Shown: piece after piece, positions 1 through 64,000 of the stretch
Position numbering within the stretch: the stretch's first letter is position 1
How the letters are laid out: each line of letters starts with the position of its first letter
Assembly (NCBI GenBank): GCA_024235695.1
Contig: JACKLX010000009.1
Location: 1-64,000, forward strand
Direction of reading: 5' to 3'
Length of the DNA stretch: 64,000 nt
DNA from: Accumulibacter sp.
GTDB lineage: Bacteria; Pseudomonadota; Gammaproteobacteria; Burkholderiales; Rhodocyclaceae
Notes under the pieces: model-generated
The model's input: the letters and a program-made list of their open reading frames with translations, nothing else
Databases searched by the model: none
What the model was told of the DNA's origin: nothing
Translations under genes and position numbers: made by a program

Positions 1-24
1 TTCGCCACCCAATCGCCGCACTGA
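1..24 (+). CDS. 3' end of an upstream gene (possibly exbD)
   Basis: Only the last seven codons are inside the window; they read FATQSPH followed by TGA. The stop codon overlaps the lpxK start by one base (TGATG), so the two genes are probably translationally coupled. In many betaproteobacteria the gene before lpxK is exbD, whose product often ends in a similar short polar tail. That identity is inferred from order only; the fragment is too short for a domain call. Confidence 0.35.
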   Translation, partial: FATQSPH

Positions 25-1091
25 TGATGGCCGCTGGCGGTCTCGCCCGGCGCCTGCCGCAGCGGTGGTACGAGCGGCGGCTGGCACTGGCGCTGTGGCC
101 CCTGCTGCCGCTGTCGCTGTTGTTCGGCGCGCTGGTCGGCGCGCGGCGCTGGCTTTACCGCTGCGGCCTGCTGCGATCGCATCGCCTGCCGGTGCCGGTG
201 ATCGTCGTCGGCAACCTGACCGTTGGCGGCAGCGGCAAGACGCCGCTGGTGCTGTGGCTGGTCGCCAAACTGCGCGCCAGAGGCTGGCGGCCGGCAATCG
301 TCAGTCGCGGTTACGGTGGCCGTGGTGACCGCGGCGGCAGCGGCGCGCGGGTGCTGCCGGTGGTCGCCACCGCCGATTGCGCCGTGGTTGGCGACGAACC
401 GCTGCTGCTCGCACGGCGCAGCGGCGTGCCGGTCTTCGTCGGCCGCGACCGCGTGGCGGCCGCGCGCGCCCTGTTGGCGGCGCATCCCGAATGCAACGTG
501 ATCGTCGCCGACGACGGCCTGCAGCACTATCGGCTGCAACGCTCGGTGGAACTGGCGGTCTTTGACCAACGCGGCGTCGGCAATGGCTGGCTGCTGCCGG
601 CCGGACCCCTGCGCGAGCCTTTGCCGCGCTTGTCGTCGGTGCTGGCAGTGGTCTGGAACGGTCGTCCGGAACAGGCGCTGGCCGGCGCTGCGCGGAAGTT
701 GCCGCAGTTCGCGATGCGCCTGCGCGGGCAGCGTTTCATCGCCGCCAGCGGCGAGCCGCGCAGTTGCGATGCCGATGCGCTGCGCGGCCGGCGGCTGCAT
801 GCGCTCGCCGGCATCGGCGACCCAAGCCGCTTCTTCCGGCAGCTGACGGCTTTGGGGCTCGACTTCGAAGCGCATCCCTTCCCCGATCACCATCGCTATC
901 GCGCCGGCGACCTGGCTTTCGCCGAAGGCGCTGTGGTGCTGATGACCGAGAAGGATGCGGTAAAATGCGCGGCGCTTGTCACCGGCGAAGCCTGGGTGCT
1001 GCCGGTCGAGGCGGTGATCGACACGCCGCCGGGTGGCCGCGCTCTTTTCGAGACCATTCTGGAGAAACTCCATGGACGCACGCCTGCTTGA
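24..1091 (+). CDS. lpxK: tetraacyldisaccharide 4'-kinase LpxK
   Basis: 355-residue kinase that phosphorylates the 4' position of the lipid A disaccharide precursor at the inner membrane. A hydrophobic N-terminal helix (about residues 20-40) is followed by the family's modified P-loop [12 protein letters not shown] at residues 63-74, then the ADDGLQH motif typical of LpxK. Length matches the family (about 330-350). The ATG overlaps the stop of the preceding gene. The 3' end overlaps the Trm112-like gene by 20 bases, and kdsB follows, so this is an LPS-precursor operon. Nothing unusual is seen. Confidence 0.96.
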
Positions 1092-1248
1092 CATTCTCGT
1101 CTGCCCGATCTGCAAGGCCAATCTCGAATATCGCAAGGCCGAGTCGGAACTGGTCTGCAAACCGTGTCGGCTGGCCTTCCCGGTCCGCGACGGCATTCCG
1201 ATCATGCTCCAGGACGAAGCGCGGCAGTTGCCCGCCGAACAGGGCTGA
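1072..1248 (+). CDS. Trm112 family protein (YcaR-like)
   Basis: 58-residue protein starting [12 protein letters not shown]. The motif CPICK and a second cysteine pair near CKPC form the small zinc-ribbon seen in the Trm112/YcaR family, followed by the conserved [11 protein letters not shown] segment. Proteobacterial homologues are commonly encoded between lpxK and kdsB, exactly as here; their biochemical role is not settled (methyltransferase-activator fold in eukaryotes). The start lies inside lpxK (20-base overlap). A longer in-frame start 39 bases upstream is possible but adds residues not typical of the family. Confidence 0.93.
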
Positions 1249-1260
1249 ACGGCCGTCGCC

Positions 1261-2028
1261 GTGAGCCCGTTCAAGCTGGTCATTCCCGCCCGTTACGGGT
1301 CAACCCGCCTGCCGGGCAAACCGCTGCTCGATCTTGGCGGCAAGCCGATGGTGGTGCGCGTCGCCGAGCGCGCCATGCTGTCGGGCGCCGACGAGGTGCT
1401 GGTGGCGACCGATCATCCGGAGGTTCTGGCGGCTGCCGAACGCCATGGTCTGCGCGCCATGCTGACCCGCGCCGATCATGCCAGCGGTACCGACCGCCTG
1501 GGCGAGGTGGTCGCGGCTGCCGGCTGGAGCGACGAGACGATCGTGGTCAACGTCCAGGGCGACGAGCCGCTGGTCGATCCGGCGTTGATCGCCCAGACCG
1601 CTGCGCAACTCGAGCAAAGCGGCGCCGAGATCGCCACGGTGGCGCATCCCCTGGTCGAGGCGGCCGACTTCTTCAACCCCAACATCGTCAAGCTGGTGTG
1701 TGGCGCGTCCGGCGACGCGCTGTATTTCTCGCGGGCGCCGATTCCCTACGCGCGCGACCATTTCGCCCGCGAGGGTGGCGGCGAAACGCTGCCGGCGAAG
1801 ATGCCGGCGTACCGGCACGTCGGGCTGTACGCCTATCGGGCGCGCTTCCTGCGCATCTACTCGGCGCTGGCGCCGTCGCCGCTGGAAAGCCTCGAGGCGC
1901 TCGAACAACTGCGCGCGCTGTGGCACGGTTTCCGGATCAGCGTGGCGATTTCGGACCACCTGCCGGCAGCGGGCGTCGATACGCCGGAGGACGCGCGGCG
2001 GGTGCAGCAGTGGTTCAAAAAGGTTTGA
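1261..2028 (+). CDS. kdsB: 3-deoxy-manno-octulosonate cytidylyltransferase KdsB
   Basis: 255-residue enzyme that activates Kdo as CMP-Kdo for LPS inner-core synthesis. The N-terminal nucleotide-binding signature [15 protein letters not shown] (residues 8-22) and the NVQGDEP motif are clear, and the length is standard. The best start is GTG at 1261, 12 bases after the Trm112-like stop. The gene is cytoplasmic and continues the lpxK operon. Confidence 0.96.
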
Positions 2029-2102
2029 CCGGGCGCGCGTTTGCGGGTACCGTGCGGCGTGGTGATCGCGACAACCTGCCAGAGTGGAGTGCAAGTGTCT
2101 GA

Positions 2103-2801
<699 letters not shown>

Positions 2802-2817
2802 CCGCCGTGAACGGCGG
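2802..2817 (+). terminator. short GC hairpin after adk
   Basis: A perfect inverted repeat CCGCCG-TGAA-CGGCGG starts one base after the adk stop codon. No T-run follows, so intrinsic termination is only possible, not shown. The next 438 bases up to hppA contain no reading frame I can support. Confidence 0.35.
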
Positions 2818-3255
2818 TAGCCCGAACGAAGAGGGGTTCTGGTGAGCAAACAGGCGGCGCCGTCGTGCGCCGATTCTCCGCGTGGCGTCGAACGCCACTT
2901 CAGATACGCCGGCGTCGCGGCGCATGCCGCATCGGCGACCAGGGGACGGCTGTTCTTTCCCGCTGGCCATGGCGCGTCAATCGATCGCCTCGGAATTCCC
3001 GGAACACGTGGAACGGCACCCGGCTGCGGCAGCCGGACGGGAAGCGGGCAAAGCCGCCATTACCCGTCGCTGGACCCGCCGGAGTTTCGCCCGGCCTGGT
3101 TTCCGCCGCTGCTCCGCTGGCAGCGAACGAGTCCTTGGTCGCCCGGCGTGGTTCCACGGGCGCTCTGTTTCGTATAAAGTACGCTGTTGGGGAAAATCCG
3201 GCCCATCGGGAGTCTCCCGCGGGTCTGGCAAACTTTAGAGAGGGAGGTTGTTCAT
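2818..3255. other. gene-free region upstream of hppA
   Basis: About 440 bases without a convincing gene. Several frames stay open on both strands, but none gives a recognisable protein, has a ribosome binding site, or continues into hppA with family-like sequence. The hppA promoter must lie here. A TATAAAG-like element is visible near 3173, without a good -35 partner. The stretch ends with the hppA ribosome binding site (GAGAGGGAGG, 3237-3249 region). Confidence 0.5.
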
Positions 3256-5685
3256 ATGTCGTCGTATCTGGTGTTCGCGCTGGTATGCGCGGTCATTGCA
3301 GTGCTCTACGGGGCTGCCATGACAAAGTGGATTCTGGCATTGCCAGCTGGCAACCCGCGCATGCAGGAGATTGCCAAGGCAATCCAGGAGGGCGCTTCGG
3401 CCTACCTGGCCAAGCAGTACACCACCATCGCCATCGTCGGTGCGGTGCTCTTCGTGGTGATCTGGCTGGCTCTCGGCAAGGCGATGGCGATCGGCTTCCT
3501 GATCGGCGCCGTGCTCTCGGGCGCTACCGGTTTCATCGGCATGAACGTTTCGGTGCGTGCCAACGTGCGCACCGCCGAAGCGGCGCGCAACGGCATTGCC
3601 GCGGCGCTCGACGTCGCCTTCAAGGGGGGTGCGATCACCGGCATGCTGGTCGTCGGCCTTGGCCTGCTCGGCGTCGCCGGCTACTACGCGGTGCTCAGGG
3701 GTGGCGGTGACTTCCAGCACGCCGTTGAGCCGCTGGTCGGTCTGGCCTTCGGCGGCTCGCTGATCTCGATCTTCGCCCGTCTCGGTGGCGGCATCTTCAC
3801 CAAGGGCGCCGACGTCGGCGCCGACCTGGTTGGCAAGGTCGAGGCGGGAATTCCGGAAGACGACCCACGCAACCCGGCGGTGATTGCCGACAACGTCGGC
3901 GACAACGTCGGCGACTGCGCGGGCATGGCGGCCGACCTCTTCGAGACCTACGCGGTCACCGTGGTGGCGACGATGGTCCTCGGAGCGATGATGCTCAAGG
4001 GCGTTGCCGGTGCCAACGACAACCTGATCGTCTACCCGCTGGTGCTCGGCGGCGTGTCGATCGTCGCCTCGATCATCGGTTGTTTCTTCGTCAAGGCGAG
4101 CGACGGCGGCAAGATCATGAACGCCCTCTATCGTGGACTGGCGGTCGCCGGCGCGCTGGCGCTGGTCGCCTTCTATCCGGTGACGACGATGCTGCTCGGC
4201 GACGGCGTGACGCTCGCCGACGGCAAGCTGATCGGTTCCGGCAGCATCTTCGCCGCTGCCGCGATCGGTCTGGTATTGACCGGACTGCTGGTGTGGATCA
4301 CCGAGTATTACACCGGTACCGACTTCGCACCCGTCAAGCGCGTAGCCCAGGCGTCGACCACCGGTCACGGCACCAACATCATCGCCGGTCTGGCCGTCTC
4401 GATGAAAGCCTGCGCGTTGCCGGTGCTCTCGGTTTGTGCCGCGATCTACATCACCCATGCACTGGCCGGTCTCTACGGTATCGCCATTGCCGCGACCTCG
4501 ATGCTGTCGATGACCGGCATCATCGTCGCGCTCGACGCCTACGGTCCGATCACCGACAACGCCGGTGGTATCGCCGAAATGTCCGGCCTGCCGAAATCGG
4601 TGCGCGACGTGACCGACCCGCTCGACGCGGTCGGCAACACCACCAAGGCGGTGACCAAGGGCTATGCGATCGGCTCTGCCGGTCTCGCTGCGCTGGTGCT
4701 TTTCGCCGACTACACGCATGCCCTGGAAGCCAATTTCGGCGGCAGCCTGCGCTTCGATCTATCCGATCACATGGTGATCATCGGCCTGTTTCTCGGTGGC
4801 CTGATCCCCTACCTCTTCGCCGCCATGGCGATGGAGGCGGTGGGTCGCGCGGCCGGTGCGGTGGTCATCGAGGTGCGTCGGCAGTTCAAGGAAATCAAGG
4901 GCATCATGGAAGGCAAGGCCAAGCCGGACTACTCGCGCGCGGTCGGCATGCTGACCGCCGCAGCGATCCGCGAAATGATCATTCCCTCGCTGCTGCCGGT
5001 GCTGGTGCCGGTGGTGGTCGGCCTGCTGCTCGGCCCGAAGGCGCTGGGTGGCCTGTTGATGGGAACGATCATCACCGGCCTGTTCGTCGCCATTTCGATG
5101 ACCACCGGCGGTGGTGCCTGGGACAACGCCAAGAAATACATCGAGGACGGCAACTTCGGCGGCAAGGGTTCCGAAGCCCACAAGGCGTCGGTGACCGGTG
5201 ATACCGTCGGTGACCCGTACAAGGATACCGCCGGTCCGGCGGTGAACCCGCTGATCAAGATCATCAACATCGTCGCCCTGATGATCGTGCCCCTGATGGT
5301 TCCGGCGGCCGGTGCCAAGCCGATGGCTGCGGCGGCGCCTGCCGCTCCGGTAGCCGCCATGGCGGTCGTCGTGCCGGTGGCGACGGTGTTCTTCGAGGTG
5401 GGGTCGGCGGAACTGCCGGCCGACGCCGGCAAGACGCTCGAGGGTGTCGTCGCCCACGCCAAGTCGCACATGGATGCCAGACTCGGCGTCGCCGGTTTCC
5501 ATGATGCGACCGGCAGCAAGGAAGCCAACGAGGAGATCTCGAAGAATCGCGCGATGGCGGTGGCCACGGCGCTGAAGAATGTCGGCATTGACGAGGCGCG
5601 CATCGAGATGAAGAAGCCGGCGGTGACCACCGGCAGCGGCGACGCCCCCGAGGCGCGCCGGGTCGAGGTGATGGTCATCCAGTAG
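3256..5685 (+). CDS. hppA: K+-independent membrane H+-pyrophosphatase with C-terminal OmpA-like domain
   Basis: 809-residue integral membrane pump coupling pyrophosphate hydrolysis to proton export. The pyrophosphate site [11 protein letters not shown] and the acidic [19 protein letters not shown] block are intact. [10 protein letters not shown] (from residue 460) carries Lys464 where K+-dependent enzymes have Ala, the marker of the K+-independent proton-pumping class. Unusually, the core ends near residue 685. An Ala/Pro linker then leads to about 105 extra residues (705-809) resembling an OmpA/Pal peptidoglycan-binding domain, with Asp750 (GFHD) and Arg765 (KNRA) at the positions that bind diaminopimelate in OmpA. 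ATG 3256 was chosen because GAGGGAGG lies just upstream; an in-frame ATG at 3187 has no such site. Confidence 0.95.
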
Positions 5686-5729
5686 CCGAGCTGTCGCAGC
5701 GGCCACGCCGCTGCTGTACGCCGTGAAAT

Positions 5730-5763
5730 GCAAACGGGCCGCTGTGTCAAGCGGCCCGTTTGC
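5730..5763. terminator. intrinsic terminator between hppA and the PEBP gene
   Basis: Perfect 14-bp inverted repeat (arms 5730-5743 and 5750-5763, 6-base loop) reading GCAAACGGGCCGCT on the left arm. It lies between the convergent 3' ends of hppA (+) and the PEBP-family gene (-). The outer A/T bases of the stem give short T-runs on both strands, so it could serve both genes. Confidence 0.85.
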
Positions 5764-5800
5764 TTTGCGGCGCCCGGCAGGGCGCAGCTGCTGGCTGGCG

Positions 5801-6433
5801 TTACGGCAGCAGCGACGGATTGAGCGTGTAGGTTCCGGTCAGGCTCGCCTGATCGAGGATGTGGCCCTGCATCGCCGCGCGGGCCTGCTGGCCGGTCAGT
5901 CGGCCTTCGACGTCAAGCGTCGCGACGTCGAGCGCGAAGAGGGTAAACACGTAGTGGTGGACGATCTCGTCGTTCCACGGCGGGCAGGGGCCATCGTAAC
6001 CGTAGTAATCGCCACGCATGTCGTTGTCAGCATCGAACCAGCCGGTGTAGTCGTTGATCCCCTGGCGCGCGTCGTGCGGCGCATGCGGACCGGGCTTGCC
6101 GCGTGGCGTCACGTCATTGCAGAACTCGCCTTCGCCGATCTCGTGCAGGCTGGCGGGCAGGTCGAACAGCACCCAGTGGAAGAAATCGACGCGCGGCAGC
6201 GATGCCGGTACGGTACGGTCTTCCTGATTGACGTCGTCGCCCTTGCTGGGAACATCCGGGTCGTGGCAGATCAGCGCGAAGGACTGCGTGCCGGGAGGGG
6301 CGCCGCTCCACGCCAGCTGCGGGTTGCGGTTGCTGCCCAGGCAGACATGGTGCGCGGGGTCGACGATGCAGAACGCGAAGTCGCCCGGGATCTGCTGGCC
6401 GTCGTTGAAGCTGCTGCTGGTCAATTTCATCAT
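5801..6433 (-). CDS. YbhB/YbcL family Raf-kinase-inhibitor-like (PEBP) protein
   Basis: 210-residue phosphatidylethanolamine-binding-protein fold. The N-terminal part has the PxxxW-type segment NPQLAWSGAPPGTQSFALICHDPD, and the GYDGPCPPWNDEIVHHYVFTLFALD block is the conserved ligand-pocket region of bacterial YbhB/YbcL proteins. No signal peptide is visible, so it is probably cytoplasmic; its physiological role is unknown. Two adjacent ATGs (6433 and 6430) follow a GAGGAGAGGAG ribosome site; either could be used. murJ ends 18 bases upstream, so the two form a small operon. Confidence 0.9.
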   Translation of the reverse strand: MMKLTSSSFNDGQQIPGDFAFCIVDPAHHVCLGSNRNPQLAWSGAPPGTQSFALICHDPDVPSKGDDVNQEDRTVPASLPRVDFFHWVLFDLPASLHEIGEGEFCNDVTPRGKPGPHAPHDARQGINDYTGWFDADNDMRGDYYGYDGPCPPWNDEIVHHYVFTLFALDVATLDVEGRLTGQQARAAMQGHILDQASLTGTYTLNPSLLP

Positions 6434-6451
6434 TGCTCCTCTCCTCAAAGA

Positions 6452-7990
6452 TTACTCGGCCGCGCTGCGTTTGAAGTCGCGCAGGCGAAAGCCTGCAAGC
6501 CATAGTGTAGCGAAATAGACGCCCGCTCCGAAAGCGACGACCAGCGAAAGACGCAGCAGCCGCTCGCCCAGCCGCCAGCCCAGCCAGTCGCCTGCTTCGC
6601 CGACCGCAAACCAGAGCGCCGCGCCCATTGCCGCCATGGCCAGCGCGAGCCGACCGTAGAACAGCAGCCAGCCCGGTTGCGGCGTATAGATCGCGCAGTG
6701 CCGCAGGCCACGGTAGAGCAGCGCGGCGTTGAGCGTCGCCGCCAAGCCGATCGCCAGCGCCAGGCCGGCGTGGCGCAACCAGCCGATCAGCAACAGGTTG
6801 AGCAGCTGCGTGACGGCCAGCGAGAGCAACGCGATCTTCACCGGTGTGCGGATGTTCTGGCGCGCGTAGAAGCCGGGCGCCAGCACTTTCACCAGGATCA
6901 GCCCGAGCAGGCCGATACTGTAGGCGACCAGCGCGTCGCGGGTCATGAAGACGTCGTTGGCGCTGAAGGCGCCATGGTGGAACAGCGTCGTGATCAGCGG
7001 CACGGCGAGGATCGCCAGTGCCAGTGCGGCCGGCGCCGCGAGCAGGAAAGTCAGGCGCAGGCCCCAGTCGAGCAGCCGCGAGTAATCGTCGGTTCGACCG
7101 GCGGCATGGTAGCTGGCGAGCGACGGCAGAAGGATGGTACCGAGCGCCGCGCCCAGCATGCCGGCCGGAAACTCCATCAGGCGGTCGGCGTAGTACAGCC
7201 AGGAGACGCTGCCGGTCGCCAGAAAGGAGGCGAAGACGGTGTTCAGCAGCAGGCTGACCTGCGCCACCGAAACGCCGAGCACGGCCGGCGCCATCAGCCG
7301 GAAGATCCGCCGCACGCCCTCGTCATGGACGTTCAGGGAAAATTTCGGGAGCATGCCGATGCGCTTGAGGGCAGGCAGCTGGAACAGCAGCTGGGCGCCG
7401 CCGCCGATGAAAACGGCCCAGCCCAGGGCCATGATCGGCGGGTCGAAATACTCGGCGGCAAAAAGCGCCATCAGGATGAACGAGACGTTGAGCAGCACCG
7501 GCGTGAATGCCGGTACCGCGAAGCGGCTCCAGGTGTTGAGCACGCCGCCGGCCAGCGCGACCAGGGACATGAACAGGATGTAGGGGAAGGTGATGCGCGT
7601 CAGCGCGACGGTCAGCGCGAACTTCTCGGGATCGTCGGCGAAACCGGGCGCCGAGACGTAGACCAGCAGCGACGCCGCGGCCATTCCCAGCACGGTCACC
7701 GCCAGCACGACCAGAAACAGCAGGCTGACGACACGGTCCACCAGTTGCCGAGCGGCGTCGCTGCCACGGCGGTTCTTGTATTCGCCGAGGACCGGTACGA
7801 AGGCTTGTGAGAAAGCGCCCTCGGCAAACAGGCGGCGCAACAGGTTCGGCAGCTTGAAAGCGACGAAAAAGGCGTCGGTCAGGATGCCGGCGCCGAAGCT
7901 TCGGGCAATCACGAAGTCGCGCACGAACCCGAGGACACGCGACAGCAGGGTCATGCTGCTGACGGTGGCGAGTGTTTTCAGGAGATTCAT
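6452..7990 (-). CDS. murJ: lipid II flippase MurJ (MviN)
   Basis: 512-residue polytopic membrane protein that flips undecaprenyl-linked peptidoglycan precursor. The N-terminus [25 protein letters not shown] with the following [27 protein letters not shown] block is the MurJ signature (essential Arg and Asp residues in TM1-2). Hydrophobic segments continue to the end, consistent with 14 helices. Length matches the family (about 510). Confidence 0.97.
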
Positions 7991-8093
7991 TGCGGGTCCG
8001 GGCGGCGCCGCCCGGGCGCGAAGGCCGTCATCTTAGCGCCTGCACGGGCCCGCCGGCAAAGCAGCTTGCCATCGCCACCCGGCGATGGCCTGT

Positions 8094-8134
8094 GGCACAC
8101 CCGCAGCGGCGCGCGGCGCCGCTGCGGGTGTGCC
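8094..8134. terminator. 19-bp hairpin downstream of the small membrane gene pair
   Basis: Nearly the longest perfect stem in the window: 19 bp (17 bp from 8096-8112 against 8116-8132 plus two outer G-C pairs) around a 3-base GCG loop. It starts six bases beyond the stop of the minus-strand gene at 8140 and has no T-run. It may act as a factor-dependent terminator or RNA 3'-end stabiliser. Confidence 0.6.
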
Positions 8135-8139
8135 GCGTG

Positions 8140-8448
8140 CTAGGGGGTCTTCGGCGCCTCCGGGTTGATCGTGATGCCGCGCTGCTGCAGCGCATTGACC
8201 AGCACCTGCGCGTTCTTGTTGCCGGCGCTGGCCAGCTTCTGGGTGCCGGCGGCCAGCGAGTCGAGCTGATTGCGCATCTTCTGGGCATTCTGGTAGGTGA
8301 CGTCCTGGTTGCCGCGCAGCTTCGCGAGCTGGCTTCGCTCGTGATAGAGCTGACTCGCCTGGAAAGCGAACCAGACGACCAGCGCCAGGGCGAGCAACAG
8401 TACCGGGGCGAACAGGCTCGCCGATTTTTGTTCGATCATGTCGTTCAC
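8140..8448 (-). CDS. small single-pass membrane protein, unknown function (second of pair)
   Basis: 102 residues, not recognised. One hydrophobic segment (about residues 12-30, LFAPVLLLALALVVWFAFQ) is followed by a charged, Gln-rich region with heptad character suggesting a short periplasmic coiled coil, and an acidic/Pro C-terminus. The ATG overlaps the stop of the preceding gene by four bases (ATGA), implying translational coupling. The two products have the same plan (membrane helix, polar helix, then a QGIT/RGIT motif near the C-terminus) and are probably duplicates or partners. Confidence 0.75.
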   Translation of the reverse strand: MNDMIEQKSASLFAPVLLLALALVVWFAFQASQLYHERSQLAKLRGNQDVTYQNAQKMRNQLDSLAAGTQKLASAGNKNAQVLVNALQQRGITINPEAPKTP

Positions 8449-8729
8449 CGTGCCGGGGCCGCTGGTGGATTGCTGCTGAAGGTGATGCCCTGCGAAGCGA
8501 GCAATTCCCGCAAGGGGATGTCGTTATCCCTGGCCGCCAGGTCAGCCAGCGACTTGATCAGCGACTGATAGAGCGGTTCCAGCTGCAGGCTCTGCTGGAT
8601 GAACTGGCCGCGGATCGCCAGCTCGTTCTGTTCCTGCCGGTTGCTGCTGAACATCATCGCGTTGACGATCGCCAGCACGAGCGCGAGCGCGCCGAGCAGG
8701 ACCAGGATGCGATGTTGCATGGTGGTCAA
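8445..8729 (-). CDS. small single-pass membrane protein, unknown function (first of pair)
   Basis: 94 residues, not recognised. An N-terminal membrane helix (ILVLLGALALVLAIVNAMMF, about 8-27) leads to a polar helix rich in Gln and Leu and ends with an Ala/Pro tail. The segment ELLASQGITFSSNPPAAP mirrors NALQQRGITINPEAPK of the downstream partner. It lies between the giant PEP-CTERM gene and murJ on the same strand and has its own intergenic space upstream. Confidence 0.75.
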   Translation of the reverse strand: MTTMQHRILVLLGALALVLAIVNAMMFSSNRQEQNELAIRGQFIQQSLQLEPLYQSLIKSLADLAARDNDIPLRELLASQGITFSSNPPAAPAR

Positions 8730-8802
8730 TCGAGTACTCCCGAGAAGATGGTGGGTCGAAACCCCGGGCGAGGGGTCGAAGCGTCGTCGTCAAGACCAGC
8801 GC

Positions 8803-8835
8803 GCAGCGGCTTCCCCGAATCGGGGAAGCCGCTGC
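8803..8835. terminator. hairpin after the PEP-CTERM gene
   Basis: Perfect 15-bp stem (arms 8803-8817 and 8821-8835, loop AAT), ten bases past the stop codon of the giant minus-strand gene. The stem is GC-rich and there is no clear T-run, so the termination strength is uncertain. Position and perfection support a role at the transcript end. Confidence 0.65.
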
Positions 8836-8844
8836 GGCGCTAGT

Positions 8845-11800
8845 TTAGCATTGCGCGCGGCGACGCTGCAGAACGATGATCGCCAGCGCGATGGTCAGCA
8901 GCAGCAGGCTGCCGGGCTCGGGAACCTGGCCGCCGCCGGCCTGCACGCGCGCCTGCACGGTCAGGCGGACGTCGTTGAAGGCGGCGCTGAAGCCGCTGGC
9001 GTTATGGCCGATCGCGGAAAGCACGATGGTGTCGCTGAAGTTGCCGGCGTTGAGCGTATCCAGCGAGATCTGCAGGCCGCTTTGCGAGTCGCCGGCGGTG
9101 AGGTCGGCAAAGGAATCGAAACCGCTCTTCAGGAACTCGTTGAGCGCGAAGCTGTAAGCGCCATCGAGCAGGTCGGCCGGGCCGCTGACGTCGTTGGCGA
9201 GCTGCAGCAAGGCACTGACCATGCCGCTGCCGGCGGTCAGCGTGCCGAAGTCGAGCAGGAAGTCAAAGCCGCCACCGCTCAGCGAACCGCTCCCCGAGGT
9301 CTTGAAGAAGTTCGGGTTGGCGAAATTGTTCACCTGCGCCTGCAGCGTGAGCGCCGCATTGCCGAGCGGGAGGTCGGCCATGTCGGGGTTGTGGCTGGCG
9401 AACTGCAGCTTGTCGCCGCCGCTGCTGAAGACGCCGGCGTTGGCGGTGTCGAGGCTGACCAGCAGGCTGCTGGCGTCGGTCTGGCCGGCGGCAAGACCAC
9501 TGACGCTGCCACTGCCGGCGAATGGCCCGCTCGGCATGTTGATGAAGCTGCCCTTGAGCGTGTCGTTGACAGCGGCTACCGGCGCGCTGTTGCTCACGGA
9601 TACGTTCTTCGCGGCCACCACCTCGCCCTTGTGCACGATGCCGAAATCGACCAGCACCGTATTGACCTGCGCGACGGCCTGCTCGTACACCTTGCCGGCC
9701 AGACTGACCAGCCGGTTGCCGACCGAGACGTCGGCCGCCGCGGTGGTGCCGGCGCCGGTCGATACGAAGTCGAGCTGTGCGTTGCCGGCGAAATTGCCGG
9801 CGGTGGCGGTGTTCAGAGCGACCTGCAGGCTGCTGGCGTCGGTTCCCTGAGCCGCCAGGTTGGCGATCGTGCCGCTCCCCGAGAAACCGGCAGCGACTGG
9901 ACCGAAGCCGGCCTTGAGCCCTTCGGTGAAGGCGTCCGGGCTCTGGTTGCTGACGCTGATCGATGCCGTCGGTGCGGTGTCGCCGCGGCGCGCCACCAGA
10001 TTGACGCTGCCGGTATTGACGCTCGGGTCGGCCAGGCGATAGACATTGCCGCTGACGTTGACCGTCTGCGACGGCAGGTTGGTCGGTGCCAGGCCGCTGG
10101 TGCCGGTGCCGTCGGAGACCAGCGCAATCGTCGCGCTGCCGCTCTTGGCGCCGGCGCTGCTGGTGTCGATGCCGACCTGCAGGCTGCTGCTGTCGGTCGC
10201 CTGCGCCGCCAGCAGGTTGAATGCGCCGCTGGCGGTCACCGGTGCGCCGTTGCTGCTGATGCTGGCGTTGAGTTTCTCCGAGAAGCCGTCGTCGGCGGCA
10301 GTATTGCTGATGCTCAGCGCCTGCTCGGCGGTGGCGCCGATACGGACATTGCCGAAATTGACCGGGTTGGGCGTCGCCGGGCTGGCACTGGCCAGGCGGA
10401 AGACGCTGCCGCTGGTGGAGATGTCGCCGCTGACGCCGATCGTCTGCGAGGCCAGGCTGGTGATGCCAAGGCCGCTGCTGCCGGTGCCGTCGGAGGCGAA
10501 GTTGATCACCTGGGTGCCATTGACGTTGCCGGCGGCGGCGGTATTCAGGCCGACCAGCATGCTGCTGCTGTCGGTAGTGCCGGCGACCAATTGGCTGACG
10601 CTGCCGCTGGTGGTGATGCGCGCGTCGGAACTGGCGCCGAAGCTGGCGTTGAGTTTCTCGGAGAAACTGTCGGCAATGGCGGTGTTGCTGATGCTCAGCG
10701 CCTGCTGCACGGTGTCGCCGACGTGAACGCTGCCGAAGTTGATGGCGGTGAGGGTGTTGGCCGACGCCAGGCGGTAGACGTCGCCACTGACGTTGATCGT
10801 CTGGCTGCCGGCGGCGATCGCTGCCAGGCCGCTGGTGCCGACACCGTCGGAAACGTAGTTGAGCGTCACGCTGCCGCTCCTGCTGCCGGCGCTGCTGGTG
10901 TCGAGGCTGACACTCATGCTGCTGGCGTTGCTGCCGCCGGCCACCAGACCGTTGATGTTGCCACCGTTGTTGCTGGCGGCGCCGGTGTTGCTGCCGAAGC
11001 TGGCGTTGAGTTTCTCGGAGAAGCCGTCGGCAGCGGCGCTGTTCTGGACGCTGAGGATCTGGCTGGCGGTGTCGCCGACGTGGCGATTTCCGAAGGCGAT
11101 CGGCGTCGGCGTGGTCGCGCCTTGCGCCAGGCGATAGACGTCGCCGCTGACGTTGATCGTCTGGCTACCGACACTGGCGGGGCTGAGCCCGTTGCTGACG
11201 CCATTGACCTTGCCCGCGGTTTCGTAGGCCAGTGTCACGGTGCCGGCTTTCGCACCGGCCGAACTGGTGTCGATGTGGGCCGCCATGGTGCTGCTGTTGG
11301 CACTGCCGGCCAGCAGGCCGGTGATGTTGCCGCCACTGATCCCGGCCTGTCCGCTGCTGGCCGAGAAGCTGGCGTTGAGGTCCTCGGAGAAGCTGCCCGC
11401 AGCAGCGGCGTTGCTGACCGTGAAGAACTGCGCCAGGCTGCCACCGACGCGCTGATTGGCGAGTACCAGCGGCGACGGCGTGGCGCTGCCGACGGCCGCG
11501 TTGTAGGCTGCGGCGCCGCCGGCCAGCACGATGTTCAGCTTCTGGTCGGCGATGTTGTTGAAGTTGCTGCGCAGGTTGAGCACCTGGCCGCTGAGCGCCG
11601 CGAGAGCGCCGGCTGTCGCAGCCGTGAAGGTCACGCCGAGGTCGCCGGTATTGCTGCCCGGGCCGCCGGTGTTGTAGTTGCCGGCGCTGACGCCGACGCC
11701 GCTGAGCCGCGCATCGCTCAGGTTGGCGCCATTGACGCTGGTCTGGATGGCGCCGCGCAGCGCCGGGCCGGTGCTGCCGGTGTTGGCGATCTGGTAATTG

Positions 11801-14800
11801 AAGGTGGTCGCGCCGACGCGCACGTTGTTGATCGTCAGCGTCGCGTTCGCCGTCGCGCCGTCGCTCACGCCGGCGCCGGTGATCGCCTGCGCGGCGTTGG
11901 CACCGGCGACGATCAGGCCGGCACCGCTGACACCGGCGCGGCGGTCGAAGCTGTTGCCGCTGCCGGCGGCGACGTTGGTGTAGTCGCTATTGATCGTCAG
12001 GTTCTGCGTGCCGATGTTGAGTGTCGATCCGGCGGCGCCCATCACCAGCCTGCCCTGCGTGTTGGCGGCGTTGGCGAGGGTCATCACGCCGGTCGAATCG
12101 ACCTGCAGCGTACCCGTGCCGGCGACCGCATCCTGGATCAGCAGCGTGCCGTTCTGGGCGCGCATCGTGCCGTTGTTGGTCAGCGCGCTGGTGACGTTGA
12201 CGGTGATCGTGCCGCCACCATCGGCATTGATGGTGCCGTTGTTGGTCAGCGTCGCGGCGCCACCGGCGAAAGCCTGCTGACCGATGTGGCCGGTTTGTCC
12301 GCGTACCGTCACGCCGCTGTCAATGACCAGGTTGCCCGCCTCGACGTTGAGGCGATTGCTGGCGTTGCCGTCGGCGAAGACGATGCTGCCCGTACCGGCA
12401 ATGGTCTGGTTGCCCTGCGGCGCCAGAACACTGCCGCTGGCGATGTTGATCGTGCCGTTGAGCGTCATGCCGCCGGCGGATATGCGCTCGACGCCGGTAG
12501 CCGTCGCCAGGTCGAGGACGCCATTCAGGGTGACGCCGTTGAGGAAGTTGTTGCCGCTGTTGCTGGCCACGAACGTGCCGTTGCCGTTGCTGTTCAGCGT
12601 TCCACCGGTGACCGTGGCGCTGTTGAAGAATACCGTGCTGCCGGTGTCTGCGCGCAAGATGCCGGCGCTATTGTCGTAGCCGCCGCCCGCATTCAGCGTC
12701 AACTGGGCGCCGTTGCGGGCTTCCATGACGTTCTGGTTGATCACCTGCCCGTTGACGCCGAGCGCGATGCTGCGACCAGCGACGTCGGCCGAGATCAGGC
12801 CCTGGTTGGTCAGCGTCGCGGCGCCGCCGGCGAAAGCCTGCTGGCCGATGATGCCGTTGCCGCCGCGCACCGTGACGCCCGAGGCCAGGGTCAGGTTGCC
12901 GGCCTCGACGTTGAGCCGGTTGTTGCCGCTGGCGTCGGCAAAGACGATGGTGCCGGTGCCGGAAATCGTCTGATCGCCCTGTGGCGCCAGAACGCTGCTG
13001 TTGCCGATGTTGATCGTCGCGCCATTGAGTATCAGGCCGCTGGTGATCCGTTCGACGCCGGCGGCAGAGGCCAGGTCGAGCGTTCCCGAGAGCTTGACAC
13101 CGCTGAGGACGTTGCTGCCGCTGTTGCTGGCGCGGAACGATCCCGCGCCGGTGAGGTTCATGTCGCCGCTGATCGTCACGCCGTTCTGCGCCACGACGCT
13201 GCCCGCGCCAGCGAGGATCTGGCTGCCGGTGTTGCCGGTGACCGACGAGTTGAGGTTGAGCGTACCGCCGTTGAGCGCCGCCAGGGTGCCGTTGTTGGTC
13301 GTCAGACCGTTGACCGCAAGGGTGATCGCGCCACCGCCGACGTCGGCCTGGATGGTGCCGTTATTGGTCAGGGTTGCGGCACCGCCAGCGAAGCTCTGGT
13401 TGCCGATGCGGCCGCTTTCGCCGCGCACGGTGACGCCGCTGGCGAGGATCAGGTTGCCGGCCTCGACGTTCAGCCGGTTGTTGGCGTTGCCGTCGGCAAA
13501 GACGATGGTGCCGTTGCCGGCGATGGTCTGGTCGCCCTGCGGCGCGAGGACGCTCGCCTGGGCGATATTGACTGTCGCGCTGTTCAACGTCAGTCCGCCG
13601 ACCACCCGCTCGACGCCAGTGGCGCTCGCCAGATCGAGGGTGCCGGCGAAATCGACGCCACTGAAGACGTTGTTGCCGTTGTTGGCAGCGCGAAACGATC
13701 CCGTGCCGCTGGTGTTGACCACGCCGCTGATGGTGACGCCGTTCTGCGCCACGACGCTGCCGTTGCCGGCCAGGATCTGGCTGCCGACGTTGCCCTGGAC
13801 GTTGGAGTTGAGGTTGAGCGTGCCGCCGTTGAGCGCCGCCAGGGTGCCGTTGTTGGTCGTCAGCCCCTGCACTGCGATGGTGATCGCGCCGCCGGAGACG
13901 TCGGCCTGGATGGCGCCGTTGTTGGTCAGCGTTGCGGCACCGCCGGCGAAAGCCTGCTGACCGATGTGGCCGGTTTGTCCGCGCACCGTGATACCGCTGT
14001 CCAGGATCAGGTTGCCGGCCTCGACGTTCAGCCGGTTGTTGGCGTTGCCGTCGGCAAAGACGATCGTGCCGCTGCCGCCAATGGTCTGGTTACCCTGCGG
14101 CGCAACGATGCTGGCGTTGCCGATGTTGATCGTGCCGTTGAGGGTCATGCCGCCGGCCGAGATGCGCTCGACGCCGGTAGCCGTGGCCATGTCGAGAACG
14201 CCGTTCAGGGTGCTGCCGTTGAGGAAGTTGTTGGCGTTGTTGGCGGCGACGAACTTGCCGCTGCCATTGCTGTTCAGTACGCCGCCGCTGACCGCCGTGC
14301 CGTTGAACAGAACGGTGCTGCCGACGTCGGCGAGCAGGGTGCCGGCGGAATTGTCGTAGCCGCCGCCGGCATTCAGCGTCAGCTGACCGCCGTTCTGCGC
14401 GCGCATCGTCCCCTGGTTGGTGACCAGCCCGTTGACCGCCATGGTGATCGTTCCGCCGCTCACGTCGGCCGAGATGACGCCCATGTTGGTCAGTGTCGCC
14501 GCACCGCCGGCAAAGCTCTGGTTGCCCACCCGGCCCGTTTCGCCGCGCAGGGTGATGCCGCTGCCGAGGACCAGGTTGCCGGCCTCGACGTTCAGCCGGT
14601 TGCTGGCGTTGCCATCGCTGAAGACGATGCTGCCGGCGCCGCCAATGGTCTGGTCACCCTGTGGCGCCAGGATGCTGGCGCTACCGATCCTGGCCGTGCC
14701 GTTCAGCGTCATCCCGTTGGCGACGCGTTCGACGCTGGTGTTGCTGGCCAGATCGAGCGTGCCGTTGAGTGTGACATTGCTGAGGAAGTTGTTGCTGTTA

Positions 14801-15306
14801 TTGAACGCCACCAGCGCGCCGCTGCTGGCGGTAGCGATCGTGCCGCCAGTGATCGAACTGCCGAACTGATTGACTACGCTGCCGTCGGCGATGTTGATCG
14901 TGCCGCCGGTGTTGTTGATGTTGTGGCCGGCGGACACGCCGATATTGGCCGTCGAGGCACCGCCGACGTTGATGACGCCGCTGTTGGTGGTGCTGCCTCC
15001 GCCGACCAGGTTGAGGCCGAAGGCGTCGATGGTGATCTGGCCAGTGTTGTTGAGCGTCAGGATGGACTGCCCGGTGTTGATCGTAACCACGCCACTGGCA
15101 CCGATATTGGCGGTGTCGTTGCTGCCGGGGGTGGCCGCCGGATTGCCATTGCCCAGGGCGCAGCTCGTCCAGTCGGACGGCGTTGCCCAGTTGCCGGTCG
15201 TGACATTCCACGTGCAATTCGCGGCGAGAGCCTGGTGTGCCGGGAAGGCGAGCAGGATGGCGAGCAGGCTTGGCTTGAGTGCCAAGGTCGGACGGCGGGC
15301 GGGCAT
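8845..15306 (-). CDS. giant repeat-containing secreted protein with PEP-CTERM sorting signal
   Basis: 2153-residue predicted surface protein. A signal peptide (about residues 1-29, ending in HQALA) opens the protein. The N-terminal half holds five similar blocks of about 187 residues, each with the motifs GVER, APQG(D/N)QTI, NRLNVEAGNL and AGGAATLTN, of the autotransporter-like beta-helix type. The second half has several repeats of about 120 residues with FGNVRIGATAEQALSISN-like cores, resembling 'choice-of-anchor' Ig-like domains. The C-terminus is VPEPGSLLLLTIALAI followed by an Arg-rich tail: a textbook PEP-CTERM signal recognised by exosortase. ATG 15306 follows AGGAGA; an upstream in-frame start would precede the signal peptide with charged sequence. 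An equally long open frame exists antisense but is a composition artefact. Confidence 0.92.
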   Translation of the reverse strand: MPARRPTLALKPSLLAILLAFPAHQALAANCTWNVTTGNWATPSDWTSCALGNGNPAATPGSNDTANIGASGVVTINTGQSILTLNNTGQITIDAFGLNLVGGGSTTNSGVINVGGASTANIGVSAGHNINNTGGTINIADGSVVNQFGSSITGGTIATASSGALVAFNNSNNFLSNVTLNGTLDLASNTSVERVANGMTLNGTARIGSASILAPQGDQTIGGAGSIVFSDGNASNRLNVEAGNLVLGSGITLRGETGRVGNQSFAGGAATLTNMGVISADVSGGTITMAVNGLVTNQGTMRAQNGGQLTLNAGGGYDNSAGTLLADVGSTVLFNGTAVSGGVLNSNGSGKFVAANNANNFLNGSTLNGVLDMATATGVERISAGGMTLNGTINIGNASIVAPQGNQTIGGSGTIVFADGNANNRLNVEAGNLILDSGITVRGQTGHIGQQAFAGGAATLTNNGAIQADVSGGAITIAVQGLTTNNGTLAALNGGTLNLNSNVQGNVGSQILAGNGSVVAQNGVTISGVVNTSGTGSFRAANNGNNVFSGVDFAGTLDLASATGVERVVGGLTLNSATVNIAQASVLAPQGDQTIAGNGTIVFADGNANNRLNVEAGNLILASGVTVRGESGRIGNQSFAGGAATLTNNGTIQADVGGGAITLAVNGLTTNNGTLAALNGGTLNLNSSVTGNTGSQILAGAGSVVAQNGVTISGDMNLTGAGSFRASNSGSNVLSGVKLSGTLDLASAAGVERITSGLILNGATINIGNSSVLAPQGDQTISGTGTIVFADASGNNRLNVEAGNLTLASGVTVRGGNGIIGQQAFAGGAATLTNQGLISADVAGRSIALGVNGQVINQNVMEARNGAQLTLNAGGGYDNSAGILRADTGSTVFFNSATVTGGTLNSNGNGTFVASNSGNNFLNGVTLNGVLDLATATGVERISAGGMTLNGTINIASGSVLAPQGNQTIAGTGSIVFADGNASNRLNVEAGNLVIDSGVTVRGQTGHIGQQAFAGGAATLTNNGTINADGGGTITVNVTSALTNNGTMRAQNGTLLIQDAVAGTGTLQVDSTGVMTLANAANTQGRLVMGAAGSTLNIGTQNLTINSDYTNVAAGSGNSFDRRAGVSGAGLIVAGANAAQAITGAGVSDGATANATLTINNVRVGATTFNYQIANTGSTGPALRGAIQTSVNGANLSDARLSGVGVSAGNYNTGGPGSNTGDLGVTFTAATAGALAALSGQVLNLRSNFNNIADQKLNIVLAGGAAAYNAAVGSATPSPLVLANQRVGGSLAQFFTVSNAAAAGSFSEDLNASFSASSGQAGISGGNITGLLAGSANSSTMAAHIDTSSAGAKAGTVTLAYETAGKVNGVSNGLSPASVGSQTINVSGDVYRLAQGATTPTPIAFGNRHVGDTASQILSVQNSAAADGFSEKLNASFGSNTGAASNNGGNINGLVAGGSNASSMSVSLDTSSAGSRSGSVTLNYVSDGVGTSGLAAIAAGSQTINVSGDVYRLASANTLTAINFGSVHVGDTVQQALSISNTAIADSFSEKLNASFGASSDARITTSGSVSQLVAGTTDSSSMLVGLNTAAAGNVNGTQVINFASDGTGSSGLGITSLASQTIGVSGDISTSGSVFRLASASPATPNPVNFGNVRIGATAEQALSISNTAADDGFSEKLNASISSNGAPVTASGAFNLLAAQATDSSSLQVGIDTSSAGAKSGSATIALVSDGTGTSGLAPTNLPSQTVNVSGNVYRLADPSVNTGSVNLVARRGDTAPTASISVSNQSPDAFTEGLKAGFGPVAAGFSGSGTIANLAAQGTDASSLQVALNTATAGNFAGNAQLDFVSTGAGTTAAADVSVGNRLVSLAGKVYEQAVAQVNTVLVDFGIVHKGEVVAAKNVSVSNSAPVAAVNDTLKGSFINMPSGPFAGSGSVSGLAAGQTDASSLLVSLDTANAGVFSSGGDKLQFASHNPDMADLPLGNAALTLQAQVNNFANPNFFKTSGSGSLSGGGFDFLLDFGTLTAGSGMVSALLQLANDVSGPADLLDGAYSFALNEFLKSGFDSFADLTAGDSQSGLQISLDTLNAGNFSDTIVLSAIGHNASGFSAAFNDVRLTVQARVQAGGGQVPEPGSLLLLTIALAIIVLQRRRAQC
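9500..11500. repeat. degenerate tandem repeats (choice-of-anchor-like blocks), about 357-381 bp period
   Basis: The marker GTTGAG-TTTCTC recurs near 10267, 10648, 11005 and 11374 (spacings 381, 357 and 369 bases), with more diverged copies toward 9500. All are in frame in the giant gene and encode the ...FSEKLNASFG... module. Confidence 0.75.
12180..14800. repeat. five tandem direct repeats of about 561 bp inside the PEP-CTERM gene
   Basis: The block starting GTTGGTCAG recurs near 12241, 12805, 13363, 13921 and 14485, a spacing alternating 564 and 558 bases (188 or 186 codons). Copies 1 and 4 are almost identical over at least 60 bases. Period in multiples of three keeps the frame open on copy-number change. 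Confidence 0.85.
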
Positions 15307-15600
15307 GGGATGTCTCCTCTGATGACGGACGGAACGCCGACAACGCTTGGCGTCGGGCGGCAACATGAAGCAGGCTGATGTCACTGCCGAAGCAAGTCTT
15401 GTGCCGGTCCGCAAGCGTGCCTTTCCGCGCGGTGGCTTGCGTCGTTTTATCAGGAGCTTGCCGAAATGGCCGGGCGGCGCGTCGGACACCGGTCGACCAG
15501 CGGCGTCACCGCGCTGCGGCAGACTGTAAAGCGCCGGTATGATGCACTTGCATCATCGCTGACAGTAGCGGTCATTGGCGGACGATCTTTTTCGTGCAGA
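15307..15600. promoter_or_regulatory. divergent promoter region between PEP-CTERM gene and LuxR-type regulator
   Basis: 294 bases without a gene separate two divergently transcribed genes. The clearest element is the perfect 18-bp dyad at 15539-15556 listed separately; a TATGAT sequence at 15538-15543 overlaps it and could be a -10 box for the regulator. I see no well-spaced -35 box. Confidence 0.55.
15539..15556. promoter_or_regulatory. 18-bp perfect dyad, candidate operator of the LuxR-type regulator
   Basis: ATGATGCA-CT-TGCATCAT is a perfect inverted repeat (8-bp arms, 2-base centre), 45 bases upstream of the regulator start and overlapping a TATGAT box. Size and symmetry fit a dimeric helix-turn-helix regulator. 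Binding by the adjacent regulator is inference. Confidence 0.5.
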
Positions 15601-16575
15601 ATGCGCGGCATGTTGACCGTTGACGCCAGTGCGCTGAATGCCGTGATCCTGCGCTTGTACCGCGAGGGTCGCGAGGTGCCGCTGGGCAGCTTTCAGGCCT
15701 GGGCGCTGGAACAGACGCAGTCCCTGGTCGCGTTCGACTCGGCCTGGTGGGGAAACGCCGCGGCCGAACCGCCAGCGCTGCACGAGGTGTTCCTGCACAA
15801 CTGCGACGACAGCATCCTGGACGAGTACCCGCCGCATCTCGAAGACGATTTCTTTCGTGCGGCTCTGGTCGCCTCGCCCGGCAGGACGGTGAACATGAGT
15901 GACCTGACGACGCGGGCGAATTACCTGCGGACGGTGCTCTATCGGCAGCTGGGGCGACGCTACAAGATCGCGTGGTCGCTGGGTACCTTGCTGATCGAAC
16001 CGACTTCGTCGCTCTACGAGTTCCTGACGCTGTGGCGCCACGATGGCCAACGTCCGTTCTCCGAAAGCGAGCGGCAGAGCAAGGAATTGCTGATGCCGCA
16101 TCTCGTCGAAGCGCATCGCGTGGCGCGCTTGCGCCATTTCCTCAAGACCCCGGCCGTGGTCAACCGCGAGTGGGCGGTGGTCGATGCGCACGGCTTCCTG
16201 CGTGAGGCGTCGCCGGCGTTCATCGCCCGCGTCAGTGGTCTGTGGCCGGCGTGGAGCGGCAGCGCCCTGCCCGAGCCGCTGGCTTCTTCGGTGCGCGCGG
16301 GATGCGCCTACGTCTCGCCGGAACTGCGTCTCGAGGTCACGCCCTGCGGTCAGTGGCGCTACCTCAGTGCGCGCCCGGATGGCGCAATGGCCCAGTTGTC
16401 GATCCGTGAAGGCGAGATTGCCAGCCGCTACGCGAGCGGCGAAACCTATTCGGCAATCGCCCGCAGCCTGTCGCTTGCTCCGGCGACGGTGCGCAATCAC
16501 CTTGCCCACTGTTTTCGCAAGCTCGGGGTGAACAACAAGGCCGAACTGGTACGCCGGCTGGATGAGAGGACATGA
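15601..16575 (+). CDS. LuxR-type helix-turn-helix transcriptional regulator
   Basis: 324-residue protein with a C-terminal LuxR/GerE DNA-binding domain (about residues 258-320; LSIREGEIASRYASGETYSAIA...APATVRNHLAHCFRKLGV). The N-terminal 250 residues match no receiver or autoinducer domain I recognise; they may be a PAS/GAF-like sensor. It is divergent from the giant PEP-CTERM gene, so it is a candidate regulator of it. ATG at 15601 or 15610 are both plausible; neither has a strong ribosome site, and a longer open frame to 15466 would add unrelated basic sequence. Confidence 0.85.
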   Translation: MRGMLTVDASALNAVILRLYREGREVPLGSFQAWALEQTQSLVAFDSAWWGNAAAEPPALHEVFLHNCDDSILDEYPPHLEDDFFRAALVASPGRTVNMSDLTTRANYLRTVLYRQLGRRYKIAWSLGTLLIEPTSSLYEFLTLWRHDGQRPFSESERQSKELLMPHLVEAHRVARLRHFLKTPAVVNREWAVVDAHGFLREASPAFIARVSGLWPAWSGSALPEPLASSVRAGCAYVSPELRLEVTPCGQWRYLSARPDGAMAQLSIREGEIASRYASGETYSAIARSLSLAPATVRNHLAHCFRKLGVNNKAELVRRLDERT

Positions 16576-16647
16576 CGCGCCGCCGGCCGGCCTGATGCAG
16601 CGGATGATGCCGCGGCGCGCCGCGCCGCTCGCCGGCGGGCGTCCGCG

Positions 16648-17880
16648 CTAGCGCTTTTTCTTCTTGCCGGCTTCCTGTTTCTTCGGCTGCTCGCCGTTGC
16701 CCTTTTTCTCTTCTGCTTCCTTCGCCGGCGGATAGCCGCTGAGTTCCATGAAGCCGACGCCGCCGTGCGATCCGCCGATCTTGACGGCGCCTTCCCAGTA
16801 CACGTTGAGCGTCGTCGTTCGCGCGTCGAACTCGCTGGCGCGGATCACTGCATCGACCTGCAACTGCAGGCCCTTCGCTGGCACCGCGATCGTCCAGCGG
16901 GTGGGATAGACGACTTTCGACGCCGGGCTCTGCCAGTTGCCGGCAGGGCTGGCGGTGAAGTCCGCGGCGCCAAGCGCGGTCACCACGCCACCCCTGGCGT
17001 AGCTTCCCATGCGCAGCACCGGCCCGCCCTGTCGGTCGAAGAGCTCGAACAGCATGAGGTCGGCGCCGTCGGTCAACTGCAGCGCAAACCAGTTCCAGCG
17101 CAGGTCGGCCGCTTCGAAGTCGCCCCATTGATGATCGAACCAGACGTCGCCGCGGACCGCCTGCGGCTTGCCGTCGATGGTCAGCGTGCCGCTTGCGGTC
17201 ATGCGTGGCCGCGAGGTGTAGTAGCTCATGCCGGCAGCGCCGAAATCGAGCAGCCCGGCGACCGGCGTTGCCGGTGCCTGATGCAGCACCGGCGGCAGGG
17301 CATCGCTCATCTGCAGGTCGAGCGAGAAGTCCTTGCCGGCCATCTTGGCCGCGTGCTTCGCGCCGTTGCCCTCGATCTGCCACTTGCCGAAACTGAACTT
17401 GAAGCCGTCGCGCCGTCCGTCCGAGGGATTGCCGGCGGTGCGCGCCTGCTCGGTGTACAGTTCCTCGGTCTGATGGTCGAGCAGCGAGCCGTGGAAGACG
17501 GTGTGGGTGAGCGTTCCGCGACGCAGGAAGGTGGCCAGATGAAACGAATAGTGCTCACCCGATTCGGTTTGCAGATGACCGCTGTAGTACCACCACTCGG
17601 TGAGCTGGTTGTGTACCGCATCGTCGGCCGGCAGCCTGACCGCCGGCATGCTTTCGGGATCCGTGCTGGCGCTTGCCGCGGCCGCGGCGGCTGCCGCCGT
17701 GACGCCGGCCGTGGGCGGCGACGGCATGCGCGTCGAGCGAAAGAACAACACCCAGCCGACGGCCAGCAGGATCAGCAACCAGCCGCTGATCACCAGCCAT
17801 CGATAGCGCCGGAACCAGCGCGCCGAACCCGCATGCGGTCGGCCACGACTGTGGCGCCGCGTGCCACCGAGACTGCTCAT
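16648..17880 (-). CDS. lipocalin-like / AttH-CrtC family membrane-anchored protein
   Basis: 410 residues: an N-terminal membrane anchor (about 28-45, WLVISGWLLILLAVGWVLFF), an Ala-rich linker, then a domain of about 290 residues. The domain has the AttH/CrtC-type motifs TEWWYYSGHL, YYTSRPRMTASGTL and WFDHQWGDF, and ends in a Lys-rich tail. CrtC members hydrate carotenoids, but most AttH-like proteins are uncharacterised, so no reaction is assigned. ATG 17880 is preceded by GGAGG; an in-frame ATG at 17958 overlaps the upstream hydrolase. It is the last gene of the ACP/hydrolase operon, suggesting a role in the same exosortase/EPS-associated pathway. Confidence 0.82.
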   Translation of the reverse strand: MSSLGGTRRHSRGRPHAGSARWFRRYRWLVISGWLLILLAVGWVLFFRSTRMPSPPTAGVTAAAAAAAASASTDPESMPAVRLPADDAVHNQLTEWWYYSGHLQTESGEHYSFHLATFLRRGTLTHTVFHGSLLDHQTEELYTEQARTAGNPSDGRRDGFKFSFGKWQIEGNGAKHAAKMAGKDFSLDLQMSDALPPVLHQAPATPVAGLLDFGAAGMSYYTSRPRMTASGTLTIDGKPQAVRGDVWFDHQWGDFEAADLRWNWFALQLTDGADLMLFELFDRQGGPVLRMGSYARGGVVTALGAADFTASPAGNWQSPASKVVYPTRWTIAVPAKGLQLQVDAVIRASEFDARTTTLNVYWEGAVKIGGSHGGVGFMELSGYPPAKEAEEKKGNGEQPKKQEAGKKKKR

Positions 17881-17947
17881 TGCGCGCTTTCCTCCGGAAA
17901 AATTCGTCGCGTGTCGTTCATTTCGCGTTTGCCGCCGGCCTGAGATC

Positions 17948-18970
17948 TCATCGTTCACCCTCTGCCGGCAGCGTTTCTAGCCACGCCAGGGTGGCGTCCT
18001 CGACCTGCCGGCGCTGCCTTCTTGACGAGAAGGTGTGATCGGCATCGGCGAGGTCTACGCGGCGCACCCTGGCGTCGTCGAGCAGGCCGGACCAGGCGGG
18101 GTCGCTGGCGGCAAATTCGAGAAATTCCTTCGCCGTGTAGTCCTGTTGGCTGAGGATCAGCAGCAGCTTGCCGGGAAACTGCCGCCAACCTTCGGCCATG
18201 CGATCCTGGTAGCGGCGGCTGTCCTCGCGATCGTCCTGTTCACCGCAACGGCGGGCGAGCCGCGCGCTGTGCCACAGGCCACGGATCGCTTTCAGCACTT
18301 CCATCCTGCCGCCGAGCAGCTTGCGCCAGAATTCCGCCTGCCGCAGGCGCTGGCCGTAATAGTGTTTGATATGGGTCTGCGCCAGGCTGCTCTCCGAGCG
18401 CACCCAGGGGTTGAGCAGGGTCAGTCCGGCGACTCGCTCGTCCGGGCACGTCTGAACGTACAACAAGGCCGCCGATGCGGCGTCGCACAGCCCCCAGAGG
18501 ACGATCCGCCGGACCGTCGGACAGGCGCGCTGGAAGGCGTCGATGGCGGCGCCGACGTCGGGCGCGATCGCCTCGAAGCTGCGCATCGGGCCGCCGGCGT
18601 CGCCCATGCCGCGGTGGTCGAAGCGCATCACCGGATAGCCGGCGCCGGCCAGACGGCGTGACAGCAGCAGGAACTGCCGGTGACTGCCGACCCGATACTG
18701 CGGGCCGCCGACGACGATCAGCACGCCGCAGCGGCCGTGCTGGTCGCGCACGCCGCTCTGCTCGGCGGCGTTCGACTGCTTCGATCCCTGCGAGCCGTTT
18801 GCCGCGGTCGGCGCGTGCGGGCCATTTTCCTGCCCGGACGGCACGGTTTCGGACTGATTGGCGCCATTCGCCGCGCGCTGCGGCGCGGCGGGCGTTTGCG
18901 GCCGCGCGACGATCGCTGGCAACAGTTCGCCGGCGCAGGGGAAGAGCAGCGCTTCCTCGACGAAAATCAT
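17948..18970 (-). CDS. exosortase A system-associated hydrolase 1 (alpha/beta fold)
   Basis: 340 residues with an alpha/beta-hydrolase fold: VGSHRQFLLLSRRLAGAGYPVMRFDHRGMGD, a nucleophile-elbow-like WGLCDAASAAL with Cys in the nucleophile position, and a C-terminal ADADHTF histidine region. This matches the hydrolase 1 family that accompanies exosortase A loci. Between residues about 27 and 80 it has a low-complexity Gln/Asn/Ser/Gly insertion not expected in the fold. ATG 18970 overlaps the hydrolase 2 stop (ATGA), showing coupling. The open frame extends far upstream but reads out of the hydrolase 2 gene. Confidence 0.85.
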   Translation of the reverse strand: MIFVEEALLFPCAGELLPAIVARPQTPAAPQRAANGANQSETVPSGQENGPHAPTAANGSQGSKQSNAAEQSGVRDQHGRCGVLIVVGGPQYRVGSHRQFLLLSRRLAGAGYPVMRFDHRGMGDAGGPMRSFEAIAPDVGAAIDAFQRACPTVRRIVLWGLCDAASAALLYVQTCPDERVAGLTLLNPWVRSESSLAQTHIKHYYGQRLRQAEFWRKLLGGRMEVLKAIRGLWHSARLARRCGEQDDREDSRRYQDRMAEGWRQFPGKLLLILSQQDYTAKEFLEFAASDPAWSGLLDDARVRRVDLADADHTFSSRRQRRQVEDATLAWLETLPAEGER

Positions 18971-19788
18971 TCTGCACCGCCTGCGGACATCCGTTCGATG
19001 GTGGCCTCGAGCAGCGCCGGACACTCGGTGATCTCGCTGGTCTGCCAGAAAGCGGGACCGCTGATCGCCGTCCCTCTGGCGGTCTGGCCGGCGGCCTGCC
19101 ACTGGGTCAGCCGCGCGACCGCCGCCGGCGACAGGGCGCCGTCGGGCCGGCCGGTAATCTCTATCCATTCGACACGGCCGGAGCGGTGCGGCAGCAGCAA
19201 TTCGGCCTTTTCGAGCGCGCCGGCGAGTGCCGGTGACAGCAGATAGCCGGCGATCTCGACCGGTTCGCCCTGGCGCAGTTGCTGGCGAAGACGCTCCATG
19301 ACGCCCTTGCCGTCGCTGCCGAGCATCTCGGCGGCGACCTTCAGGCGCAGGAACTGCTGCAGGAACTGCTTGCCGGAAACGACCGGCTGCCAGAAAAGCA
19401 GGTTGACCGGCCCTGCCATCCGTTGCGCCGCGTCGTTGGCCAGCAGGCAGCCGGCGCGCTGGCCCCACAGCCACAGCGGCGCCGGTGCCCGCCGCTGCAG
19501 GCAGTCGCAGGCAAGCTTGACGTCGGCCAGCCAGGCTTCCCAGGTGGCATCGGCAAAATCGCCCGAACTGTCGCCGCAACCGAGCAGGTCGATCTGCAGC
19601 ACGGCGTAGCCGGCGGCGGCCATCGCTCGCGCCTGCAAGGCCGCCATCCGCCGGGACTTGTTGAGTTCCTCGGCAAACGGCGGTACGTAGACCACCGCGC
19701 CACGCGGCGTTGACGGGGTATCCGGCGTGTGCAGCAGGGCAAAGCGCTGACCGGCCGCCGCCAGCACGAAGAAGGCTTCAATCGCCAT
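18967..19788 (-). CDS. exosortase A system-associated hydrolase 2 (alpha/beta fold)
   Basis: 273 residues of alpha/beta-hydrolase type: GAVVYVPPFAEELNKSRRM and YAVLQIDLLGCGDSSGDF are signatures of the exosortase-associated hydrolase 2 family. The elbow region reads LWGQRAGCLLA, without an evident Ser or Cys nucleophile in the usual place, as in many members of this family. It lies between an acyl carrier protein gene (15-base gap) and hydrolase 1 (4-base overlap). A role in acyl transfer or hydrolysis on an exopolysaccharide intermediate is plausible but unproven. Confidence 0.87.
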   Translation of the reverse strand: MAIEAFFVLAAAGQRFALLHTPDTPSTPRGAVVYVPPFAEELNKSRRMAALQARAMAAAGYAVLQIDLLGCGDSSGDFADATWEAWLADVKLACDCLQRRAPAPLWLWGQRAGCLLANDAAQRMAGPVNLLFWQPVVSGKQFLQQFLRLKVAAEMLGSDGKGVMERLRQQLRQGEPVEIAGYLLSPALAGALEKAELLLPHRSGRVEWIEITGRPDGALSPAAVARLTQWQAAGQTARGTAISGPAFWQTSEITECPALLEATIERMSAGGAE

Positions 19789-19803
19789 CGCCGGCGGCAG
19801 TGC

Positions 19804-20055
19804 TCATGAGGTCAGCTTCTTCTGGACGAAATCGGCCAGCGTCGCCAGCGTGGCAAATACCGTGCCGTCGATTTCGTCGTCATCGACGATGAAGCCGAAG
19901 CGTTCTTCGAGGGTCGTGATCAGCGCCACCACGGCCATCGAATCGAGTTCCGGAATTGCACCGAGCAAGGGTGTTTCCAGCGTGAACCCGCTGGCCCGGC
20001 CCTTGAGGCTCAAGACCTCGTCGAGAACCGCAACCACCTCGCCTCTGATGTCCAT
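19804..20055 (-). CDS. acyl carrier protein, exosortase-locus type
   Basis: 83 residues with the carrier-protein fold and the motif ELDSMAVVALI, in which the Ser is the expected 4'-phosphopantetheine attachment site. The protein is a divergent, single-purpose ACP rather than the fatty-acid AcpP (different flanks, no fab genes nearby). AGGAGACG lies upstream of the start. It is first in the four-gene minus-strand operon ACP - hydrolase 2 - hydrolase 1 - AttH-like. The acyl-CoA ligase and PLP decarboxylase that usually flank it at exosortase A loci are not in this window. Confidence 0.9.
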   Translation of the reverse strand: MDIRGEVVAVLDEVLSLKGRASGFTLETPLLGAIPELDSMAVVALITTLEERFGFIVDDDEIDGTVFATLATLADFVQKKLTS

Positions 20056-20370
20056 ATCGTCTCCTGTAGCGGGAATCTTCCCGGATGCGGCCTGCCATGC
20101 AGGCGATGATCTGATCGATCGAGCCGCGATTATACCGAGTCGATCCGGCGTCCTCCGTGAGATAGGTCACGGGCAGCGCAGCGGCGGCGAGGACGGTCGC
20201 CCGGGGCTTGCCAGAGAAGGCGCGAGGGTCGCCGTGCGGCACGTATTGCGGGCCTTGTTGGTCGGGCCGGCAGGTGAGAGACTGCCGTCTTTGCGGCCGC
20301 TGATCGGGTCGGCGCTGCGCTCGCGCGCGCGGCAGTTGCCCGACCGGTCGCGGCAGCACTGGAGTGAGGG
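20056..20370. other. divergent intergenic region between ACP operon and rfaE2
   Basis: 315 bases with no supportable gene; frames open here are antisense shadows without family similarity. It must hold the promoters of the minus-strand ACP operon and of rfaE2, but I see no strong sigma-70 box. Confidence 0.5.
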
Positions 20371-20916
20371 ATGAGCGAGACCACCGAGACCATCGCGACG
20401 GACTTGAATGCGAATCCGGATTCACGGACCAACAGCGGCTTGCCCGTCTTCGAGAACAAGATCGTCGCGCCAGGCGATCTCGCCGCGCGGGTGGTCGGCG
20501 TGCCGCGACCGCTGGTGTTCAGCAACGGCTGCTTTGACGTCTTGCACCGCGGCCACGTGACACTGCTCGCGCAGGCCCGTTCGCTCGGCGCGGCGTTGCT
20601 CGTCGCGCTCAACTCGGATGCCTCGGTCAAACGTCTCGGCAAGGGCGATGACCGGCCGGTGAATGCGCTGGCTGAGCGGCTGGCGGTGATCGCCGCGCTG
20701 GAGTCGGTGACGCTGGTCACCTGGTTTGACGAGGACACGCCCTTGCAGCGCATCCTCGATTGCCGGCCGGAGGTGCTGGTCAAGGGCGGCGACTGGCCGG
20801 TCGACAGGATCGTCGGCAATCGCGAAGTGGCGGGCTGGGGTGGCCGCGTACTGTCCTTGCCGTTCATCCACCAGACCTCGACCAGCCGCCTGCTCGACAA
20901 GATCCGGCGACTGTAG
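20371..20916 (+). CDS. rfaE2: D-glycero-beta-D-manno-heptose 1-phosphate adenylyltransferase (RfaE2)
   Basis: 181 residues: a cytidylyltransferase-like fold with SNGCFDVLHRGHVTLL (nucleotide-binding HxGH motif) and QTSTSRLLDKI near the end. It makes ADP-heptose for the LPS core, as the stand-alone domain found in betaproteobacteria rather than the bifunctional HldE. An N-terminal extension of about 30 polar residues precedes the domain. GGAGTGAGGG is a good ribosome site for ATG 20371. Confidence 0.95.
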   Translation: MSETTETIATDLNANPDSRTNSGLPVFENKIVAPGDLAARVVGVPRPLVFSNGCFDVLHRGHVTLLAQARSLGAALLVALNSDASVKRLGKGDDRPVNALAERLAVIAALESVTLVTWFDEDTPLQRILDCRPEVLVKGGDWPVDRIVGNREVAGWGGRVLSLPFIHQTSTSRLLDKIRRL

Positions 20917-20930
20917 CGCAGCGCGACGCG

Positions 20931-20960
20931 GCGCTGGGCGCCGCCTCAGGCGCCCAGCGC
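20931..20960. terminator. convergent hairpin between rfaE2 and the next gene
   Basis: Perfect 12-bp inverted repeat GCGCTGGGCGCC (20931-20942) against 20949-20960 with a 6-base loop, 15 bases after the rfaE2 stop. The right arm overlaps the last codons of the convergent minus-strand gene, so the stem may end both transcripts. No T-run. Confidence 0.55.
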
Positions 20961-21404
20961 GCTGTTCAGCGAGGCAACGTCGTCGGCGGACTCGGCGAGC
21001 ACGGTCGTGAGCACTTCGGAGTCGAGCAGGGCGTGTCCGATCTCGGCGTGCCACTGCGTCAGCAACTGCTGCAATTCGCCCCGGTCGGCGATCAGTTCAG
21101 GCAGGGACGCCGCCCGCGACAGCAGGCAGAAGACGCCTGCGTCATGGCTCGGGCCGGCAAACATCGCCTCTTCCCGATTGATACGGGTCAGCTTGCGCGC
21201 CTGTACGCGGCCCAGTGCGGTGACGTGCACGCGGTATTCCCAGAGCCGTCGCGACAAGGCCTGGAATGGCGCCATCTTCTCGGCTTTCTTGAGCGCCGTT
21301 GGCACCTGCAAGGTGATGTCCTGGAAGGTCGGCAAGCAGATCGTCTTGCCGGACAGGTCGCGGGCGATGTCGGCGGGAAGGCGCAAGCTGACTTCGTTGG
21401 CCAC
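20946..21404 (-). CDS. conserved-looking protein of unknown function
   Basis: 152 residues, not recognised. It is soluble, helix-rich and has no signal peptide, membrane segment or metal motif. A central WEYRVHVTALGRVQARKLTR segment and two Cys are the only notable points. Codon usage is like its neighbours. The start is GTG 21404 without a strong ribosome site; the true start could be internal. It lies between rfaE2 (convergent) and an HNH nuclease gene (same strand, 89 bases upstream). Confidence 0.6.
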   Translation of the reverse strand: MANEVSLRLPADIARDLSGKTICLPTFQDITLQVPTALKKAEKMAPFQALSRRLWEYRVHVTALGRVQARKLTRINREEAMFAGPSHDAGVFCLLSRAASLPELIADRGELQQLLTQWHAEIGHALLDSEVLTTVLAESADDVASLNSALGA

Positions 21405-21493
21405 CTGCGGCTATCTGCCTGCCGTGGTCGTCGCGGTCGCGAGCTACCGCCAATGAACGCCGGCAGGCTGCCGACGGGGGCGCTGGCAGCCGT

Positions 21494-21883
21494 TCACTGC
21501 TGGCGGTTCTTCAGCAGGTCCCTGAGATTGGCAAACGGCTGTGCGGTCGCCGGCGGCCGGTCGGCCGAAGCAGGCGCCTTGACCCCGGCCTGGCGGGCGG
21601 CTTCGGCGTCGAGTTGCCGCGAGTGTTCGTTGTCGTGGCAGTACAGGCACAGCAGCTCCCAGTTGCTGCCATCGGGCGGGTTGTTGTCGTGATTGTGGTC
21701 ACGGTGATGAACGGTCAGCTCGCGCAGGTTCTGATGGGTGAACTCACGGCTGCAACGACCACAGATCCACGGGTAGATCTTGAGCGCCTGTTCGCGGTAG
21801 CCGCTCTCGCGCGCCTGGCGCTGGCGAACGGCATCGGCGATCAGCCGGTCGGTGTTTGTGCTTCTGGTATGGTCTCTGGTCAT
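21494..21883 (-). CDS. yajD: HNH nuclease YajD-like
   Basis: 129 residues with an HNH/zinc-finger nuclease core: CGRCSREF ... LTVHHRDHNHDNNPPDG ... NWELLCLYCHDNEHSRQ, giving two CxxC pairs and the HH/N/H catalytic residues. This arrangement matches the YajD family of small stand-alone HNH proteins of unknown physiological target. The C-terminal 40 residues are Ala/Pro-rich and probably disordered. AGGAGAAAGGG precedes ATG 21883. It is not linked to any phage or intein remnant here. Confidence 0.88.
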   Translation of the reverse strand: MTRDHTRSTNTDRLIADAVRQRQARESGYREQALKIYPWICGRCSREFTHQNLRELTVHHRDHNHDNNPPDGSNWELLCLYCHDNEHSRQLDAEAARQAGVKAPASADRPPATAQPFANLRDLLKNRQQ

Positions 21884-21940
21884 TTCCCTTTCTCCTGGTG
21901 GAATCGACTCGACGTCGTGCGGCCAGCCTTGCGCCGGGTC

Positions 21941-23107
21941 TCAGGCGCGCAGCGCGAGCAATGGCACGCGCATCTCGTTGCTGCTGGTGCCCCCGTGGAC
22001 GCCGAGCATGGTGTAGCGCTTCTCCTCCGGCAACCAGTCCTTGATCGTCCAGTTGTCCTTCATCAGCAGCGTGTAGTCGCCGATTCGCGCCGCCAGGCGC
22101 GGATGATGGGGGGGCGGCCCGAACCAGCCAGCGGCGATCAATTGCTCGCTGGGGTAGAGGTGGCAAGCGCGGCCGAGATGGCGGTGCACGTAGTTTTCGA
22201 AAGCCGGACGATCGCCTGGCGCAACGTAGCAGTAGGCGACACGCCGCTCGCCGCACAGCGGCCGGTGAAGAAGTGCGGCGAGTTGCGGATGGTCGTCGAG
22301 ATCGATCACCCGGCGCGCCGGTGAATCGATGAAGCCGTGGTCGGCGGTGACCAGCAGCCAGCTGTTGCTGCCCCGCAGGCGGCGCGTCAGCGCGCCGAAC
22401 TGGCTGTCGAATTCCGCCAGAGTCTGCCGGGCCTGGCGACTGTCGGTGCCGTAGTGGTGCGAACAGGCGTCGAGATCCGGATAGTAGGCGTAGACGTAGC
22501 GTGGCTCGGCGTCCGCCTGCAGCAAGCCGGCGATGCCGTCGATCATCTCGGGCAGCGTCCGATAGGCCAGGGTCTGTGCGCCGCGTGCGTGCCAGGTGTT
22601 GAAGGGGCTGCCGGCGATGCTCTGCGGGGCGACCACCCAGGACTCGCGGGCAAGCGTCTGAAACAGGGATGGGTGCTGGAAAAGCAGCGGCGGCAGTTGC
22701 TCGGGCAATGCTTTCATCGTTCCGGCGCGCGGCGTCAGTGGCAGGATGGCCAGCGTCTGGTCGATTTCGTCCATGTGCATGTGCCAGCCGGTCAGGCCGT
22801 GTTGCGCCGGCGCGAGGCCGGTCATGAAGGTGGTGATCGCGCTGGCAGTGGTCGACGGAAAGACCGAGGTCATGCTGCCGAGCAGGTGGCTTTGCAGGTG
22901 CGGGCTGGCGGGGTGTCGCGCCAGGGTGCGCTGGCCGAGTCCGTCGATCACCAGCAGCAGCAGGTGCCGAGCCCTGGCCAGCCGCGCTGCCGGCAGCAAG
23001 GACAGTTCGGGGTACTGCCGGCGGTCGCTGCCGCAGGCGGTGGCGATGCTCTGCACCAGATTGACGATGCTGCCGCCGGTATAGTCGGGGACCAGGGTCG
23101 AACTCAT
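21941..23107 (-). CDS. alkaline phosphatase superfamily protein (nucleotide pyrophosphatase/phosphodiesterase-like)
   Basis: 388 residues. Metal and nucleophile motifs of the NPP branch are visible: VIDGLG (Asp), SVFPSTTASAITTFMTG (Thr nucleophile), YPDLDACSHHYG (Asp/His), TADHGF (Asp-His) and GVHGGTS (His). There is no signal peptide, so it is probably cytoplasmic, unlike many secreted family members. Substrate cannot be read from sequence; phosphodiester or phosphomonoester hydrolysis is expected. It has its own gap on both sides and follows the PhaC homologue on the same strand. Confidence 0.87.
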   Translation of the reverse strand: MSSTLVPDYTGGSIVNLVQSIATACGSDRRQYPELSLLPAARLARARHLLLLVIDGLGQRTLARHPASPHLQSHLLGSMTSVFPSTTASAITTFMTGLAPAQHGLTGWHMHMDEIDQTLAILPLTPRAGTMKALPEQLPPLLFQHPSLFQTLARESWVVAPQSIAGSPFNTWHARGAQTLAYRTLPEMIDGIAGLLQADAEPRYVYAYYPDLDACSHHYGTDSRQARQTLAEFDSQFGALTRRLRGSNSWLLVTADHGFIDSPARRVIDLDDHPQLAALLHRPLCGERRVAYCYVAPGDRPAFENYVHRHLGRACHLYPSEQLIAAGWFGPPPHHPRLAARIGDYTLLMKDNWTIKDWLPEEKRYTMLGVHGGTSSNEMRVPLLALRA

Positions 23108-23208
23108 GATCGGACCATTCTACGTCAAGCGACCGTTGATCACCGTTCGGCCGGCCGCGACGATTGGCCATGCCTGCCGGCGGCTGCGGCGGCAAGGGCG
23201 CCGGGGCG

Positions 23209-25005
23209 CTAGGCGACGTAGCGGCCGGGGGCGTCTTCGATCACCGCCAGCGCGCCGTCGCCGGGGTGGCGCGCGACGACCAGGGTATTGCCGTCGGGCT
23301 GGGCAAGCAGCCATTGCTCCCAGTCGGTCCACCACGATCCGGGGTGCCGGACGGCGCCGGCGAGGAAATCGTCGGGGTGTTGCGGCAATTCCTCGTTGCT
23401 CCAGAAGCCGTGCTGTTCGTGCGACGGTGGATTGACGATACCGGCAACGTGGCCCGAGCCGCCGAGGACGAAACGGACCGGGCCGCGCGGCAGGCGGCTG
23501 CCGAGATAGCTGCTCCTCCACGGCGAAATGTGGTCTTCGATGGTCGCCAGGAAATAGCAGGGGATCTTGACCCTGGCGAGGTCGACATCCACCCCTGCCA
23601 GGGTGATGCCGCCCGGCTGCGGCAAGCGGTTGCCGCGGTAGAAATTGTCCAGACAGTAGCGGTGCAGGGCCGCCGGCAGGCGCGTCGAGTCGGCGATCCA
23701 GTACAGCAGATCGGCCGGAAACGGCGTCTTGCCGAGCAGGTAGCGGTTGACCACGAAGGACCAGATCAGGTCGTTGGCGTGCAGCATCGTGCAGGTGCCG
23801 GCGTTCGTCGAAGCGCGCGCCGTGCTCGCGCGGCTTGCCTTGCTGCCTTCGCGCGTGAGCGGATCGGCGCCGGCGAGCGCGCCGACTTCGCCCGGTTCGG
23901 AGAAATCGAGCAGGGTGGCCAGGAAGCTTGCCGAAGCCGCACGCCGGTCGCGCCGGGCGGCCATGACGGCCAGCGTCGCCATCAGCAGAGTACCGCCGAG
24001 GCCGTAGCCGACGAGGTCGAGCCTGCTCTCGGCGGTCGCCTGCTCGACGGCATCGATCGCTGCCAGCACGCCGTCCACCACGTAGTCTTCAAAGCTCTTG
24101 CGGGCCAGTCGCTGGTCCGGATTGACCCAGCTGATGATGAACGTCGTGAAGCCGCGATCGACCAGCCACTTGACCAGTGACTCATCGTCGCGCAGGTCGA
24201 GCACGTAGTACTTGTGGAGCCACGGCGGGACGATCAGCAAGGGCTTGCGGCACTGGTGGCTGCCGGCCGGTGCGAACTGGATCAGCTGCAGCAGTTCGTT
24301 CTCGAACACCACCTTGCCCGGGGTCGTGGCGAGGTCCCTGCCGAGGCGCAAGGCGCCGCCATCGGCCGCTTGTCCGGGTAGCGGTGCGTCGCCGCTTTCG
24401 AGATCCCTGAGCAGGTGCTTCAGGCCCTTGAGCAGGTTGCGCCCCTTGCTGCTTACCGTCTTGCGCAGCACTTCCGGATTGGTCAACGCGAAGTTGGTTG
24501 GCGACAGCGCGTCGACATACTGCCGGGTGAAGGCATTCACCTGCTCCTGTGTCCCCGCGTCGAGTCCATGCACTCTGGCGACGGTCTGGTGCAGGTGGTG
24601 GGCGGCGATCAGGTACGACTGCTTGATGTAGTCGAACAGGAAGTTGTCGTCCCAGGCGTGGTCGTCGAAGCGCCGGTCGCCCTGCTCGGGCGTGGCGACC
24701 GCCCGGGACGGCATGCCCATGGCGCGCAGCGTCGATTGCTGCAAGAGCAGGAACTGGTCGCGCATCATCGCCATCTGGGCCTGCGCCAGGCGATAGGGGC
24801 TGGCCAGCGCGTGCGCCGAGAGGTCCATGAATGCCCGCGCCCACGCGATTTCCTCGCTCGGCAACCAGAGGCCCTTGCGGGCCGTCCGCTTGAGCTGTTT
24901 GCCGAGCAGCCGCGAGGCGCCCTGGGCGACCTCGAGGTAGCTGTCGGCAAGCTCGGCCGGTTCGGGCAGCGACCGCTCCGGTGCGCCCGCTGGCGGTGCC
25001 ATCAT
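23209..25005 (-). CDS. class I PHA synthase homologue with the catalytic Cys replaced by Gly
   Basis: 598 residues similar throughout to class I poly(3-hydroxyalkanoate) synthases: an N-terminal DDNFLFDYIKQSYLIAA region and a catalytic alpha/beta domain with PPWLHKYYVLDL, NDLIWSFVVNRYLLGK and YWIADSTRLPAALH. Asp491 (EDHISPW) and His519 (GSGHVAG) of the triad are present. The lipase-box-like elbow is GYGLGG: codon GGC at 24001-24003 gives Gly335 where active synthases have Cys. Polymerisation is therefore doubtful unless this is a base error. ATG 25005 follows AGGAGG and lies two bases after the MBL-fold gene's stop, so translation is probably coupled. Confidence 0.9.
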   Translation of the reverse strand: MMAPPAGAPERSLPEPAELADSYLEVAQGASRLLGKQLKRTARKGLWLPSEEIAWARAFMDLSAHALASPYRLAQAQMAMMRDQFLLLQQSTLRAMGMPSRAVATPEQGDRRFDDHAWDDNFLFDYIKQSYLIAAHHLHQTVARVHGLDAGTQEQVNAFTRQYVDALSPTNFALTNPEVLRKTVSSKGRNLLKGLKHLLRDLESGDAPLPGQAADGGALRLGRDLATTPGKVVFENELLQLIQFAPAGSHQCRKPLLIVPPWLHKYYVLDLRDDESLVKWLVDRGFTTFIISWVNPDQRLARKSFEDYVVDGVLAAIDAVEQATAESRLDLVGYGLGGTLLMATLAVMAARRDRRAASASFLATLLDFSEPGEVGALAGADPLTREGSKASRASTARASTNAGTCTMLHANDLIWSFVVNRYLLGKTPFPADLLYWIADSTRLPAALHRYCLDNFYRGNRLPQPGGITLAGVDVDLARVKIPCYFLATIEDHISPWRSSYLGSRLPRGPVRFVLGGSGHVAGIVNPPSHEQHGFWSNEELPQHPDDFLAGAVRHPGSWWTDWEQWLLAQPDGNTLVVARHPGDGALAVIEDAPGRYVA

Positions 25006-25007
25006 GG

Positions 25008-26084
25008 TCAGCCTCCTGGTCTTGGTCTCGGCGCCGATCGGCTGCCGGCGGCGCCATGTTTCCTGACGAAGCGGATCAGGCCGTCGTCGTCCTCGAGCCG
25101 TTGCAGCCGGCCGGCGTGTTCGAGGCGGTTGAGGTGGGCGATTGCTTCGCCCATGGCGAACATCGTTTGATGGGTATCGAGATCCCTGGGGAACAGGGTG
25201 ATCAGCAACTCGGCCGCGCTGCGCGGGCTGGTGCATTGCTCTTCGAGCACCAGCAAGCGCTCCTCGTGGTGCGCATGCAGCGCGTTGACCCGGTTCTCGA
25301 TGCCGTGGAAGGGCAGTCCGTGCGATGGCAGTACCAGTGTTTCGGCCGGCAGCTCCCGGTAATGGTCAATCGACTGCAGGAAATCGGCGAGCGAGTCGGC
25401 CATCGGCGTGACCGCAAAGACACTGATGTTGGTCGATATCTTGGGCAGCAGCATGTCGCCGGAAATCAGCACACCGAGGTCCTGGCTGTAGAGGGCGGCG
25501 TGTTCGGGCGAGTGACCGAAACCAACGCGGACGCGCCAGCGATGTTCGCCGATGACCAGTTCGTCGCCTGCCATCAGGCGGCGGTAGTCGGTCGGCAGCG
25601 TCGGCACGCCACGGTTGTAGCCGCCACTGCGACGCTCGAGGGCGGCACAGCGGTCGCCATCGAGACCGTGCGCGCGGAACTGGCGAAGCATCGGCTGATT
25701 GCCGTGGCCGCCGATCTCGTGCCAGACGGCGTGGGCGGTGAGATATTCGCCGAGCGTCATGTGTATCGGCGCGCCGGTCATCTCCTGCAGCCAGGCGGCG
25801 AGGCCGAGGTGATCGGGATGGAAATGCGTGACGATGATCCGCGAGATGTGTCCGCCGCGCGTCGTTTCGCTCAGCCGCGCTAGGATGGTCTGCCAGCAAT
25901 CCTTGACCGTATCGAGGGCGAATCCGGTATCGACGATGGTCCAGCCGTGGTCATCCTCAAGCAGCCAGAGGTTGATGTGGTTCAGGGCAAAAGGCAGCGG
26001 CATCCGCAACCAGTGAACGCCAGCAGCCACCTCGCAGGTGGCACCGGCGGCCGGTGGGGTGGCAAAGGGGTATTCGGGCAGCAT
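25008..26084 (-). CDS. MBL-fold metallo-hydrolase (glyoxalase II-like)
   Basis: 358 residues. The zinc motif THFHPDHLG, a following GHSPEHAAL and GDMLLPKIS with a later SHGLPFHG histidine give the dinuclear metallo-beta-lactamase site. The C-terminal 80 residues form a winged-helix-like segment as in the LACTB2/SoxH-type branch, proposed to act on thioesters or small esters. It is translated just before the PhaC homologue and divergent from LiuR, which suggests an acyl-thioester related role; this is inference. Confidence 0.88.
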   Translation of the reverse strand: MLPEYPFATPPAAGATCEVAAGVHWLRMPLPFALNHINLWLLEDDHGWTIVDTGFALDTVKDCWQTILARLSETTRGGHISRIIVTHFHPDHLGLAAWLQEMTGAPIHMTLGEYLTAHAVWHEIGGHGNQPMLRQFRAHGLDGDRCAALERRSGGYNRGVPTLPTDYRRLMAGDELVIGEHRWRVRVGFGHSPEHAALYSQDLGVLISGDMLLPKISTNISVFAVTPMADSLADFLQSIDHYRELPAETLVLPSHGLPFHGIENRVNALHAHHEERLLVLEEQCTSPRSAAELLITLFPRDLDTHQTMFAMGEAIAHLNRLEHAGRLQRLEDDDGLIRFVRKHGAAGSRSAPRPRPGG

Positions 26085-26211
26085 TGGTCGATGGATTGTA
26101 AAAACCTTCGAAGTCTATAAACTTGCCGGCTCATGAGGCTGGCTTGTGGTGGCCTCTGCAGCGAAGCATTCTACACGTGATACTCCTCATCCGACTCCGG
26201 GCGGTCCCGCG

Positions 26212-26631
26212 GTGGAAAAGCAGACGACGACCTTCAGCATTTCCGACCTGGCGCGCGAGTTTCACATCACGCCACGCACGATTCGTTTCTACGAGGATCA
26301 GGGGCTGCTGTCGCCGCGGCGTGAGGGACGAACGCGGGTGTTCACGCGCCGCGATCGCACCCGTCTGAAGCTGGCCTTGCGCGGCAAGCGGCTCGGCTTC
26401 AGCCTGGCCGAGATTGCCTACCTGATCGGCATGTACGATACGGCGCGCGACAAGAACACCCAGCTGACCGAATTCCTCAATGGCCTGCAGCAGCGCAAGG
26501 CGGCGCTGTTGCAGCAGCGCGAGGACATCGAGGCGGTACTGCAGGAAGTCTGCAACTTCGAACAGCAATGCCGCGAGCTGTTGCTGGCGCGCGCGGCGGG
26601 CAGGGCGGCGAAGGCCGAAACGCGCGCCTGA
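26212..26631 (+). CDS. liuR: MerR-family regulator of leucine/isovalerate catabolism (LiuR)
   Basis: About 139 residues. The N-terminal MerR winged helix (FSISDLAREFHITPRTIRFYEDQGLL) is followed by GKRLGFSLAEIAYLIGMYD and a C-terminal coiled-coil dimerisation helix. This matches LiuR, which controls liu genes in proteobacteria and binds a TTGACG/CGTCAA-type dyad; such a dyad sits at 26651-26666 just after the gene. The start is uncertain: GTG 26212 gives the family-like N-terminus, while GTG 26146 has a GAGG upstream but adds 22 unconserved residues. Confidence 0.88.
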   Translation: MEKQTTTFSISDLAREFHITPRTIRFYEDQGLLSPRREGRTRVFTRRDRTRLKLALRGKRLGFSLAEIAYLIGMYDTARDKNTQLTEFLNGLQQRKAALLQQREDIEAVLQEVCNFEQQCRELLLARAAGRAAKAETRA

Positions 26632-26650
26632 CCGGCAGGGGAAAAAATGG

Positions 26651-26666
26651 TTGACGTTTACGTCAA
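26651..26666. promoter_or_regulatory. LiuR-type operator before the liu operon
   Basis: TTGACGT-TT-ACGTCAA is a perfect 16-bp palindrome and closely resembles published LiuR sites. Its left half is also a good -35 box (TTGACG); a TTTAAAT -10-like sequence lies at 26673-26679. The first ATG candidates (26678, 26687) are so close that transcripts may be nearly leaderless. Confidence 0.75.
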
Positions 26667-26677
26667 CGTCAATTTAA

Positions 26678-27136
26678 ATGGCGGCCATGCACAGAATCCA
26701 GGATCCCGATTACGCCGAACGCGTCCGCGCCAGCTTCGCGCGACAGCGGGCGATGGTGCTGATCGGCGCCCGCATGCCGGTGATCGAGCCGGGTTACACC
26801 GAGATCCACCTGCCGCACGCGCCGGAAATCACCCAGCAGCACGGCTACATTCATGGCGGCGTGGTCGGCATGATTGCCGATTCGGCGGCCGGTTTCGCGG
26901 CCAGCACGCTGACCGGCGCGGAAACGGCGGTACTGACCGTCGAGTACAAGCTCAATCTGCTGGCGCCAGCCGAGGGCCAGCTGCTGATTGCCGAGGGATC
27001 GGTGGTCCGCTACGGACGAACGCTGATCGTCACGCGCGCCGAGGTGTTCGCGGTACACCACGGCAGGAAGTCGCCGTGCGCATTGATGCAGCAGACGATC
27101 ATCGCCTTGCACGGCAAGCAGGAGCATCCGCGGTAA
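26678..27136 (+). CDS. PaaI-type hotdog-fold thioesterase
   Basis: 152 residues of the hotdog fold: [17 protein letters not shown] is the PaaI active-site helix, followed by [14 protein letters not shown]. It should hydrolyse an acyl-CoA, perhaps to relieve CoA trapping during leucine catabolism. ATG 26678 gives this length; ATG 26687 would remove three residues and fits better with the promoter spacing. First gene of the liu operon; ivd starts 23 bases downstream. Confidence 0.9.
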
Positions 27137-27159
27137 AACCCACCCAAGGAGCGAGAGAC

Positions 27160-28323
27160 ATGGAATATCCGAGCCTCAATTTTGCCCACGGCCCGATCAT
27201 CGACATGTTGCGCGAGACCGTTCGCAACTTTGCCGCGCGCGAGATCGCGCCACGCGCCGAGGCGATCGATCGCGAGAACCTGTTTCCGGCCGACCTGTGG
27301 AAGAAGTTCGGCGACCTCGGCCTGCTCGGGATGACCGTCGAGGAAGAGTTTGGCGGCACCGGGCTTGGTTATCTGGCGCATATCGTCGCCATGGAGGAGA
27401 TTTCGCGCGCTTCGGCGAGCGTGGCGCTTTCCTACGGCGCGCACTCCAACCTCTGCGTCAATCAGATTCGCCGCAATGGCAACGCCGCCCAGCGCGCGAA
27501 GTACCTGCCCAAGCTGATCTCCGGCGAGCACGTCGGCGCACTGGCGATGTCCGAGGCCAACGCAGGCTCCGACGTGGTCAGCATGAAGCTGCGTGCCGAA
27601 CCCAAGGGCGATTGCTTCGTGCTCAACGGCGGCAAGATGTGGATCACCAACGGTGCTGACGCCGATACCCTGGTGGTCTATGCCAAGACCGACATCGCCG
27701 CCGGCGCGAGGGGGATCACGGCGCTGATCGTCGAAAAGGGAATGAAGGGTTTTTCCTGCGGTTCGAAACTCGACAAGCTGGGAATGCGCGGTTCGAACAC
27801 CTACCCACTGTTCTTCGACGACTGCGAGGTGCCGGCGGAAAACGTCCTCGGTCAACTCAACGGCGGCGTTCGCGTGCTGATGAGCGGCCTCGATTACGAG
27901 CGCGCGGTGCTCGCCGGCGGTCCCCTGGGGATCATGGCCGCAGCGATGGATTTGAGCCTGCCCTACCTGCACGATCGCAAGCAGTTCGGTCAGTCGATCG
28001 GCGAGTTCCAGTTGATGCAGGGCAAGATCGCCGACATGTACACCACCTTCAACGTCTGCCGCGCCTACGTCTACGCCGTCGGTCAGGCCTGCGATCGCGG
28101 CGAGACGACCCGCAAGGACGCCGCCGGCGCGATTCTCTACGCGGCGGAAAGGGCCACCTGGATGGCCGGCGAGGCGATCCAGACGCTCGGTGGCAATGGC
28201 TACATCAACGAGTATCCGGCGGGCCGCCTGTGGCGCGACGCCAAGCTCTACGAGATCGGCGCCGGCACCTCGGAAATCCGCCGCATGCTGATCGGGCGCG
28301 AACTATTTACCGACACGCGCTGA
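27160..28323 (+). CDS. ivd: isovaleryl-CoA dehydrogenase
   Basis: 387-residue FAD-dependent acyl-CoA dehydrogenase oxidising isovaleryl-CoA to 3-methylcrotonyl-CoA. Motifs [20 protein letters not shown] and [17 protein letters not shown] (FAD/substrate), [13 protein letters not shown] (catalytic Glu position characteristic of isovaleryl-CoA dehydrogenases) and [21 protein letters not shown] are intact. AAGGAGCGAGAGAC precedes ATG 27160. A much longer in-frame opening to 26647 reads the thioesterase gene in the wrong frame. Confidence 0.95.
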
Positions 28324-28453
28324 TGCGCCATCCAGCGGACGGCGCGTTGCCGCCGGTCGCCAGCGGTGTGTGGAATCGTCGTCGGCGAGCTTCGCCGGCG
28401 CTGTGTCTTCCGGCCAGGCCAAGCTGTCGCCTGCCGATTTTTTCTGGACGATC

Positions 28454-29596
28454 ATGAAACCCGTGCTGCATACCCTTACCGCTGATGACGCCAAGGCGAT
28501 CGAGCACGTCCGCCAGTTTTTCCGCAACTATGCCGCCTGGCTCGGCGTTGACCTGTCGTTCCAGGGTTTCGAAGAGGAAATGGCTTCGCTGCCCGGTGCC
28601 TATTCGGCGCCGGCCGGCCGCCTCTTCTATGCCGAGCGCAACGGCCAGCCGGCCGGCTGTGTCGGCATCCGGCCCTTGTCGGGCGGGCTTTGCGAGATGA
28701 AGCGGCTGTACGTCGAGCCACGGCACCGCGGTTTCGAAGTGGGCCGCGATCTCGCCCTGGCGGCGATCCGGGCGGCCCGGGAAATCGGTTACCGCAAGCT
28801 GCTCCTCGATACCTTGCCGGCGATGCGGGTGGCGGTGAAGCTCTACCGTGAACTGGGTTTCAAGGAGGCGCCCGCGTACTACCAGACGCCACTGGAAGGG
28901 ACGATGTTTCTCGCGCTCGATCTTCAGAACTGGTCCGAGGAGGAGGTGGCCAACGAGAACCTCTTCCATCTCTTCGATTTCAACCGTGCCTGGTCGGGAC
29001 GCATGCAGGAGGTCGATGCCGAGTACTTCCGCCGCTTGTCGCGGCTGCAGACGCCCGAATACCTGTGGATCGGCTGCTCCGATTCGCGCGTGCCGGCCAA
29101 CGAGATCGTCGGCCTGCTGCCGGGCGAAATCTTCGTTCATCGCAACGTTGCCAACGTCGTCGTGCATACCGATCTCAACTGCCTCTCGGTGATCCAGTTC
29201 GCGGTCGATGCGCTCAAGGTCCGGCACGTCATGGTCGTCGGGCACTACGGTTGCGGCGGTGTCAAGGCGGCTCTCAACCGCGACCGTGTGGGCCTGGTCG
29301 ACATCTGGCTGCGGCACGTCCGCGACGTGCACGACAAGCACCTGGCGCGCGTCGACAGCCTGCCGCCGGAGCAGCGACACGACCGCCTGTGCGAGCTCAA
29401 CGTCCTCGAGCAGGTGGCCAATGTCTGCCAGACCTTCGTGATCCAGGACGCCTGGGAGCGTGGCCAGCCGCTGACCGTCCATGGCTGGATCTACGGCCTG
29501 GCCGATGGCCTGATGCGCGACCTCGGGTTCACCGTACACCGCCGCGAAGACCTGCTGCCGAGCTACCGCGCGGCGCTCGAAGCACTGGCGGTCTGA
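28454..29596 (+). CDS. GNAT acetyltransferase-beta-carbonic anhydrase fusion protein
   Basis: 380 residues with two domains. Residues about 1-155 are GNAT-like (CEMKRLYVEPRHRGFEVGR ... AVKLYRELGF); the acetyl-CoA loop normally reads RxxGxG/A but has Glu95 at the last position, so acetyltransfer is uncertain. Residues about 160-380 are a beta-carbonic anhydrase: zinc ligands Cys208, His264, Cys267 and the Asp210/Arg212 dyad (CSDSRVP, GHYGCGG) are intact. Within the liu operon it could supply bicarbonate to the biotin-dependent methylcrotonyl-CoA carboxylase; this link is inference. ATG 28454 is chosen because it directly starts the GNAT domain. Confidence 0.92.
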   Translation: MKPVLHTLTADDAKAIEHVRQFFRNYAAWLGVDLSFQGFEEEMASLPGAYSAPAGRLFYAERNGQPAGCVGIRPLSGGLCEMKRLYVEPRHRGFEVGRDLALAAIRAAREIGYRKLLLDTLPAMRVAVKLYRELGFKEAPAYYQTPLEGTMFLALDLQNWSEEEVANENLFHLFDFNRAWSGRMQEVDAEYFRRLSRLQTPEYLWIGCSDSRVPANEIVGLLPGEIFVHRNVANVVVHTDLNCLSVIQFAVDALKVRHVMVVGHYGCGGVKAALNRDRVGLVDIWLRHVRDVHDKHLARVDSLPPEQRHDRLCELNVLEQVANVCQTFVIQDAWERGQPLTVHGWIYGLADGLMRDLGFTVHRREDLLPSYRAALEALAV

Positions 29597-30553
29597 GTGG
29601 CGGCCAGCTTGCCGAAACCCTTCGAGCACGCGTCGGCGTCAGCGGCAACCTACCTCAAGCTGCTGGCGACGGCGCTGCTCTGGGGGGCGACCTGGATCGC
29701 CGGTCGGGTGGCGGTCAGCGAAGCGTCGCCGCTGGCCATCGCCAGTTGGCGCTTCCTGCTCGCGGCGCTGGTGCTCGGCAGCCTGCTGGTGATCCGCGAA
29801 GGCTGGCGGCGCTGGTCGCTCGACGAGTGGCTGACGCTCACCGCCCTGGGAGCCAGCGGCATCTTCCTCTACAACGTCTGCTTCCTCTATGGCATGACCA
29901 TGATCGAAGCCGGTCGCGGTGCGCTGGTGGTCGCCCTGACGCCGGCGCTGATCGCCGCCAGTGACTGGCTGCTGTTCGGCGCGCCGATGTCGATCGGCAA
30001 GGCATCGGGAATCGGGCTGGCGGCCTTCGGTTGCCTGCTGGTGGTCACCAGGGGCCATCCCTACCTGCTGATCGCCGGCGAAGTCGGTCTCGGCGAATGG
30101 CTGATCATCGGCTGCGCGGCGCTGTGGGCGATCTATACTTTCGTCGGCCGGCGCGGCACGCGCTCGCTGTCGCCGCTGGCGATGACCTTCGGCGCCAGCG
30201 TCACCGGCTGGCTGATGCTGACCCTGGCGGCACTGCTGCAGGGTTCGCTGTTTGCCATGACGGCAACGACCTGGCGCGGCTGGAGTTCGATCGTCTTTCT
30301 CGGCCTGTTCGGCACCGCGCTGGCCTTTACCTGGTACGCCGAAGCCGTGCAGCGAATCGGCGCGACGCGCTCGGCGGCATTCATCAATCTGGTGCCGGTC
30401 AGCGCCGTCATCCTCGGCGCCGTGCTGCTCGGCGAGCGGCCGGGGATCGCCGTACTGACCGGCGGCGCGCTGGTGATCGCCGGCGTCTTCATCACCAATC
30501 GAGCGGGCGCGCGTCTCGCCGCCGCTACTCACAGCAAGGAGACCACGGCATGA
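29597..30553 (+). CDS. EamA/DMT-family transporter
   Basis: 318-residue membrane protein with about ten hydrophobic helices arranged as two EamA halves (KLLATALLWGATWIAGRVA and ALWAIYTFVGRRGTR...). Members export small metabolites, often amino acids or their breakdown products. GTG 29597 begins immediately after the stop of the fusion gene, and its own stop overlaps the next dehydrogenase ATG by four bases, so it is fully embedded in the operon. Leucine or branched-acid transport is plausible but unproven. Confidence 0.9.
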   Translation: MAASLPKPFEHASASAATYLKLLATALLWGATWIAGRVAVSEASPLAIASWRFLLAALVLGSLLVIREGWRRWSLDEWLTLTALGASGIFLYNVCFLYGMTMIEAGRGALVVALTPALIAASDWLLFGAPMSIGKASGIGLAAFGCLLVVTRGHPYLLIAGEVGLGEWLIIGCAALWAIYTFVGRRGTRSLSPLAMTFGASVTGWLMLTLAALLQGSLFAMTATTWRGWSSIVFLGLFGTALAFTWYAEAVQRIGATRSAAFINLVPVSAVILGAVLLGERPGIAVLTGGALVIAGVFITNRAGARLAAATHSKETTA

Positions 30554-31686
30554 TCTTGACTCAGGAACAGGAAATGATCCGCGACTCGCTGCGCGAATTT
30601 GCGCAGGAGCGCCTGGCACCCTTTGCCGGCGAATGGGACCGTCACCATACCTTCCCGGCCGAAGCACTGCGCGAACTCGGCGAACTTGGCGCGCTCGGGA
30701 TGGTCGTTCCCGAAGAGTGGGGCGGCGCCGGCATGGACTACATGTCGCTGGTGCTGGTGATCGAGGAAATCGCCGCCGGCGATGGCGCCACGTCGACCAT
30801 CGTCAGCGTCCAGAACTCGCTGGCTTGCGGCATCACCATGAAGTACGGCACCGACGAGCAGAAGGAGACCTGGCTGAAACCGCTGGCACGCGGCGAGAAA
30901 CTCGGCTGCTTCTGCCTCACCGAACCGCACACCGGTTCCGACGCCGCGGCGATCACCACCCGTGCCGACCGCGATGGCGATCATTTCGTCCTCAACGGCG
31001 TCAAGCAGTTCATCACCACCGGCAAGTACGGCCACGTCGCCATCGTTTTCGCGGTCACCGACAAGGCCGCCGGCAAGAAGGGCATTTCGTGCTTCTTGGT
31101 GCCGACCGATACGCCTGGCTATGTCGTCGCCCGCATCGAGGAGAAGATGGGCCAGCGCGCTTCCGATACCGCGCAAATCCTCTTCGACAACTGTCGCATC
31201 CCGGCTACGTACCTGCTTGGCAAGGAAGGCGATGGTTACCGGATCGCGCTGTCGAATCTCGAAGCCGGCCGCATCGGCATCGCCGCGCAGTCGGTCGGCA
31301 TGGCGCGTGCCGCTTTCGACTGCGCCGTCCAGTACGCCAGGGATCGCGAAACCTTCGGCAAGCCGATCATCGAGCATCAGGCGGTCAGTTTTCGCCTCGC
31401 CGACATGGCCACCCAGATCGATGCCGCCCGCCTGATGGTCTGGCGCGCCGCGACCTTCAAGGACGCCGGCCAGCCCTGTCTCAAGGAGGCGTCGATGGCC
31501 AAGATGTTCGCCTCCGAGATGGCCGAGCGCGTGTGCTCGGACGCCATCCAGATTCTCGGCGGCTACGGCTACGTCAGCGACTTCCCGGTCGAGCGGATCT
31601 ACCGCGACGTGCGCGTCTGCCAGATTTACGAGGGGGCCAACGACATCCAGCGGCTGGTGATCGGTCGCGCCGTCGCCGACGGCTGA
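30550..31686 (+). CDS. short/branched-chain acyl-CoA dehydrogenase
   Basis: 378-residue acyl-CoA dehydrogenase distinct from Ivd. [13 protein letters not shown] and [17 protein letters not shown] are the FAD-binding motifs, and the catalytic Glu is in [11 protein letters not shown], the position used by butyryl/short-chain enzymes. It likely oxidises another branched or short acyl-CoA, for instance isobutyryl- or 2-methylbutyryl-CoA. ATG overlaps the transporter stop (ATGA). The open frame upstream of 30550 lies within the transporter and is not coding. Confidence 0.94.
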
Positions 31687-31687
31687 G

Positions 31688-32143
31688 ATGAGTCGGTACC
31701 CGCTGCGCCCCGGGGTCAGCACCGCCTGGCTGAACGCGCGTTCGCCGGGCCATCTGCCCGGCTGGCTGGGAATGGAGGTGCTGACCATCGAAGCCGGCCG
31801 GCTGCGCGCCAGCTTGCTGATCCGTCCCGAGATGCTCGCGCCGAACGGTTTCCTGCACGCCGCGACGGTGGTCGCGCTGGCCGATACTGCCGCCGGTTAC
31901 GCGACGATCGCGCACCTGCCGGTCGGCGCCGACGGTTTCACGACCATCGAGCTGAAAACCAATTTCTTCGCGACGCTGACCGAAGGCCTGTTGTTGTGCG
32001 AAGCTGTCGCGGTGCACTGCGGTCGCACGACGCAGGTCTGGGACGCCGAAGTCAGCAGCGACGACGGTCGCCGCCTGGCCCTGTTCCGCTGCACGCAGAT
32101 GGTGTTGTGGCCGAAGGCGGTGGCGACGCCGGCTGGCGCCTGA
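31688..32143 (+). CDS. PaaI-type hotdog-fold thioesterase (second copy)
   Basis: 151 residues with the hotdog helix NGFLHAATVVALADTAAGYAT and the following ELKTNFFATLTEG strand. Starts one base after the preceding dehydrogenase stop. It is the second thioesterase of the operon and is not a close copy of the first, suggesting a different acyl-CoA preference. Confidence 0.9.
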   Translation: MSRYPLRPGVSTAWLNARSPGHLPGWLGMEVLTIEAGRLRASLLIRPEMLAPNGFLHAATVVALADTAAGYATIAHLPVGADGFTTIELKTNFFATLTEGLLLCEAVAVHCGRTTQVWDAEVSSDDGRRLALFRCTQMVLWPKAVATPAGA

Positions 32144-32187
32144 CGCCGACCAGGGACCGAGGCGAGATGCAACAGGAGGGGACGCAC

Positions 32188-32787
32188 ATGGCCATGGAAT
32201 TCTTCCCGCTGCCGACCGGCCTGCCGGTGCCGGTCGACGATGGCGCGGCCGCACACCTCGCCGGTCGCGCCTTGCCGGATATCGCCCTGACGAGCACCGA
32301 CGGTTCGGCGGTCAAGCTGGCGCAACTGCGCGGCCGCTGGGTGATCTACGTCTATCCACGAACCGGACAGCCGGGCGTTGCCCTGCCCGAGGGCTGGGAC
32401 GCCATACCCGGCGCGCGCGGCTGTACGCCGCAGTCCTGCGGTTTTCGCGACCACTTCGCCGAGCTGGCAGCGCTCGGCGCGGGCGTCTTCGGACTGAGTT
32501 CGCAGACCAGCGAATATCAGCGCGAAGTGCGTGATCGCCTGCACCTGCCGTTCGAGCTGCTCAGCGACAGCACGCTGCAACTGGCGGCGGACCCCGGCTT
32601 GCCAAGCTTCACCGTGGCGGGAATGCATCTCTTCAAACGGCTGACGCTGATTGTCGACAACGGCCGGATCAGCAAGCTGTTCTACCCGGTCTTCCCGCCC
32701 GATCTGAATGCCGCAGAGGTCGTGCGCTGGCTGGGCGACCACGCGACGGGTGTTGAAGGCGGCGTGGATCCTGCTCGCCAGGTTTGA
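32188..32787 (+). CDS. peroxiredoxin (AhpC/TSA, Bcp-like)
   Basis: 199 residues with a thioredoxin-like fold. YVYPRTGQPGVALPEGWD and the motif CTPQSCGF place the peroxidatic Cys79 and a nearby Cys84, as in atypical 2-Cys BCP-type peroxiredoxins. ACAGGAGG lies eight bases before ATG 32188. FAD-dependent acyl-CoA dehydrogenases can generate peroxide, which may explain its place in the operon (inference). Confidence 0.88.
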   Translation: MAMEFFPLPTGLPVPVDDGAAAHLAGRALPDIALTSTDGSAVKLAQLRGRWVIYVYPRTGQPGVALPEGWDAIPGARGCTPQSCGFRDHFAELAALGAGVFGLSSQTSEYQREVRDRLHLPFELLSDSTLQLAADPGLPSFTVAGMHLFKRLTLIVDNGRISKLFYPVFPPDLNAAEVVRWLGDHATGVEGGVDPARQV

Positions 32788-32923
32788 CCGATGACCGCGC
32801 AAGAGAACGCCAAAGAAATCGTCGATGTCCTGTTGGCTCGCCGGAGCGCTTGCCCGGGAATCATCGCCCGCGTCTCGCCCCTGAGCTGCAGGATTGGCAG
32901 CCACTCACCGGAAGAAGCGAACC

Positions 32924-33525
32924 ATGCTGGAACCCCTCGATTTCTATTTCGATTTCTCGTCGCCCTACGGCTACCTGGCGTCCGAGAAGATCGACCAGCT
33001 GGCGGCGCGCTACGGGCGCCAGGTCAGCTGGCGGCCGATCCTGCTCGGCGTGGTGTTCAAGCGCACCGGCGCCGCACCGCTGACTCTGGTGCCGCTCAAG
33101 GGAGAGTATTCCCGGCACGACTTCGCACGGTCGGCGCGCCTCCTCGATGTGCCCTACACGCACCCGGCGAATTTTCCGCTCGCCACCCAGCACGCGGCGC
33201 GCGCCTACTACTGGCTGCACGACGAGAACGGCGAAGCGGCGCGGCGTTTCGCGCAGGTGCTGTTTCGCGCTCTCTATGTCGAGCGGCGCGACATTTCCGA
33301 CCTTGACGTCGTCCTCGAACTGGCGACGCGGCACGGTGTTGACCGCGACGCGCTGTTTGCCGCGCTCACTGGTCCGGCGTTGAAGGAACGCCTGCAAGCC
33401 GAGTGCGGCGCCGCGCTTGACAAGGGGGTTTTCGGTTCGCCGTACATCATCGTCGACGGCGAACCATTTTTCGGTGTTGACCGGCTGCCGCAGATCGAGC
33501 GCTGGCTGGATTCTGGAGGTTTCTG

Positions 33526-33526
<1 letters not shown>
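32924..33526 (+). CDS. DsbA-family / 2-hydroxychromene-2-carboxylate isomerase-like protein
   Basis: 200 residues of the kappa-class glutathione transferase / HCCA isomerase type: [18 protein letters not shown] (Ser at the glutathione-activating position instead of CxxC) and [21 protein letters not shown] (cis-Pro loop). No naphthalene-degradation genes are nearby, so a glutathione-linked role in the liu operon is more likely than the classical isomerase reaction. The stop overlaps the next start (TGATG). The 136 bases before it contain a short open frame I could not support. Confidence 0.85.
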
Positions 33527-35151
<1,625 letters not shown>

Positions 35152-35160
35152 GGGCCATTG

Positions 35161-35955
35161 ATGAGCGACTACCAATCGATAATTACCGAGGTCGACGGCG
35201 CCGTCGGCATCCTGACGCTGAACAAGGCGCACCGTCACAACGCCTTCGACGACGAACTGATCGCCGAGATCACCGACGGCCTGCGCGAACTCGAGGCCGA
35301 CGAGGGAGTTCGCGCGGTCGTTCTGTCGTCCACCGGCAAGAGCTTCTGCGCCGGCGCCGACCTCAACTGGATGCGCAGCGCGGCCGCTTATTCGCCGGAG
35401 GAAAACCTGCGCGACGCCAATCGTCTCGCCGACATGCTGTCGACGCTCAACGAGCTCTCGAAGCCGACCATCGCCCGCGTCCAGGGTCCGGCCTACGGCG
35501 GCGGTGTCGGCCTGATTGCCGCTTGCGACATCGCTGTCGGCAGCTACGACGCAGTGTTCGCGCTCAGCGAAGTGAAGCTGGGAATCGTGCCGGCGGTGAT
35601 CAGCCCCTACGTGCTGGCAGCGATCGGCGAGCGCTACTGCCGTCGCTACATGCTTACCGCCGAGCGTTTTTCGGCGGCCGAGGCCTACCGGATAGGACTG
35701 CTGCACGAAATCGTTCCCGGTGACGAGCAACTCGATGAGGCGATCGGCGAGATCCTCGATGGCCTGCTCGGCAACGGCCCGAAGGCGCAGGCCGAATGCA
35801 AGGCGCTGATCCGCGTCGTCGCCGGCCAGCCGATCGACGAACAGACCATCGCCGAGACCGCCGAGCGCATCACGCGCGTCCGCGCCAGCCCGGAGGGCCA
35901 GGAAGGACTGGCGGCATTTCTCGACAAGCGGCCAGCGAACTGGATCGTCGAGTGA
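35161..35955 (+). CDS. liuC: methylglutaconyl-CoA hydratase
   Basis: 264-residue enoyl-CoA hydratase/crotonase. SFCAGADLNWM forms the oxyanion hole, and the GPAYGGGVGLIAACDIAV block carries the second. It converts 3-methylglutaconyl-CoA to HMG-CoA. ATG 35161 was preferred over the preceding TTG. Position between MCC beta and alpha supports the specific name. Confidence 0.93.
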   Translation: MSDYQSIITEVDGAVGILTLNKAHRHNAFDDELIAEITDGLRELEADEGVRAVVLSSTGKSFCAGADLNWMRSAAAYSPEENLRDANRLADMLSTLNELSKPTIARVQGPAYGGGVGLIAACDIAVGSYDAVFALSEVKLGIVPAVISPYVLAAIGERYCRRYMLTAERFSAAEAYRIGLLHEIVPGDEQLDEAIGEILDGLLGNGPKAQAECKALIRVVAGQPIDEQTIAETAERITRVRASPEGQEGLAAFLDKRPANWIVE

Positions 35956-36074
35956 TCGGCCCGGCCACCGCTACGGCGACCGAATTCGAGGCGAAGCGCG
36001 ACCAGGCTCGCCGCTGTTGACCCGTGACCCTGCCTGCACGGCGCGCGAGCGGCGTGGCGGCGAAAGGTATGTCG

Positions 36075-38111
36075 ATGTTTACAAAGATTCTGATTGCCAA
36101 TCGCGGTGAGATCGCCTGTCGGGTGATCAAGACCGCACGTCGCATGGGTGTGCGCACGGTGGCCGTTTATTCCGAGGCCGATGCCAACGCCCGGCACGTG
36201 CGGCTGGCCGATGAGGCGGTGTGCATCGGGCCGGCGGCGGCGCGCGAGTCGTATCTGGTCGGCGCCAGGATTCTCGACGCGGCGCGCCGCACCGGCGCGC
36301 AGGCGATTCATCCGGGTTATGGCTTCCTGTCCGAGAACGACCAGTTCGCCGATGCCTGCGCGGCGGCCGGCGTCGTGTTCATCGGACCGCCGGCAGAAGC
36401 GATTCGTGCCATGGGTTCGAAGTCCGCGGCGAAGATGATCATGGGCGCCGCCGGCGTGCCGCTGACGCCGGGCTACCACGGCGAAAACCAGGACCCTCGG
36501 TTCCTGCAGCAGCAGGCCGACGCGATTGGCTACCCGGTATTGATCAAGGCCGCCGCCGGCGGCGGCGGCAAGGGCATGCGGCTGGTCGAGCGAAGCGACG
36601 ATTTTCTCGCCGCACTGGCCTCGTGCCAGCGCGAGGCGCTGTCGTCCTTCGCTTCCGACCTGGTGCTGATCGAGAAATACCTGCGTCGCTCGCGGCATAT
36701 CGAGATTCAGGTTTTCGCCGATGCGCACGGTCACTGCGTCTACCTGTTCGAGCGCGACTGCTCGGTGCAGCGCCGCCACCAGAAGGTGCTCGAGGAGGCG
36801 CCGGCGCCGGGCATGACGCCCGCTCGTCGTGCGGCGATGGGCAAGGCAGCGGTGGACGCCGCGAGGGCGGTCGGCTACGTCGGCGCCGGTACCGTCGAGT
36901 TCATCGCCAGCGACCGTTTCGCGGAAGATGGCAGCTTCTATTTCATGGAGATGAACACCCGCCTGCAGGTCGAGCATCCGGTGACCGAGATGATTTCCGG
37001 GCAGGATCTGGTCGAGTGGCAGCTGCGCGTCGCCAGCGGCGAGCCGCTGCCGCTGCGCCAGGAGCAGCTTGAAATCCGCGGCCACGCACTCGAGGCACGC
37101 ATCTACGCCGAGGATCCCGAGCAGGATTTCCTGCCATCGACCGGACGCCTGCTGCATCTCTCACCGCCGGCCGAGAGCCTCAATGTGCGGGTCGATACCG
37201 GCATCGAACAGGGCGACGAAATCACGCCGTTCTACGACCCGATGATCGCCAAGCTGGTGGTCTGGGACGTCGACCGCGACGCGGCGCTGGCACGGATGTG
37301 GCAGGCACTGGCCGATTACCGGATCGTCGGCGTCAGCACCAACGTTGACTTTCTGTCGCGCCTGGTGGTCTGCCCGGCGTTTGCCGACGCCGATCTCGAC
37401 ACCGGCCTGATCGAACGCAGCCGCGACTTCCTTTTCCCGGCTCACCGCGAGCCGCCACGCAACGTCTTCTTCGTCGCCGCCGTTGCCGGCCTGCTGCGCG
37501 AACAGGCGGCGGCGGTCACCCGGGCCAGTCACTCCGGCGATCCCTGGTCGCCGTGGAGTTCGCACGACGGCTGGCGGCTGAACATCAAGCCGCAACGCAC
37601 GCTCACCTACCGTAGCGGCGACACCCGGCATGAGGTTGGCGTCGCCTACGAGAGCGATGGCTGGCGGCTGACCCTGGGCGGCGAGTCGGTGCTGGCGCGC
37701 GGCCGCGTCCTCGACAGCGGTCGCTTTGCCGGGCAACTGGCGGTCGAACTCGACGATCGCCGCCTGGTCGCCAGCGTCGTCGCGGTGACCGAAAAGCAGC
37801 AACAGACACGGCACGTCTTCCTCAACGGCAGCAACTACGTCATCCTGCGTGACGATCCGCTGCATCTGGTCGAGGCCGGTGGTACGCAGGGCGGCGGTCT
37901 GGCGGCGCCGATGCCGGGCAAGGTCGTCGCCTTGCTGGCGGTCGTCGGTCAGCAGGTGGAAAAGGGCGCGCCGCTGTTGATCCTCGAGGCGATGAAAATG
38001 GAGCACACGATTACCGCGCCGAAGAACGGCGTTGTCAGGTCCTTCTGCTACGCCGCCGGCGACCAGGTTGCCGACGGTGCCGAGTTGGTCGAATTCGAAG
38101 CGGAGAAGTGA
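36075..38111 (+). CDS. liuD: methylcrotonyl-CoA carboxylase, biotin-containing (alpha) subunit
   Basis: 678 residues: biotin carboxylase N-terminus ([18 protein letters not shown]), ATP-grasp loop [24 protein letters not shown], a bridging MCC/PCC domain and a C-terminal biotinyl domain with EAMKMEHT. It uses ATP and bicarbonate to carboxylate biotin. ATG 36075 is best spaced from GAAAGG; ATG 36069 is an alternative. The bicarbonate need links it to the carbonic anhydrase fusion upstream. Confidence 0.96.
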
Positions 38112-38115
38112 AACG

Positions 38116-39036
38116 GTGCTGCCAAAACGGGTGAAACTGGTCGAGGTCGGGCCGCGCGATGGCCTGCAGAACGAGCCGCAGATCGTCCCGGCGGCGGTCA
38201 AGATCGAACTGATCGAACGCCTGGCCGACGCCGGTCTGGCGGCCATCGAGGTGACGTCCTTCGTGTCGCCGCGCTGGGTGCCGCAGATGGCCGACAACGC
38301 CGAGGTTCTGAGCGCGGTGCTCGCCAGCCCGCAGCGGCGGCCGCAGGTCTCCTACCCGGTGCTGACACCGAACCTCAAGGGATTCGACGCGGCGATCGAA
38401 GCCGGCGCGCAAGAAGTCGCGATCTTCGGAGCGGCGTCGGAAACCTTCTCGCAGAAGAACATCAACTGCAGCATCTCCGAAAGCCTGAAGCGCTTTGCCG
38501 CGGTGGTCGACGCGGCCAGCGCGCTCGAGATTCCGGTGCGTGGCTACGTTTCCTGCGTCGTCGCCTGTCCTTACGAGGGGGCGGTAGCGCCGCGCCGCGC
38601 CGCGGCGGTGGCCAGGCGACTGGTCGATATGGGTTGCTACGAGGTCTCGCTCGGCGATACGATCGGCGCCGGCACGCCGGCAAGCGTCATGCGGATGATC
38701 GAGGCCTGCGCCGCCGTGGTGCCGATCGAGCGCCTGGCAGGCCATTACCATGACACCTACGGCATGGCGATTGCCAACATCTACGCCTCGCTCGAGATGG
38801 GCATGGCGGTTTTCGACAGCTCGATCGCCGGTCTCGGTGGCTGCCCTTACGCGGCGGGTGCGAGCGGCAACGTGGCGACCGAAGACGTACTCTATCTGTT
38901 GCACGGGCTGGCGATCGAAACCGGCGTCGACGTCGGCCTCCTGCTCGCCGCCGGCGAGTTCATCTCACGCCACCTCGGCCGCGAACCGGCGTCGAAGGCG
39001 GCGCGTGCCCTGCTGGCACGGCAGCGCGCCGGGTGA
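38116..39036 (+). CDS. liuE: hydroxymethylglutaryl-CoA lyase
   Basis: 306 residues of the HMGL-like TIM barrel. [12 protein letters not shown] binds metal/substrate, [11 protein letters not shown] and the signature [20 protein letters not shown] with its catalytic Cys are all present. It cleaves HMG-CoA to acetyl-CoA and acetoacetate, the final step of leucine breakdown. GTG 38116 follows the liuD stop by a few bases; the upstream open frame overlaps liuD. Confidence 0.95.
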
Positions 39037-39075
39037 GTGCCAGGTGATTGCCGGGTTTTCTTCAAGGAGCGTGTC

Positions 39076-39300
39076 GTGACGCCAGCCGTTGCCTCGCCGT
39101 GCATCAACGTTTGCCGGATGGACGACGACACCGGCCTGTGTCTCGGTTGCTTCCGGACGATCGAGGAAATCGCCATCTGGAGCCGAACGGCCGACGAGCA
39201 GCGCCAGCGCATCCTGCTCGCCGTCGAGCGTCGGCGCGCCGAGCATGACCCGGTCGGCGGCGCCGCCGGTGGCGAGTTTCGTGGCGATTGCGAGCGTTGA
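39076..39300 (+). CDS. DUF1289 family small cysteine protein (first of two)
   Basis: 74 residues. SPCINVCRMDDDTGLCLGCF is the CxxxC...CxxC signature of DUF1289, probably a metal-binding knuckle; a helical charged tail follows. Function of the family is unknown. AAGGAG lies seven bases before GTG 39076, in the liu operon behind HMG-CoA lyase. A second, shorter protein of the same kind starts two bases after its stop. Confidence 0.85.
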   Translation: MTPAVASPCINVCRMDDDTGLCLGCFRTIEEIAIWSRTADEQRQRILLAVERRRAEHDPVGGAAGGEFRGDCER

Positions 39301-39302
39301 CG

Positions 39303-39494
39303 ATGAGCAACGGCGAGGACGACTTTCTTTGCGTCGGGGTCTGCATGTTCGATCCCGACTCCGGCTACTGCCTCGGCTGCGGTCGGCCGCCCGAGCCGGT
39401 ATCCGGGCAGGCGCAGGGCATCGTCGCCGAGGAGGCGCGCCCCTTGCGCATCGCCGACGAGGGACTTGACGGCGATTCACCAGGCAAGTCCTGA
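39303..39494 (+). CDS. DUF1289-like small cysteine protein (second of two)
   Basis: 63 residues with CVGVCMFDPDSGYCLGCGRPPE, the same CxxxC...CxxC spacing as the preceding gene, but with a different, Pro/Ala-rich tail. The pair probably arose by tandem duplication. The stop overlaps the start of the MBL-fold gene (TGATG), so it is translated within the operon. Confidence 0.8.
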   Translation: MSNGEDDFLCVGVCMFDPDSGYCLGCGRPPEPVSGQAQGIVAEEARPLRIADEGLDGDSPGKS

Positions 39495-40408
39495 TGCTGC
39501 CCGACAATCTGCTGGTTCTCGAGCGCGGCTGGCTGTCATCGAACAATGTCGTTTTTTTCGAAGGCGAGCAGGCGGCGTTGATCGACAGCGGTTACGTGAC
39601 CCACGCCGGGCAGACGGTTGCCTTGCTGCGACACACGCTGGCCGGCCGCCAACTGACCCGGCTGTTGAATACCCATTCGCATTCCGACCATATCGGTGGC
39701 AACGCCGCGGTGACCGAGGCTTTCGGCTGTCAGGTGATCGTGCCGCAGGGGATCGACGCGACCATCGCCGAGTGGGACGAAGAAGCGCTGCTGCTCTCGC
39801 CGCTCGGTCAGTCGGCGGCGCGTTTCCGTCACGACGCGACGATTGCCGCCGGCGATGAGCTTGAACTCGGCGGCCTCAACTGGCGAGCGGTCGCGGTGCC
39901 CGGCCACGACATGGACGCACTCGCCTTCCACAATCTCGAGCGACGCCTGCTGATCTCAGGCGATGCCTTGTGGCGCAATGGCTTCGGCGTCATCTTCTCG
40001 GAATTGCTCGGCCATCCCGCGGACGGTGGCGGCCTGCAGGCGGCACGCCAAACGCTCGATGCCCTCGCTCGTCTGCCGGTCGATGTGGTCATTCCCGGCC
40101 ACGGCGCACCTTTCGTCGAGGTCGAAGATGCCTTCGAGCGCGCCTACCGGCGGCTGGTCGCCTTCGAGCAGGACATCGAGCTGCTGGTCCGGCACGCGCT
40201 GAAGGTCATTCTGGCCTTTGCCCTGCTGGAAAGGCGTCAGTTACCGCGCGCCGATCTGCCCGATTTCCTGGCGCATCTGAGTTTTTGCCAGAGCGTCAAC
40301 GCGCGTTACCTGAACCTCTCCAACGAGGTGCTGGCACACGAACTCGCCAGGGACCTGATCCGGGTCGGCACCTTGCGCGACGAGCAGGGGATGCTGATCG
40401 CGACGTAA
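39494..40408 (+). CDS. MBL-fold metallo-hydrolase
   Basis: 304 residues. THSHSDHIGG, PGHDMDALAFH, SGDALWRNGFGV and PGHGAPF provide the metallo-beta-lactamase metal ligands. A C-terminal helical region (about 230-304) extends the core. It is the last gene of the liu strand and a second MBL-fold enzyme bracketing the liu block (the other precedes LiuR). Substrate unknown; a thioester or lactone is a guess. Confidence 0.88.
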   Translation: MLPDNLLVLERGWLSSNNVVFFEGEQAALIDSGYVTHAGQTVALLRHTLAGRQLTRLLNTHSHSDHIGGNAAVTEAFGCQVIVPQGIDATIAEWDEEALLLSPLGQSAARFRHDATIAAGDELELGGLNWRAVAVPGHDMDALAFHNLERRLLISGDALWRNGFGVIFSELLGHPADGGGLQAARQTLDALARLPVDVVIPGHGAPFVEVEDAFERAYRRLVAFEQDIELLVRHALKVILAFALLERRQLPRADLPDFLAHLSFCQSVNARYLNLSNEVLAHELARDLIRVGTLRDEQGMLIAT

Positions 40409-40422
40409 TCGCGCCGGCCAGC

Positions 40423-40872
40423 TCAGTTCGGGCCGCAGATCCTGGCGAGTTCCTCGGCTCCCAGCCGTCGCAGGTCGGCGTCTTCCTGCCAGCCGGGTCG
40501 TTCGACGCCGGAGAGTACGTACGCCTGACACTGCTCGGCGCTTTGTTCGAGGAAGGCGTCGACCGTGCGTCGCAGGAGGCCGGGCGTCGGCAGCATGGTG
40601 CCATAGAAGAGAACCCAGTCGCGGCGCTTGATCAGCAGCGTCGGAAAGTTCTCGACGTCGAGGTCGCCCAGCTCGTCGGCGTGCTCCTCGACATCCAGCC
40701 AGTGAAACGCCGCCCCCGGAAACTGTCGGGCAACTTCCCTGAAACCGTCGCGGTATTCGCGGCAAACGCCGCACCATTCGGCGCACAGGCAGACGACGAG
40801 CAATTCGTCGGTTGCCGGCGAGCTGCACGGACCCCGGCTGTCGTCGGTCGTCGTCAACAGCGTTTCAAGCAT
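40423..40872 (-). CDS. thioredoxin-fold protein
   Basis: 149 residues with CAEWCGVCREY (redox pair Cys34/Cys37), a WLDVEEHAD strand and the cis-Pro motif NFPTLL of thioredoxins. No signal peptide, so cytoplasmic. The C-terminal 40 residues are outside the core fold. It is co-transcribed with, and overlaps by eight bases, the upstream coiled-coil receiver gene. Confidence 0.88.
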   Translation of the reverse strand: MLETLLTTTDDSRGPCSSPATDELLVVCLCAEWCGVCREYRDGFREVARQFPGAAFHWLDVEEHADELGDLDVENFPTLLIKRRDWVLFYGTMLPTPGLLRRTVDAFLEQSAEQCQAYVLSGVERPGWQEDADLRRLGAEELARICGPN

Positions 40873-42510
40873 CGGCTCGAGCGACCACCAGGCGCTGAAT
40901 ATGCTCGATCAGCTGCTGCTCGGGGTAGGGTTTGCCGAGCAGCACGTCGACGCCGGCGGCGTCGGCTTCGCGGCGCAACTCGTCGCTGTCCGAGGTGACC
41001 ATGATGATCGGTATGCGCGCTGTGCGGGCATTGCCGCGCAGTTGTCGCGCCAGCTGCAAGCCGGTCATGCCGGGCATATCGACGTCGGTCACCAGTATGT
41101 CGGGCAGCGACGCTTCGATCTTCTGCGCCGCGTCAAGGCCATCTTCAGCCATCAGGACCTGGTACTGATTGGCCGACAACAGCCGGCCGGTCTTGACCCG
41201 CACGACCTTCGAGTCGTCCGCGACCATGACCACCGTCTGTTCCGGCGTCTTGGCTCGGGTCGGCGTCACGGCTGCCGCGCTTGCGGCAGCGGCCTGCCGC
41301 TGTGCCGCTTCGGCGCCTGCCCGGTCGGCCTCACGGCGAGCGGCCTCGGCGGCTGCCTGCCGCCGGGCTTCCTGACGAGCGGCCTGTTCCGCTGCCTGGC
41401 GTTCGGTTTCGCGGGCGATCGCCTGCTCGACAGCGAGCCGCTCCTCTTCCTCGATGCGCAGGGCTTCCTCGACGGCCTTGCGCTCGGCCTCGATGCGCTT
41501 GGCTTCCGCGGCGGCCCTGCGTTCAGCCTCGAGGCGGGCAGCCTGTTCGGCGGCCTGGCGCTCGGCCTCGGCGCGGGCAGCCTGTTCGGCGGCCTGGCGC
41601 TCGGCCTCGGCGCGGGCAGCCTGTTCGGCGGCCTGGCGCTCGCGCTCGGCCTCGGCGCGGGCAGCCTGTTCGGCGGCCTGGCGCTCCTCGGCCTCGGCGC
41701 GGGCAGCCTGTTCGGCGGCCTGGCGCTCGGCTTCGGCGCGGGCGCGGCCTGTTCGGCGGCCTGGCGCTCGGCCTCGGCGCGGGCAGCCTGTTCGGCGGCC
41801 TGGCGCTCGGCCTCGGCGCGGGCAGCCTGTTCGGCGGCCTGGCGCTCGGCTTCGGCGCGGGCAGCCTGTTCGGCGGCCTGGCGCTCGGCCTCGGCGCGGG
41901 CAGCCTGTTCGGCGGCCTGGCGCTTCGGCTTCGGCGCGGGCGGCCTGTTCGGCGGCCTGGCGCTCGGCCTCAGCGCGGCGCCTGTTCGGCGGCCTGGCGG
42001 CTTCAGCGGCGGCGCGGGCGGCCTGTTCGGCGGCCTGGCGCTCGGCCTCGCGCGGGCGGCCTGTTCGGCGGCCTGGCGTTCGGCTTCGGCGCGGGCGGCC
42101 TGTTCGGCGGCCTGGCGCTCGGCCTCGGCGCGGGCAGCCTGTTCGGCGGCCTGGCGCTCGGCCTCGGCGCGGGCAGCCTGTTCGGCGGCCTGGCGCTCGG
42201 CTTCGGCGCGCGCGGCCTGTTCGGCGGCCTGGCGCTCGGCTTCGGCGCGGGCGGCCTGTTCGGTGGCCTGGCGTTCGGCCTCGGCGCGCGCGGCCTGTTC
42301 GGCGGCGGCAACCCGTTCGTTGTCAACGCGAGCGGCGTCTTCGCTGGCCTCCTGCTCGGCCTCGCGCGGCGCTGCGTCCACGACTTCCTGATCTTTGGCC
42401 GCGAGCTTCGTTTGCTCATCTGCGGCACGGCGGCCCCTGAAGAAGCGCAACAGGAAAAACGCCACGACTGCAGCCGCGACGATCAACAGCAAGCTCTCAT
42501 TCATGGACAT
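40865..42510 (-). CDS. membrane-anchored coiled-coil protein with C-terminal receiver domain (frame-broken as sequenced)
   Basis: Design: a membrane helix (SLLLIVAAAVVAFFLLRFF), an acidic linker, a rod of about 20 copies of the 13-residue unit AEAERQAAEQAAR, then a receiver domain (VMVADDSKVV, phospho-Asp in TDVDMPGMT, MVTSD, GKPYPEQ). The 39-bp units at 41706, 41903, 41943, 41980 and 42021 differ in length by +2, +1, -2, +2 and -1 bases. The last four cancel out; the +2 near 41740 separates the anchored N-terminus from the receiver. The receiver can otherwise start only from GTG 41269. Long-read or repeat-assembly error is the likely cause; genuine loss is possible. AAGGAT precedes ATG 42510. 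Confidence 0.72.
41541..42310. repeat. 19.5 tandem copies of a 39-bp repeat
   Basis: The unit begins GCCTGTTCGGCGGCCTGGCG on the plus strand and encodes AEAERQAAEQAAR on the minus strand. Most copies are exactly 39 bp with one or two base changes; those at 41619 and 41664 are 45 and 42 bp (in frame), and five carry non-triplet indels. There are no spacers, so this is not CRISPR. Confidence 0.95.
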
Positions 42511-42979
42511 TGAATTGATCCTTCGTCTTCAGCATTCACCCACATCGGAACGTGCCGATGCACCCCCGGTCTTTGCTCGACTTACCGGTCGATGGCCCTG
42601 TTTCATCGGCCTTGAGCATGATAAAACGAATATTTGCCTGCTTGGGCAATCGTTTCGCTGACCAGCGGCTGCGGCCGCGGTCGCTGCACGATGCCGGAAG
42701 TGCCGCCAGGCCGGCTTCACGGGTCGCGCAAGCCGCCGCTTCCTGCGGGTTGCCGACGTGGCGCGGCAAACCGCGAATGGCTCATCGCCGTTGTCGCGCC
42801 GGCGCACTGATGCATGGCGGTCGCGACCGGAAACTGCGAGAATGCCTGGCTCGGGACCGAGGTCCGTCGACCGGATCGCCGTCGCGCCGCGACCGGTCGC
42901 GAATCGGGCGCCGGATCTCGCCAGCGAGTCGCGAGCCCATTTGCGCGCTACAGGCGCGGAGGACGGAAGGACGCATTTC
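42511..42979. other. gene-free region upstream of ribB
   Basis: 469 bases between divergent genes. I see no recognisable gene and no FMN-riboswitch signature, although ribB leaders often carry one. The ribB ribosome site GGAAGGA lies just before 42980. Confidence 0.5.
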
Positions 42980-44113
42980 ATGGCACCACAGAGCACATCT
43001 GCCGACGTCTCGTCGATCGAGGAAGTCATCGTCGAAATGCGTGCCGGACGGATGGTCGTCCTGGTCGACGAGGAAGACCGGGAAAACGAGGGCGACCTGA
43101 TTCTCGCGGCCGAGCACGTCACTGCCGAGGCGATCAACTTCATGGCGCGTTTTGGTCGCGGCCTGATTTGCCTGACGCTGACCGAGGCGCGCTGCCGACA
43201 GCTCGGCCTGGCGCAAATGGCGCGCGACAACAAGAGCCCGTACAGCACCGCGTTCACGGTCTCCATCGAAGCCGCCGAAGGCGTCACCACGGGTATCTCG
43301 GCGCAGGATCGCGCGCTGACCATCAAGGCGGCGGTGGCGCGAAATGCCCGACCCGAAGACATCGTTCAACCCGGCCATGTGTTTCCGATCATGGCCCGGC
43401 CCGGCGGTGTGCTGGTCCGTGCCGGGCATACCGAAGCCGGCTGCGACCTGGCCCTGCTGGCCGGGCTGGAGCCGGCCGCGGTGATCTGCGAGATTCTCAA
43501 CGAGGATGGCAGCATGGCGCGCCTGAGCGACCTGGTCGACTTCGCCCACCAGCACGCGCTGAAGATCGGCAGCATCGCCGATCTCATTCACTACCGCAGC
43601 CGACACGAGACGCTGATCGAGCGCACCTTGTCGAAAACGGTGCAGTCGGCGCACGGCGAGTTCACCCTGCACGCCTATACCGATTGCACCTCGAACGAAG
43701 TGCACCTGGTGCTGACCAAGGGCGATATCCGGCCCGAGCGGGAAACGCTGGTGCGCGTGCACGAACCGCTGTCGGTGGTCGACTTCCTCGATCCGGACGG
43801 CGGCCGCCATACCTTTTCGCTGGATGTTGCGCAGGCCGCGCTGGCGCGCGTCGAGGCCGGCGTGATCGTCCTGCTGCACCGCCCTGAAACCGGTCAGGAC
43901 ATTCTCGCCATGCTCCGCGAACCGGCTGCCACCAGGCGTCCCGCGTCCCGTTGGGATCCGCGCATCTACGGTATCGGCGCACAGATCCTGCGTGACCTCG
44001 GGGTCGGCAAGATGAAACTGCTGTCGAGTCCGCGCCGGATGCCGAGCATGACCGGCTTCGACCTCGAAGTCACCGGTCACATTGCCAGCTTGAGCGAATT
44101 TGAAAGGCTATGA
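42980..44113 (+). CDS. ribB: 3,4-dihydroxy-2-butanone 4-phosphate synthase with degenerate GTP cyclohydrolase II domain
   Basis: 377 residues. The first about 205 are DHBP synthase ([11 protein letters not shown] acid motif, [12 protein letters not shown]). The second half resembles GTP cyclohydrolase II but lacks the zinc/catalytic cysteine cluster (normally around a GDxxxSxRCDC motif); that stretch here reads [13 protein letters not shown]. It therefore probably supplies only the RibB activity, and a separate RibA is needed elsewhere. Its stop overlaps ribH (ATGA). ribD and ribE, often upstream, are absent here. Confidence 0.93.
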
Positions 44114-44637
44114 TGAATTCCCAGAAGACGAGTGAGCACGCCTTGCACCGCGCGCCGACGGTGCGTCCCGGAAACCTCCGCGAATACGAACGATCGCTGG
44201 ACGGCGAAGGGCTGGCGATCGGCGTCGTGATGAGCCGCTTCAGCCAGGACATCGGCGAAGGACTGCTCAGCGCCTGCACCAGCGAGCTCAAGCGCCTCGG
44301 TGTCGCCGAGAGCCGTATCGCCCTGGCTACCGTTCCGGGCGCTCTCGAGATCCCGTTGGCACTGCAGTCGATGGCGCGCAGCGGCCGCTTCGACGCGCTG
44401 ATCGCGCTGGGCGCGGTGATCCGCGGCGAAACCTATCACTTCGAGGTGGTTGCCAACGATTCGTGCCGCGGCGTGATGGACGTGCAACTGGCCGTTGGCG
44501 TACCGGTGGCGAACGGCATTCTGACTTGCGAGGACGACGACCAGGCGCTGGCGCGCATGCACCAGAAGGGTTCCGACTGCGCCCGGGTGGCGGTCGAGAT
44601 GGCCAGGCTGCTGCAGGCATTCGGGGAACACTCGTGA
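44110..44637 (+). CDS. ribH: 6,7-dimethyl-8-ribityllumazine synthase
   Basis: 175 residues. The core [40 protein letters not shown] and [10 protein letters not shown] are lumazine-synthase motifs, including the catalytic His in the ETYHF segment. It condenses the RibB product with the ribitylamino-pyrimidine. Operon: ATGA overlap with ribB and GTGA overlap with nusB. Confidence 0.96.
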
Positions 44638-45131
44638 ACGCCGGGCCGTCGCGGAAGACGCCGGGCGCCAAGCCGGCAGTGTCGAGGTCGCCGCGTCGTC
44701 GCGCCCGCGAGTTCGCGCTGCAGGGTCTCTACCAGTGGCGCCTGAGCGGCAACGACGAAGCGGCGATCGAGGCCCATCTCGGCGATGTCGACGAATTCGA
44801 CAAGGCTGACCGCGACTTCTTCGTCAAGCTGCTGCGCGGCGTTCTCGCCCAGCGCGCGGACTTGCAGGAACAGCTCCAGACTTATCTCGACCGGCCCTTC
44901 GGCGAGCTGTCACCGATCGAGGCCTGTGTTCTGCTGGCCGGAGCCTTCGAGCTGCACAATTACCCGCAGACGCCGTACCGGGTGATCATCAACGAGTCGA
45001 TCGAGCTGGCCAAGGGTTATGGCGGCACCGATGGCCACAAGTACGTCAACGGCGTGCTCGACAAACTGGCCGCCAGCCTGCGGCCAGCCGAGGTCGCGGC
45101 CAGGCGTGCGGCACGTGGCCGGGCTCGTTGA
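44634..45131 (+). CDS. nusB: transcription antitermination factor NusB
   Basis: 165 residues. [19 protein letters not shown] and [28 protein letters not shown] are NusB signatures. It binds boxA RNA with NusE (S10) in rRNA antitermination. GTG 44634 overlaps the ribH stop by four bases; no in-frame ATG gives a complete first helix. Confidence 0.95.
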
Positions 45132-45181
45132 GCCGCGGCGCGGTTTGAACTCGTCGCTGCCGAAGATCCGGGAAGACGGCG

Positions 45182-46153
45182 ATGGTCAGCGAGTTTGACG
45201 TCATTGCGCGCTATTTTTCCAGGCCGACGCCACAGGCGGTGCTTGGCCCGGGCGACGACTGCGCGTTGCTGGCGCCTGCAGCGGGCAGTGAACTGGCGAT
45301 CAGCACCGACATGCTGGTCGAGGGCAGCCACTTCCTGCCGGATACGGATCCTTGCCAGCTTGGCTGGAAAGCGCTGGCGGTCAACCTTTCCGACCTCGCC
45401 GCGATGGGCGCGACGCCGCGCTGGGCGCTGCTTGCCGGCAGCTTCCCCGAAGTGCGGGCGGTATGGCTGGAGGCTTTCGCGACGGGGTTTTTTGCCTGCG
45501 CGACGCACTACGGCGTCGATCTGGTCGGCGGCGATACCACCCGTGGCCCGCTCAACCTGTGTTTGACGGTAATCGGCGAAGTGGCCGCCGGCACCGCCCT
45601 GCGTCGCGATCGCGCCTTACCCGGTGACGATCTCTGGGTGTCGGGACAGCCCGGTCTGGCGGCTCTCGGGCTGGCCCATCTGCAGGGTACGACCCGTCTT
45701 TCCGAGGGGCTGGCCAGACGTTGTCTGGCGGCCTTGCAGCAGCCCCGGCCGCGCGTCGAGTTGGGGCGCGAATTGCGCCGGCGTGGCCTGGCGCACGCGG
45801 CGATCGACGTTTCCGATGGCTTGCTCGGCGATCTCGAGCATGTCCTCGAACGATCGGCGGTCGCCGCCGAGGTATCGACCACGCAGTTGCCGTATCTGCC
45901 TGCCGGAGCGGATCCGACGCTGGCCCGGCGCTGTCAGCTGAGCGGCGGCGACGACTACGAACTGGTGTTTTCGGCGCCGCCGGCCAAGCGCGGCGCGTTG
46001 TCGGCGCTCGCCGCCGAGCTCGACCTGCCGCTGTGGCGATTTGGCCGGGTGTTTGCGGCGGCCACCGCCACCGACGCGACCCGGCTGACGGTGGTCGACG
46101 AGAACGGTCAGCCATTGGCGATCGATCGCACGGGGTTCGATCACTTTGGCTAA
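45182..46153 (+). CDS. thiL: thiamine-monophosphate kinase
   Basis: 323 residues of the PurM-like fold. FDVIARYF, GPGDDCALL, STDMLVEGSHF, VNLSDLAAMGA and IDVSDGLLGDL match ThiL; SGGDDYELVF closes the active site. It makes thiamine diphosphate from thiamine monophosphate. It precedes pgpA by an eight-base overlap and follows nusB by 50 bases, the usual betaproteobacterial order. Confidence 0.95.
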   Translation: MVSEFDVIARYFSRPTPQAVLGPGDDCALLAPAAGSELAISTDMLVEGSHFLPDTDPCQLGWKALAVNLSDLAAMGATPRWALLAGSFPEVRAVWLEAFATGFFACATHYGVDLVGGDTTRGPLNLCLTVIGEVAAGTALRRDRALPGDDLWVSGQPGLAALGLAHLQGTTRLSEGLARRCLAALQQPRPRVELGRELRRRGLAHAAIDVSDGLLGDLEHVLERSAVAAEVSTTQLPYLPAGADPTLARRCQLSGGDDYELVFSAPPAKRGALSALAAELDLPLWRFGRVFAAATATDATRLTVVDENGQPLAIDRTGFDHFG

Positions 46154-46631
46154 TCCACCTTCGCTGCGCTTTCTGCTCGCGCATCCGGCACATCTGGTGG
46201 CCTGCGGTTTTGGCAGCGGCCTTTCGCCGTGGGCGCCGGGGACCTTCGGTACGCTCTTCGCCTGGGCATCGTTTGCTCTGCTGCGCCCGCTGCTGGGCGA
46301 CGGCGAGCTGTTTGGCCTGATCGTCGTCTGTTTTGTCGGCGGCGTGCTGGCGGTACACCGCACCGGCGTCGATCTCGGCGTGATCGATCACGGCAGCATC
46401 GTCTGGGACGAGATCGTTCCGTTCTGGCTGGTGTTGCTGCTCTGCCCGGCGCACTGGTTGTGGCAGACAACGGCGTTCTGCCTGTTCCGCTTCTTCGACA
46501 TCAGCAAACCACAACCGGCACGCTACTTCGACGAGCAGGTGAAGAACGGCTTCGGCGTGATGTGCGACGACCTGGTCGCCGCCGCTTACACGCTGCTGGT
46601 GCTGGCGATACTTCGCTGGGGACTCGCATGA
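46146..46631 (+). CDS. pgpA: phosphatidylglycerophosphatase A
   Basis: 161 residues with several membrane segments. GFGSGLSPWAPGTFGTL, DHGSIVWDEIVPFW and the FFDISKPQPARYFDEQVKNGFGVMCDD block are PgpA motifs. It dephosphorylates phosphatidylglycerophosphate at the inner membrane. The start appears to be TTG 46146 inside the thiL end; no better start is visible. Confidence 0.94.
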   Translation: MANPPSLRFLLAHPAHLVACGFGSGLSPWAPGTFGTLFAWASFALLRPLLGDGELFGLIVVCFVGGVLAVHRTGVDLGVIDHGSIVWDEIVPFWLVLLLCPAHWLWQTTAFCLFRFFDISKPQPARYFDEQVKNGFGVMCDDLVAAAYTLLVLAILRWGLA

Positions 46632-47137
46632 GCGCCTGCGATCAGGCGTCGCTCGAAGCGCTCGCCGCCGAGGTGGGCTGCCTGCTGCTCGCCAATGGCG
46701 AGCGCCTGGCGACGGCCGAATCGTGCACCGGTGGCTGGGTGGGCCAGTGCCTGACCGCGGTTGCCGGCAGTTCCCGCTGGTTCGATTGCGGCTTCATCAC
46801 CTATTCGAACGAAGCCAAGCTTGCCCTCCTCGGCGTCGATGGCATGACCCTGGCAGCACAGGGCGCGGTATCCGAAGCGGTCGCCGGCGCCATGGCGCTG
46901 GGCGCGCTGCAACGCAGCCGTGCCGCCTGGGCACTGGCGATCACCGGTGTGGCTGGTCCGGCGGGGGGCTCACCGGGCAGGCCGGTGGGGACGGTCTGTT
47001 TCGCATGGGTCGGACCCGAAGGGCGTCTCGACACCGACACCCGCCACTTTCGGGGTGACCGCGAGGCGGTGCGCGCGCAGTCGGTCGCGCACGCGCTGCG
47101 CGGCGTCCTGCGGCGCGCTGGTCTCGGTCGGGGCTGA
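46628..47137 (+). CDS. pncC: CinA/PncC-type nicotinamide-nucleotide amidohydrolase
   Basis: 169 residues, the stand-alone C-terminal CinA domain: ATAESCTGGWVGQCLT, GFITYSNEAK, AITGVAGPAGGSPGRPVGTV. It deamidates NMN to NaMN in pyridine-nucleotide salvage. ATG 46628 overlaps pgpA (ATGA). The N-terminal competence-type CinA domain is absent, as usual for PncC. Confidence 0.94.
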   Translation: MSACDQASLEALAAEVGCLLLANGERLATAESCTGGWVGQCLTAVAGSSRWFDCGFITYSNEAKLALLGVDGMTLAAQGAVSEAVAGAMALGALQRSRAAWALAITGVAGPAGGSPGRPVGTVCFAWVGPEGRLDTDTRHFRGDREAVRAQSVAHALRGVLRRAGLGRG

Positions 47138-47278
47138 CGGCCGGCAGGACGCTTGTGGCGGGCTAGCGGCGTCGCTGACGAGCGATGAACCTGCCGGCGA
47201 TGGCTGCCGGCAATTCGCTGCCACGACGCGGTCGATGGCTTAGAATGAGCGACTGCCACCTGCCCTGCATAGCCGCCG

Positions 47279-48532
47279 ATGTACTCGCCCGCCGTCAACA
47301 TTCCTTCTCGCTGGCTCCTGTCGTCCTTGCTGCTGATGACGTTGCTGGCGGCGCCGTCGATCGAGGCGGTCGACGCTGGCGAAACAAGCCAGCCTGCAGC
47401 GGTCGCCAGCGGCGGCGCTGGCGACCGCTTGCGGCTCTTCGATGCCACCGACGGTGACCGCGAGCAGTCGGGCGCAAGACTGCCCTTGCGTCTGACGAAG
47501 GTGCTGCGGACGCCGTTGGCGCCGACGACCGACAGTCAGCGCTCCGTGCTGCGCATGGAGTACCAGCTGCTGTCGGCGCTATATACCCAGGCCGGGCAAC
47601 AGCTGGCGGTGGCCGAGAAGGTACGCCGGCTCGAGGGGGCGCTGGCCGAGCTGCAGGAAAGAGATGAAGGCCGTAACGGGCCGCCGGATGCGATGCCTTC
47701 GGCGCTTGCCGATCGGCCCGTCGCCAGGCCGCCAGCGGCTGCCGAAGCGCGGCGCCAGCCACCGTCGCCTGATTCCCGGACACTGCCGCCGCCGGACGGC
47801 AAGAACGCCTGGTGGCCCGAGGTGGCGGTGCTGTTCGCGGCGATAGCCGCGGTGACCTGGCTGCTTCGCCGCCGAGCGGTCCGCGTGCCGCTGCCGGTCA
47901 TGGCGGCGACAGCCGAACGTTCCTTCGACACCAGCGACGATTCCGGTTGGGAACTGCAGACCCTGCCCAGCATCGATGGTCCGGCCGAGCTGTCGGAAAG
48001 GCCGCAGGCGGCCGTCAGGCGGGAGCCGGCCGAGGTCGCGGCGGTGCTCGAACTGGCCGAGATCATGATCACTTTCGGTCGCGCCAAAGGCGCCGAGCAG
48101 GCCCTCGAGGAATTCGTCGCGAAGCACCCGTCGGCAGCGCTGGCGCCGTGGCTGAAGCTGCTCGAGGTCTACCGCCGGAACGGCCAGCGGCCGGCCTTTG
48201 AAGCCACGGGCATGAAACTCGCCCACTACTTCAATGTCTCTGCGGCCGACTGGGATGCGGCTGGCGCACTGCTCAGTCCGGTCGCGCCGCCGGTCGATCC
48301 GCCGCCGGCGTCGATCGAGCAACTGCTGCCGCGCCTGCCGGCGATCGGACGACTGCCGCATATCACCAGCGAGGTTGCCCGCACCTGGGGCTCGCCCGGC
48401 TGCCTCGCCTACCTGGACAGGCTCCTGCGCGACAATCGCAATGGGCAGCGGCGGGGCTTCGCTCTGGTGACGGTGCGCGAGTTGCTGTTGCTGACCAACG
48501 TCATGGAAAGCCGGCTGGCCCCCTTGTCCTGA
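47279..48532 (+). CDS. FimV-like membrane protein
   Basis: 417 residues. A signal or anchor helix (about 12-30) and a region with a short coiled coil (about 90-125) are followed by a second membrane helix (WWPEVAVLFAAIAAVTWLL, about 178-196). The cytoplasmic tail is acidic and has a TPR-like repeat (LELAEIMITFGRAKGAEQALEEFVAKHP). This plan matches FimV-type proteins of betaproteobacteria, which act in polar localisation and type IV pili. LysM is not visible, so the name is provisional. Confidence 0.6.
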   Translation: MYSPAVNIPSRWLLSSLLLMTLLAAPSIEAVDAGETSQPAAVASGGAGDRLRLFDATDGDREQSGARLPLRLTKVLRTPLAPTTDSQRSVLRMEYQLLSALYTQAGQQLAVAEKVRRLEGALAELQERDEGRNGPPDAMPSALADRPVARPPAAAEARRQPPSPDSRTLPPPDGKNAWWPEVAVLFAAIAAVTWLLRRRAVRVPLPVMAATAERSFDTSDDSGWELQTLPSIDGPAELSERPQAAVRREPAEVAAVLELAEIMITFGRAKGAEQALEEFVAKHPSAALAPWLKLLEVYRRNGQRPAFEATGMKLAHYFNVSAADWDAAGALLSPVAPPVDPPPASIEQLLPRLPAIGRLPHITSEVARTWGSPGCLAYLDRLLRDNRNGQRRGFALVTVRELLLLTNVMESRLAPLS

Positions 48533-48602
48533 ATGAGCGGCGGTTGCGCAGCGGCGTCGTTGGCCAGCTGTGCGGTTCCGACCGCGGCCCCTTCTCTCGA
48601 TA

Positions 48603-48618
48603 CTGTATATAATGACAG
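48603..48618. promoter_or_regulatory. LexA box overlapping the recA promoter
   Basis: CTGTATATAATGACAG is a perfect match to the CTGT-N8-ACAG SOS operator of beta/gammaproteobacteria. A TATAAT -10 element (48608-48613) lies within it, 86 bases before the recA ATG, so LexA would block RNA polymerase directly. No strong -35 box is visible. Confidence 0.9.
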
Positions 48619-48698
48619 CTGTCGGCGTTGCGCCTGGCGGCATGTCCAGCGTCGTCGAACATGGGATAATTCCGCTCAATCAAGGAAAAGGACGGGTA

Positions 48699-49715
48699 AT
48701 GGACGACAACAAGGCGAAGGCGCTGGCAGCAGCGTTGGCCCAGATCGAAAAGCAGTTTGGCAAGGGCTCGATCATGAAGATGGGCGAAGGCAGCGTGGTG
48801 ACCGATGTCCCGGTCGTTTCGACCGGCTCGCTGGGGCTTGATATCGCACTGGGGATCGGCGGTTTGCCACGCGGTCGGGTGGTCGAGGTGTATGGCCCCG
48901 AGTCGTCGGGCAAGACCACCTTGACCCTGCAGGTCATTGCCGAGATGCAGAAACTCGGCGGCACGGCCGCCTTCATCGACGCCGAGCACGCGCTCGACCC
49001 GGGCTATGCGCAAAAGCTTGGCGTAAACCTCGACGATCTCCTGATCTCGCAGCCGGATACCGGCGAGCAGGCGCTGGAAATCGCCGACATGCTGGTGCGT
49101 TCGGCGAGTGTCGACGTGGTGGTGATCGATTCGGTTGCGGCGCTGGTACCGAAGGCCGAGATCGAAGGCGAAATGGGCGATTCCCTTCCTGGACTGCAGG
49201 CTCGCCTGATGAGCCAGGCACTGCGCAAGCTGACCGCGAACATCAACCGCACCAACACGCTGGTGATCTTCATCAACCAGATCCGGATGAAGATCGGCGT
49301 CATGTTCGGTAGCCCGGAAACGACTACCGGCGGCAATGCGCTGAAGTTCTACGCCTCGGTGCGTCTCGACATCCGTCGGATCGGCGGCATCAAGAGGGGC
49401 GACGAGGTGATCGGCAACGAGACCCGGGTCAAGGTCGTCAAGAACAAGGTTGCACCGCCTTTCCGCGAAGCCATCTTCGACATCCTTTACGGCGAGGGCA
49501 CTTCGCGTGAAGGAGAGATCATCGAACTCGGCGTGCTGCACAAGCTGATCGACAAGTCGGGGTCGTGGTACGCCTACAACGGCGAGAAGATCGGGCAGGG
49601 CAAGGACAATGCACGCGAGTATCTCAAGAGCAAGCCGCAGATCGCCCAGGAGATCGAGGAGAAGATCCGCATGGCGGTGAATGTCCCGTCGCAGACGGCG
49701 AAGGTCAGCGCCTAG
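48699..49715 (+). CDS. recA: recombinase RecA
   Basis: 338-residue recombinase. The N-terminal [11 protein letters not shown], Walker A GPESSGKT (66-73), [17 protein letters not shown] (Walker B) and [13 protein letters not shown] (L2 region) are all standard. It forms ATP-dependent filaments on single-stranded DNA and stimulates LexA cleavage. ATG 48699 has an AAGGAAAAGG site; the in-frame opening upstream covers the promoter. Confidence 0.98.
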
Positions 49716-49723
49716 GTCCGGCG

Positions 49724-50173
49724 ATGAGCGACGCGCTGCGCGAGCGGGCCTTGCGCCTGCTGGCACGCCGCGATCACACGCGCATGGAACTGTCGCGCAA
49801 GCTCGCAGCCGCGGCCGATTGCCCGGCCCGGCTGGTCGCCCTGCTCGATGCTCTGGAGGCCAGCGGACTGTTGTCGGACGAGCGCTACGCGGCAGCGCGG
49901 GTGACCGCTCGCGGGGCGCGAGTAGGCGACGCGCGTCTGGCGTACGAACTCCGTTCACGAGGCGTCGCCGGTGAACTGGTCGCTGCCGTCCTGGCGGCCG
50001 GCGACGACGAACTGACGCGGGCGCGCCGCGTCTGGCAGCGAAAGTTTGGTCGGCAGCCGGCCGGCCTTGACGACCCCGTGCAGCGCGGTCGCCAGGTGCG
50101 CTTCCTGGCAGGCCGCGGATTTTCCGACGAAACCATCCGACGCGTACTGCGCGGCGACCTTGAAGACGATTGA
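49724..50173 (+). CDS. recX: RecA regulator RecX
   Basis: 149 residues with repeated helical units: ALRLLARRDHTRMELSRKL, ASGLLSDERYAAARVTAR and FLAGRGFSDETIRRVL are RecX signatures. It modulates RecA filament growth. It starts eight bases after the recA stop, so both should be induced together under SOS control. Confidence 0.94.
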   Translation: MSDALRERALRLLARRDHTRMELSRKLAAAADCPARLVALLDALEASGLLSDERYAAARVTARGARVGDARLAYELRSRGVAGELVAAVLAAGDDELTRARRVWQRKFGRQPAGLDDPVQRGRQVRFLAGRGFSDETIRRVLRGDLEDD

Positions 50174-50176
50174 AAA

Positions 50177-50911
50177 ATGTCAGATACGCAGAGCACCTTG
50201 TCGACCCGCAGCCTGAAGAAGCGTTACAAGTCCCGTACGGTGGTCCACGACGTCTCGTTCGAGGTGCTCAGCGGCGAAGTCGTCGGCTTGCTCGGTCCAA
50301 ACGGGGCCGGCAAGACGACCTGTTTCTACATGGTCGTCGGTCTGGTCGCTTGTGACGGTGGTGACGTACACCTGGACGAGGCGAAACTGACGCATCTGCC
50401 AATGCACAAGCGTGCCCAACTTGGCGTTTCCTATCTGCCGCAGGAAGCGTCGGTGTTTCGCAAGCTGACGGTCAGCGAAAACATCAGGGCGGTGCTTGAA
50501 CTGCAGAAGCTGATGCCAGACGAAATCGATGGACGGGCGGAAGACCTGCTCGAAGAGCTGCACATCACGCATCTTCGTCACAGCCCGGCGACGTCGTTGT
50601 CTGGTGGTGAACGTCGGCGAGTCGAGATTGCTCGCGCGCTGGCCACGGCACCGCGCTTCATTCTGCTGGATGAGCCCTTCGCCGGCGTCGACCCGATCGC
50701 CGTGCTTGACATCCAGAAGATCATCCGTTTTCTGAAGGGGCGCGGTATCGGCGTTCTGATTACCGACCACAACGTGCGCGAAACGCTCGGTATCTGCGAT
50801 CACGCCTACATCATCAACGAGGGTAGCGTCCTTGCCGCTGGCCGGCCGGACGAAATCATTTATAATGAAAACGTCCGCAAGGTTTATCTGGGTGAGAATT
50901 TCCGCCTCTGA
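50177..50911 (+). CDS. lptB: LPS export ABC transporter ATPase LptB
   Basis: 244 residues. Walker [11 protein letters not shown]-loop [14 protein letters not shown], signature [15 protein letters not shown] and Walker [14 protein letters not shown] place it in the LptB branch. It powers LPS extraction with LptFG. lptA/lptC are not adjacent here; recX is directly upstream. rpoN follows by 82 bases, a common lptB-rpoN arrangement. Confidence 0.95.
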
Positions 50912-50993
50912 AGCCACCGGCCTTTCAGCCACGATTCGAGAACCATATGGGCAGTTTCCGCGCGCCAGTTAGGCGGCTTACCCGGTTCCGTAA

Positions 50994-52409
50994 ATGAAAC
51001 CCTCCCTTCAGCTCAAGCTCACCCAGCATCTCGCCCTGACCCCACAGCTCCAGCTGTCGATCCGACTGCTGCAACTGTCGACCCTCGAGCTTGAACAGGA
51101 GCTCGAGAACTATCTGCGGGACAACCCGCTCCTCGAACGCCAGGAAGAGTACGCGCAGTCGGGGTCGCTGCCTGGCAGCGACGGCCGCGACGAGGGTGCG
51201 GACCGGGAAACGGCGGAGGACCACAGCGAGCAGCCTTACGCGGATGACGACAGCTGGCCGGTCGAGGAGGCCAGTTACCTCGCCTCGTCGGGTTCATTCG
51301 ACGACGAAGACAACGACTACCAGGACGTGCAGGCGGCGACGATTTCGTTGCGGGAACACCTGTTGTGGCAGTTGGGCCTGATGAACCTCTCCGAGCGTGA
51401 TCGCGCTCTGGTGCGCTGTCTGGTGGATGCCCTGGACGAAGACGGCTACCTGACGCAGTCGCTCGAGGAACTCGCCGAGACCATGCCGGCGGAGTTGGCG
51501 ATCGAACCGGAGGAACTGCAGGCGGCGCTCAATCACCTGCAGCATTTCGATCCGACCGGCGTCGGTGCGCGCAGCGCGCAGGAATGCCTGCTCCTGCAGT
51601 TGCAGGTCTTGCCGGCGGATCGCACGCGCACCCTGGCGATGGAGATCGTCAGCCAGTTTCTGGAACTGCTGGCCAGCCATGACTTCGTCAAGCTGAAGAA
51701 GCAAACGGGTTGTGACGATGAAGCGCTACGCGCTGCGCATCTGCTGATCTGCAGCCTCAATCCTCGGCCAGGTGCGCAATACGCCGCTTCCGACACCCGT
51801 TACGTCACGCCCGACGTGGTGGTGCGCAAGCTGCGCGGGCAGTGGTCGGTGAGTGTCAATGCGGAAGCTTTTCCGCGACTTCGGATCAACAGCCTGTACG
51901 CCCACATCCTCTCGCGCCAGCGCGGCTCGGGGCTTGCTGTCCATCTGCAGGAGGCGCGCTGGTTGATCAGGAACGTGCAACAACGGTTTGACACGATCCT
52001 GCGTGTGGCGCAGGCTATCGTCGACCGTCAGCGGCAGTTTTTTGATCATGGCGAAGTCGCGATGCGGCCGCTCGTGTTGCGTGAAATCGCCGACCTCCTG
52101 GGGTTGCACGAGTCGACCATCTCGCGGGTGACGACGCAGAAGTACATGGCGACACCGCGCGGGATATTCGAGCTGAAGTATTTTTTTGGCAGCCACGTCG
52201 GCACCGAAGCCGGCGGGGCGTGTTCAGCAACGGCGATTCGGGCACTGATCAAACAGATGATCGGTGCCGAAGAGCCAAAGAAGCCGCTTTCGGATAGCCA
52301 GATATCCGAAATCCTTGGTCAGCAGGGCATTGTCGTAGCACGGCGAACGATTGCAAAATACCGTGAAGCGCTCAGTATCCCGCCGGTCAACTTACGCAAG
52401 TCCATCTAG
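50994..52409 (+). CDS. rpoN: RNA polymerase sigma-54 factor
   Basis: 471 residues: Gln/Leu-rich Region I ([20 protein letters not shown]), an acidic Region II (about 55-110), a core-binding domain, the helix-turn-helix [18 protein letters not shown] and the RpoN box [10 protein letters not shown] near the end. It directs transcription from -24/-12 promoters with enhancer-binding activators. The following hpf, ptsN and hprK genes form its classical neighbourhood. Confidence 0.97.
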
Positions 52410-52425
52410 AAAAAGGAGCCACATC

Positions 52426-52752
52426 ATGAACCTGCAAGTCAGTGGACACCACCTCGAGATTACCCCGGCGCTGCGCGACTACGTCACCGGCAAGCTCGAG
52501 CGGATCACTCGTCATTTCGATAACGTGATAGACGTGAACGTGATCCTGTCGGTGGAAAAGCTGAAGCAGAAAGCTGAAGTGACCGTTCATCTCGCCGGCA
52601 AGGACGTGTACGTCGAAACCGTCGACGAGGATCTCTATGCGGCGGTGGATGGCCTGGTCGACAAGCTCGAGCGTCAGGTTCAGAAGTACAAGCAGAAGTT
52701 GCAGGATCATCATCGTGGGAGCAAGATCGTCGATCACATCGTCGTTGAGTGA
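52426..52752 (+). CDS. hpf: ribosome hibernation promoting factor, short form
   Basis: 108 residues. [27 protein letters not shown] and the [25 protein letters not shown] segment are those of short HPF/YhbH. It promotes 100S ribosome formation in stationary phase. AAAAAGGAG precedes ATG 52426. The upstream opening to 52351 overlaps rpoN and is ignored. Confidence 0.95.
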
Positions 52753-52859
52753 TCGGTGTGCGGTCTGCGCACGGGCCTGCCGGCAGCAGCTTGCCGAGCG
52801 GCTCGTGCGTTTCCTTGTCTCAACTTAACCAAAGTCGGCCTTTTTCGGGTTTTTGTCGC

Positions 52860-53312
52860 ATGAGCCAGATTACCCAGTTACTCCCCCTTGAGAACATCAT
52901 TCTTGATCTCGACGCGAGCAGCAAGAAGCGCGTCTTCGAGCACGTGGGACTCCTTTTTGAAAACTACCTTGGACTCGCCCGCAGTACCGTGTTCGACAGC
53001 CTGTTTGCGCGCGAGAAGCTGGGTTCGACTGGCCTTGGTCAGGGTGTGGCGATCCCGCACGGCCGGATCAAGGGCCTCAAGGACGCCACCGGCGCCTTTC
53101 TGCGCCTGGCGACACCGGTTCCCTTCGATTCTCCCGATGGCAAGCCGGTGTCCTTGTTGTTCATCCTGCTGGTCCCCGAAGTGGCCACCGAGCAGCATCT
53201 GCAGATTCTCTCGGAACTCGCTCAGCACTTTTCCGACCGCGCCTGTCGCGAAGCCCTTGCCAGCGCCCCTGACCCGGCTGGCGTCCGCCAGATCTTTGCC
53301 GGCGGCACATGA
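52860..53312 (+). CDS. ptsN: PTS nitrogen-regulatory EIIA protein
   Basis: 150 residues. LGQGVAIPHGRI carries the phospho-accepting His67, and REKLGSTGLG is the conserved preceding strand. It is the terminal acceptor of the nitrogen-related PTS and modulates potassium and carbon/nitrogen signalling. hprK overlaps its stop (ATGA). ptsH, ptsI and rapZ are not in this stretch. Confidence 0.94.
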   Translation: MSQITQLLPLENIILDLDASSKKRVFEHVGLLFENYLGLARSTVFDSLFAREKLGSTGLGQGVAIPHGRIKGLKDATGAFLRLATPVPFDSPDGKPVSLLFILLVPEVATEQHLQILSELAQHFSDRACREALASAPDPAGVRQIFAGGT

Positions 53313-54253
53313 ACGCTCCGCGTCAGTTCAGTGTCGTCCAACTGTACGAGGACCACCGGGACAAACTGAAGCTTGCATGGGTCGTGGCGGTCGGCGTTGA
53401 CCGCCAGATCGAACTCAAGGAACAGAGCAACTACGGTGCCGACGTCGTCGGCCACCTCAACCTGATTCACCCCGAGCGGCTGCAGGTGATCGGCAGGGCA
53501 GAACAGGCCTGGGCGCTGCGAGTGACCGCCGAGCGGCTACGCCAGCAGTTGCGCGAGTTGCTCGTGGCCAGGCCGCCGGCCCTGATTCTTGCCGATGGGC
53601 TTGAAATCCTGCCGGCGATTCGCGACGCCTGCGAGTCTACCCAGACTCCCCTGTTTGTCAGTTCGAAACCCTGTTCGGCGGTGATCGACTTGCTGCGCAT
53701 CTATCTGTCGCGTCGCCTGGCGGGTTCGACCTCGATGCATGGTGTATTGATGGACGTCTTCGGGATGGGTGTCCTGATCACCGGCGATTCCGGCGTCGGC
53801 AAGAGCGAACTGGCGCTCGAGCTGATCTCGCGCGGCCATGGTCTGGTCGCCGACGACGTCGTCGAACTCGCCTGCATCGCGCCGACGACGATCGAGGGGC
53901 GCTGTCCGAGCATGTTGCGCGACTACCTGGAAGTGCGCGGCCTGGGATTGCTCAACATTCGCACCATCTTCGGGGAAACCGCTTCACGCCGGAAGATGAA
54001 GCTCAAGCTGATCGCCCATCTGCAAAGGCCGCTCAGCAGCGCCGATGGCCCGCGTCTGCCGCTGGATGCACAATCCCAGGACATTCTCGGATTGCCGATT
54101 CGCAAGGTGGTCATCCCGGTCGCCGCCGGGCGAAACATTGCCGTGCTGCTCGAGGCCGCCGTGCGCAACAGCATCCTTCAGTTACGCGGCATCGACAGCA
54201 TGGGAGACTTCATCGATCGGCAACAGCAGGCGTTGCTTGACGACGACCTTTAG
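53309..54253 (+). CDS. hprK: HPr kinase/phosphorylase
   Basis: 314 residues. Walker A GDSGVGKS at 159-166, the signature LEVRGLGLLNIRTIFGE and a N-terminal MurF-like domain are present. In proteobacteria it phosphorylates HPr on Ser and links the PTS to central metabolism. Overlaps ptsN by four bases. Confidence 0.95.
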   Translation: MNAPRQFSVVQLYEDHRDKLKLAWVVAVGVDRQIELKEQSNYGADVVGHLNLIHPERLQVIGRAEQAWALRVTAERLRQQLRELLVARPPALILADGLEILPAIRDACESTQTPLFVSSKPCSAVIDLLRIYLSRRLAGSTSMHGVLMDVFGMGVLITGDSGVGKSELALELISRGHGLVADDVVELACIAPTTIEGRCPSMLRDYLEVRGLGLLNIRTIFGETASRRKMKLKLIAHLQRPLSSADGPRLPLDAQSQDILGLPIRKVVIPVAAGRNIAVLLEAAVRNSILQLRGIDSMGDFIDRQQQALLDDDL

Positions 54254-54297
54254 CAATGGCCTAATCGCTGCGTTTCCTCAACTTAGGAGAACTCCCG

Positions 54298-54684
54298 ATG
54301 AAAGCCCTGATCGCTATGGTCGCTCTGGTCGTCGCCACCGGTGGTGCGTTTGCTGCCGAAACCAAGAAGGAACCCTCGGCCGCGCAGAAGGCGCAGCAGG
54401 AGAAGATGAAGTCCTGCAATGCGGAGGCCAAGGTCAAGGACCTGAAGGGTGACGAGCGCAAGCAGTTCATGAGCGGCTGTCTCAAGGCGGCACCGACGAC
54501 GATGGCTGCTCCGGAAGAGGTCAAGGCGGCGCCGGCCAAGACGGCTGCGCCGGACCAAGCCATGGCCGCACCGACCAAGCAGACGCAGCAGGACAAAATG
54601 AAGGCGTGCAACGCCGAGGCCGGTAGCAAGGCCCTCAAGGGCGACGAGCGCAAGAAGTTCATGAGCGAGTGCCTGAAAGGCTGA
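54298..54684 (+). CDS. secreted protein with two PsiF repeats
   Basis: 128 residues with a signal peptide (about 1-20, GGAFA). Two PsiF-type modules (KMKSCNAEAKVKDLKGDERK, residues about 36-62, and KMKACNAEAGSKALKGDERK, about 100-126) each contain a conserved Cys pair, separated by an Ala/Pro linker. PsiF was named for phosphate-starvation induction in E. coli; no Pho box is evident here. AGGAGAACTCCC precedes ATG 54298. Function unknown, periplasmic. Confidence 0.88.
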   Translation: MKALIAMVALVVATGGAFAAETKKEPSAAQKAQQEKMKSCNAEAKVKDLKGDERKQFMSGCLKAAPTTMAAPEEVKAAPAKTAAPDQAMAAPTKQTQQDKMKACNAEAGSKALKGDERKKFMSECLKG

Positions 54685-54821
54685 GCGTCAGAGGCCTGCC
54701 GCCGTTCGCCTGCGACAGCCGCCGGCGCACGGCCGCAGGGCCGGCGTTGCCATCAAGGTGTCGGGACTGGTAGCCGGTCGCTCCGCCGCGATGTTGGCCT
54801 GGCGCCACTGCCGGTTTCCGG

Positions 54822-55217
54822 TCAGCCACCAGGGTTCTGGCGGCGGCGGTCGTTAGCGTGTGACGGGTCCGTGCCGGCCGGCGGAAGGCAAGCCACGACG
54901 TAACCCCGCTGCTGCCGCTTGAGCAGTTTCTCCAGGCGCTGGCAGGCCTGCCGTGGCGTTGCGCAGCGCTCGGCGAAGATCAGGTTGCAGGCGGCCCATC
55001 GTCCTTCCGGGGTGCGCAACACCACCACCAGGCGACCACCATCGACGGCGGCGGCGAGGCAAGTCGAGGTGCCAACGTTCCACGAGGCGCTGATCAGGTT
55101 CATCGCTTCGTCGCGCGGTACACACGCGGCGACCAGCGCGTCGAGTGGTGATTCGTGTTCGGTACGAACGATAGCCGGACAGTAGACGTGCGCAGGTGGC
55201 ACGGTGGGCGGGTTCAT
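54822..55217 (-). CDS. hypothetical protein
   Basis: 131 residues, not recognised. It is a soluble protein with a mixed alpha/beta look (GGRLVVVLRTPEGRWAACNL) and a basic, disordered tail. Start ATG 55217 has no obvious ribosome site. The same frame stays open far upstream, antisense to the hydroxylase gene, so reality rests on the protein-like composition alone. Confidence 0.5.
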   Translation of the reverse strand: MNPPTVPPAHVYCPAIVRTEHESPLDALVAACVPRDEAMNLISASWNVGTSTCLAAAVDGGRLVVVLRTPEGRWAACNLIFAERCATPRQACQRLEKLLKRQQRGYVVACLPPAGTDPSHANDRRRQNPGG

Positions 55218-55304
55218 GAGAGCGAGCTTCTCACATCTCCGGCCGCGCTTGTACAACCCCGGTCGTGCGCTCTGCGCGCCGACCACTTTTTCGAGCCCCA
55301 CAGC

Positions 55305-56474
55305 ATGCAGGCTGCAGAATTCGACATCGTGATCGTGGGCGGTGGCCTGGCGGGCCTTTCGCTCGCCTGCGCCCTGCGCGACACCCGACTCAGGATCGCC
55401 CTTGTCGAACACCGGGCGCCGTTGCGGCCGCCGGGTTGGGACGCGCGGGTATACGCCATTTCGCCGGCCAATGCCGCTTTCCTGCAGGCGATCGGCGCAT
55501 GGCAGCATATGGCAGCCGAGCGCATCGCCCCGATTTACGCCATGCAGGTTTTCGGTGACGGTGGCGCGAAACTCGATTTCTCGGCCTATCAGGCGGGGAT
55601 TCGCGAGCTCGGCTGGATCCTTGAGTCGTCGCTGATGGCCTGTGAGCTGTGGGAGAACGTCAAGCGCCAGGCCAACGTCAGCGTGCTTTGTCCGGCGACG
55701 CCGCAAGCGCTCGAGATCGGCCCGGAAGCGGCGATCCTGACGCTGGGCGATGGCAGGGTACTGTCGGCGCGCTTGCTGGTCGGTGCCGACGGGCGTGACT
55801 CGTGGGTGCGCGAGACGCTTGGCCTGCCGTCGATCAACACCCCCTACGGTGAAATGGGCGTGGTTGCCAACCTCGAGTGCGAGCGGCCGCATCGCGGCAT
55901 CGCGCGGCAGTGGTTTCGCGATGACGGGGTGCTGGCCTGGCTGCCGATGGCTGGCGATCGTGTTTCCATCGTGTGGTCCACACCGGATGCCAACGCCAGG
56001 TCGTTGCTGGCCATGCCAGCCGACGAACTGTGTGCCACGGTGGCGGCTGCCGGCGACCGGCAGTTGGGGGCCTTCCGTCTGTTGACCTCCGCGGCGGCGT
56101 TTCCCTTGCGCCTGATGCAGGTACCGCGCGTCGTCGCACGTCGGCTGGCGTTGATCGGCGATGCCGCGCACGCCATCCATCCGCTTTCCGGTCATGGCAT
56201 CAACCTCGGTTACCAGGATGCCAGGGCGCTGGCCGGCGTGCTTGCCGCCACACCCGACTGGCAGGATATCGGCAACGAGCGCCTGCTGGCACGCTATCAG
56301 CGCGAGCGCCGGGAAGAAACGCTGCTGATGCAGGCCACCACGCACGCGCTGCACAAGCTCTTCCGGCAGGACTTGCCGGGCCTCAGGCCGCTGCGCAAGC
56401 TCGGAATGAACCTCACGAACGCGCTGCCAGTCGTAAAGAACTCGCTTGTCCGCTACGCTATCGGCGCTTTCTGA
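55305..56474 (+). CDS. UbiH/UbiF/UbiM-type FAD-dependent hydroxylase
   Basis: 389 residues of the ubiquinone-biosynthesis monooxygenase family. The Rossmann FAD motif FDIVIVGGGLAGLSLACAL starts at residue 5; LVGADGRDSWVRE and GDAAHAIHPLSGHGINLGYQDA complete the FAD-binding signature. The exact ring position hydroxylated cannot be decided from sequence alone. dsbC follows 31 bases downstream. Confidence 0.9.
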   Translation: MQAAEFDIVIVGGGLAGLSLACALRDTRLRIALVEHRAPLRPPGWDARVYAISPANAAFLQAIGAWQHMAAERIAPIYAMQVFGDGGAKLDFSAYQAGIRELGWILESSLMACELWENVKRQANVSVLCPATPQALEIGPEAAILTLGDGRVLSARLLVGADGRDSWVRETLGLPSINTPYGEMGVVANLECERPHRGIARQWFRDDGVLAWLPMAGDRVSIVWSTPDANARSLLAMPADELCATVAAAGDRQLGAFRLLTSAAAFPLRLMQVPRVVARRLALIGDAAHAIHPLSGHGINLGYQDARALAGVLAATPDWQDIGNERLLARYQRERREETLLMQATTHALHKLFRQDLPGLRPLRKLGMNLTNALPVVKNSLVRYAIGAF

Positions 56475-56505
56475 AACGCCAACATCCCCAACCTGGAGAA
56501 ACCAG

Positions 56506-57219
56506 ATGTACAAGAACCTCGCAACACTTGCCCTTGCCCTCGCTTTCAGCACGTCGACCCTGGCCGACGAGGCGAGCGTCAAGAAGGCGCTCGAAGGCAA
56601 GCTCGGAGCACCGGTCACCAGCGTTACCAAGACCCCCTATCTGGGGCTTTACGAGGTGTACGCCGACGGCCAGATCGTGTACACCGACGAAAAGGTCTCG
56701 GCGCTGCTGGTGGGCTCGCTGATCGACGGCAAGACGATGAAGAACGTGACCTCCGAGCGGATGCAGAAGCTGACCGCGATCAGGTTCTCCGAATTGCCGC
56801 TGGCGTTGGCGGTCAAGCAGGTGCGCGGTGACGGCAAGCGCGTCTTCGCGACTTTCGAGGATCCGAATTGCGGTTACTGCAAGAAACTGGCGAAGGAAAT
56901 CGCCAAGCTCGACAACGTCACCATCTATACCTTCCTCTATCCGATCCTCTCGCCGGACTCGCTCGAGAAGTCGAACCAGATCTGGTGCTCCGCCGACAGG
57001 GCGAAAGCCTGGAACGAGTGGATGATCGATGGCAAGGCACCGAGCGGCAAGGGCGATTGCGATACCACGGCGGTCAAGAAGTCCGTCGAGATCGGTCGCA
57101 AGCTGGCGATCAACGGCACGCCGACGATCTTCTTTGGCGATGGCGAACGCATTCCCGGTGCGGTGCCGCTGGCCAAGATCGAGGAGAAGCTCGCCCAGAC
57201 GCCGACCCCGGTCAAGTAG
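56506..57219 (+). CDS. dsbC: thiol:disulfide interchange protein DsbC
   Basis: 237 residues with a signal peptide (1-20, STLA). An N-terminal dimerisation domain (about 21-80), the active site NCGYCKK (Cys122/Cys125) and the cis-Pro loop NGTPTIFF identify DsbC, the periplasmic disulfide isomerase. CTGGAGAAACC precedes ATG 56506. Confidence 0.95.
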   Translation: MYKNLATLALALAFSTSTLADEASVKKALEGKLGAPVTSVTKTPYLGLYEVYADGQIVYTDEKVSALLVGSLIDGKTMKNVTSERMQKLTAIRFSELPLALAVKQVRGDGKRVFATFEDPNCGYCKKLAKEIAKLDNVTIYTFLYPILSPDSLEKSNQIWCSADRAKAWNEWMIDGKAPSGKGDCDTTAVKKSVEIGRKLAINGTPTIFFGDGERIPGAVPLAKIEEKLAQTPTPVK

Positions 57220-57283
57220 GTTTTCGCCGCGCTTGCTGCGGCGGCGGCCGCAAGAGGCACGCCGCGCGGCCGAGCCTTCCTGA

Positions 57284-58018
57284 TCAGTGTGCGGTCAGGG
57301 TCAGCAGGATATCGGCGTACCAGGCGCAGTTGAGACCCAGTGCTTCGTCCTGATCGGGGTCGCGCGCACCGACGTCCAGCCGTGCCGAGTGGACGCCAAG
57401 CAGCATCCAGGGAAGGCCCCGATGCTCGAAATCCGGTCCGGTGAGGCGCATCACCACCGGCGCGCCGCTGGTTCCCCGGTGCGTACGTGCATCGGTCAGG
57501 AAATAGCCCTCGCCCTGAAAACGCAATCCGAACGACGACGCGACGATCGCCTGCCGTACCACCGGCATGTGATGGAGTTGGTCGTGGAAGCCCAGCGGAA
57601 AGCCGACCACCAGCAGCGAACTGCCGACCTCGACCTGATCGAAGCGGCCTGCCAGGTGCTGCGGGGTGAACGCGCGATAGGCGACGGTTTCGGGCAGGGC
57701 GGTACGGTCGATCTCGACGACTGCCACGTCGATCTCGCCCGCGCCATCGATCCCCTGGCGCCAGTTTCGGCGGCCATCGCGGTCATAAAGAGGCATCGAG
57801 AATCCGGTCGATTCGACGGCGTTGTCCGGATTGACGTGCAGTTCGATTTCGATGCGGTCGGGGAAGTGTCGGCTGGGCTCGTCGAACAGTACATGCCGAC
57901 TGGTGACCAGGAACAGCCTTTCATCGCGTGCGAAGAAGAAGCCGCTGGCATTGGTCAGTGGCTGCTGCAGATGGAAGGTGGAGATCCGTGTGGCGGTAAG
58001 CAGGATGGATTCGATCAT
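57284..58018 (-). CDS. trypsin-like serine peptidase
   Basis: 244 residues from ATG 58018. The chymotrypsin-fold triad is visible: His in TSRHVLF, Asp in EIDVAVVEID and Ser in HRGTSGAPVV. No signal peptide or PDZ domain, so it is a cytoplasmic, single-domain member of the Trypsin_2 type; substrates are unknown. ATG 58072 would add 18 Pro/Ala-rich residues; neither start has a clear ribosome site. It converges with dsbC. Confidence 0.82.
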   Translation of the reverse strand: MIESILLTATRISTFHLQQPLTNASGFFFARDERLFLVTSRHVLFDEPSRHFPDRIEIELHVNPDNAVESTGFSMPLYDRDGRRNWRQGIDGAGEIDVAVVEIDRTALPETVAYRAFTPQHLAGRFDQVEVGSSLLVVGFPLGFHDQLHHMPVVRQAIVASSFGLRFQGEGYFLTDARTHRGTSGAPVVMRLTGPDFEHRGLPWMLLGVHSARLDVGARDPDQDEALGLNCAWYADILLTLTAH

Positions 58019-58131
58019 CGGTCGGTCGTTGGCGCCAGGCGGCCGGGGTGCGTCCGCATTCGCCGGTCGCATCGGCTGGCGACGCTTGCTCGTCGAGCTG
58101 CCGACTGCCCCGTCGGCATCAGGGCAGCGCC

Positions 58132-58614
58132 TCAGCGACCGTGGCCGCGGTCACCGTCGTAGTTGCCACCACGCCGATCATAGCCGGGGTTCCGCCGATA
58201 GTCATCGCGGCTCTGGTGATGGCCGTCCTTGCGGCGATATTCCCGGTAGTCGTAACGGCCATCCTCTCGACCAGGATACCGAACTCGCTGATAATGCGGC
58301 ACGTACGCGCGCTGATACCAGTTGGCGTTGACGAAATAGACACGCTCGCCGCAGGCATTGTAGGCGCGACAGTGCTTGCCCCAATGCTTGGCGTGGCCGG
58401 GCGGCACGTGCAGGTACACCGGCGGACGGCCGGGTGGGACGCGCTCGAGGTAGATCGGCTGCGGGTAGACCAGTTGTGGCGGCGGATAGCCGCCGATGTC
58501 GATGCGCCCGTAGAAACCCGGTTGGCCGACGCTCAGCGAGACGCCAAGGTCGGTGGCAAGGGCCGGTACGCTGGTGGCCAGTAGCGCGGCGGCAAACAGT
58601 AGCAGACGTTTCAT
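58132..58614 (-). CDS. exported Arg/Tyr-rich protein, unknown function
   Basis: 160 residues. A signal peptide (LLLFAAALLATSVPALA) is followed by a Pro/Tyr-rich region (GGYPPPQLVYPQPIYLERVPPG), a short His/Cys segment (KHWGKHCRAYNACGERVYFV) and a highly charged Arg/Asp/Tyr/Gly tail. Similar proteins are common in betaproteobacteria, but no function is known. ATG 58614 is preferred; ATG 58626 adds four residues. Confidence 0.8.
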   Translation of the reverse strand: MKRLLLFAAALLATSVPALATDLGVSLSVGQPGFYGRIDIGGYPPPQLVYPQPIYLERVPPGRPPVYLHVPPGHAKHWGKHCRAYNACGERVYFVNANWYQRAYVPHYQRVRYPGREDGRYDYREYRRKDGHHQSRDDYRRNPGYDRRGGNYDGDRGHGR

Positions 58615-58744
58615 GTCGATGCCCATCGTTGTCGTTACAGTTGCCTAACGCACGAACCCGCCGATCCGATGACCGGCCGCTGCTGCCATGACGTGCAAGC
58701 CGCGTTCTTGCCCGGTTGCGTGCGAGCGCCGCGCCGGGGCGTGG

Positions 58745-58924
58745 TCAGCCGACCCGAATGCGAGCGATAGCGTCGATCGGCAGCGGAATCCGAGCGCGTA
58801 CCGGAGCTTGCGCATCGTGGTTGCCACGCCCTTCGAGGTCGCGGTCGACATCCTCGAGGCGGAATTCCCTGCCCCGGATCGCATCTCGCGTGAGCCATGG
58901 CCGGCAACGCCGCCACCCCCTCGA
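58745..58924 (-). pseudogene. possible remnant of a C-terminal coding segment
   Basis: One minus-strand frame stays open for about 60 codons and reads like protein (DAIRGREFRLEDVDRD then ARIPLPIDAIARIRV) before a TGA at 58745. No start codon with a ribosome site exists, and upstream there is an in-frame stop at 58925. I do not recognise the sequence. It may be a decayed gene fragment or chance. Confidence 0.25.
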
Positions 58925-59052
58925 TCACTTCGTACGGTCGATCTGTCGCAATGACTTCCTCGTTGTTCCAGGCCCGTTGCTGCCTGCGCGCCCGCAAGGC
59001 GAGTCGCGTGGCGTCCCTGCGAGAGGGGCAGGCCCCGGTCGTAGACGCAAGA

Positions 59053-59074
59053 ATGGGCACCCCAGGGTGCCCAT
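59053..59074 (-). terminator. terminator after tRNA-Arg
   Basis: 9-bp stem ATGGGCACC with a 4-base loop, 14 bases downstream of the tRNA 3' end on the minus strand, followed by TCTT. A probable intrinsic terminator for the tRNA. Confidence 0.75.
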
Positions 59075-59087
59075 CTTCGTGTACTTC

Positions 59088-59164
59088 TGGCACGCCCGAG
59101 ACGATTCGAACGTCCGACCCCTGCCTTCGGAGGGCAGTACTCTATCCAACTGAGCTACGGGCGC
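59088..59164 (-). tRNA. tRNA-Arg (anticodon CCG)
   Basis: 77-nt tRNA on the minus strand with encoded CCA (59088-59090). The acceptor arm GCGCCCG/CGGGCGT pairs (one G-T), the D-arm has AGCTCAGTTGGATAGAG, the anticodon stem CTGCC/GGCAG encloses the loop CTCCGAA (anticodon CCG, reading CGG), and the T-loop is GTTCGAATC. All expected features are present. Confidence 0.95.
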
Positions 59165-59279
59165 GTGCGGGAGACGAAGCTTAACCGGTTTGCTTCGGGG
59201 AGTCCAGTCCGGGGCTTTGGGGCGAGGGTAAACGGCGGTACAATTATCGATCCAACCCGCAGACAAGCAAGGATCCAGC

Positions 59280-59726
59280 ATGGCTCAAAAACAAAACTCC
59301 TCACGGGCGATCCTGGTGATCACCATCGTCATTGCCGTCGTCCTGATCGTCGTCATCTGGCCGCTCTCGATGATCGGCAAGGGCAGCGTCGCGACTGGCG
59401 ACAGCGACGCGGTCTATGCCCGCATCCTGCCGGTGGCAAAGATCGAGTTGGCGAAAGCCCCCGCGGCTGCGGCCGACGGCCAGGCACGCGATGGCGCTGC
59501 GATCTACAACTCGATCTGCATGGCCTGCCACGCCAGTGGGGTTGCGGGTGCGCCGAAGGCCGGCGACGCGGCGGCCTGGGCGCCGCGCATCGCCACCGGC
59601 ACCGACGCGCTGGTCGCCAGCGTCACCAACGGCAAGGGCGCGATGCCACCCAAAGGTGGCGGTTCGGACCTCACCGACGACGAGATCAAGGCCGCCGTCG
59701 CGTACCTTGTCGGGCTGGCCAAGTAA
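59280..59726 (+). CDS. cytochrome c5 family protein
   Basis: 148 residues. An N-terminal membrane helix (about 10-30) anchors a c-type cytochrome domain with CMACH (Cys80-His84) and an axial Met in GKGAMPPKGG. It is a periplasmic electron carrier; the partner oxidase is not in the window. AAGGATCC precedes ATG 59280; a TACAAT box at 59239 is a candidate -10. Confidence 0.93.
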   Translation: MAQKQNSSRAILVITIVIAVVLIVVIWPLSMIGKGSVATGDSDAVYARILPVAKIELAKAPAAAADGQARDGAAIYNSICMACHASGVAGAPKAGDAAAWAPRIATGTDALVASVTNGKGAMPPKGGGSDLTDDEIKAAVAYLVGLAK

Positions 59727-59745
59727 GGCGTCTGGTCGGCAGCAA

Positions 59746-59777
59746 AGAAAAAGGAGACCTTCAGGTCTCCTTTTTCT
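59746..59777. terminator. intrinsic terminator after cytochrome c5
   Basis: 14-bp stem AGAAAAAGGAGACC (59746-59759) against 59764-59777 with a TTCA loop. The A/T-rich outer stem gives a T-run on either strand, so it serves both the cytochrome gene and the convergent gene at 59824. Confidence 0.92.
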
Positions 59778-59823
59778 CGTTCGCCTCGCAAGCGGCTCCG
59801 CCGGCACGGCGGGCCGCGTCGCC

Positions 59824-60210
59824 TTACTTGCTCACCGCCGGGACAGCGGCCGAAGCGGCCGCAGGCGCCGTGTCGGCAGCGCTGGTTGCCATCTTGTCGG
59901 TGGTCGTGTGTTGGGCGGCTGCCGTAGGGGTGCTGGCCTTCGCTGTTGCTTTCGGCTTCGCCGCATGCATCTTGTCTTTGACCATCGCATCCGGCTTGGC
60001 GGTCGCCGTCGTTGCCGTGTCGGCCACTACCGGCGTTGCGGCGGACGGGGTGGCGGGGCTTGCAACGGCCGGCGTGGTGGCAGCTGCCGCGGCGACGGCG
60101 GGCTTGGCCGCGTCGACCGCCTTGGTCGCGCTCGCCGCAGCCGGGGTTTGTGCCAAGGCAGCGGTGCTGAAAGCAGCGGCGACGGCGAGGGCGATGAGGT
60201 TCTTGAACAT
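59824..60210 (-). CDS. secreted Ala/Thr/Lys-rich low-complexity protein
   Basis: 128 residues: a signal peptide (MFKNLIALAVAAAFSTAALA) and a mature part almost entirely Ala, Thr, Pro, Lys and Val. Such small Ala/Lys-rich exported proteins are common in Rhodocyclales; no function is known. CAGGAGACCC precedes ATG 60210. Upstream sequence to 60371 (before the rep stop) has no gene. Confidence 0.75.
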   Translation of the reverse strand: MFKNLIALAVAAAFSTAALAQTPAAASATKAVDAAKPAVAAAAATTPAVASPATPSAATPVVADTATTATAKPDAMVKDKMHAAKPKATAKASTPTAAAQHTTTDKMATSAADTAPAAASAAVPAVSK

Positions 60211-60371
60211 GTGGGTCTCCTGAAGTTGATTGGGGTTTGTTCGCTCGGCAGGCTCCATCTTGCAGTTGCTTGTTTCCGGCCTTGCCACCGATAACGCAGG
60301 GACTGGTCAGCGCGATGTCAACCCGTGGGTAACGTCGTGTAACGCGCTGTGACCGGGTCGCTGGTGAGAAT

Positions 60372-62357
60372 CTACCGGGCCCGGCCAAGCATCGCCTTCA
60401 TTGCTGCCAGGCGGTTCGAGTTGGCGGCCTTGTCGGGTGTGGTGGCGCTCTTGCCGCCGGAAAAGCGCAGGTCTTCGCTACCCATCTCGGCGATGAAGCG
60501 CGACGGTTCGCAGGGGATCGTCTCGCGGCCCTGCTGCCGCCGCTCGCAGTAGCTCAGATGCAGCGAACGCTGGGCGCGGGTGATTCCCACGTACATCAGC
60601 CGGCGCTCTTCCTCGATCCGGCCGTCGACGTGCGCCTCGCGGTGCGGCAGCACGCCTTCCTCGATGCCGATCAGAAAGACGTGCTTGAACTCCAGTCCCT
60701 TGGCGGCGTGCAGTGTCGACAGCTGAACGGCGTCTACCTCCGCTTCATTCTTGTCGAGCATGGTGATCAGCGCGATCGTCTGGGTGAGGTCGACCAGTGT
60801 CTTGCCTTCTTCTTCGCCCTTCTTGCCCAGCCAGTCGCAGAACTCGCGGACGTTGCCCCATTTGACGCTCGCCGCCCGCTGCTCCTCGCGTTCCTTGAGC
60901 CAGTCTTCGTAGGCGACGGCGTCAAGCAGGGCGGCCAGCAATGCTGCGGCCGGCTCGCGGCTGGCGCGCTCCTGCAGGCGTTTGATGAACTCGCAGAATG
61001 CGAGCAGCGGCGCCAGTTGGCGCGCCTGGACGCGCTGTGCGAAGCCTTGTTCGAAGGCCGCGGCGAACAGCGAGCAGTGACGTTCGCCGGCGTAGCTTCC
61101 CAGCGCCAGCAGGGTGCTGGTGCCGACGCCACGCCGCGGCGTGCTGGCGGCGCGGATGAAAGCCGGATCGTCGTCGTTGTTGGCCAGCAGGCGCAGGTAG
61201 GCGGTAAGGTCCTTGATCTCGCTCTTGTCGAAGAACGACTGGCCGCCGGACAGCAGGTAGGGTATGCGCTGGTTGCGCAGGAACTGCTCGAGGGCGCGCG
61301 CCTGGAAGTTGCCGCGATAGAGGATCGCGTAGTCGCGAAACGCGCCGCGATGTTCGAAGCGGTGCGCCTGCAGCTTCATCACCACCGCCTCGGCCTCCTT
61401 TTCGCTGTCCCTGCAGATGCTGACGGTGATCGGGTCACCGTGGCCGAGGTCCGACCACAGCTTCTTGTCGAACAGTTTCTCGTTATGCGAGATCAGCGTG
61501 TTGGCTGCCTTGAGGATGCGTACCGTCGAGCGATAGTTCTGTTCGAGCTTGATCAGCTTGAGCGTCGGGTAGTCGCGCGGCAGTCCGCGCAGATTCTCGA
61601 CGTCGGCGCCGCGCCAGCCGTAGATCGCCTGGTCGTCGTCGCCGACCGCGGTAAACGCCGCGCGCGGTCCGGCGAGCAGCCTGAGCAGCCGGTACTGGCT
61701 GGCATTGGTGTCCTGGTATTCGTCGATCAGCAGATAACGCAAGCGGTTCTGCCACTTGTCGCGCACCGCCGGATGGTTCTCGAACAAGGCCACCGGCAGC
61801 CCGATCAGATCGTCGAAATCGACTGCCTGGTAAGCGTGCAGAGTCGCCGCATAGGCCGCGAAGGTGTTGACCGCCAGCAGTTCGATGTCGCTCTGCGCGT
61901 CCTTGCGCGCCTCGTCGGGCGATCGCAGCGCGTTCTTCCAGCCCGAGATCAGCGATTGCAGCCGGCGCACGGTGGCCTTGTCGGCGCTGCCGGCAAGCTC
62001 GGAGACGATCGCGAAACAGTCGGTCGCATCGAGGATCGAAAAGTTCGGCTTGTAACCGAGCGTCCGCGACTCTTCGCGCAGGATGCGCACGCCGAGCGCG
62101 TGGAAGGTCGAAATCGTCAGGCCTTTCGACGGCTTGTCGGCAAGCAGCTTGCTGACCCGCTCCTGCATTTCCCTCGCCGCCTTGTTGGTGAAGGTGATCG
62201 CGGCGATGTTGGCCGGGCTGAAGCCGCAGGCGTCGATCAGATAGGCGATCTTCTCGGTGATCACGCGCGTCTTGCCCGATCCGGCGCCGGCGAGGACCAG
62301 CAGCGGGCCGTCGAGGTAGCGGATCGCTTCGCGTTGTGGCGGGTTCAGGGAGGACAT
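60372..62357 (-). CDS. rep: ATP-dependent DNA helicase Rep
   Basis: 661-residue UvrD/Rep superfamily 1 helicase. Walker A GAGSGKT (24-30), ITFTNKAAREM, LLIDEYQDTN (Walker B), GDDDQAIYGWRGA, QLSTLHAAKGLEF and VGITRAQRSL are the ordered helicase motifs. It unwinds 3' to 5' and helps replication past protein blocks. Length matches Rep (about 670). Confidence 0.96.
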   Translation of the reverse strand: MSSLNPPQREAIRYLDGPLLVLAGAGSGKTRVITEKIAYLIDACGFSPANIAAITFTNKAAREMQERVSKLLADKPSKGLTISTFHALGVRILREESRTLGYKPNFSILDATDCFAIVSELAGSADKATVRRLQSLISGWKNALRSPDEARKDAQSDIELLAVNTFAAYAATLHAYQAVDFDDLIGLPVALFENHPAVRDKWQNRLRYLLIDEYQDTNASQYRLLRLLAGPRAAFTAVGDDDQAIYGWRGADVENLRGLPRDYPTLKLIKLEQNYRSTVRILKAANTLISHNEKLFDKKLWSDLGHGDPITVSICRDSEKEAEAVVMKLQAHRFEHRGAFRDYAILYRGNFQARALEQFLRNQRIPYLLSGGQSFFDKSEIKDLTAYLRLLANNDDDPAFIRAASTPRRGVGTSTLLALGSYAGERHCSLFAAAFEQGFAQRVQARQLAPLLAFCEFIKRLQERASREPAAALLAALLDAVAYEDWLKEREEQRAASVKWGNVREFCDWLGKKGEEEGKTLVDLTQTIALITMLDKNEAEVDAVQLSTLHAAKGLEFKHVFLIGIEEGVLPHREAHVDGRIEEERRLMYVGITRAQRSLHLSYCERRQQGRETIPCEPSRFIAEMGSEDLRFSGGKSATTPDKAANSNRLAAMKAMLGRAR

Positions 62358-62534
62358 CGCGGAGCCGGACTGGAGCGGGGGGCGATTCTAGCATGCGCTC
62401 GCCGCCGGCAAGCGCCGCGCGCGCGGCGCTGGCGAGCGGTGTTGTGCGCTCGCTGGCCTTGCCTGTTGGCGTGATTCGTCGGACCATAGCGGGCGTTGCC
62501 GTCCGGCCGCCCCTCTATCCCGAGCACCGTTACC

Positions 62535-63698
62535 ATGTCGCCGCTGATCCGCCGCCTGCTTGTCGCCATCCTGCTTGTTGTGCTGATTGCTGGCGGCATC
62601 TGGTGGGCGACCCGTCCAAAACCGGTGGCCGTGGTGCTGAAGGAAATCGAACGCGGCCTGGTCGAGTCGACCATTGCCAACACCCGTGCCGGGACGGTAG
62701 AGGCGTGTCAGCGCACCAGGTTGTCGACCATCACCGGTGGCCGCATCGAGCTGCTGGCGGTCAAGGAGGGTGATCGCGTCGCCAAGGGCCAGCTGTTGAT
62801 GAAGCTGTGGAACGACGACCAGCAGGCGCAGAGCGCCTGGTACGTCGCGCAGGTGGCGACCGCTCGCCAGCGTGTCAAGGAAGCCTGCACCGTCGCCGCC
62901 AACGCCGAACGCGAGGCCGATCGGCAGGCAAGCCTGCGCGCCAGGGGTTTTGTTTCGCAGGCCAAGGAAGACAGCGCACGCAGCGAAGCGCTTGCCCGGG
63001 CTGCCGGTTGCGAGGCGGCCAGGGCCGATGTCGTCCAGGCCGAGGCGAGAGTCCGGTTGACGCGGGTCGAGCAGGGGCGGACGGTGCTCTACGCGCCATT
63101 CGCCGGCACCGTTGCCAAGATCGTCGGCGAAGTCGGCGAGTACTCGACACCGTCACCGCCGGGCGTGCCGACGCCACCGGCGATCGATCTGATCGACGAC
63201 TCGTGTCTCTACGTCAAGGCGCCGATGGACGAAGTCGATGCGCCGAAGATCGCCGCCGGGCAGCCGGTTCGCATCAGCCTCGACGCGCTGCCGAAGCAGT
63301 CCTTTCCCGGCACGGTCAAGCGTGTCGCACCCTACGTTTCGGCGGTCGAGAAACAGGCGCGCACGGTTGATATCGAGGCCACTTTCGACGATCCGCAGGC
63401 GCCGGGCAAGCTGCTGGTCGGCTACAGCGCCGACGTCGAAGTGATTCTGGACGTTCGCGACAACGTCGTTCGCGTGCCGACCTCGGCCTTGCTCGAAGGC
63501 GGACGGGTGCTGGTCGCCGACGCCGACGGCACGCTTGTCGAGCGCAAGGTCAGGACCGGTCTCGCCAACTGGGAGTTCGCCGAGGTGCTCGAAGGGCTGA
63601 CGCCCGGCGATCGCGTCGTCACCTCGCTCGAACGCGCCGGGGTCAAGGCCGGCGTGCCTTATGCGGTCGACGGCCAGGCGACTGCGGCCGGCCGCTAG
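62535..63698 (+). CDS. periplasmic adaptor subunit of an export system (MacA/HlyD-like)
   Basis: 387 residues. A membrane helix (LLVAILLVVLIAGGIWWAT, about 8-26), a biotinyl-lipoyl-like GGRIELLAVKEGDRVAKGQLLMKL hybrid motif, a long alpha-hairpin (about 90-165), a beta-barrel and a membrane-proximal domain (ERKVRTGLANWEFAEVLEGLTPGD) give the membrane-fusion-protein order. An ABC ATPase gene follows three bases later, so it is part of a MacAB-type or lipoprotein-export-like system. Substrate unknown. Confidence 0.9.
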   Translation: MSPLIRRLLVAILLVVLIAGGIWWATRPKPVAVVLKEIERGLVESTIANTRAGTVEACQRTRLSTITGGRIELLAVKEGDRVAKGQLLMKLWNDDQQAQSAWYVAQVATARQRVKEACTVAANAEREADRQASLRARGFVSQAKEDSARSEALARAAGCEAARADVVQAEARVRLTRVEQGRTVLYAPFAGTVAKIVGEVGEYSTPSPPGVPTPPAIDLIDDSCLYVKAPMDEVDAPKIAAGQPVRISLDALPKQSFPGTVKRVAPYVSAVEKQARTVDIEATFDDPQAPGKLLVGYSADVEVILDVRDNVVRVPTSALLEGGRVLVADADGTLVERKVRTGLANWEFAEVLEGLTPGDRVVTSLERAGVKAGVPYAVDGQATAAGR

Positions 63699-63701
63699 CC
63701 A

Positions 63702-64000
63702 ATGAGCGCAGCGCTGATCGAGCTGGCCGGCATCGAACGCGTCTTCCACCTTGGCGACAGCGAGGTGCACGCGCTGCGCTGCCTGGACCTGCGCATCGCC
63801 GCCGGCGAATACGTCGCGGTGATGGGCCCGTCCGGCTCGGGGAAATCAACGCTGCTCAACCTGCTCGGCCTGCTCGACCGCCCCAACGCCGGTACCTACC
63901 GGCTCGAAGGGCGCGACGTCACCACCCTGTCGGCTGAAGAGCAGGCGCGCGTACGCAGCGAGCGCATCGGCTTCGTCTTCCAGAGCTTTCACCTGGTGCC
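63702..64000 (+). CDS. MacB/LolD-type ABC transporter ATPase (partial at window end)
   Basis: The first 99 codons are visible. [26 protein letters not shown] and Walker [21 protein letters not shown] are of the MacB/LolD/YknY branch, with the Q-loop FVFQSFHLV at the edge. It is the natural partner of the preceding adaptor. The rest of the gene, and any permease, lies beyond the window. Confidence 0.92.

Follow-up and report, generated by a model that had tools for sequence, protein, structure and literature searches.

The locus described here raises the question of why an H+-pyrophosphatase (H+-PPase) of Candidatus Accumulibacter, an organism that drives phosphorus removal in wastewater treatment and whose energetics presumably depend on pyrophosphate and polyphosphate, carries an OmpA-like domain at its C-terminus, and of how widely this domain is shared with other membrane machines. 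In the usual picture, the respiratory and pyrophosphate-driven pumps of bacteria diffuse within the inner membrane. The gene lies in a stretch of 64,000 nucleotides from contig JACKLX010000009.1, which is referred to below as the window.

The fusion gene

The pump and the OmpA-like domain are encoded in one chain by a single open reading frame with an ATG start (Table 1). The Pfam model H_PPase was matched over its whole length (1-645 of 645, E 6.5e-269), and the NCBIfam model NF001951 was matched at 1185 bits against 859. The catalytic motifs of the pump are present (one at residue 186, DNAGG at 434, GNTTKA with Lys464, and GGAWDNAKK at 619); their meanings were taken from the family rule, under which we assume that lysine at position 464 is the signature of a K+-independent pump. 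As judged from its motifs, the protein is an H+-PPase of the K+-independent type, and pyrophosphate-driven H+ transport is predicted.

The profile search of the tail that the first-pass annotation had proposed returned the Pfam OmpA model at 47.6 bits (E 2.1e-12), above the gathering cut-off of 27.2, and the isolated tail scored 52.2 bits. The tail was also matched by NCBIfam OmpA-like models, with YiaD first and every one under its own equivalog cut-off, while its top PDB matches were OmpA-like chains (9uu2, E 1e-8; YiaD 2k1s, E 3.7e-8); among the matches listed, no PDB chain spanned the pump and the tail jointly. Homology of the tail to the OmpA domain is regarded as solid on the basis of these profiles. 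The same annotation had placed Lys464 in the pump and Asp750 and Arg765 in an OmpA context, and had estimated that the chain continues approximately 105 residues past its usual end; all three residues were found as described, the latter two 15 residues apart, and the estimate was about right because the last transmembrane helix (TM) ends near residue 683 and is followed by a linker of approximately 25 aa and a domain of approximately 100 aa.

Table 1. Features of the fusion gene, with positions in the window
Feature	Position	Strand	Basis
Shine-Dalgarno-like GAGGGAGG	3240..3247	+	sequence; precedes the ATG at 3256
hppA-ompA fusion gene, 809 aa	3256..5685	+	open reading frame; same fused gene in 26 other genomes of the genus
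H+-pyrophosphatase core, residues 13-677	3292..5286	+	Pfam H_PPase
Lys464 codon (GNTTKA)	4645..4647	+	sequence motif
Last conserved catalytic loop, residues 619-663	5110..5244	+	sequence; GGAWDNAKK at 619
Last transmembrane helix, residues 664-683	5245..5304	+	sequence; hydropathy 2.1
Ala/Pro/Val-rich linker, residues about 684-708	5305..5379	+	linker comparison
OmpA-like domain, residues about 709-809	5380..5682	+	Pfam OmpA, residues 712-785; subfamily profile A3 at 5374-5676, 138.2 bits
Asp750 codon, predicted diaminopimelate contact	5503..5505	+	sequence; subfamily conservation
Arg765 codon, predicted diaminopimelate contact	5548..5550	+	sequence; subfamily conservation

Elsewhere in the window, an open reading frame of 2214 aa on the minus strand (8845-15489) ends in a PEP-CTERM-like tail (VPEPGSLLLL..RRRAQC), and an open frame of 2259 aa on the opposite strand (8599-15378, +) covers nearly the same stretch.

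Distribution of the fused pump

The host genome (3.83 Mb, 83.7% complete) contains one pump according to the family search. A survey of H+-PPases for the same fusion, which had also been suggested in the first-pass annotation, detected the fused gene in 27 of the 28 Candidatus Accumulibacter genomes, including that of the host; in the 28th (G006), the pump match covers residues 1-562 and stops at a contig edge. Since the fused gene is present in 26 further genomes of the genus at 87-92% identity, an assembly error or read-through artefact was ruled out. The pump and the domain were matched as separate pieces within one open frame in G011 and G015, and the initial residues of the latter are in a different frame, so that its gene does not become open until approximately residue 28. 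Seven genomes of the genus additionally contain another pump, which is only distantly related (31-34% identity).

Outside the genus, a sample of 249 genomes of the family yielded the full profile in six (G814, G834, G812, G976, G854, and G959), nearly the whole profile in G826, and a fragment in G926. At least 24 fused pumps were detected in 399 genomes of the order, roughly 256 of which, by a hand count, have a match of pump strength; thus, most H+-PPases of the order have no OmpA domain. When 369 genomes of the class were sampled, the whole tail profile was matched, among the matches listed, only in the host's own genome (298 bits), with the next-best match being on the pump part (168 bits). 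Named carriers are Methylibium rhizosphaerae, Variovorax sp. J22P240, Glaciimonas soli, Lysobacter sp. Root916, and the metagenome-assembled genome SZAS-56, and the OmpA model was matched in all 28 fused pump tails that were scanned, with E-values of up to 0.001.

The first-pass annotation regarded the arrangement as potentially new; however, an H+-PPase fused to an OmpA-like domain is already known. The excerpted text of a report from 2024 (PeerJ; PMC11210485) describes the pump A0A0U2VTE8 of Paucibacter sp. KCTC 42545, a protein of 810 aa with a C-terminal OmpA-like domain of 110 residues that has the same architecture and size as the window pump. In the same excerpts, the Paucibacter pump is predicted to be K+-insensitive, its BLAST relatives are given in Table 2 and further bacteria in the legend of Fig. 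S4, and the role of the OmpA-like domain is stated as one that "remains to be elucidated". Compared with that text, the subfamily, the other partners, the binding residues, and a mechanism are found only in the present analysis.

The OmpA-like subfamily and its partners

When close relatives of the domain were traced, it was also detected on CcoP (L180, with FixP_N, cytochrome, and OmpA domains) and on PufC (L181, with CytoC_RC and OmpA). A domain alignment of 21 rows from HppA, CcoP, PufC, and single-TM members (profile A3) was searched over the 399 genomes of the order. The number of candidates scored per genome was at most 2 in the count of order genomes with a pump, 8 in the class sample of 369, 12 in the family sample and in the A3 search of the order, 17 in the class set of 274, and 24 in the phylum set, and member counts are, therefore, lower bounds. 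With at most 12 candidates per genome, at least 83 members were found in 59 of the 399 genomes, all at 92.2 bits or more, while the next match was at 73.2 bits and rows from there on were mostly in frames of approximately 200-400 aa; this gap rules out that any OmpA relative scores alike. Among 274 genomes of the class, a single one outside the order (G631) reached 105.7 bits, on a single-TM protein in which four Ig-like repeats precede the domain, and other matches outside the order were at 77.3 bits or less, while among 200 genomes of the phylum, scores above 92 bits occurred only in genomes of the same order. The OmpA subfamily of the domain is sharply delimited and nearly confined to one order, the Burkholderiales; in addition to G631, Lysobacter sp. 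Root916 is a carrier that departs from this rule.

The partners of the members, which number at least 83, are HppA in 24 cases, a single TM in 23, CoxB in 10, PufC in 8, DUF937 in 5, a BON-like protein in 4, CcoP and an RND adaptor in 3 each, and AmtB, a cytochrome, and an unassigned partner in 1 each; these labels derive from BLAST to representatives and Pfam on the representatives rather than from Pfam on all 83. Among 131 labelled rows, 14 had no BLAST label, two of which were assigned via Pfam (L225 and L245) and eleven by reading the N-terminus, with L257 remaining unassigned. The CoxB, MFP, DUF937, BON, AmtB, and CytC partners were all found by A3 and absent from the set used to build it. 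Pfam confirmed on representatives the combinations FixP_N, cytochrome c, and OmpA; CytoC_RC and OmpA; COX2 and OmpA; HlyD_D23 and OmpA; DUF937 and OmpA; and OmpA and Ammonium_transp, while the BON match on the BON-like representatives was weak.

In the fusions of CoxB, subunit II of cytochrome c oxidase (L213, L217, L222, L229, L231, L238, L251, L258, L260, and L266), COX2 and cytochrome c are followed by the OmpA module. The module is C-terminal on PufC, the cytochrome of the photosynthetic reaction centre (L181, L241, L243, L248, L249, L250, L262, and L270, the last with Ser in place of the Asp of the module), on CcoP of the cbb3 oxidase (L180:2054-3340, from the window's own family and outside the 399-genome sample, L235:1413-2762, L271:2339-3760, and L272:2384-3799), and on RND-type membrane-fusion proteins, which are efflux adaptors (L273:1366-3042, L275:1393-3741, and L277:1435-2490). 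In the cytochrome fusion, a further cytochrome domain follows the module. The single AmtB fusion (L225:1240-3171; the same gene is in L278) has a signal-like N-terminus, and OmpA occupies residues 93-177 of its open frame, ahead of the transporter. In L257:1954-3832, the OmpA module and a CoxB-like frame are in different frames that overlap at the linker, and a CoxA-like frame, assigned by reading, is next; the probable explanation is a frame-shifted CoxB fusion, due either to a real break or to a sequencing error. Among the small single-helix members (L183-L187, L206, L218, L219, L221, and others), many open with an acidic MSxxDDDSQ-like tail. A lipobox-like motif was found in 0 of 31 stand-alone members, which speaks against their being lipoproteins, and no cox or cco operon was seen beside five of them (L182-L185 and L187) in the translations and in Pfam searches of six frames of their partial flanks.

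A raw count places 33 of the 83 members on no named energy or transport partner. In G161, G234, and G264, the module is on an H+-PPase, CoxB, and a BON-like protein all together, in keeping with a shared anchor. More than one member occurs in 17 of the 59 member-bearing genomes, often on different complexes, which is in line with the main rival to wall binding, namely, a protein-protein scaffold in which OmpA-like dimerisation would cluster module-bearing pumps, oxidases, and single-TM anchors without the wall, with the single-TM members potentially serving as docking partners; however, the other 42 genomes show only one member.

The putative peptidoglycan-binding site

Evidence of a different type was obtained from the residues of the module. 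Across the subfamily, 128 of 130 distinct domains have Asp at the position of Asp750 and all 130 have Arg at that of Arg765, a conservation that is partly due to selection because the domains were picked by a profile containing both residues. The spacing of 15 between these residues equals that between Asp271 and Arg286 in OmpA of Acinetobacter baumannii, which are diaminopimelate contacts according to the excerpted text of PMC5974059. The same excerpts describe the C-domain of PA0833 as binding insoluble peptidoglycan and as a dimer in solution, and the PDB neighbours of the A3 profile include Pal, YiaD, and PA0833, with the PA0833 entry being among the best. The dimeric state of this OmpA C-like protein is a further point for a scaffold, whereas the near invariance of both diaminopimelate residues, which scaffolding alone would not need, is a point against it, and we regard a scaffold without the wall as unlikely.

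The subfamily also has features of its own. Asn758 is kept in 126 of the 130 domains and His749, which corresponds to Thr in the aligned PDB relatives, in 88, while the Asn of the NRRVE motif is replaced throughout (Ala in 112, Gly in 11, and Ser in 7; the window domain reads ARR) and the loop ahead of this NRR-type motif is approximately 5 residues shorter than in five aligned PDB relatives. The window domain thus lacks the NRR and the full last loop that serve as membership features, neither of which is required for membership of the Pfam family. By profile and by structure, YiaD, Pal, and PA0833 come closest to the window domain; all three show a canonical NRR motif and a last loop of greater length, whereas the subfamily has neither, and its stand-alone members differ from these three in their consistent lack of a lipobox-like motif. 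Wall binding by the window domain may be expected by analogy with the proven binders, and the retention of Asp and Arg together with this homology makes wall tethering of the pump plausible.

Membrane topology and the linker

The side of the membrane on which the domain lies bears directly on this reading. The loop at residues 619-663 of the window pump is presumably cytoplasmic, as is known for the family; the last catalytic loop being cytoplasmic and followed by one TM, the tail should be periplasmic. We also take the module-bearing ends of CoxB, CcoP, PufC, and the RND adaptors and the N-terminus of AmtB to be periplasmic; partners whose C-terminus is outside have the module at that end, and the single AmtB fusion has it at the N-terminus, behind a signal-like sequence. 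From these two lines, namely, one TM past the catalytic loop and the established topology of the partners, we infer with considerable confidence that the domain is periplasmic, as the first-pass annotation had claimed for the C-terminus.

An alternative is that the linker forms a 17th transmembrane helix, which would make the domain cytoplasmic. The linkers of 60 fused pumps are 14-99 aa long (median 27) and consist of 42% Ala and 15% Pro. The best 19-residue hydropathy exceeded 1.9 in 3 of the 60, one of which is the window's own linker at 1.91, a value that resembles that of its last TM, but was less than 1.6 in 51, and some linkers are long and polar, such as that of L117, in which 22 of 82 residues are from the set DEKRNQH. 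Therefore, the pump linker is not a conserved helix. The charge distribution of the single-TM members leans towards the alternative: Lys and Arg are more numerous after than before the helix in 16 of 31, fewer in 8, and equal in 7, so that the positive-inside rule would read the C-terminus as inside for half of them, which is a poor fit to a periplasmic placement. Considering this together with the presence of the same subfamily on partner ends that we assume to be periplasmic, we regard a 17th helix with a cytoplasmic domain as extremely unlikely. A near-repetitive pump linker of approximately 100 aa, with repeats of the VVAAAPAT type, was observed in one Accumulibacter genome (G011; L027:994-1794).

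If extended, a linker of the median 27 aa is estimated to span approximately 70-80 Angstrom, and its reach to the wall would be marginal. The shortness of the linker that joins the domain to the last helix in the window's pump may also be taken as a sign of a regulatory sensor, which would alter pump activity according to the state of the wall or envelope. This possibility, raised in the first-pass annotation as the sensing of wall stress, gained no support: an Ala/Pro-rich linker of such variable length is better suited to tethering than to the transmission of a signal, the partners are from unrelated families, and a sensor is considered to be very unlikely.

Gain, loss, and movement of the module

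The history of the module was assessed on two trees. On the domain tree (111 rows with one gene present twice, 105 columns, a quick method without bootstrap), the partner label changes 24 times against a shuffled mean of 59.7, with few of the changes being forced by starred branches. In one clade with an SH-aLRT value of 100, modules of CcoP and DUF937 from a single bacterial family are intermingled, which points to a transfer of the module from one gene to another there, and the pump fusions may be of single origin on this tree. On the pump-core tree (FastTree, 149 rows), the fused state changes 15 times, and all 15 changes are forced by starred branches; when three pumps cut by contig ends were included as unfused (152 rows), 13 of 15 changes were forced. 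The starred branches of FastTree deserve less trust, and the changes are gains or losses to which no direction was assigned. The pump fusion has been repeatedly gained or lost. In Lysobacter sp. Root916, the module is on a pump core that nests in the Lysobacteraceae and shares 92% identity with a Lysobacter pump that has no fusion. Four pumps have an Ala/Pro tail and no domain (L075, L087, L091, and L135), and may be remnants or precursors of fusions. Spread on plasmids was also considered and rejected, with no match in PLSDB for the domain of the window (E 1e-10) or for one from CoxB (E 1e-12).

The repeated gain or loss and the domainless Ala/Pro-tailed pumps would also be expected of a dispensable appendage that is under weak constraint, has no binding role of its own, is spread by recombination, and is often lost. 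Two observations within the genus point in the same direction: the median pairwise dN/dS of the 27 Accumulibacter genes is 0.064 for the core, 0.26 for the linker, and 0.20 for the domain, approximately three times that of the core, and the Gly and Asn of the motif are lost in 4 of the 27 domains (L024, L025, L026, and L028). However, Asp and Arg are retained in these four domains as they are across partners and families, the domain is missing from no Accumulibacter genome other than the one cut at a contig end, and a dN/dS of about 0.20 still reflects clear purifying selection, under which the domain is in Accumulibacter. A dispensable appendage is, therefore, considered to be distinctly unlikely.

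Proposed role of the module

The best reading of these findings is that the module is mobile and anchors inner-membrane complexes to peptidoglycan from the periplasm; by the raw partner counts in the subfamily, these complexes are largely energy-transducing. For the window pump, we consider it moderately probable that the C-terminal domain tethers the pump to peptidoglycan as one member of a mobile subfamily on the periplasmic ends of inner-membrane machines. The C-terminus would exit the last helix on the periplasmic side and continue through a flexible Ala/Pro linker into the OmpA-like domain, which would grip meso-diaminopimelate in peptidoglycan via Asp750 and Arg765. H+-PPases are homodimers, and two domains per dimer would hold the pump to the wall. 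Such tethering would limit the diffusion of the pump and fix its position, and may be of some benefit to the cell. In the corresponding scheme for the order, bacteria of the Burkholderiales would have repeatedly fitted the module to machines of the inner membrane at their periplasmic end, namely, to the H+-PPase, CoxB of the aa3-type oxidase, CcoP of the cbb3 oxidase, photosynthetic PufC, an ammonium transporter, RND adaptors, and anchors with a single TM. A more general proposal, in which one mobile OmpA subfamily is the general wall anchor of the energy-transducing machinery of the Burkholderiales (proton pumps, two types of terminal oxidase, the photosynthetic reaction centre, efflux adaptors, and a transporter) and pins power-generating complexes at fixed places, possibly together, is put forward tentatively and with more doubt than conviction.

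Precedents for this type of anchoring are presumably MotB, PomB, and the long form of TssL, which we take to be stator and secretion proteins of the inner membrane whose OmpA-like domain lies in the periplasm and attaches a machine to the wall. The likeness lies in the combination of an inner-membrane protein with such a domain; in contrast, the partner in the present case is a primary pump, an oxidase, or a transporter, the linker is short, and the domain is from a subfamily of its own in which the Asn of NRRVE is lacking. MotB, PomB, and TssL-type NCBIfam profiles matched the window tail weakly. One OmpA subfamily on many partners was not found in the open-licence PMC literature on OmpA with a pump, cytochrome c oxidase, or CcoP, and the wider pattern of one OmpA subfamily across several membrane machines is apparently new in print. 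Should several pumps indeed share one module for wall binding, the deletion of a single small domain would offer a direct test of how energy conversion is organised in space in a large order of bacteria.
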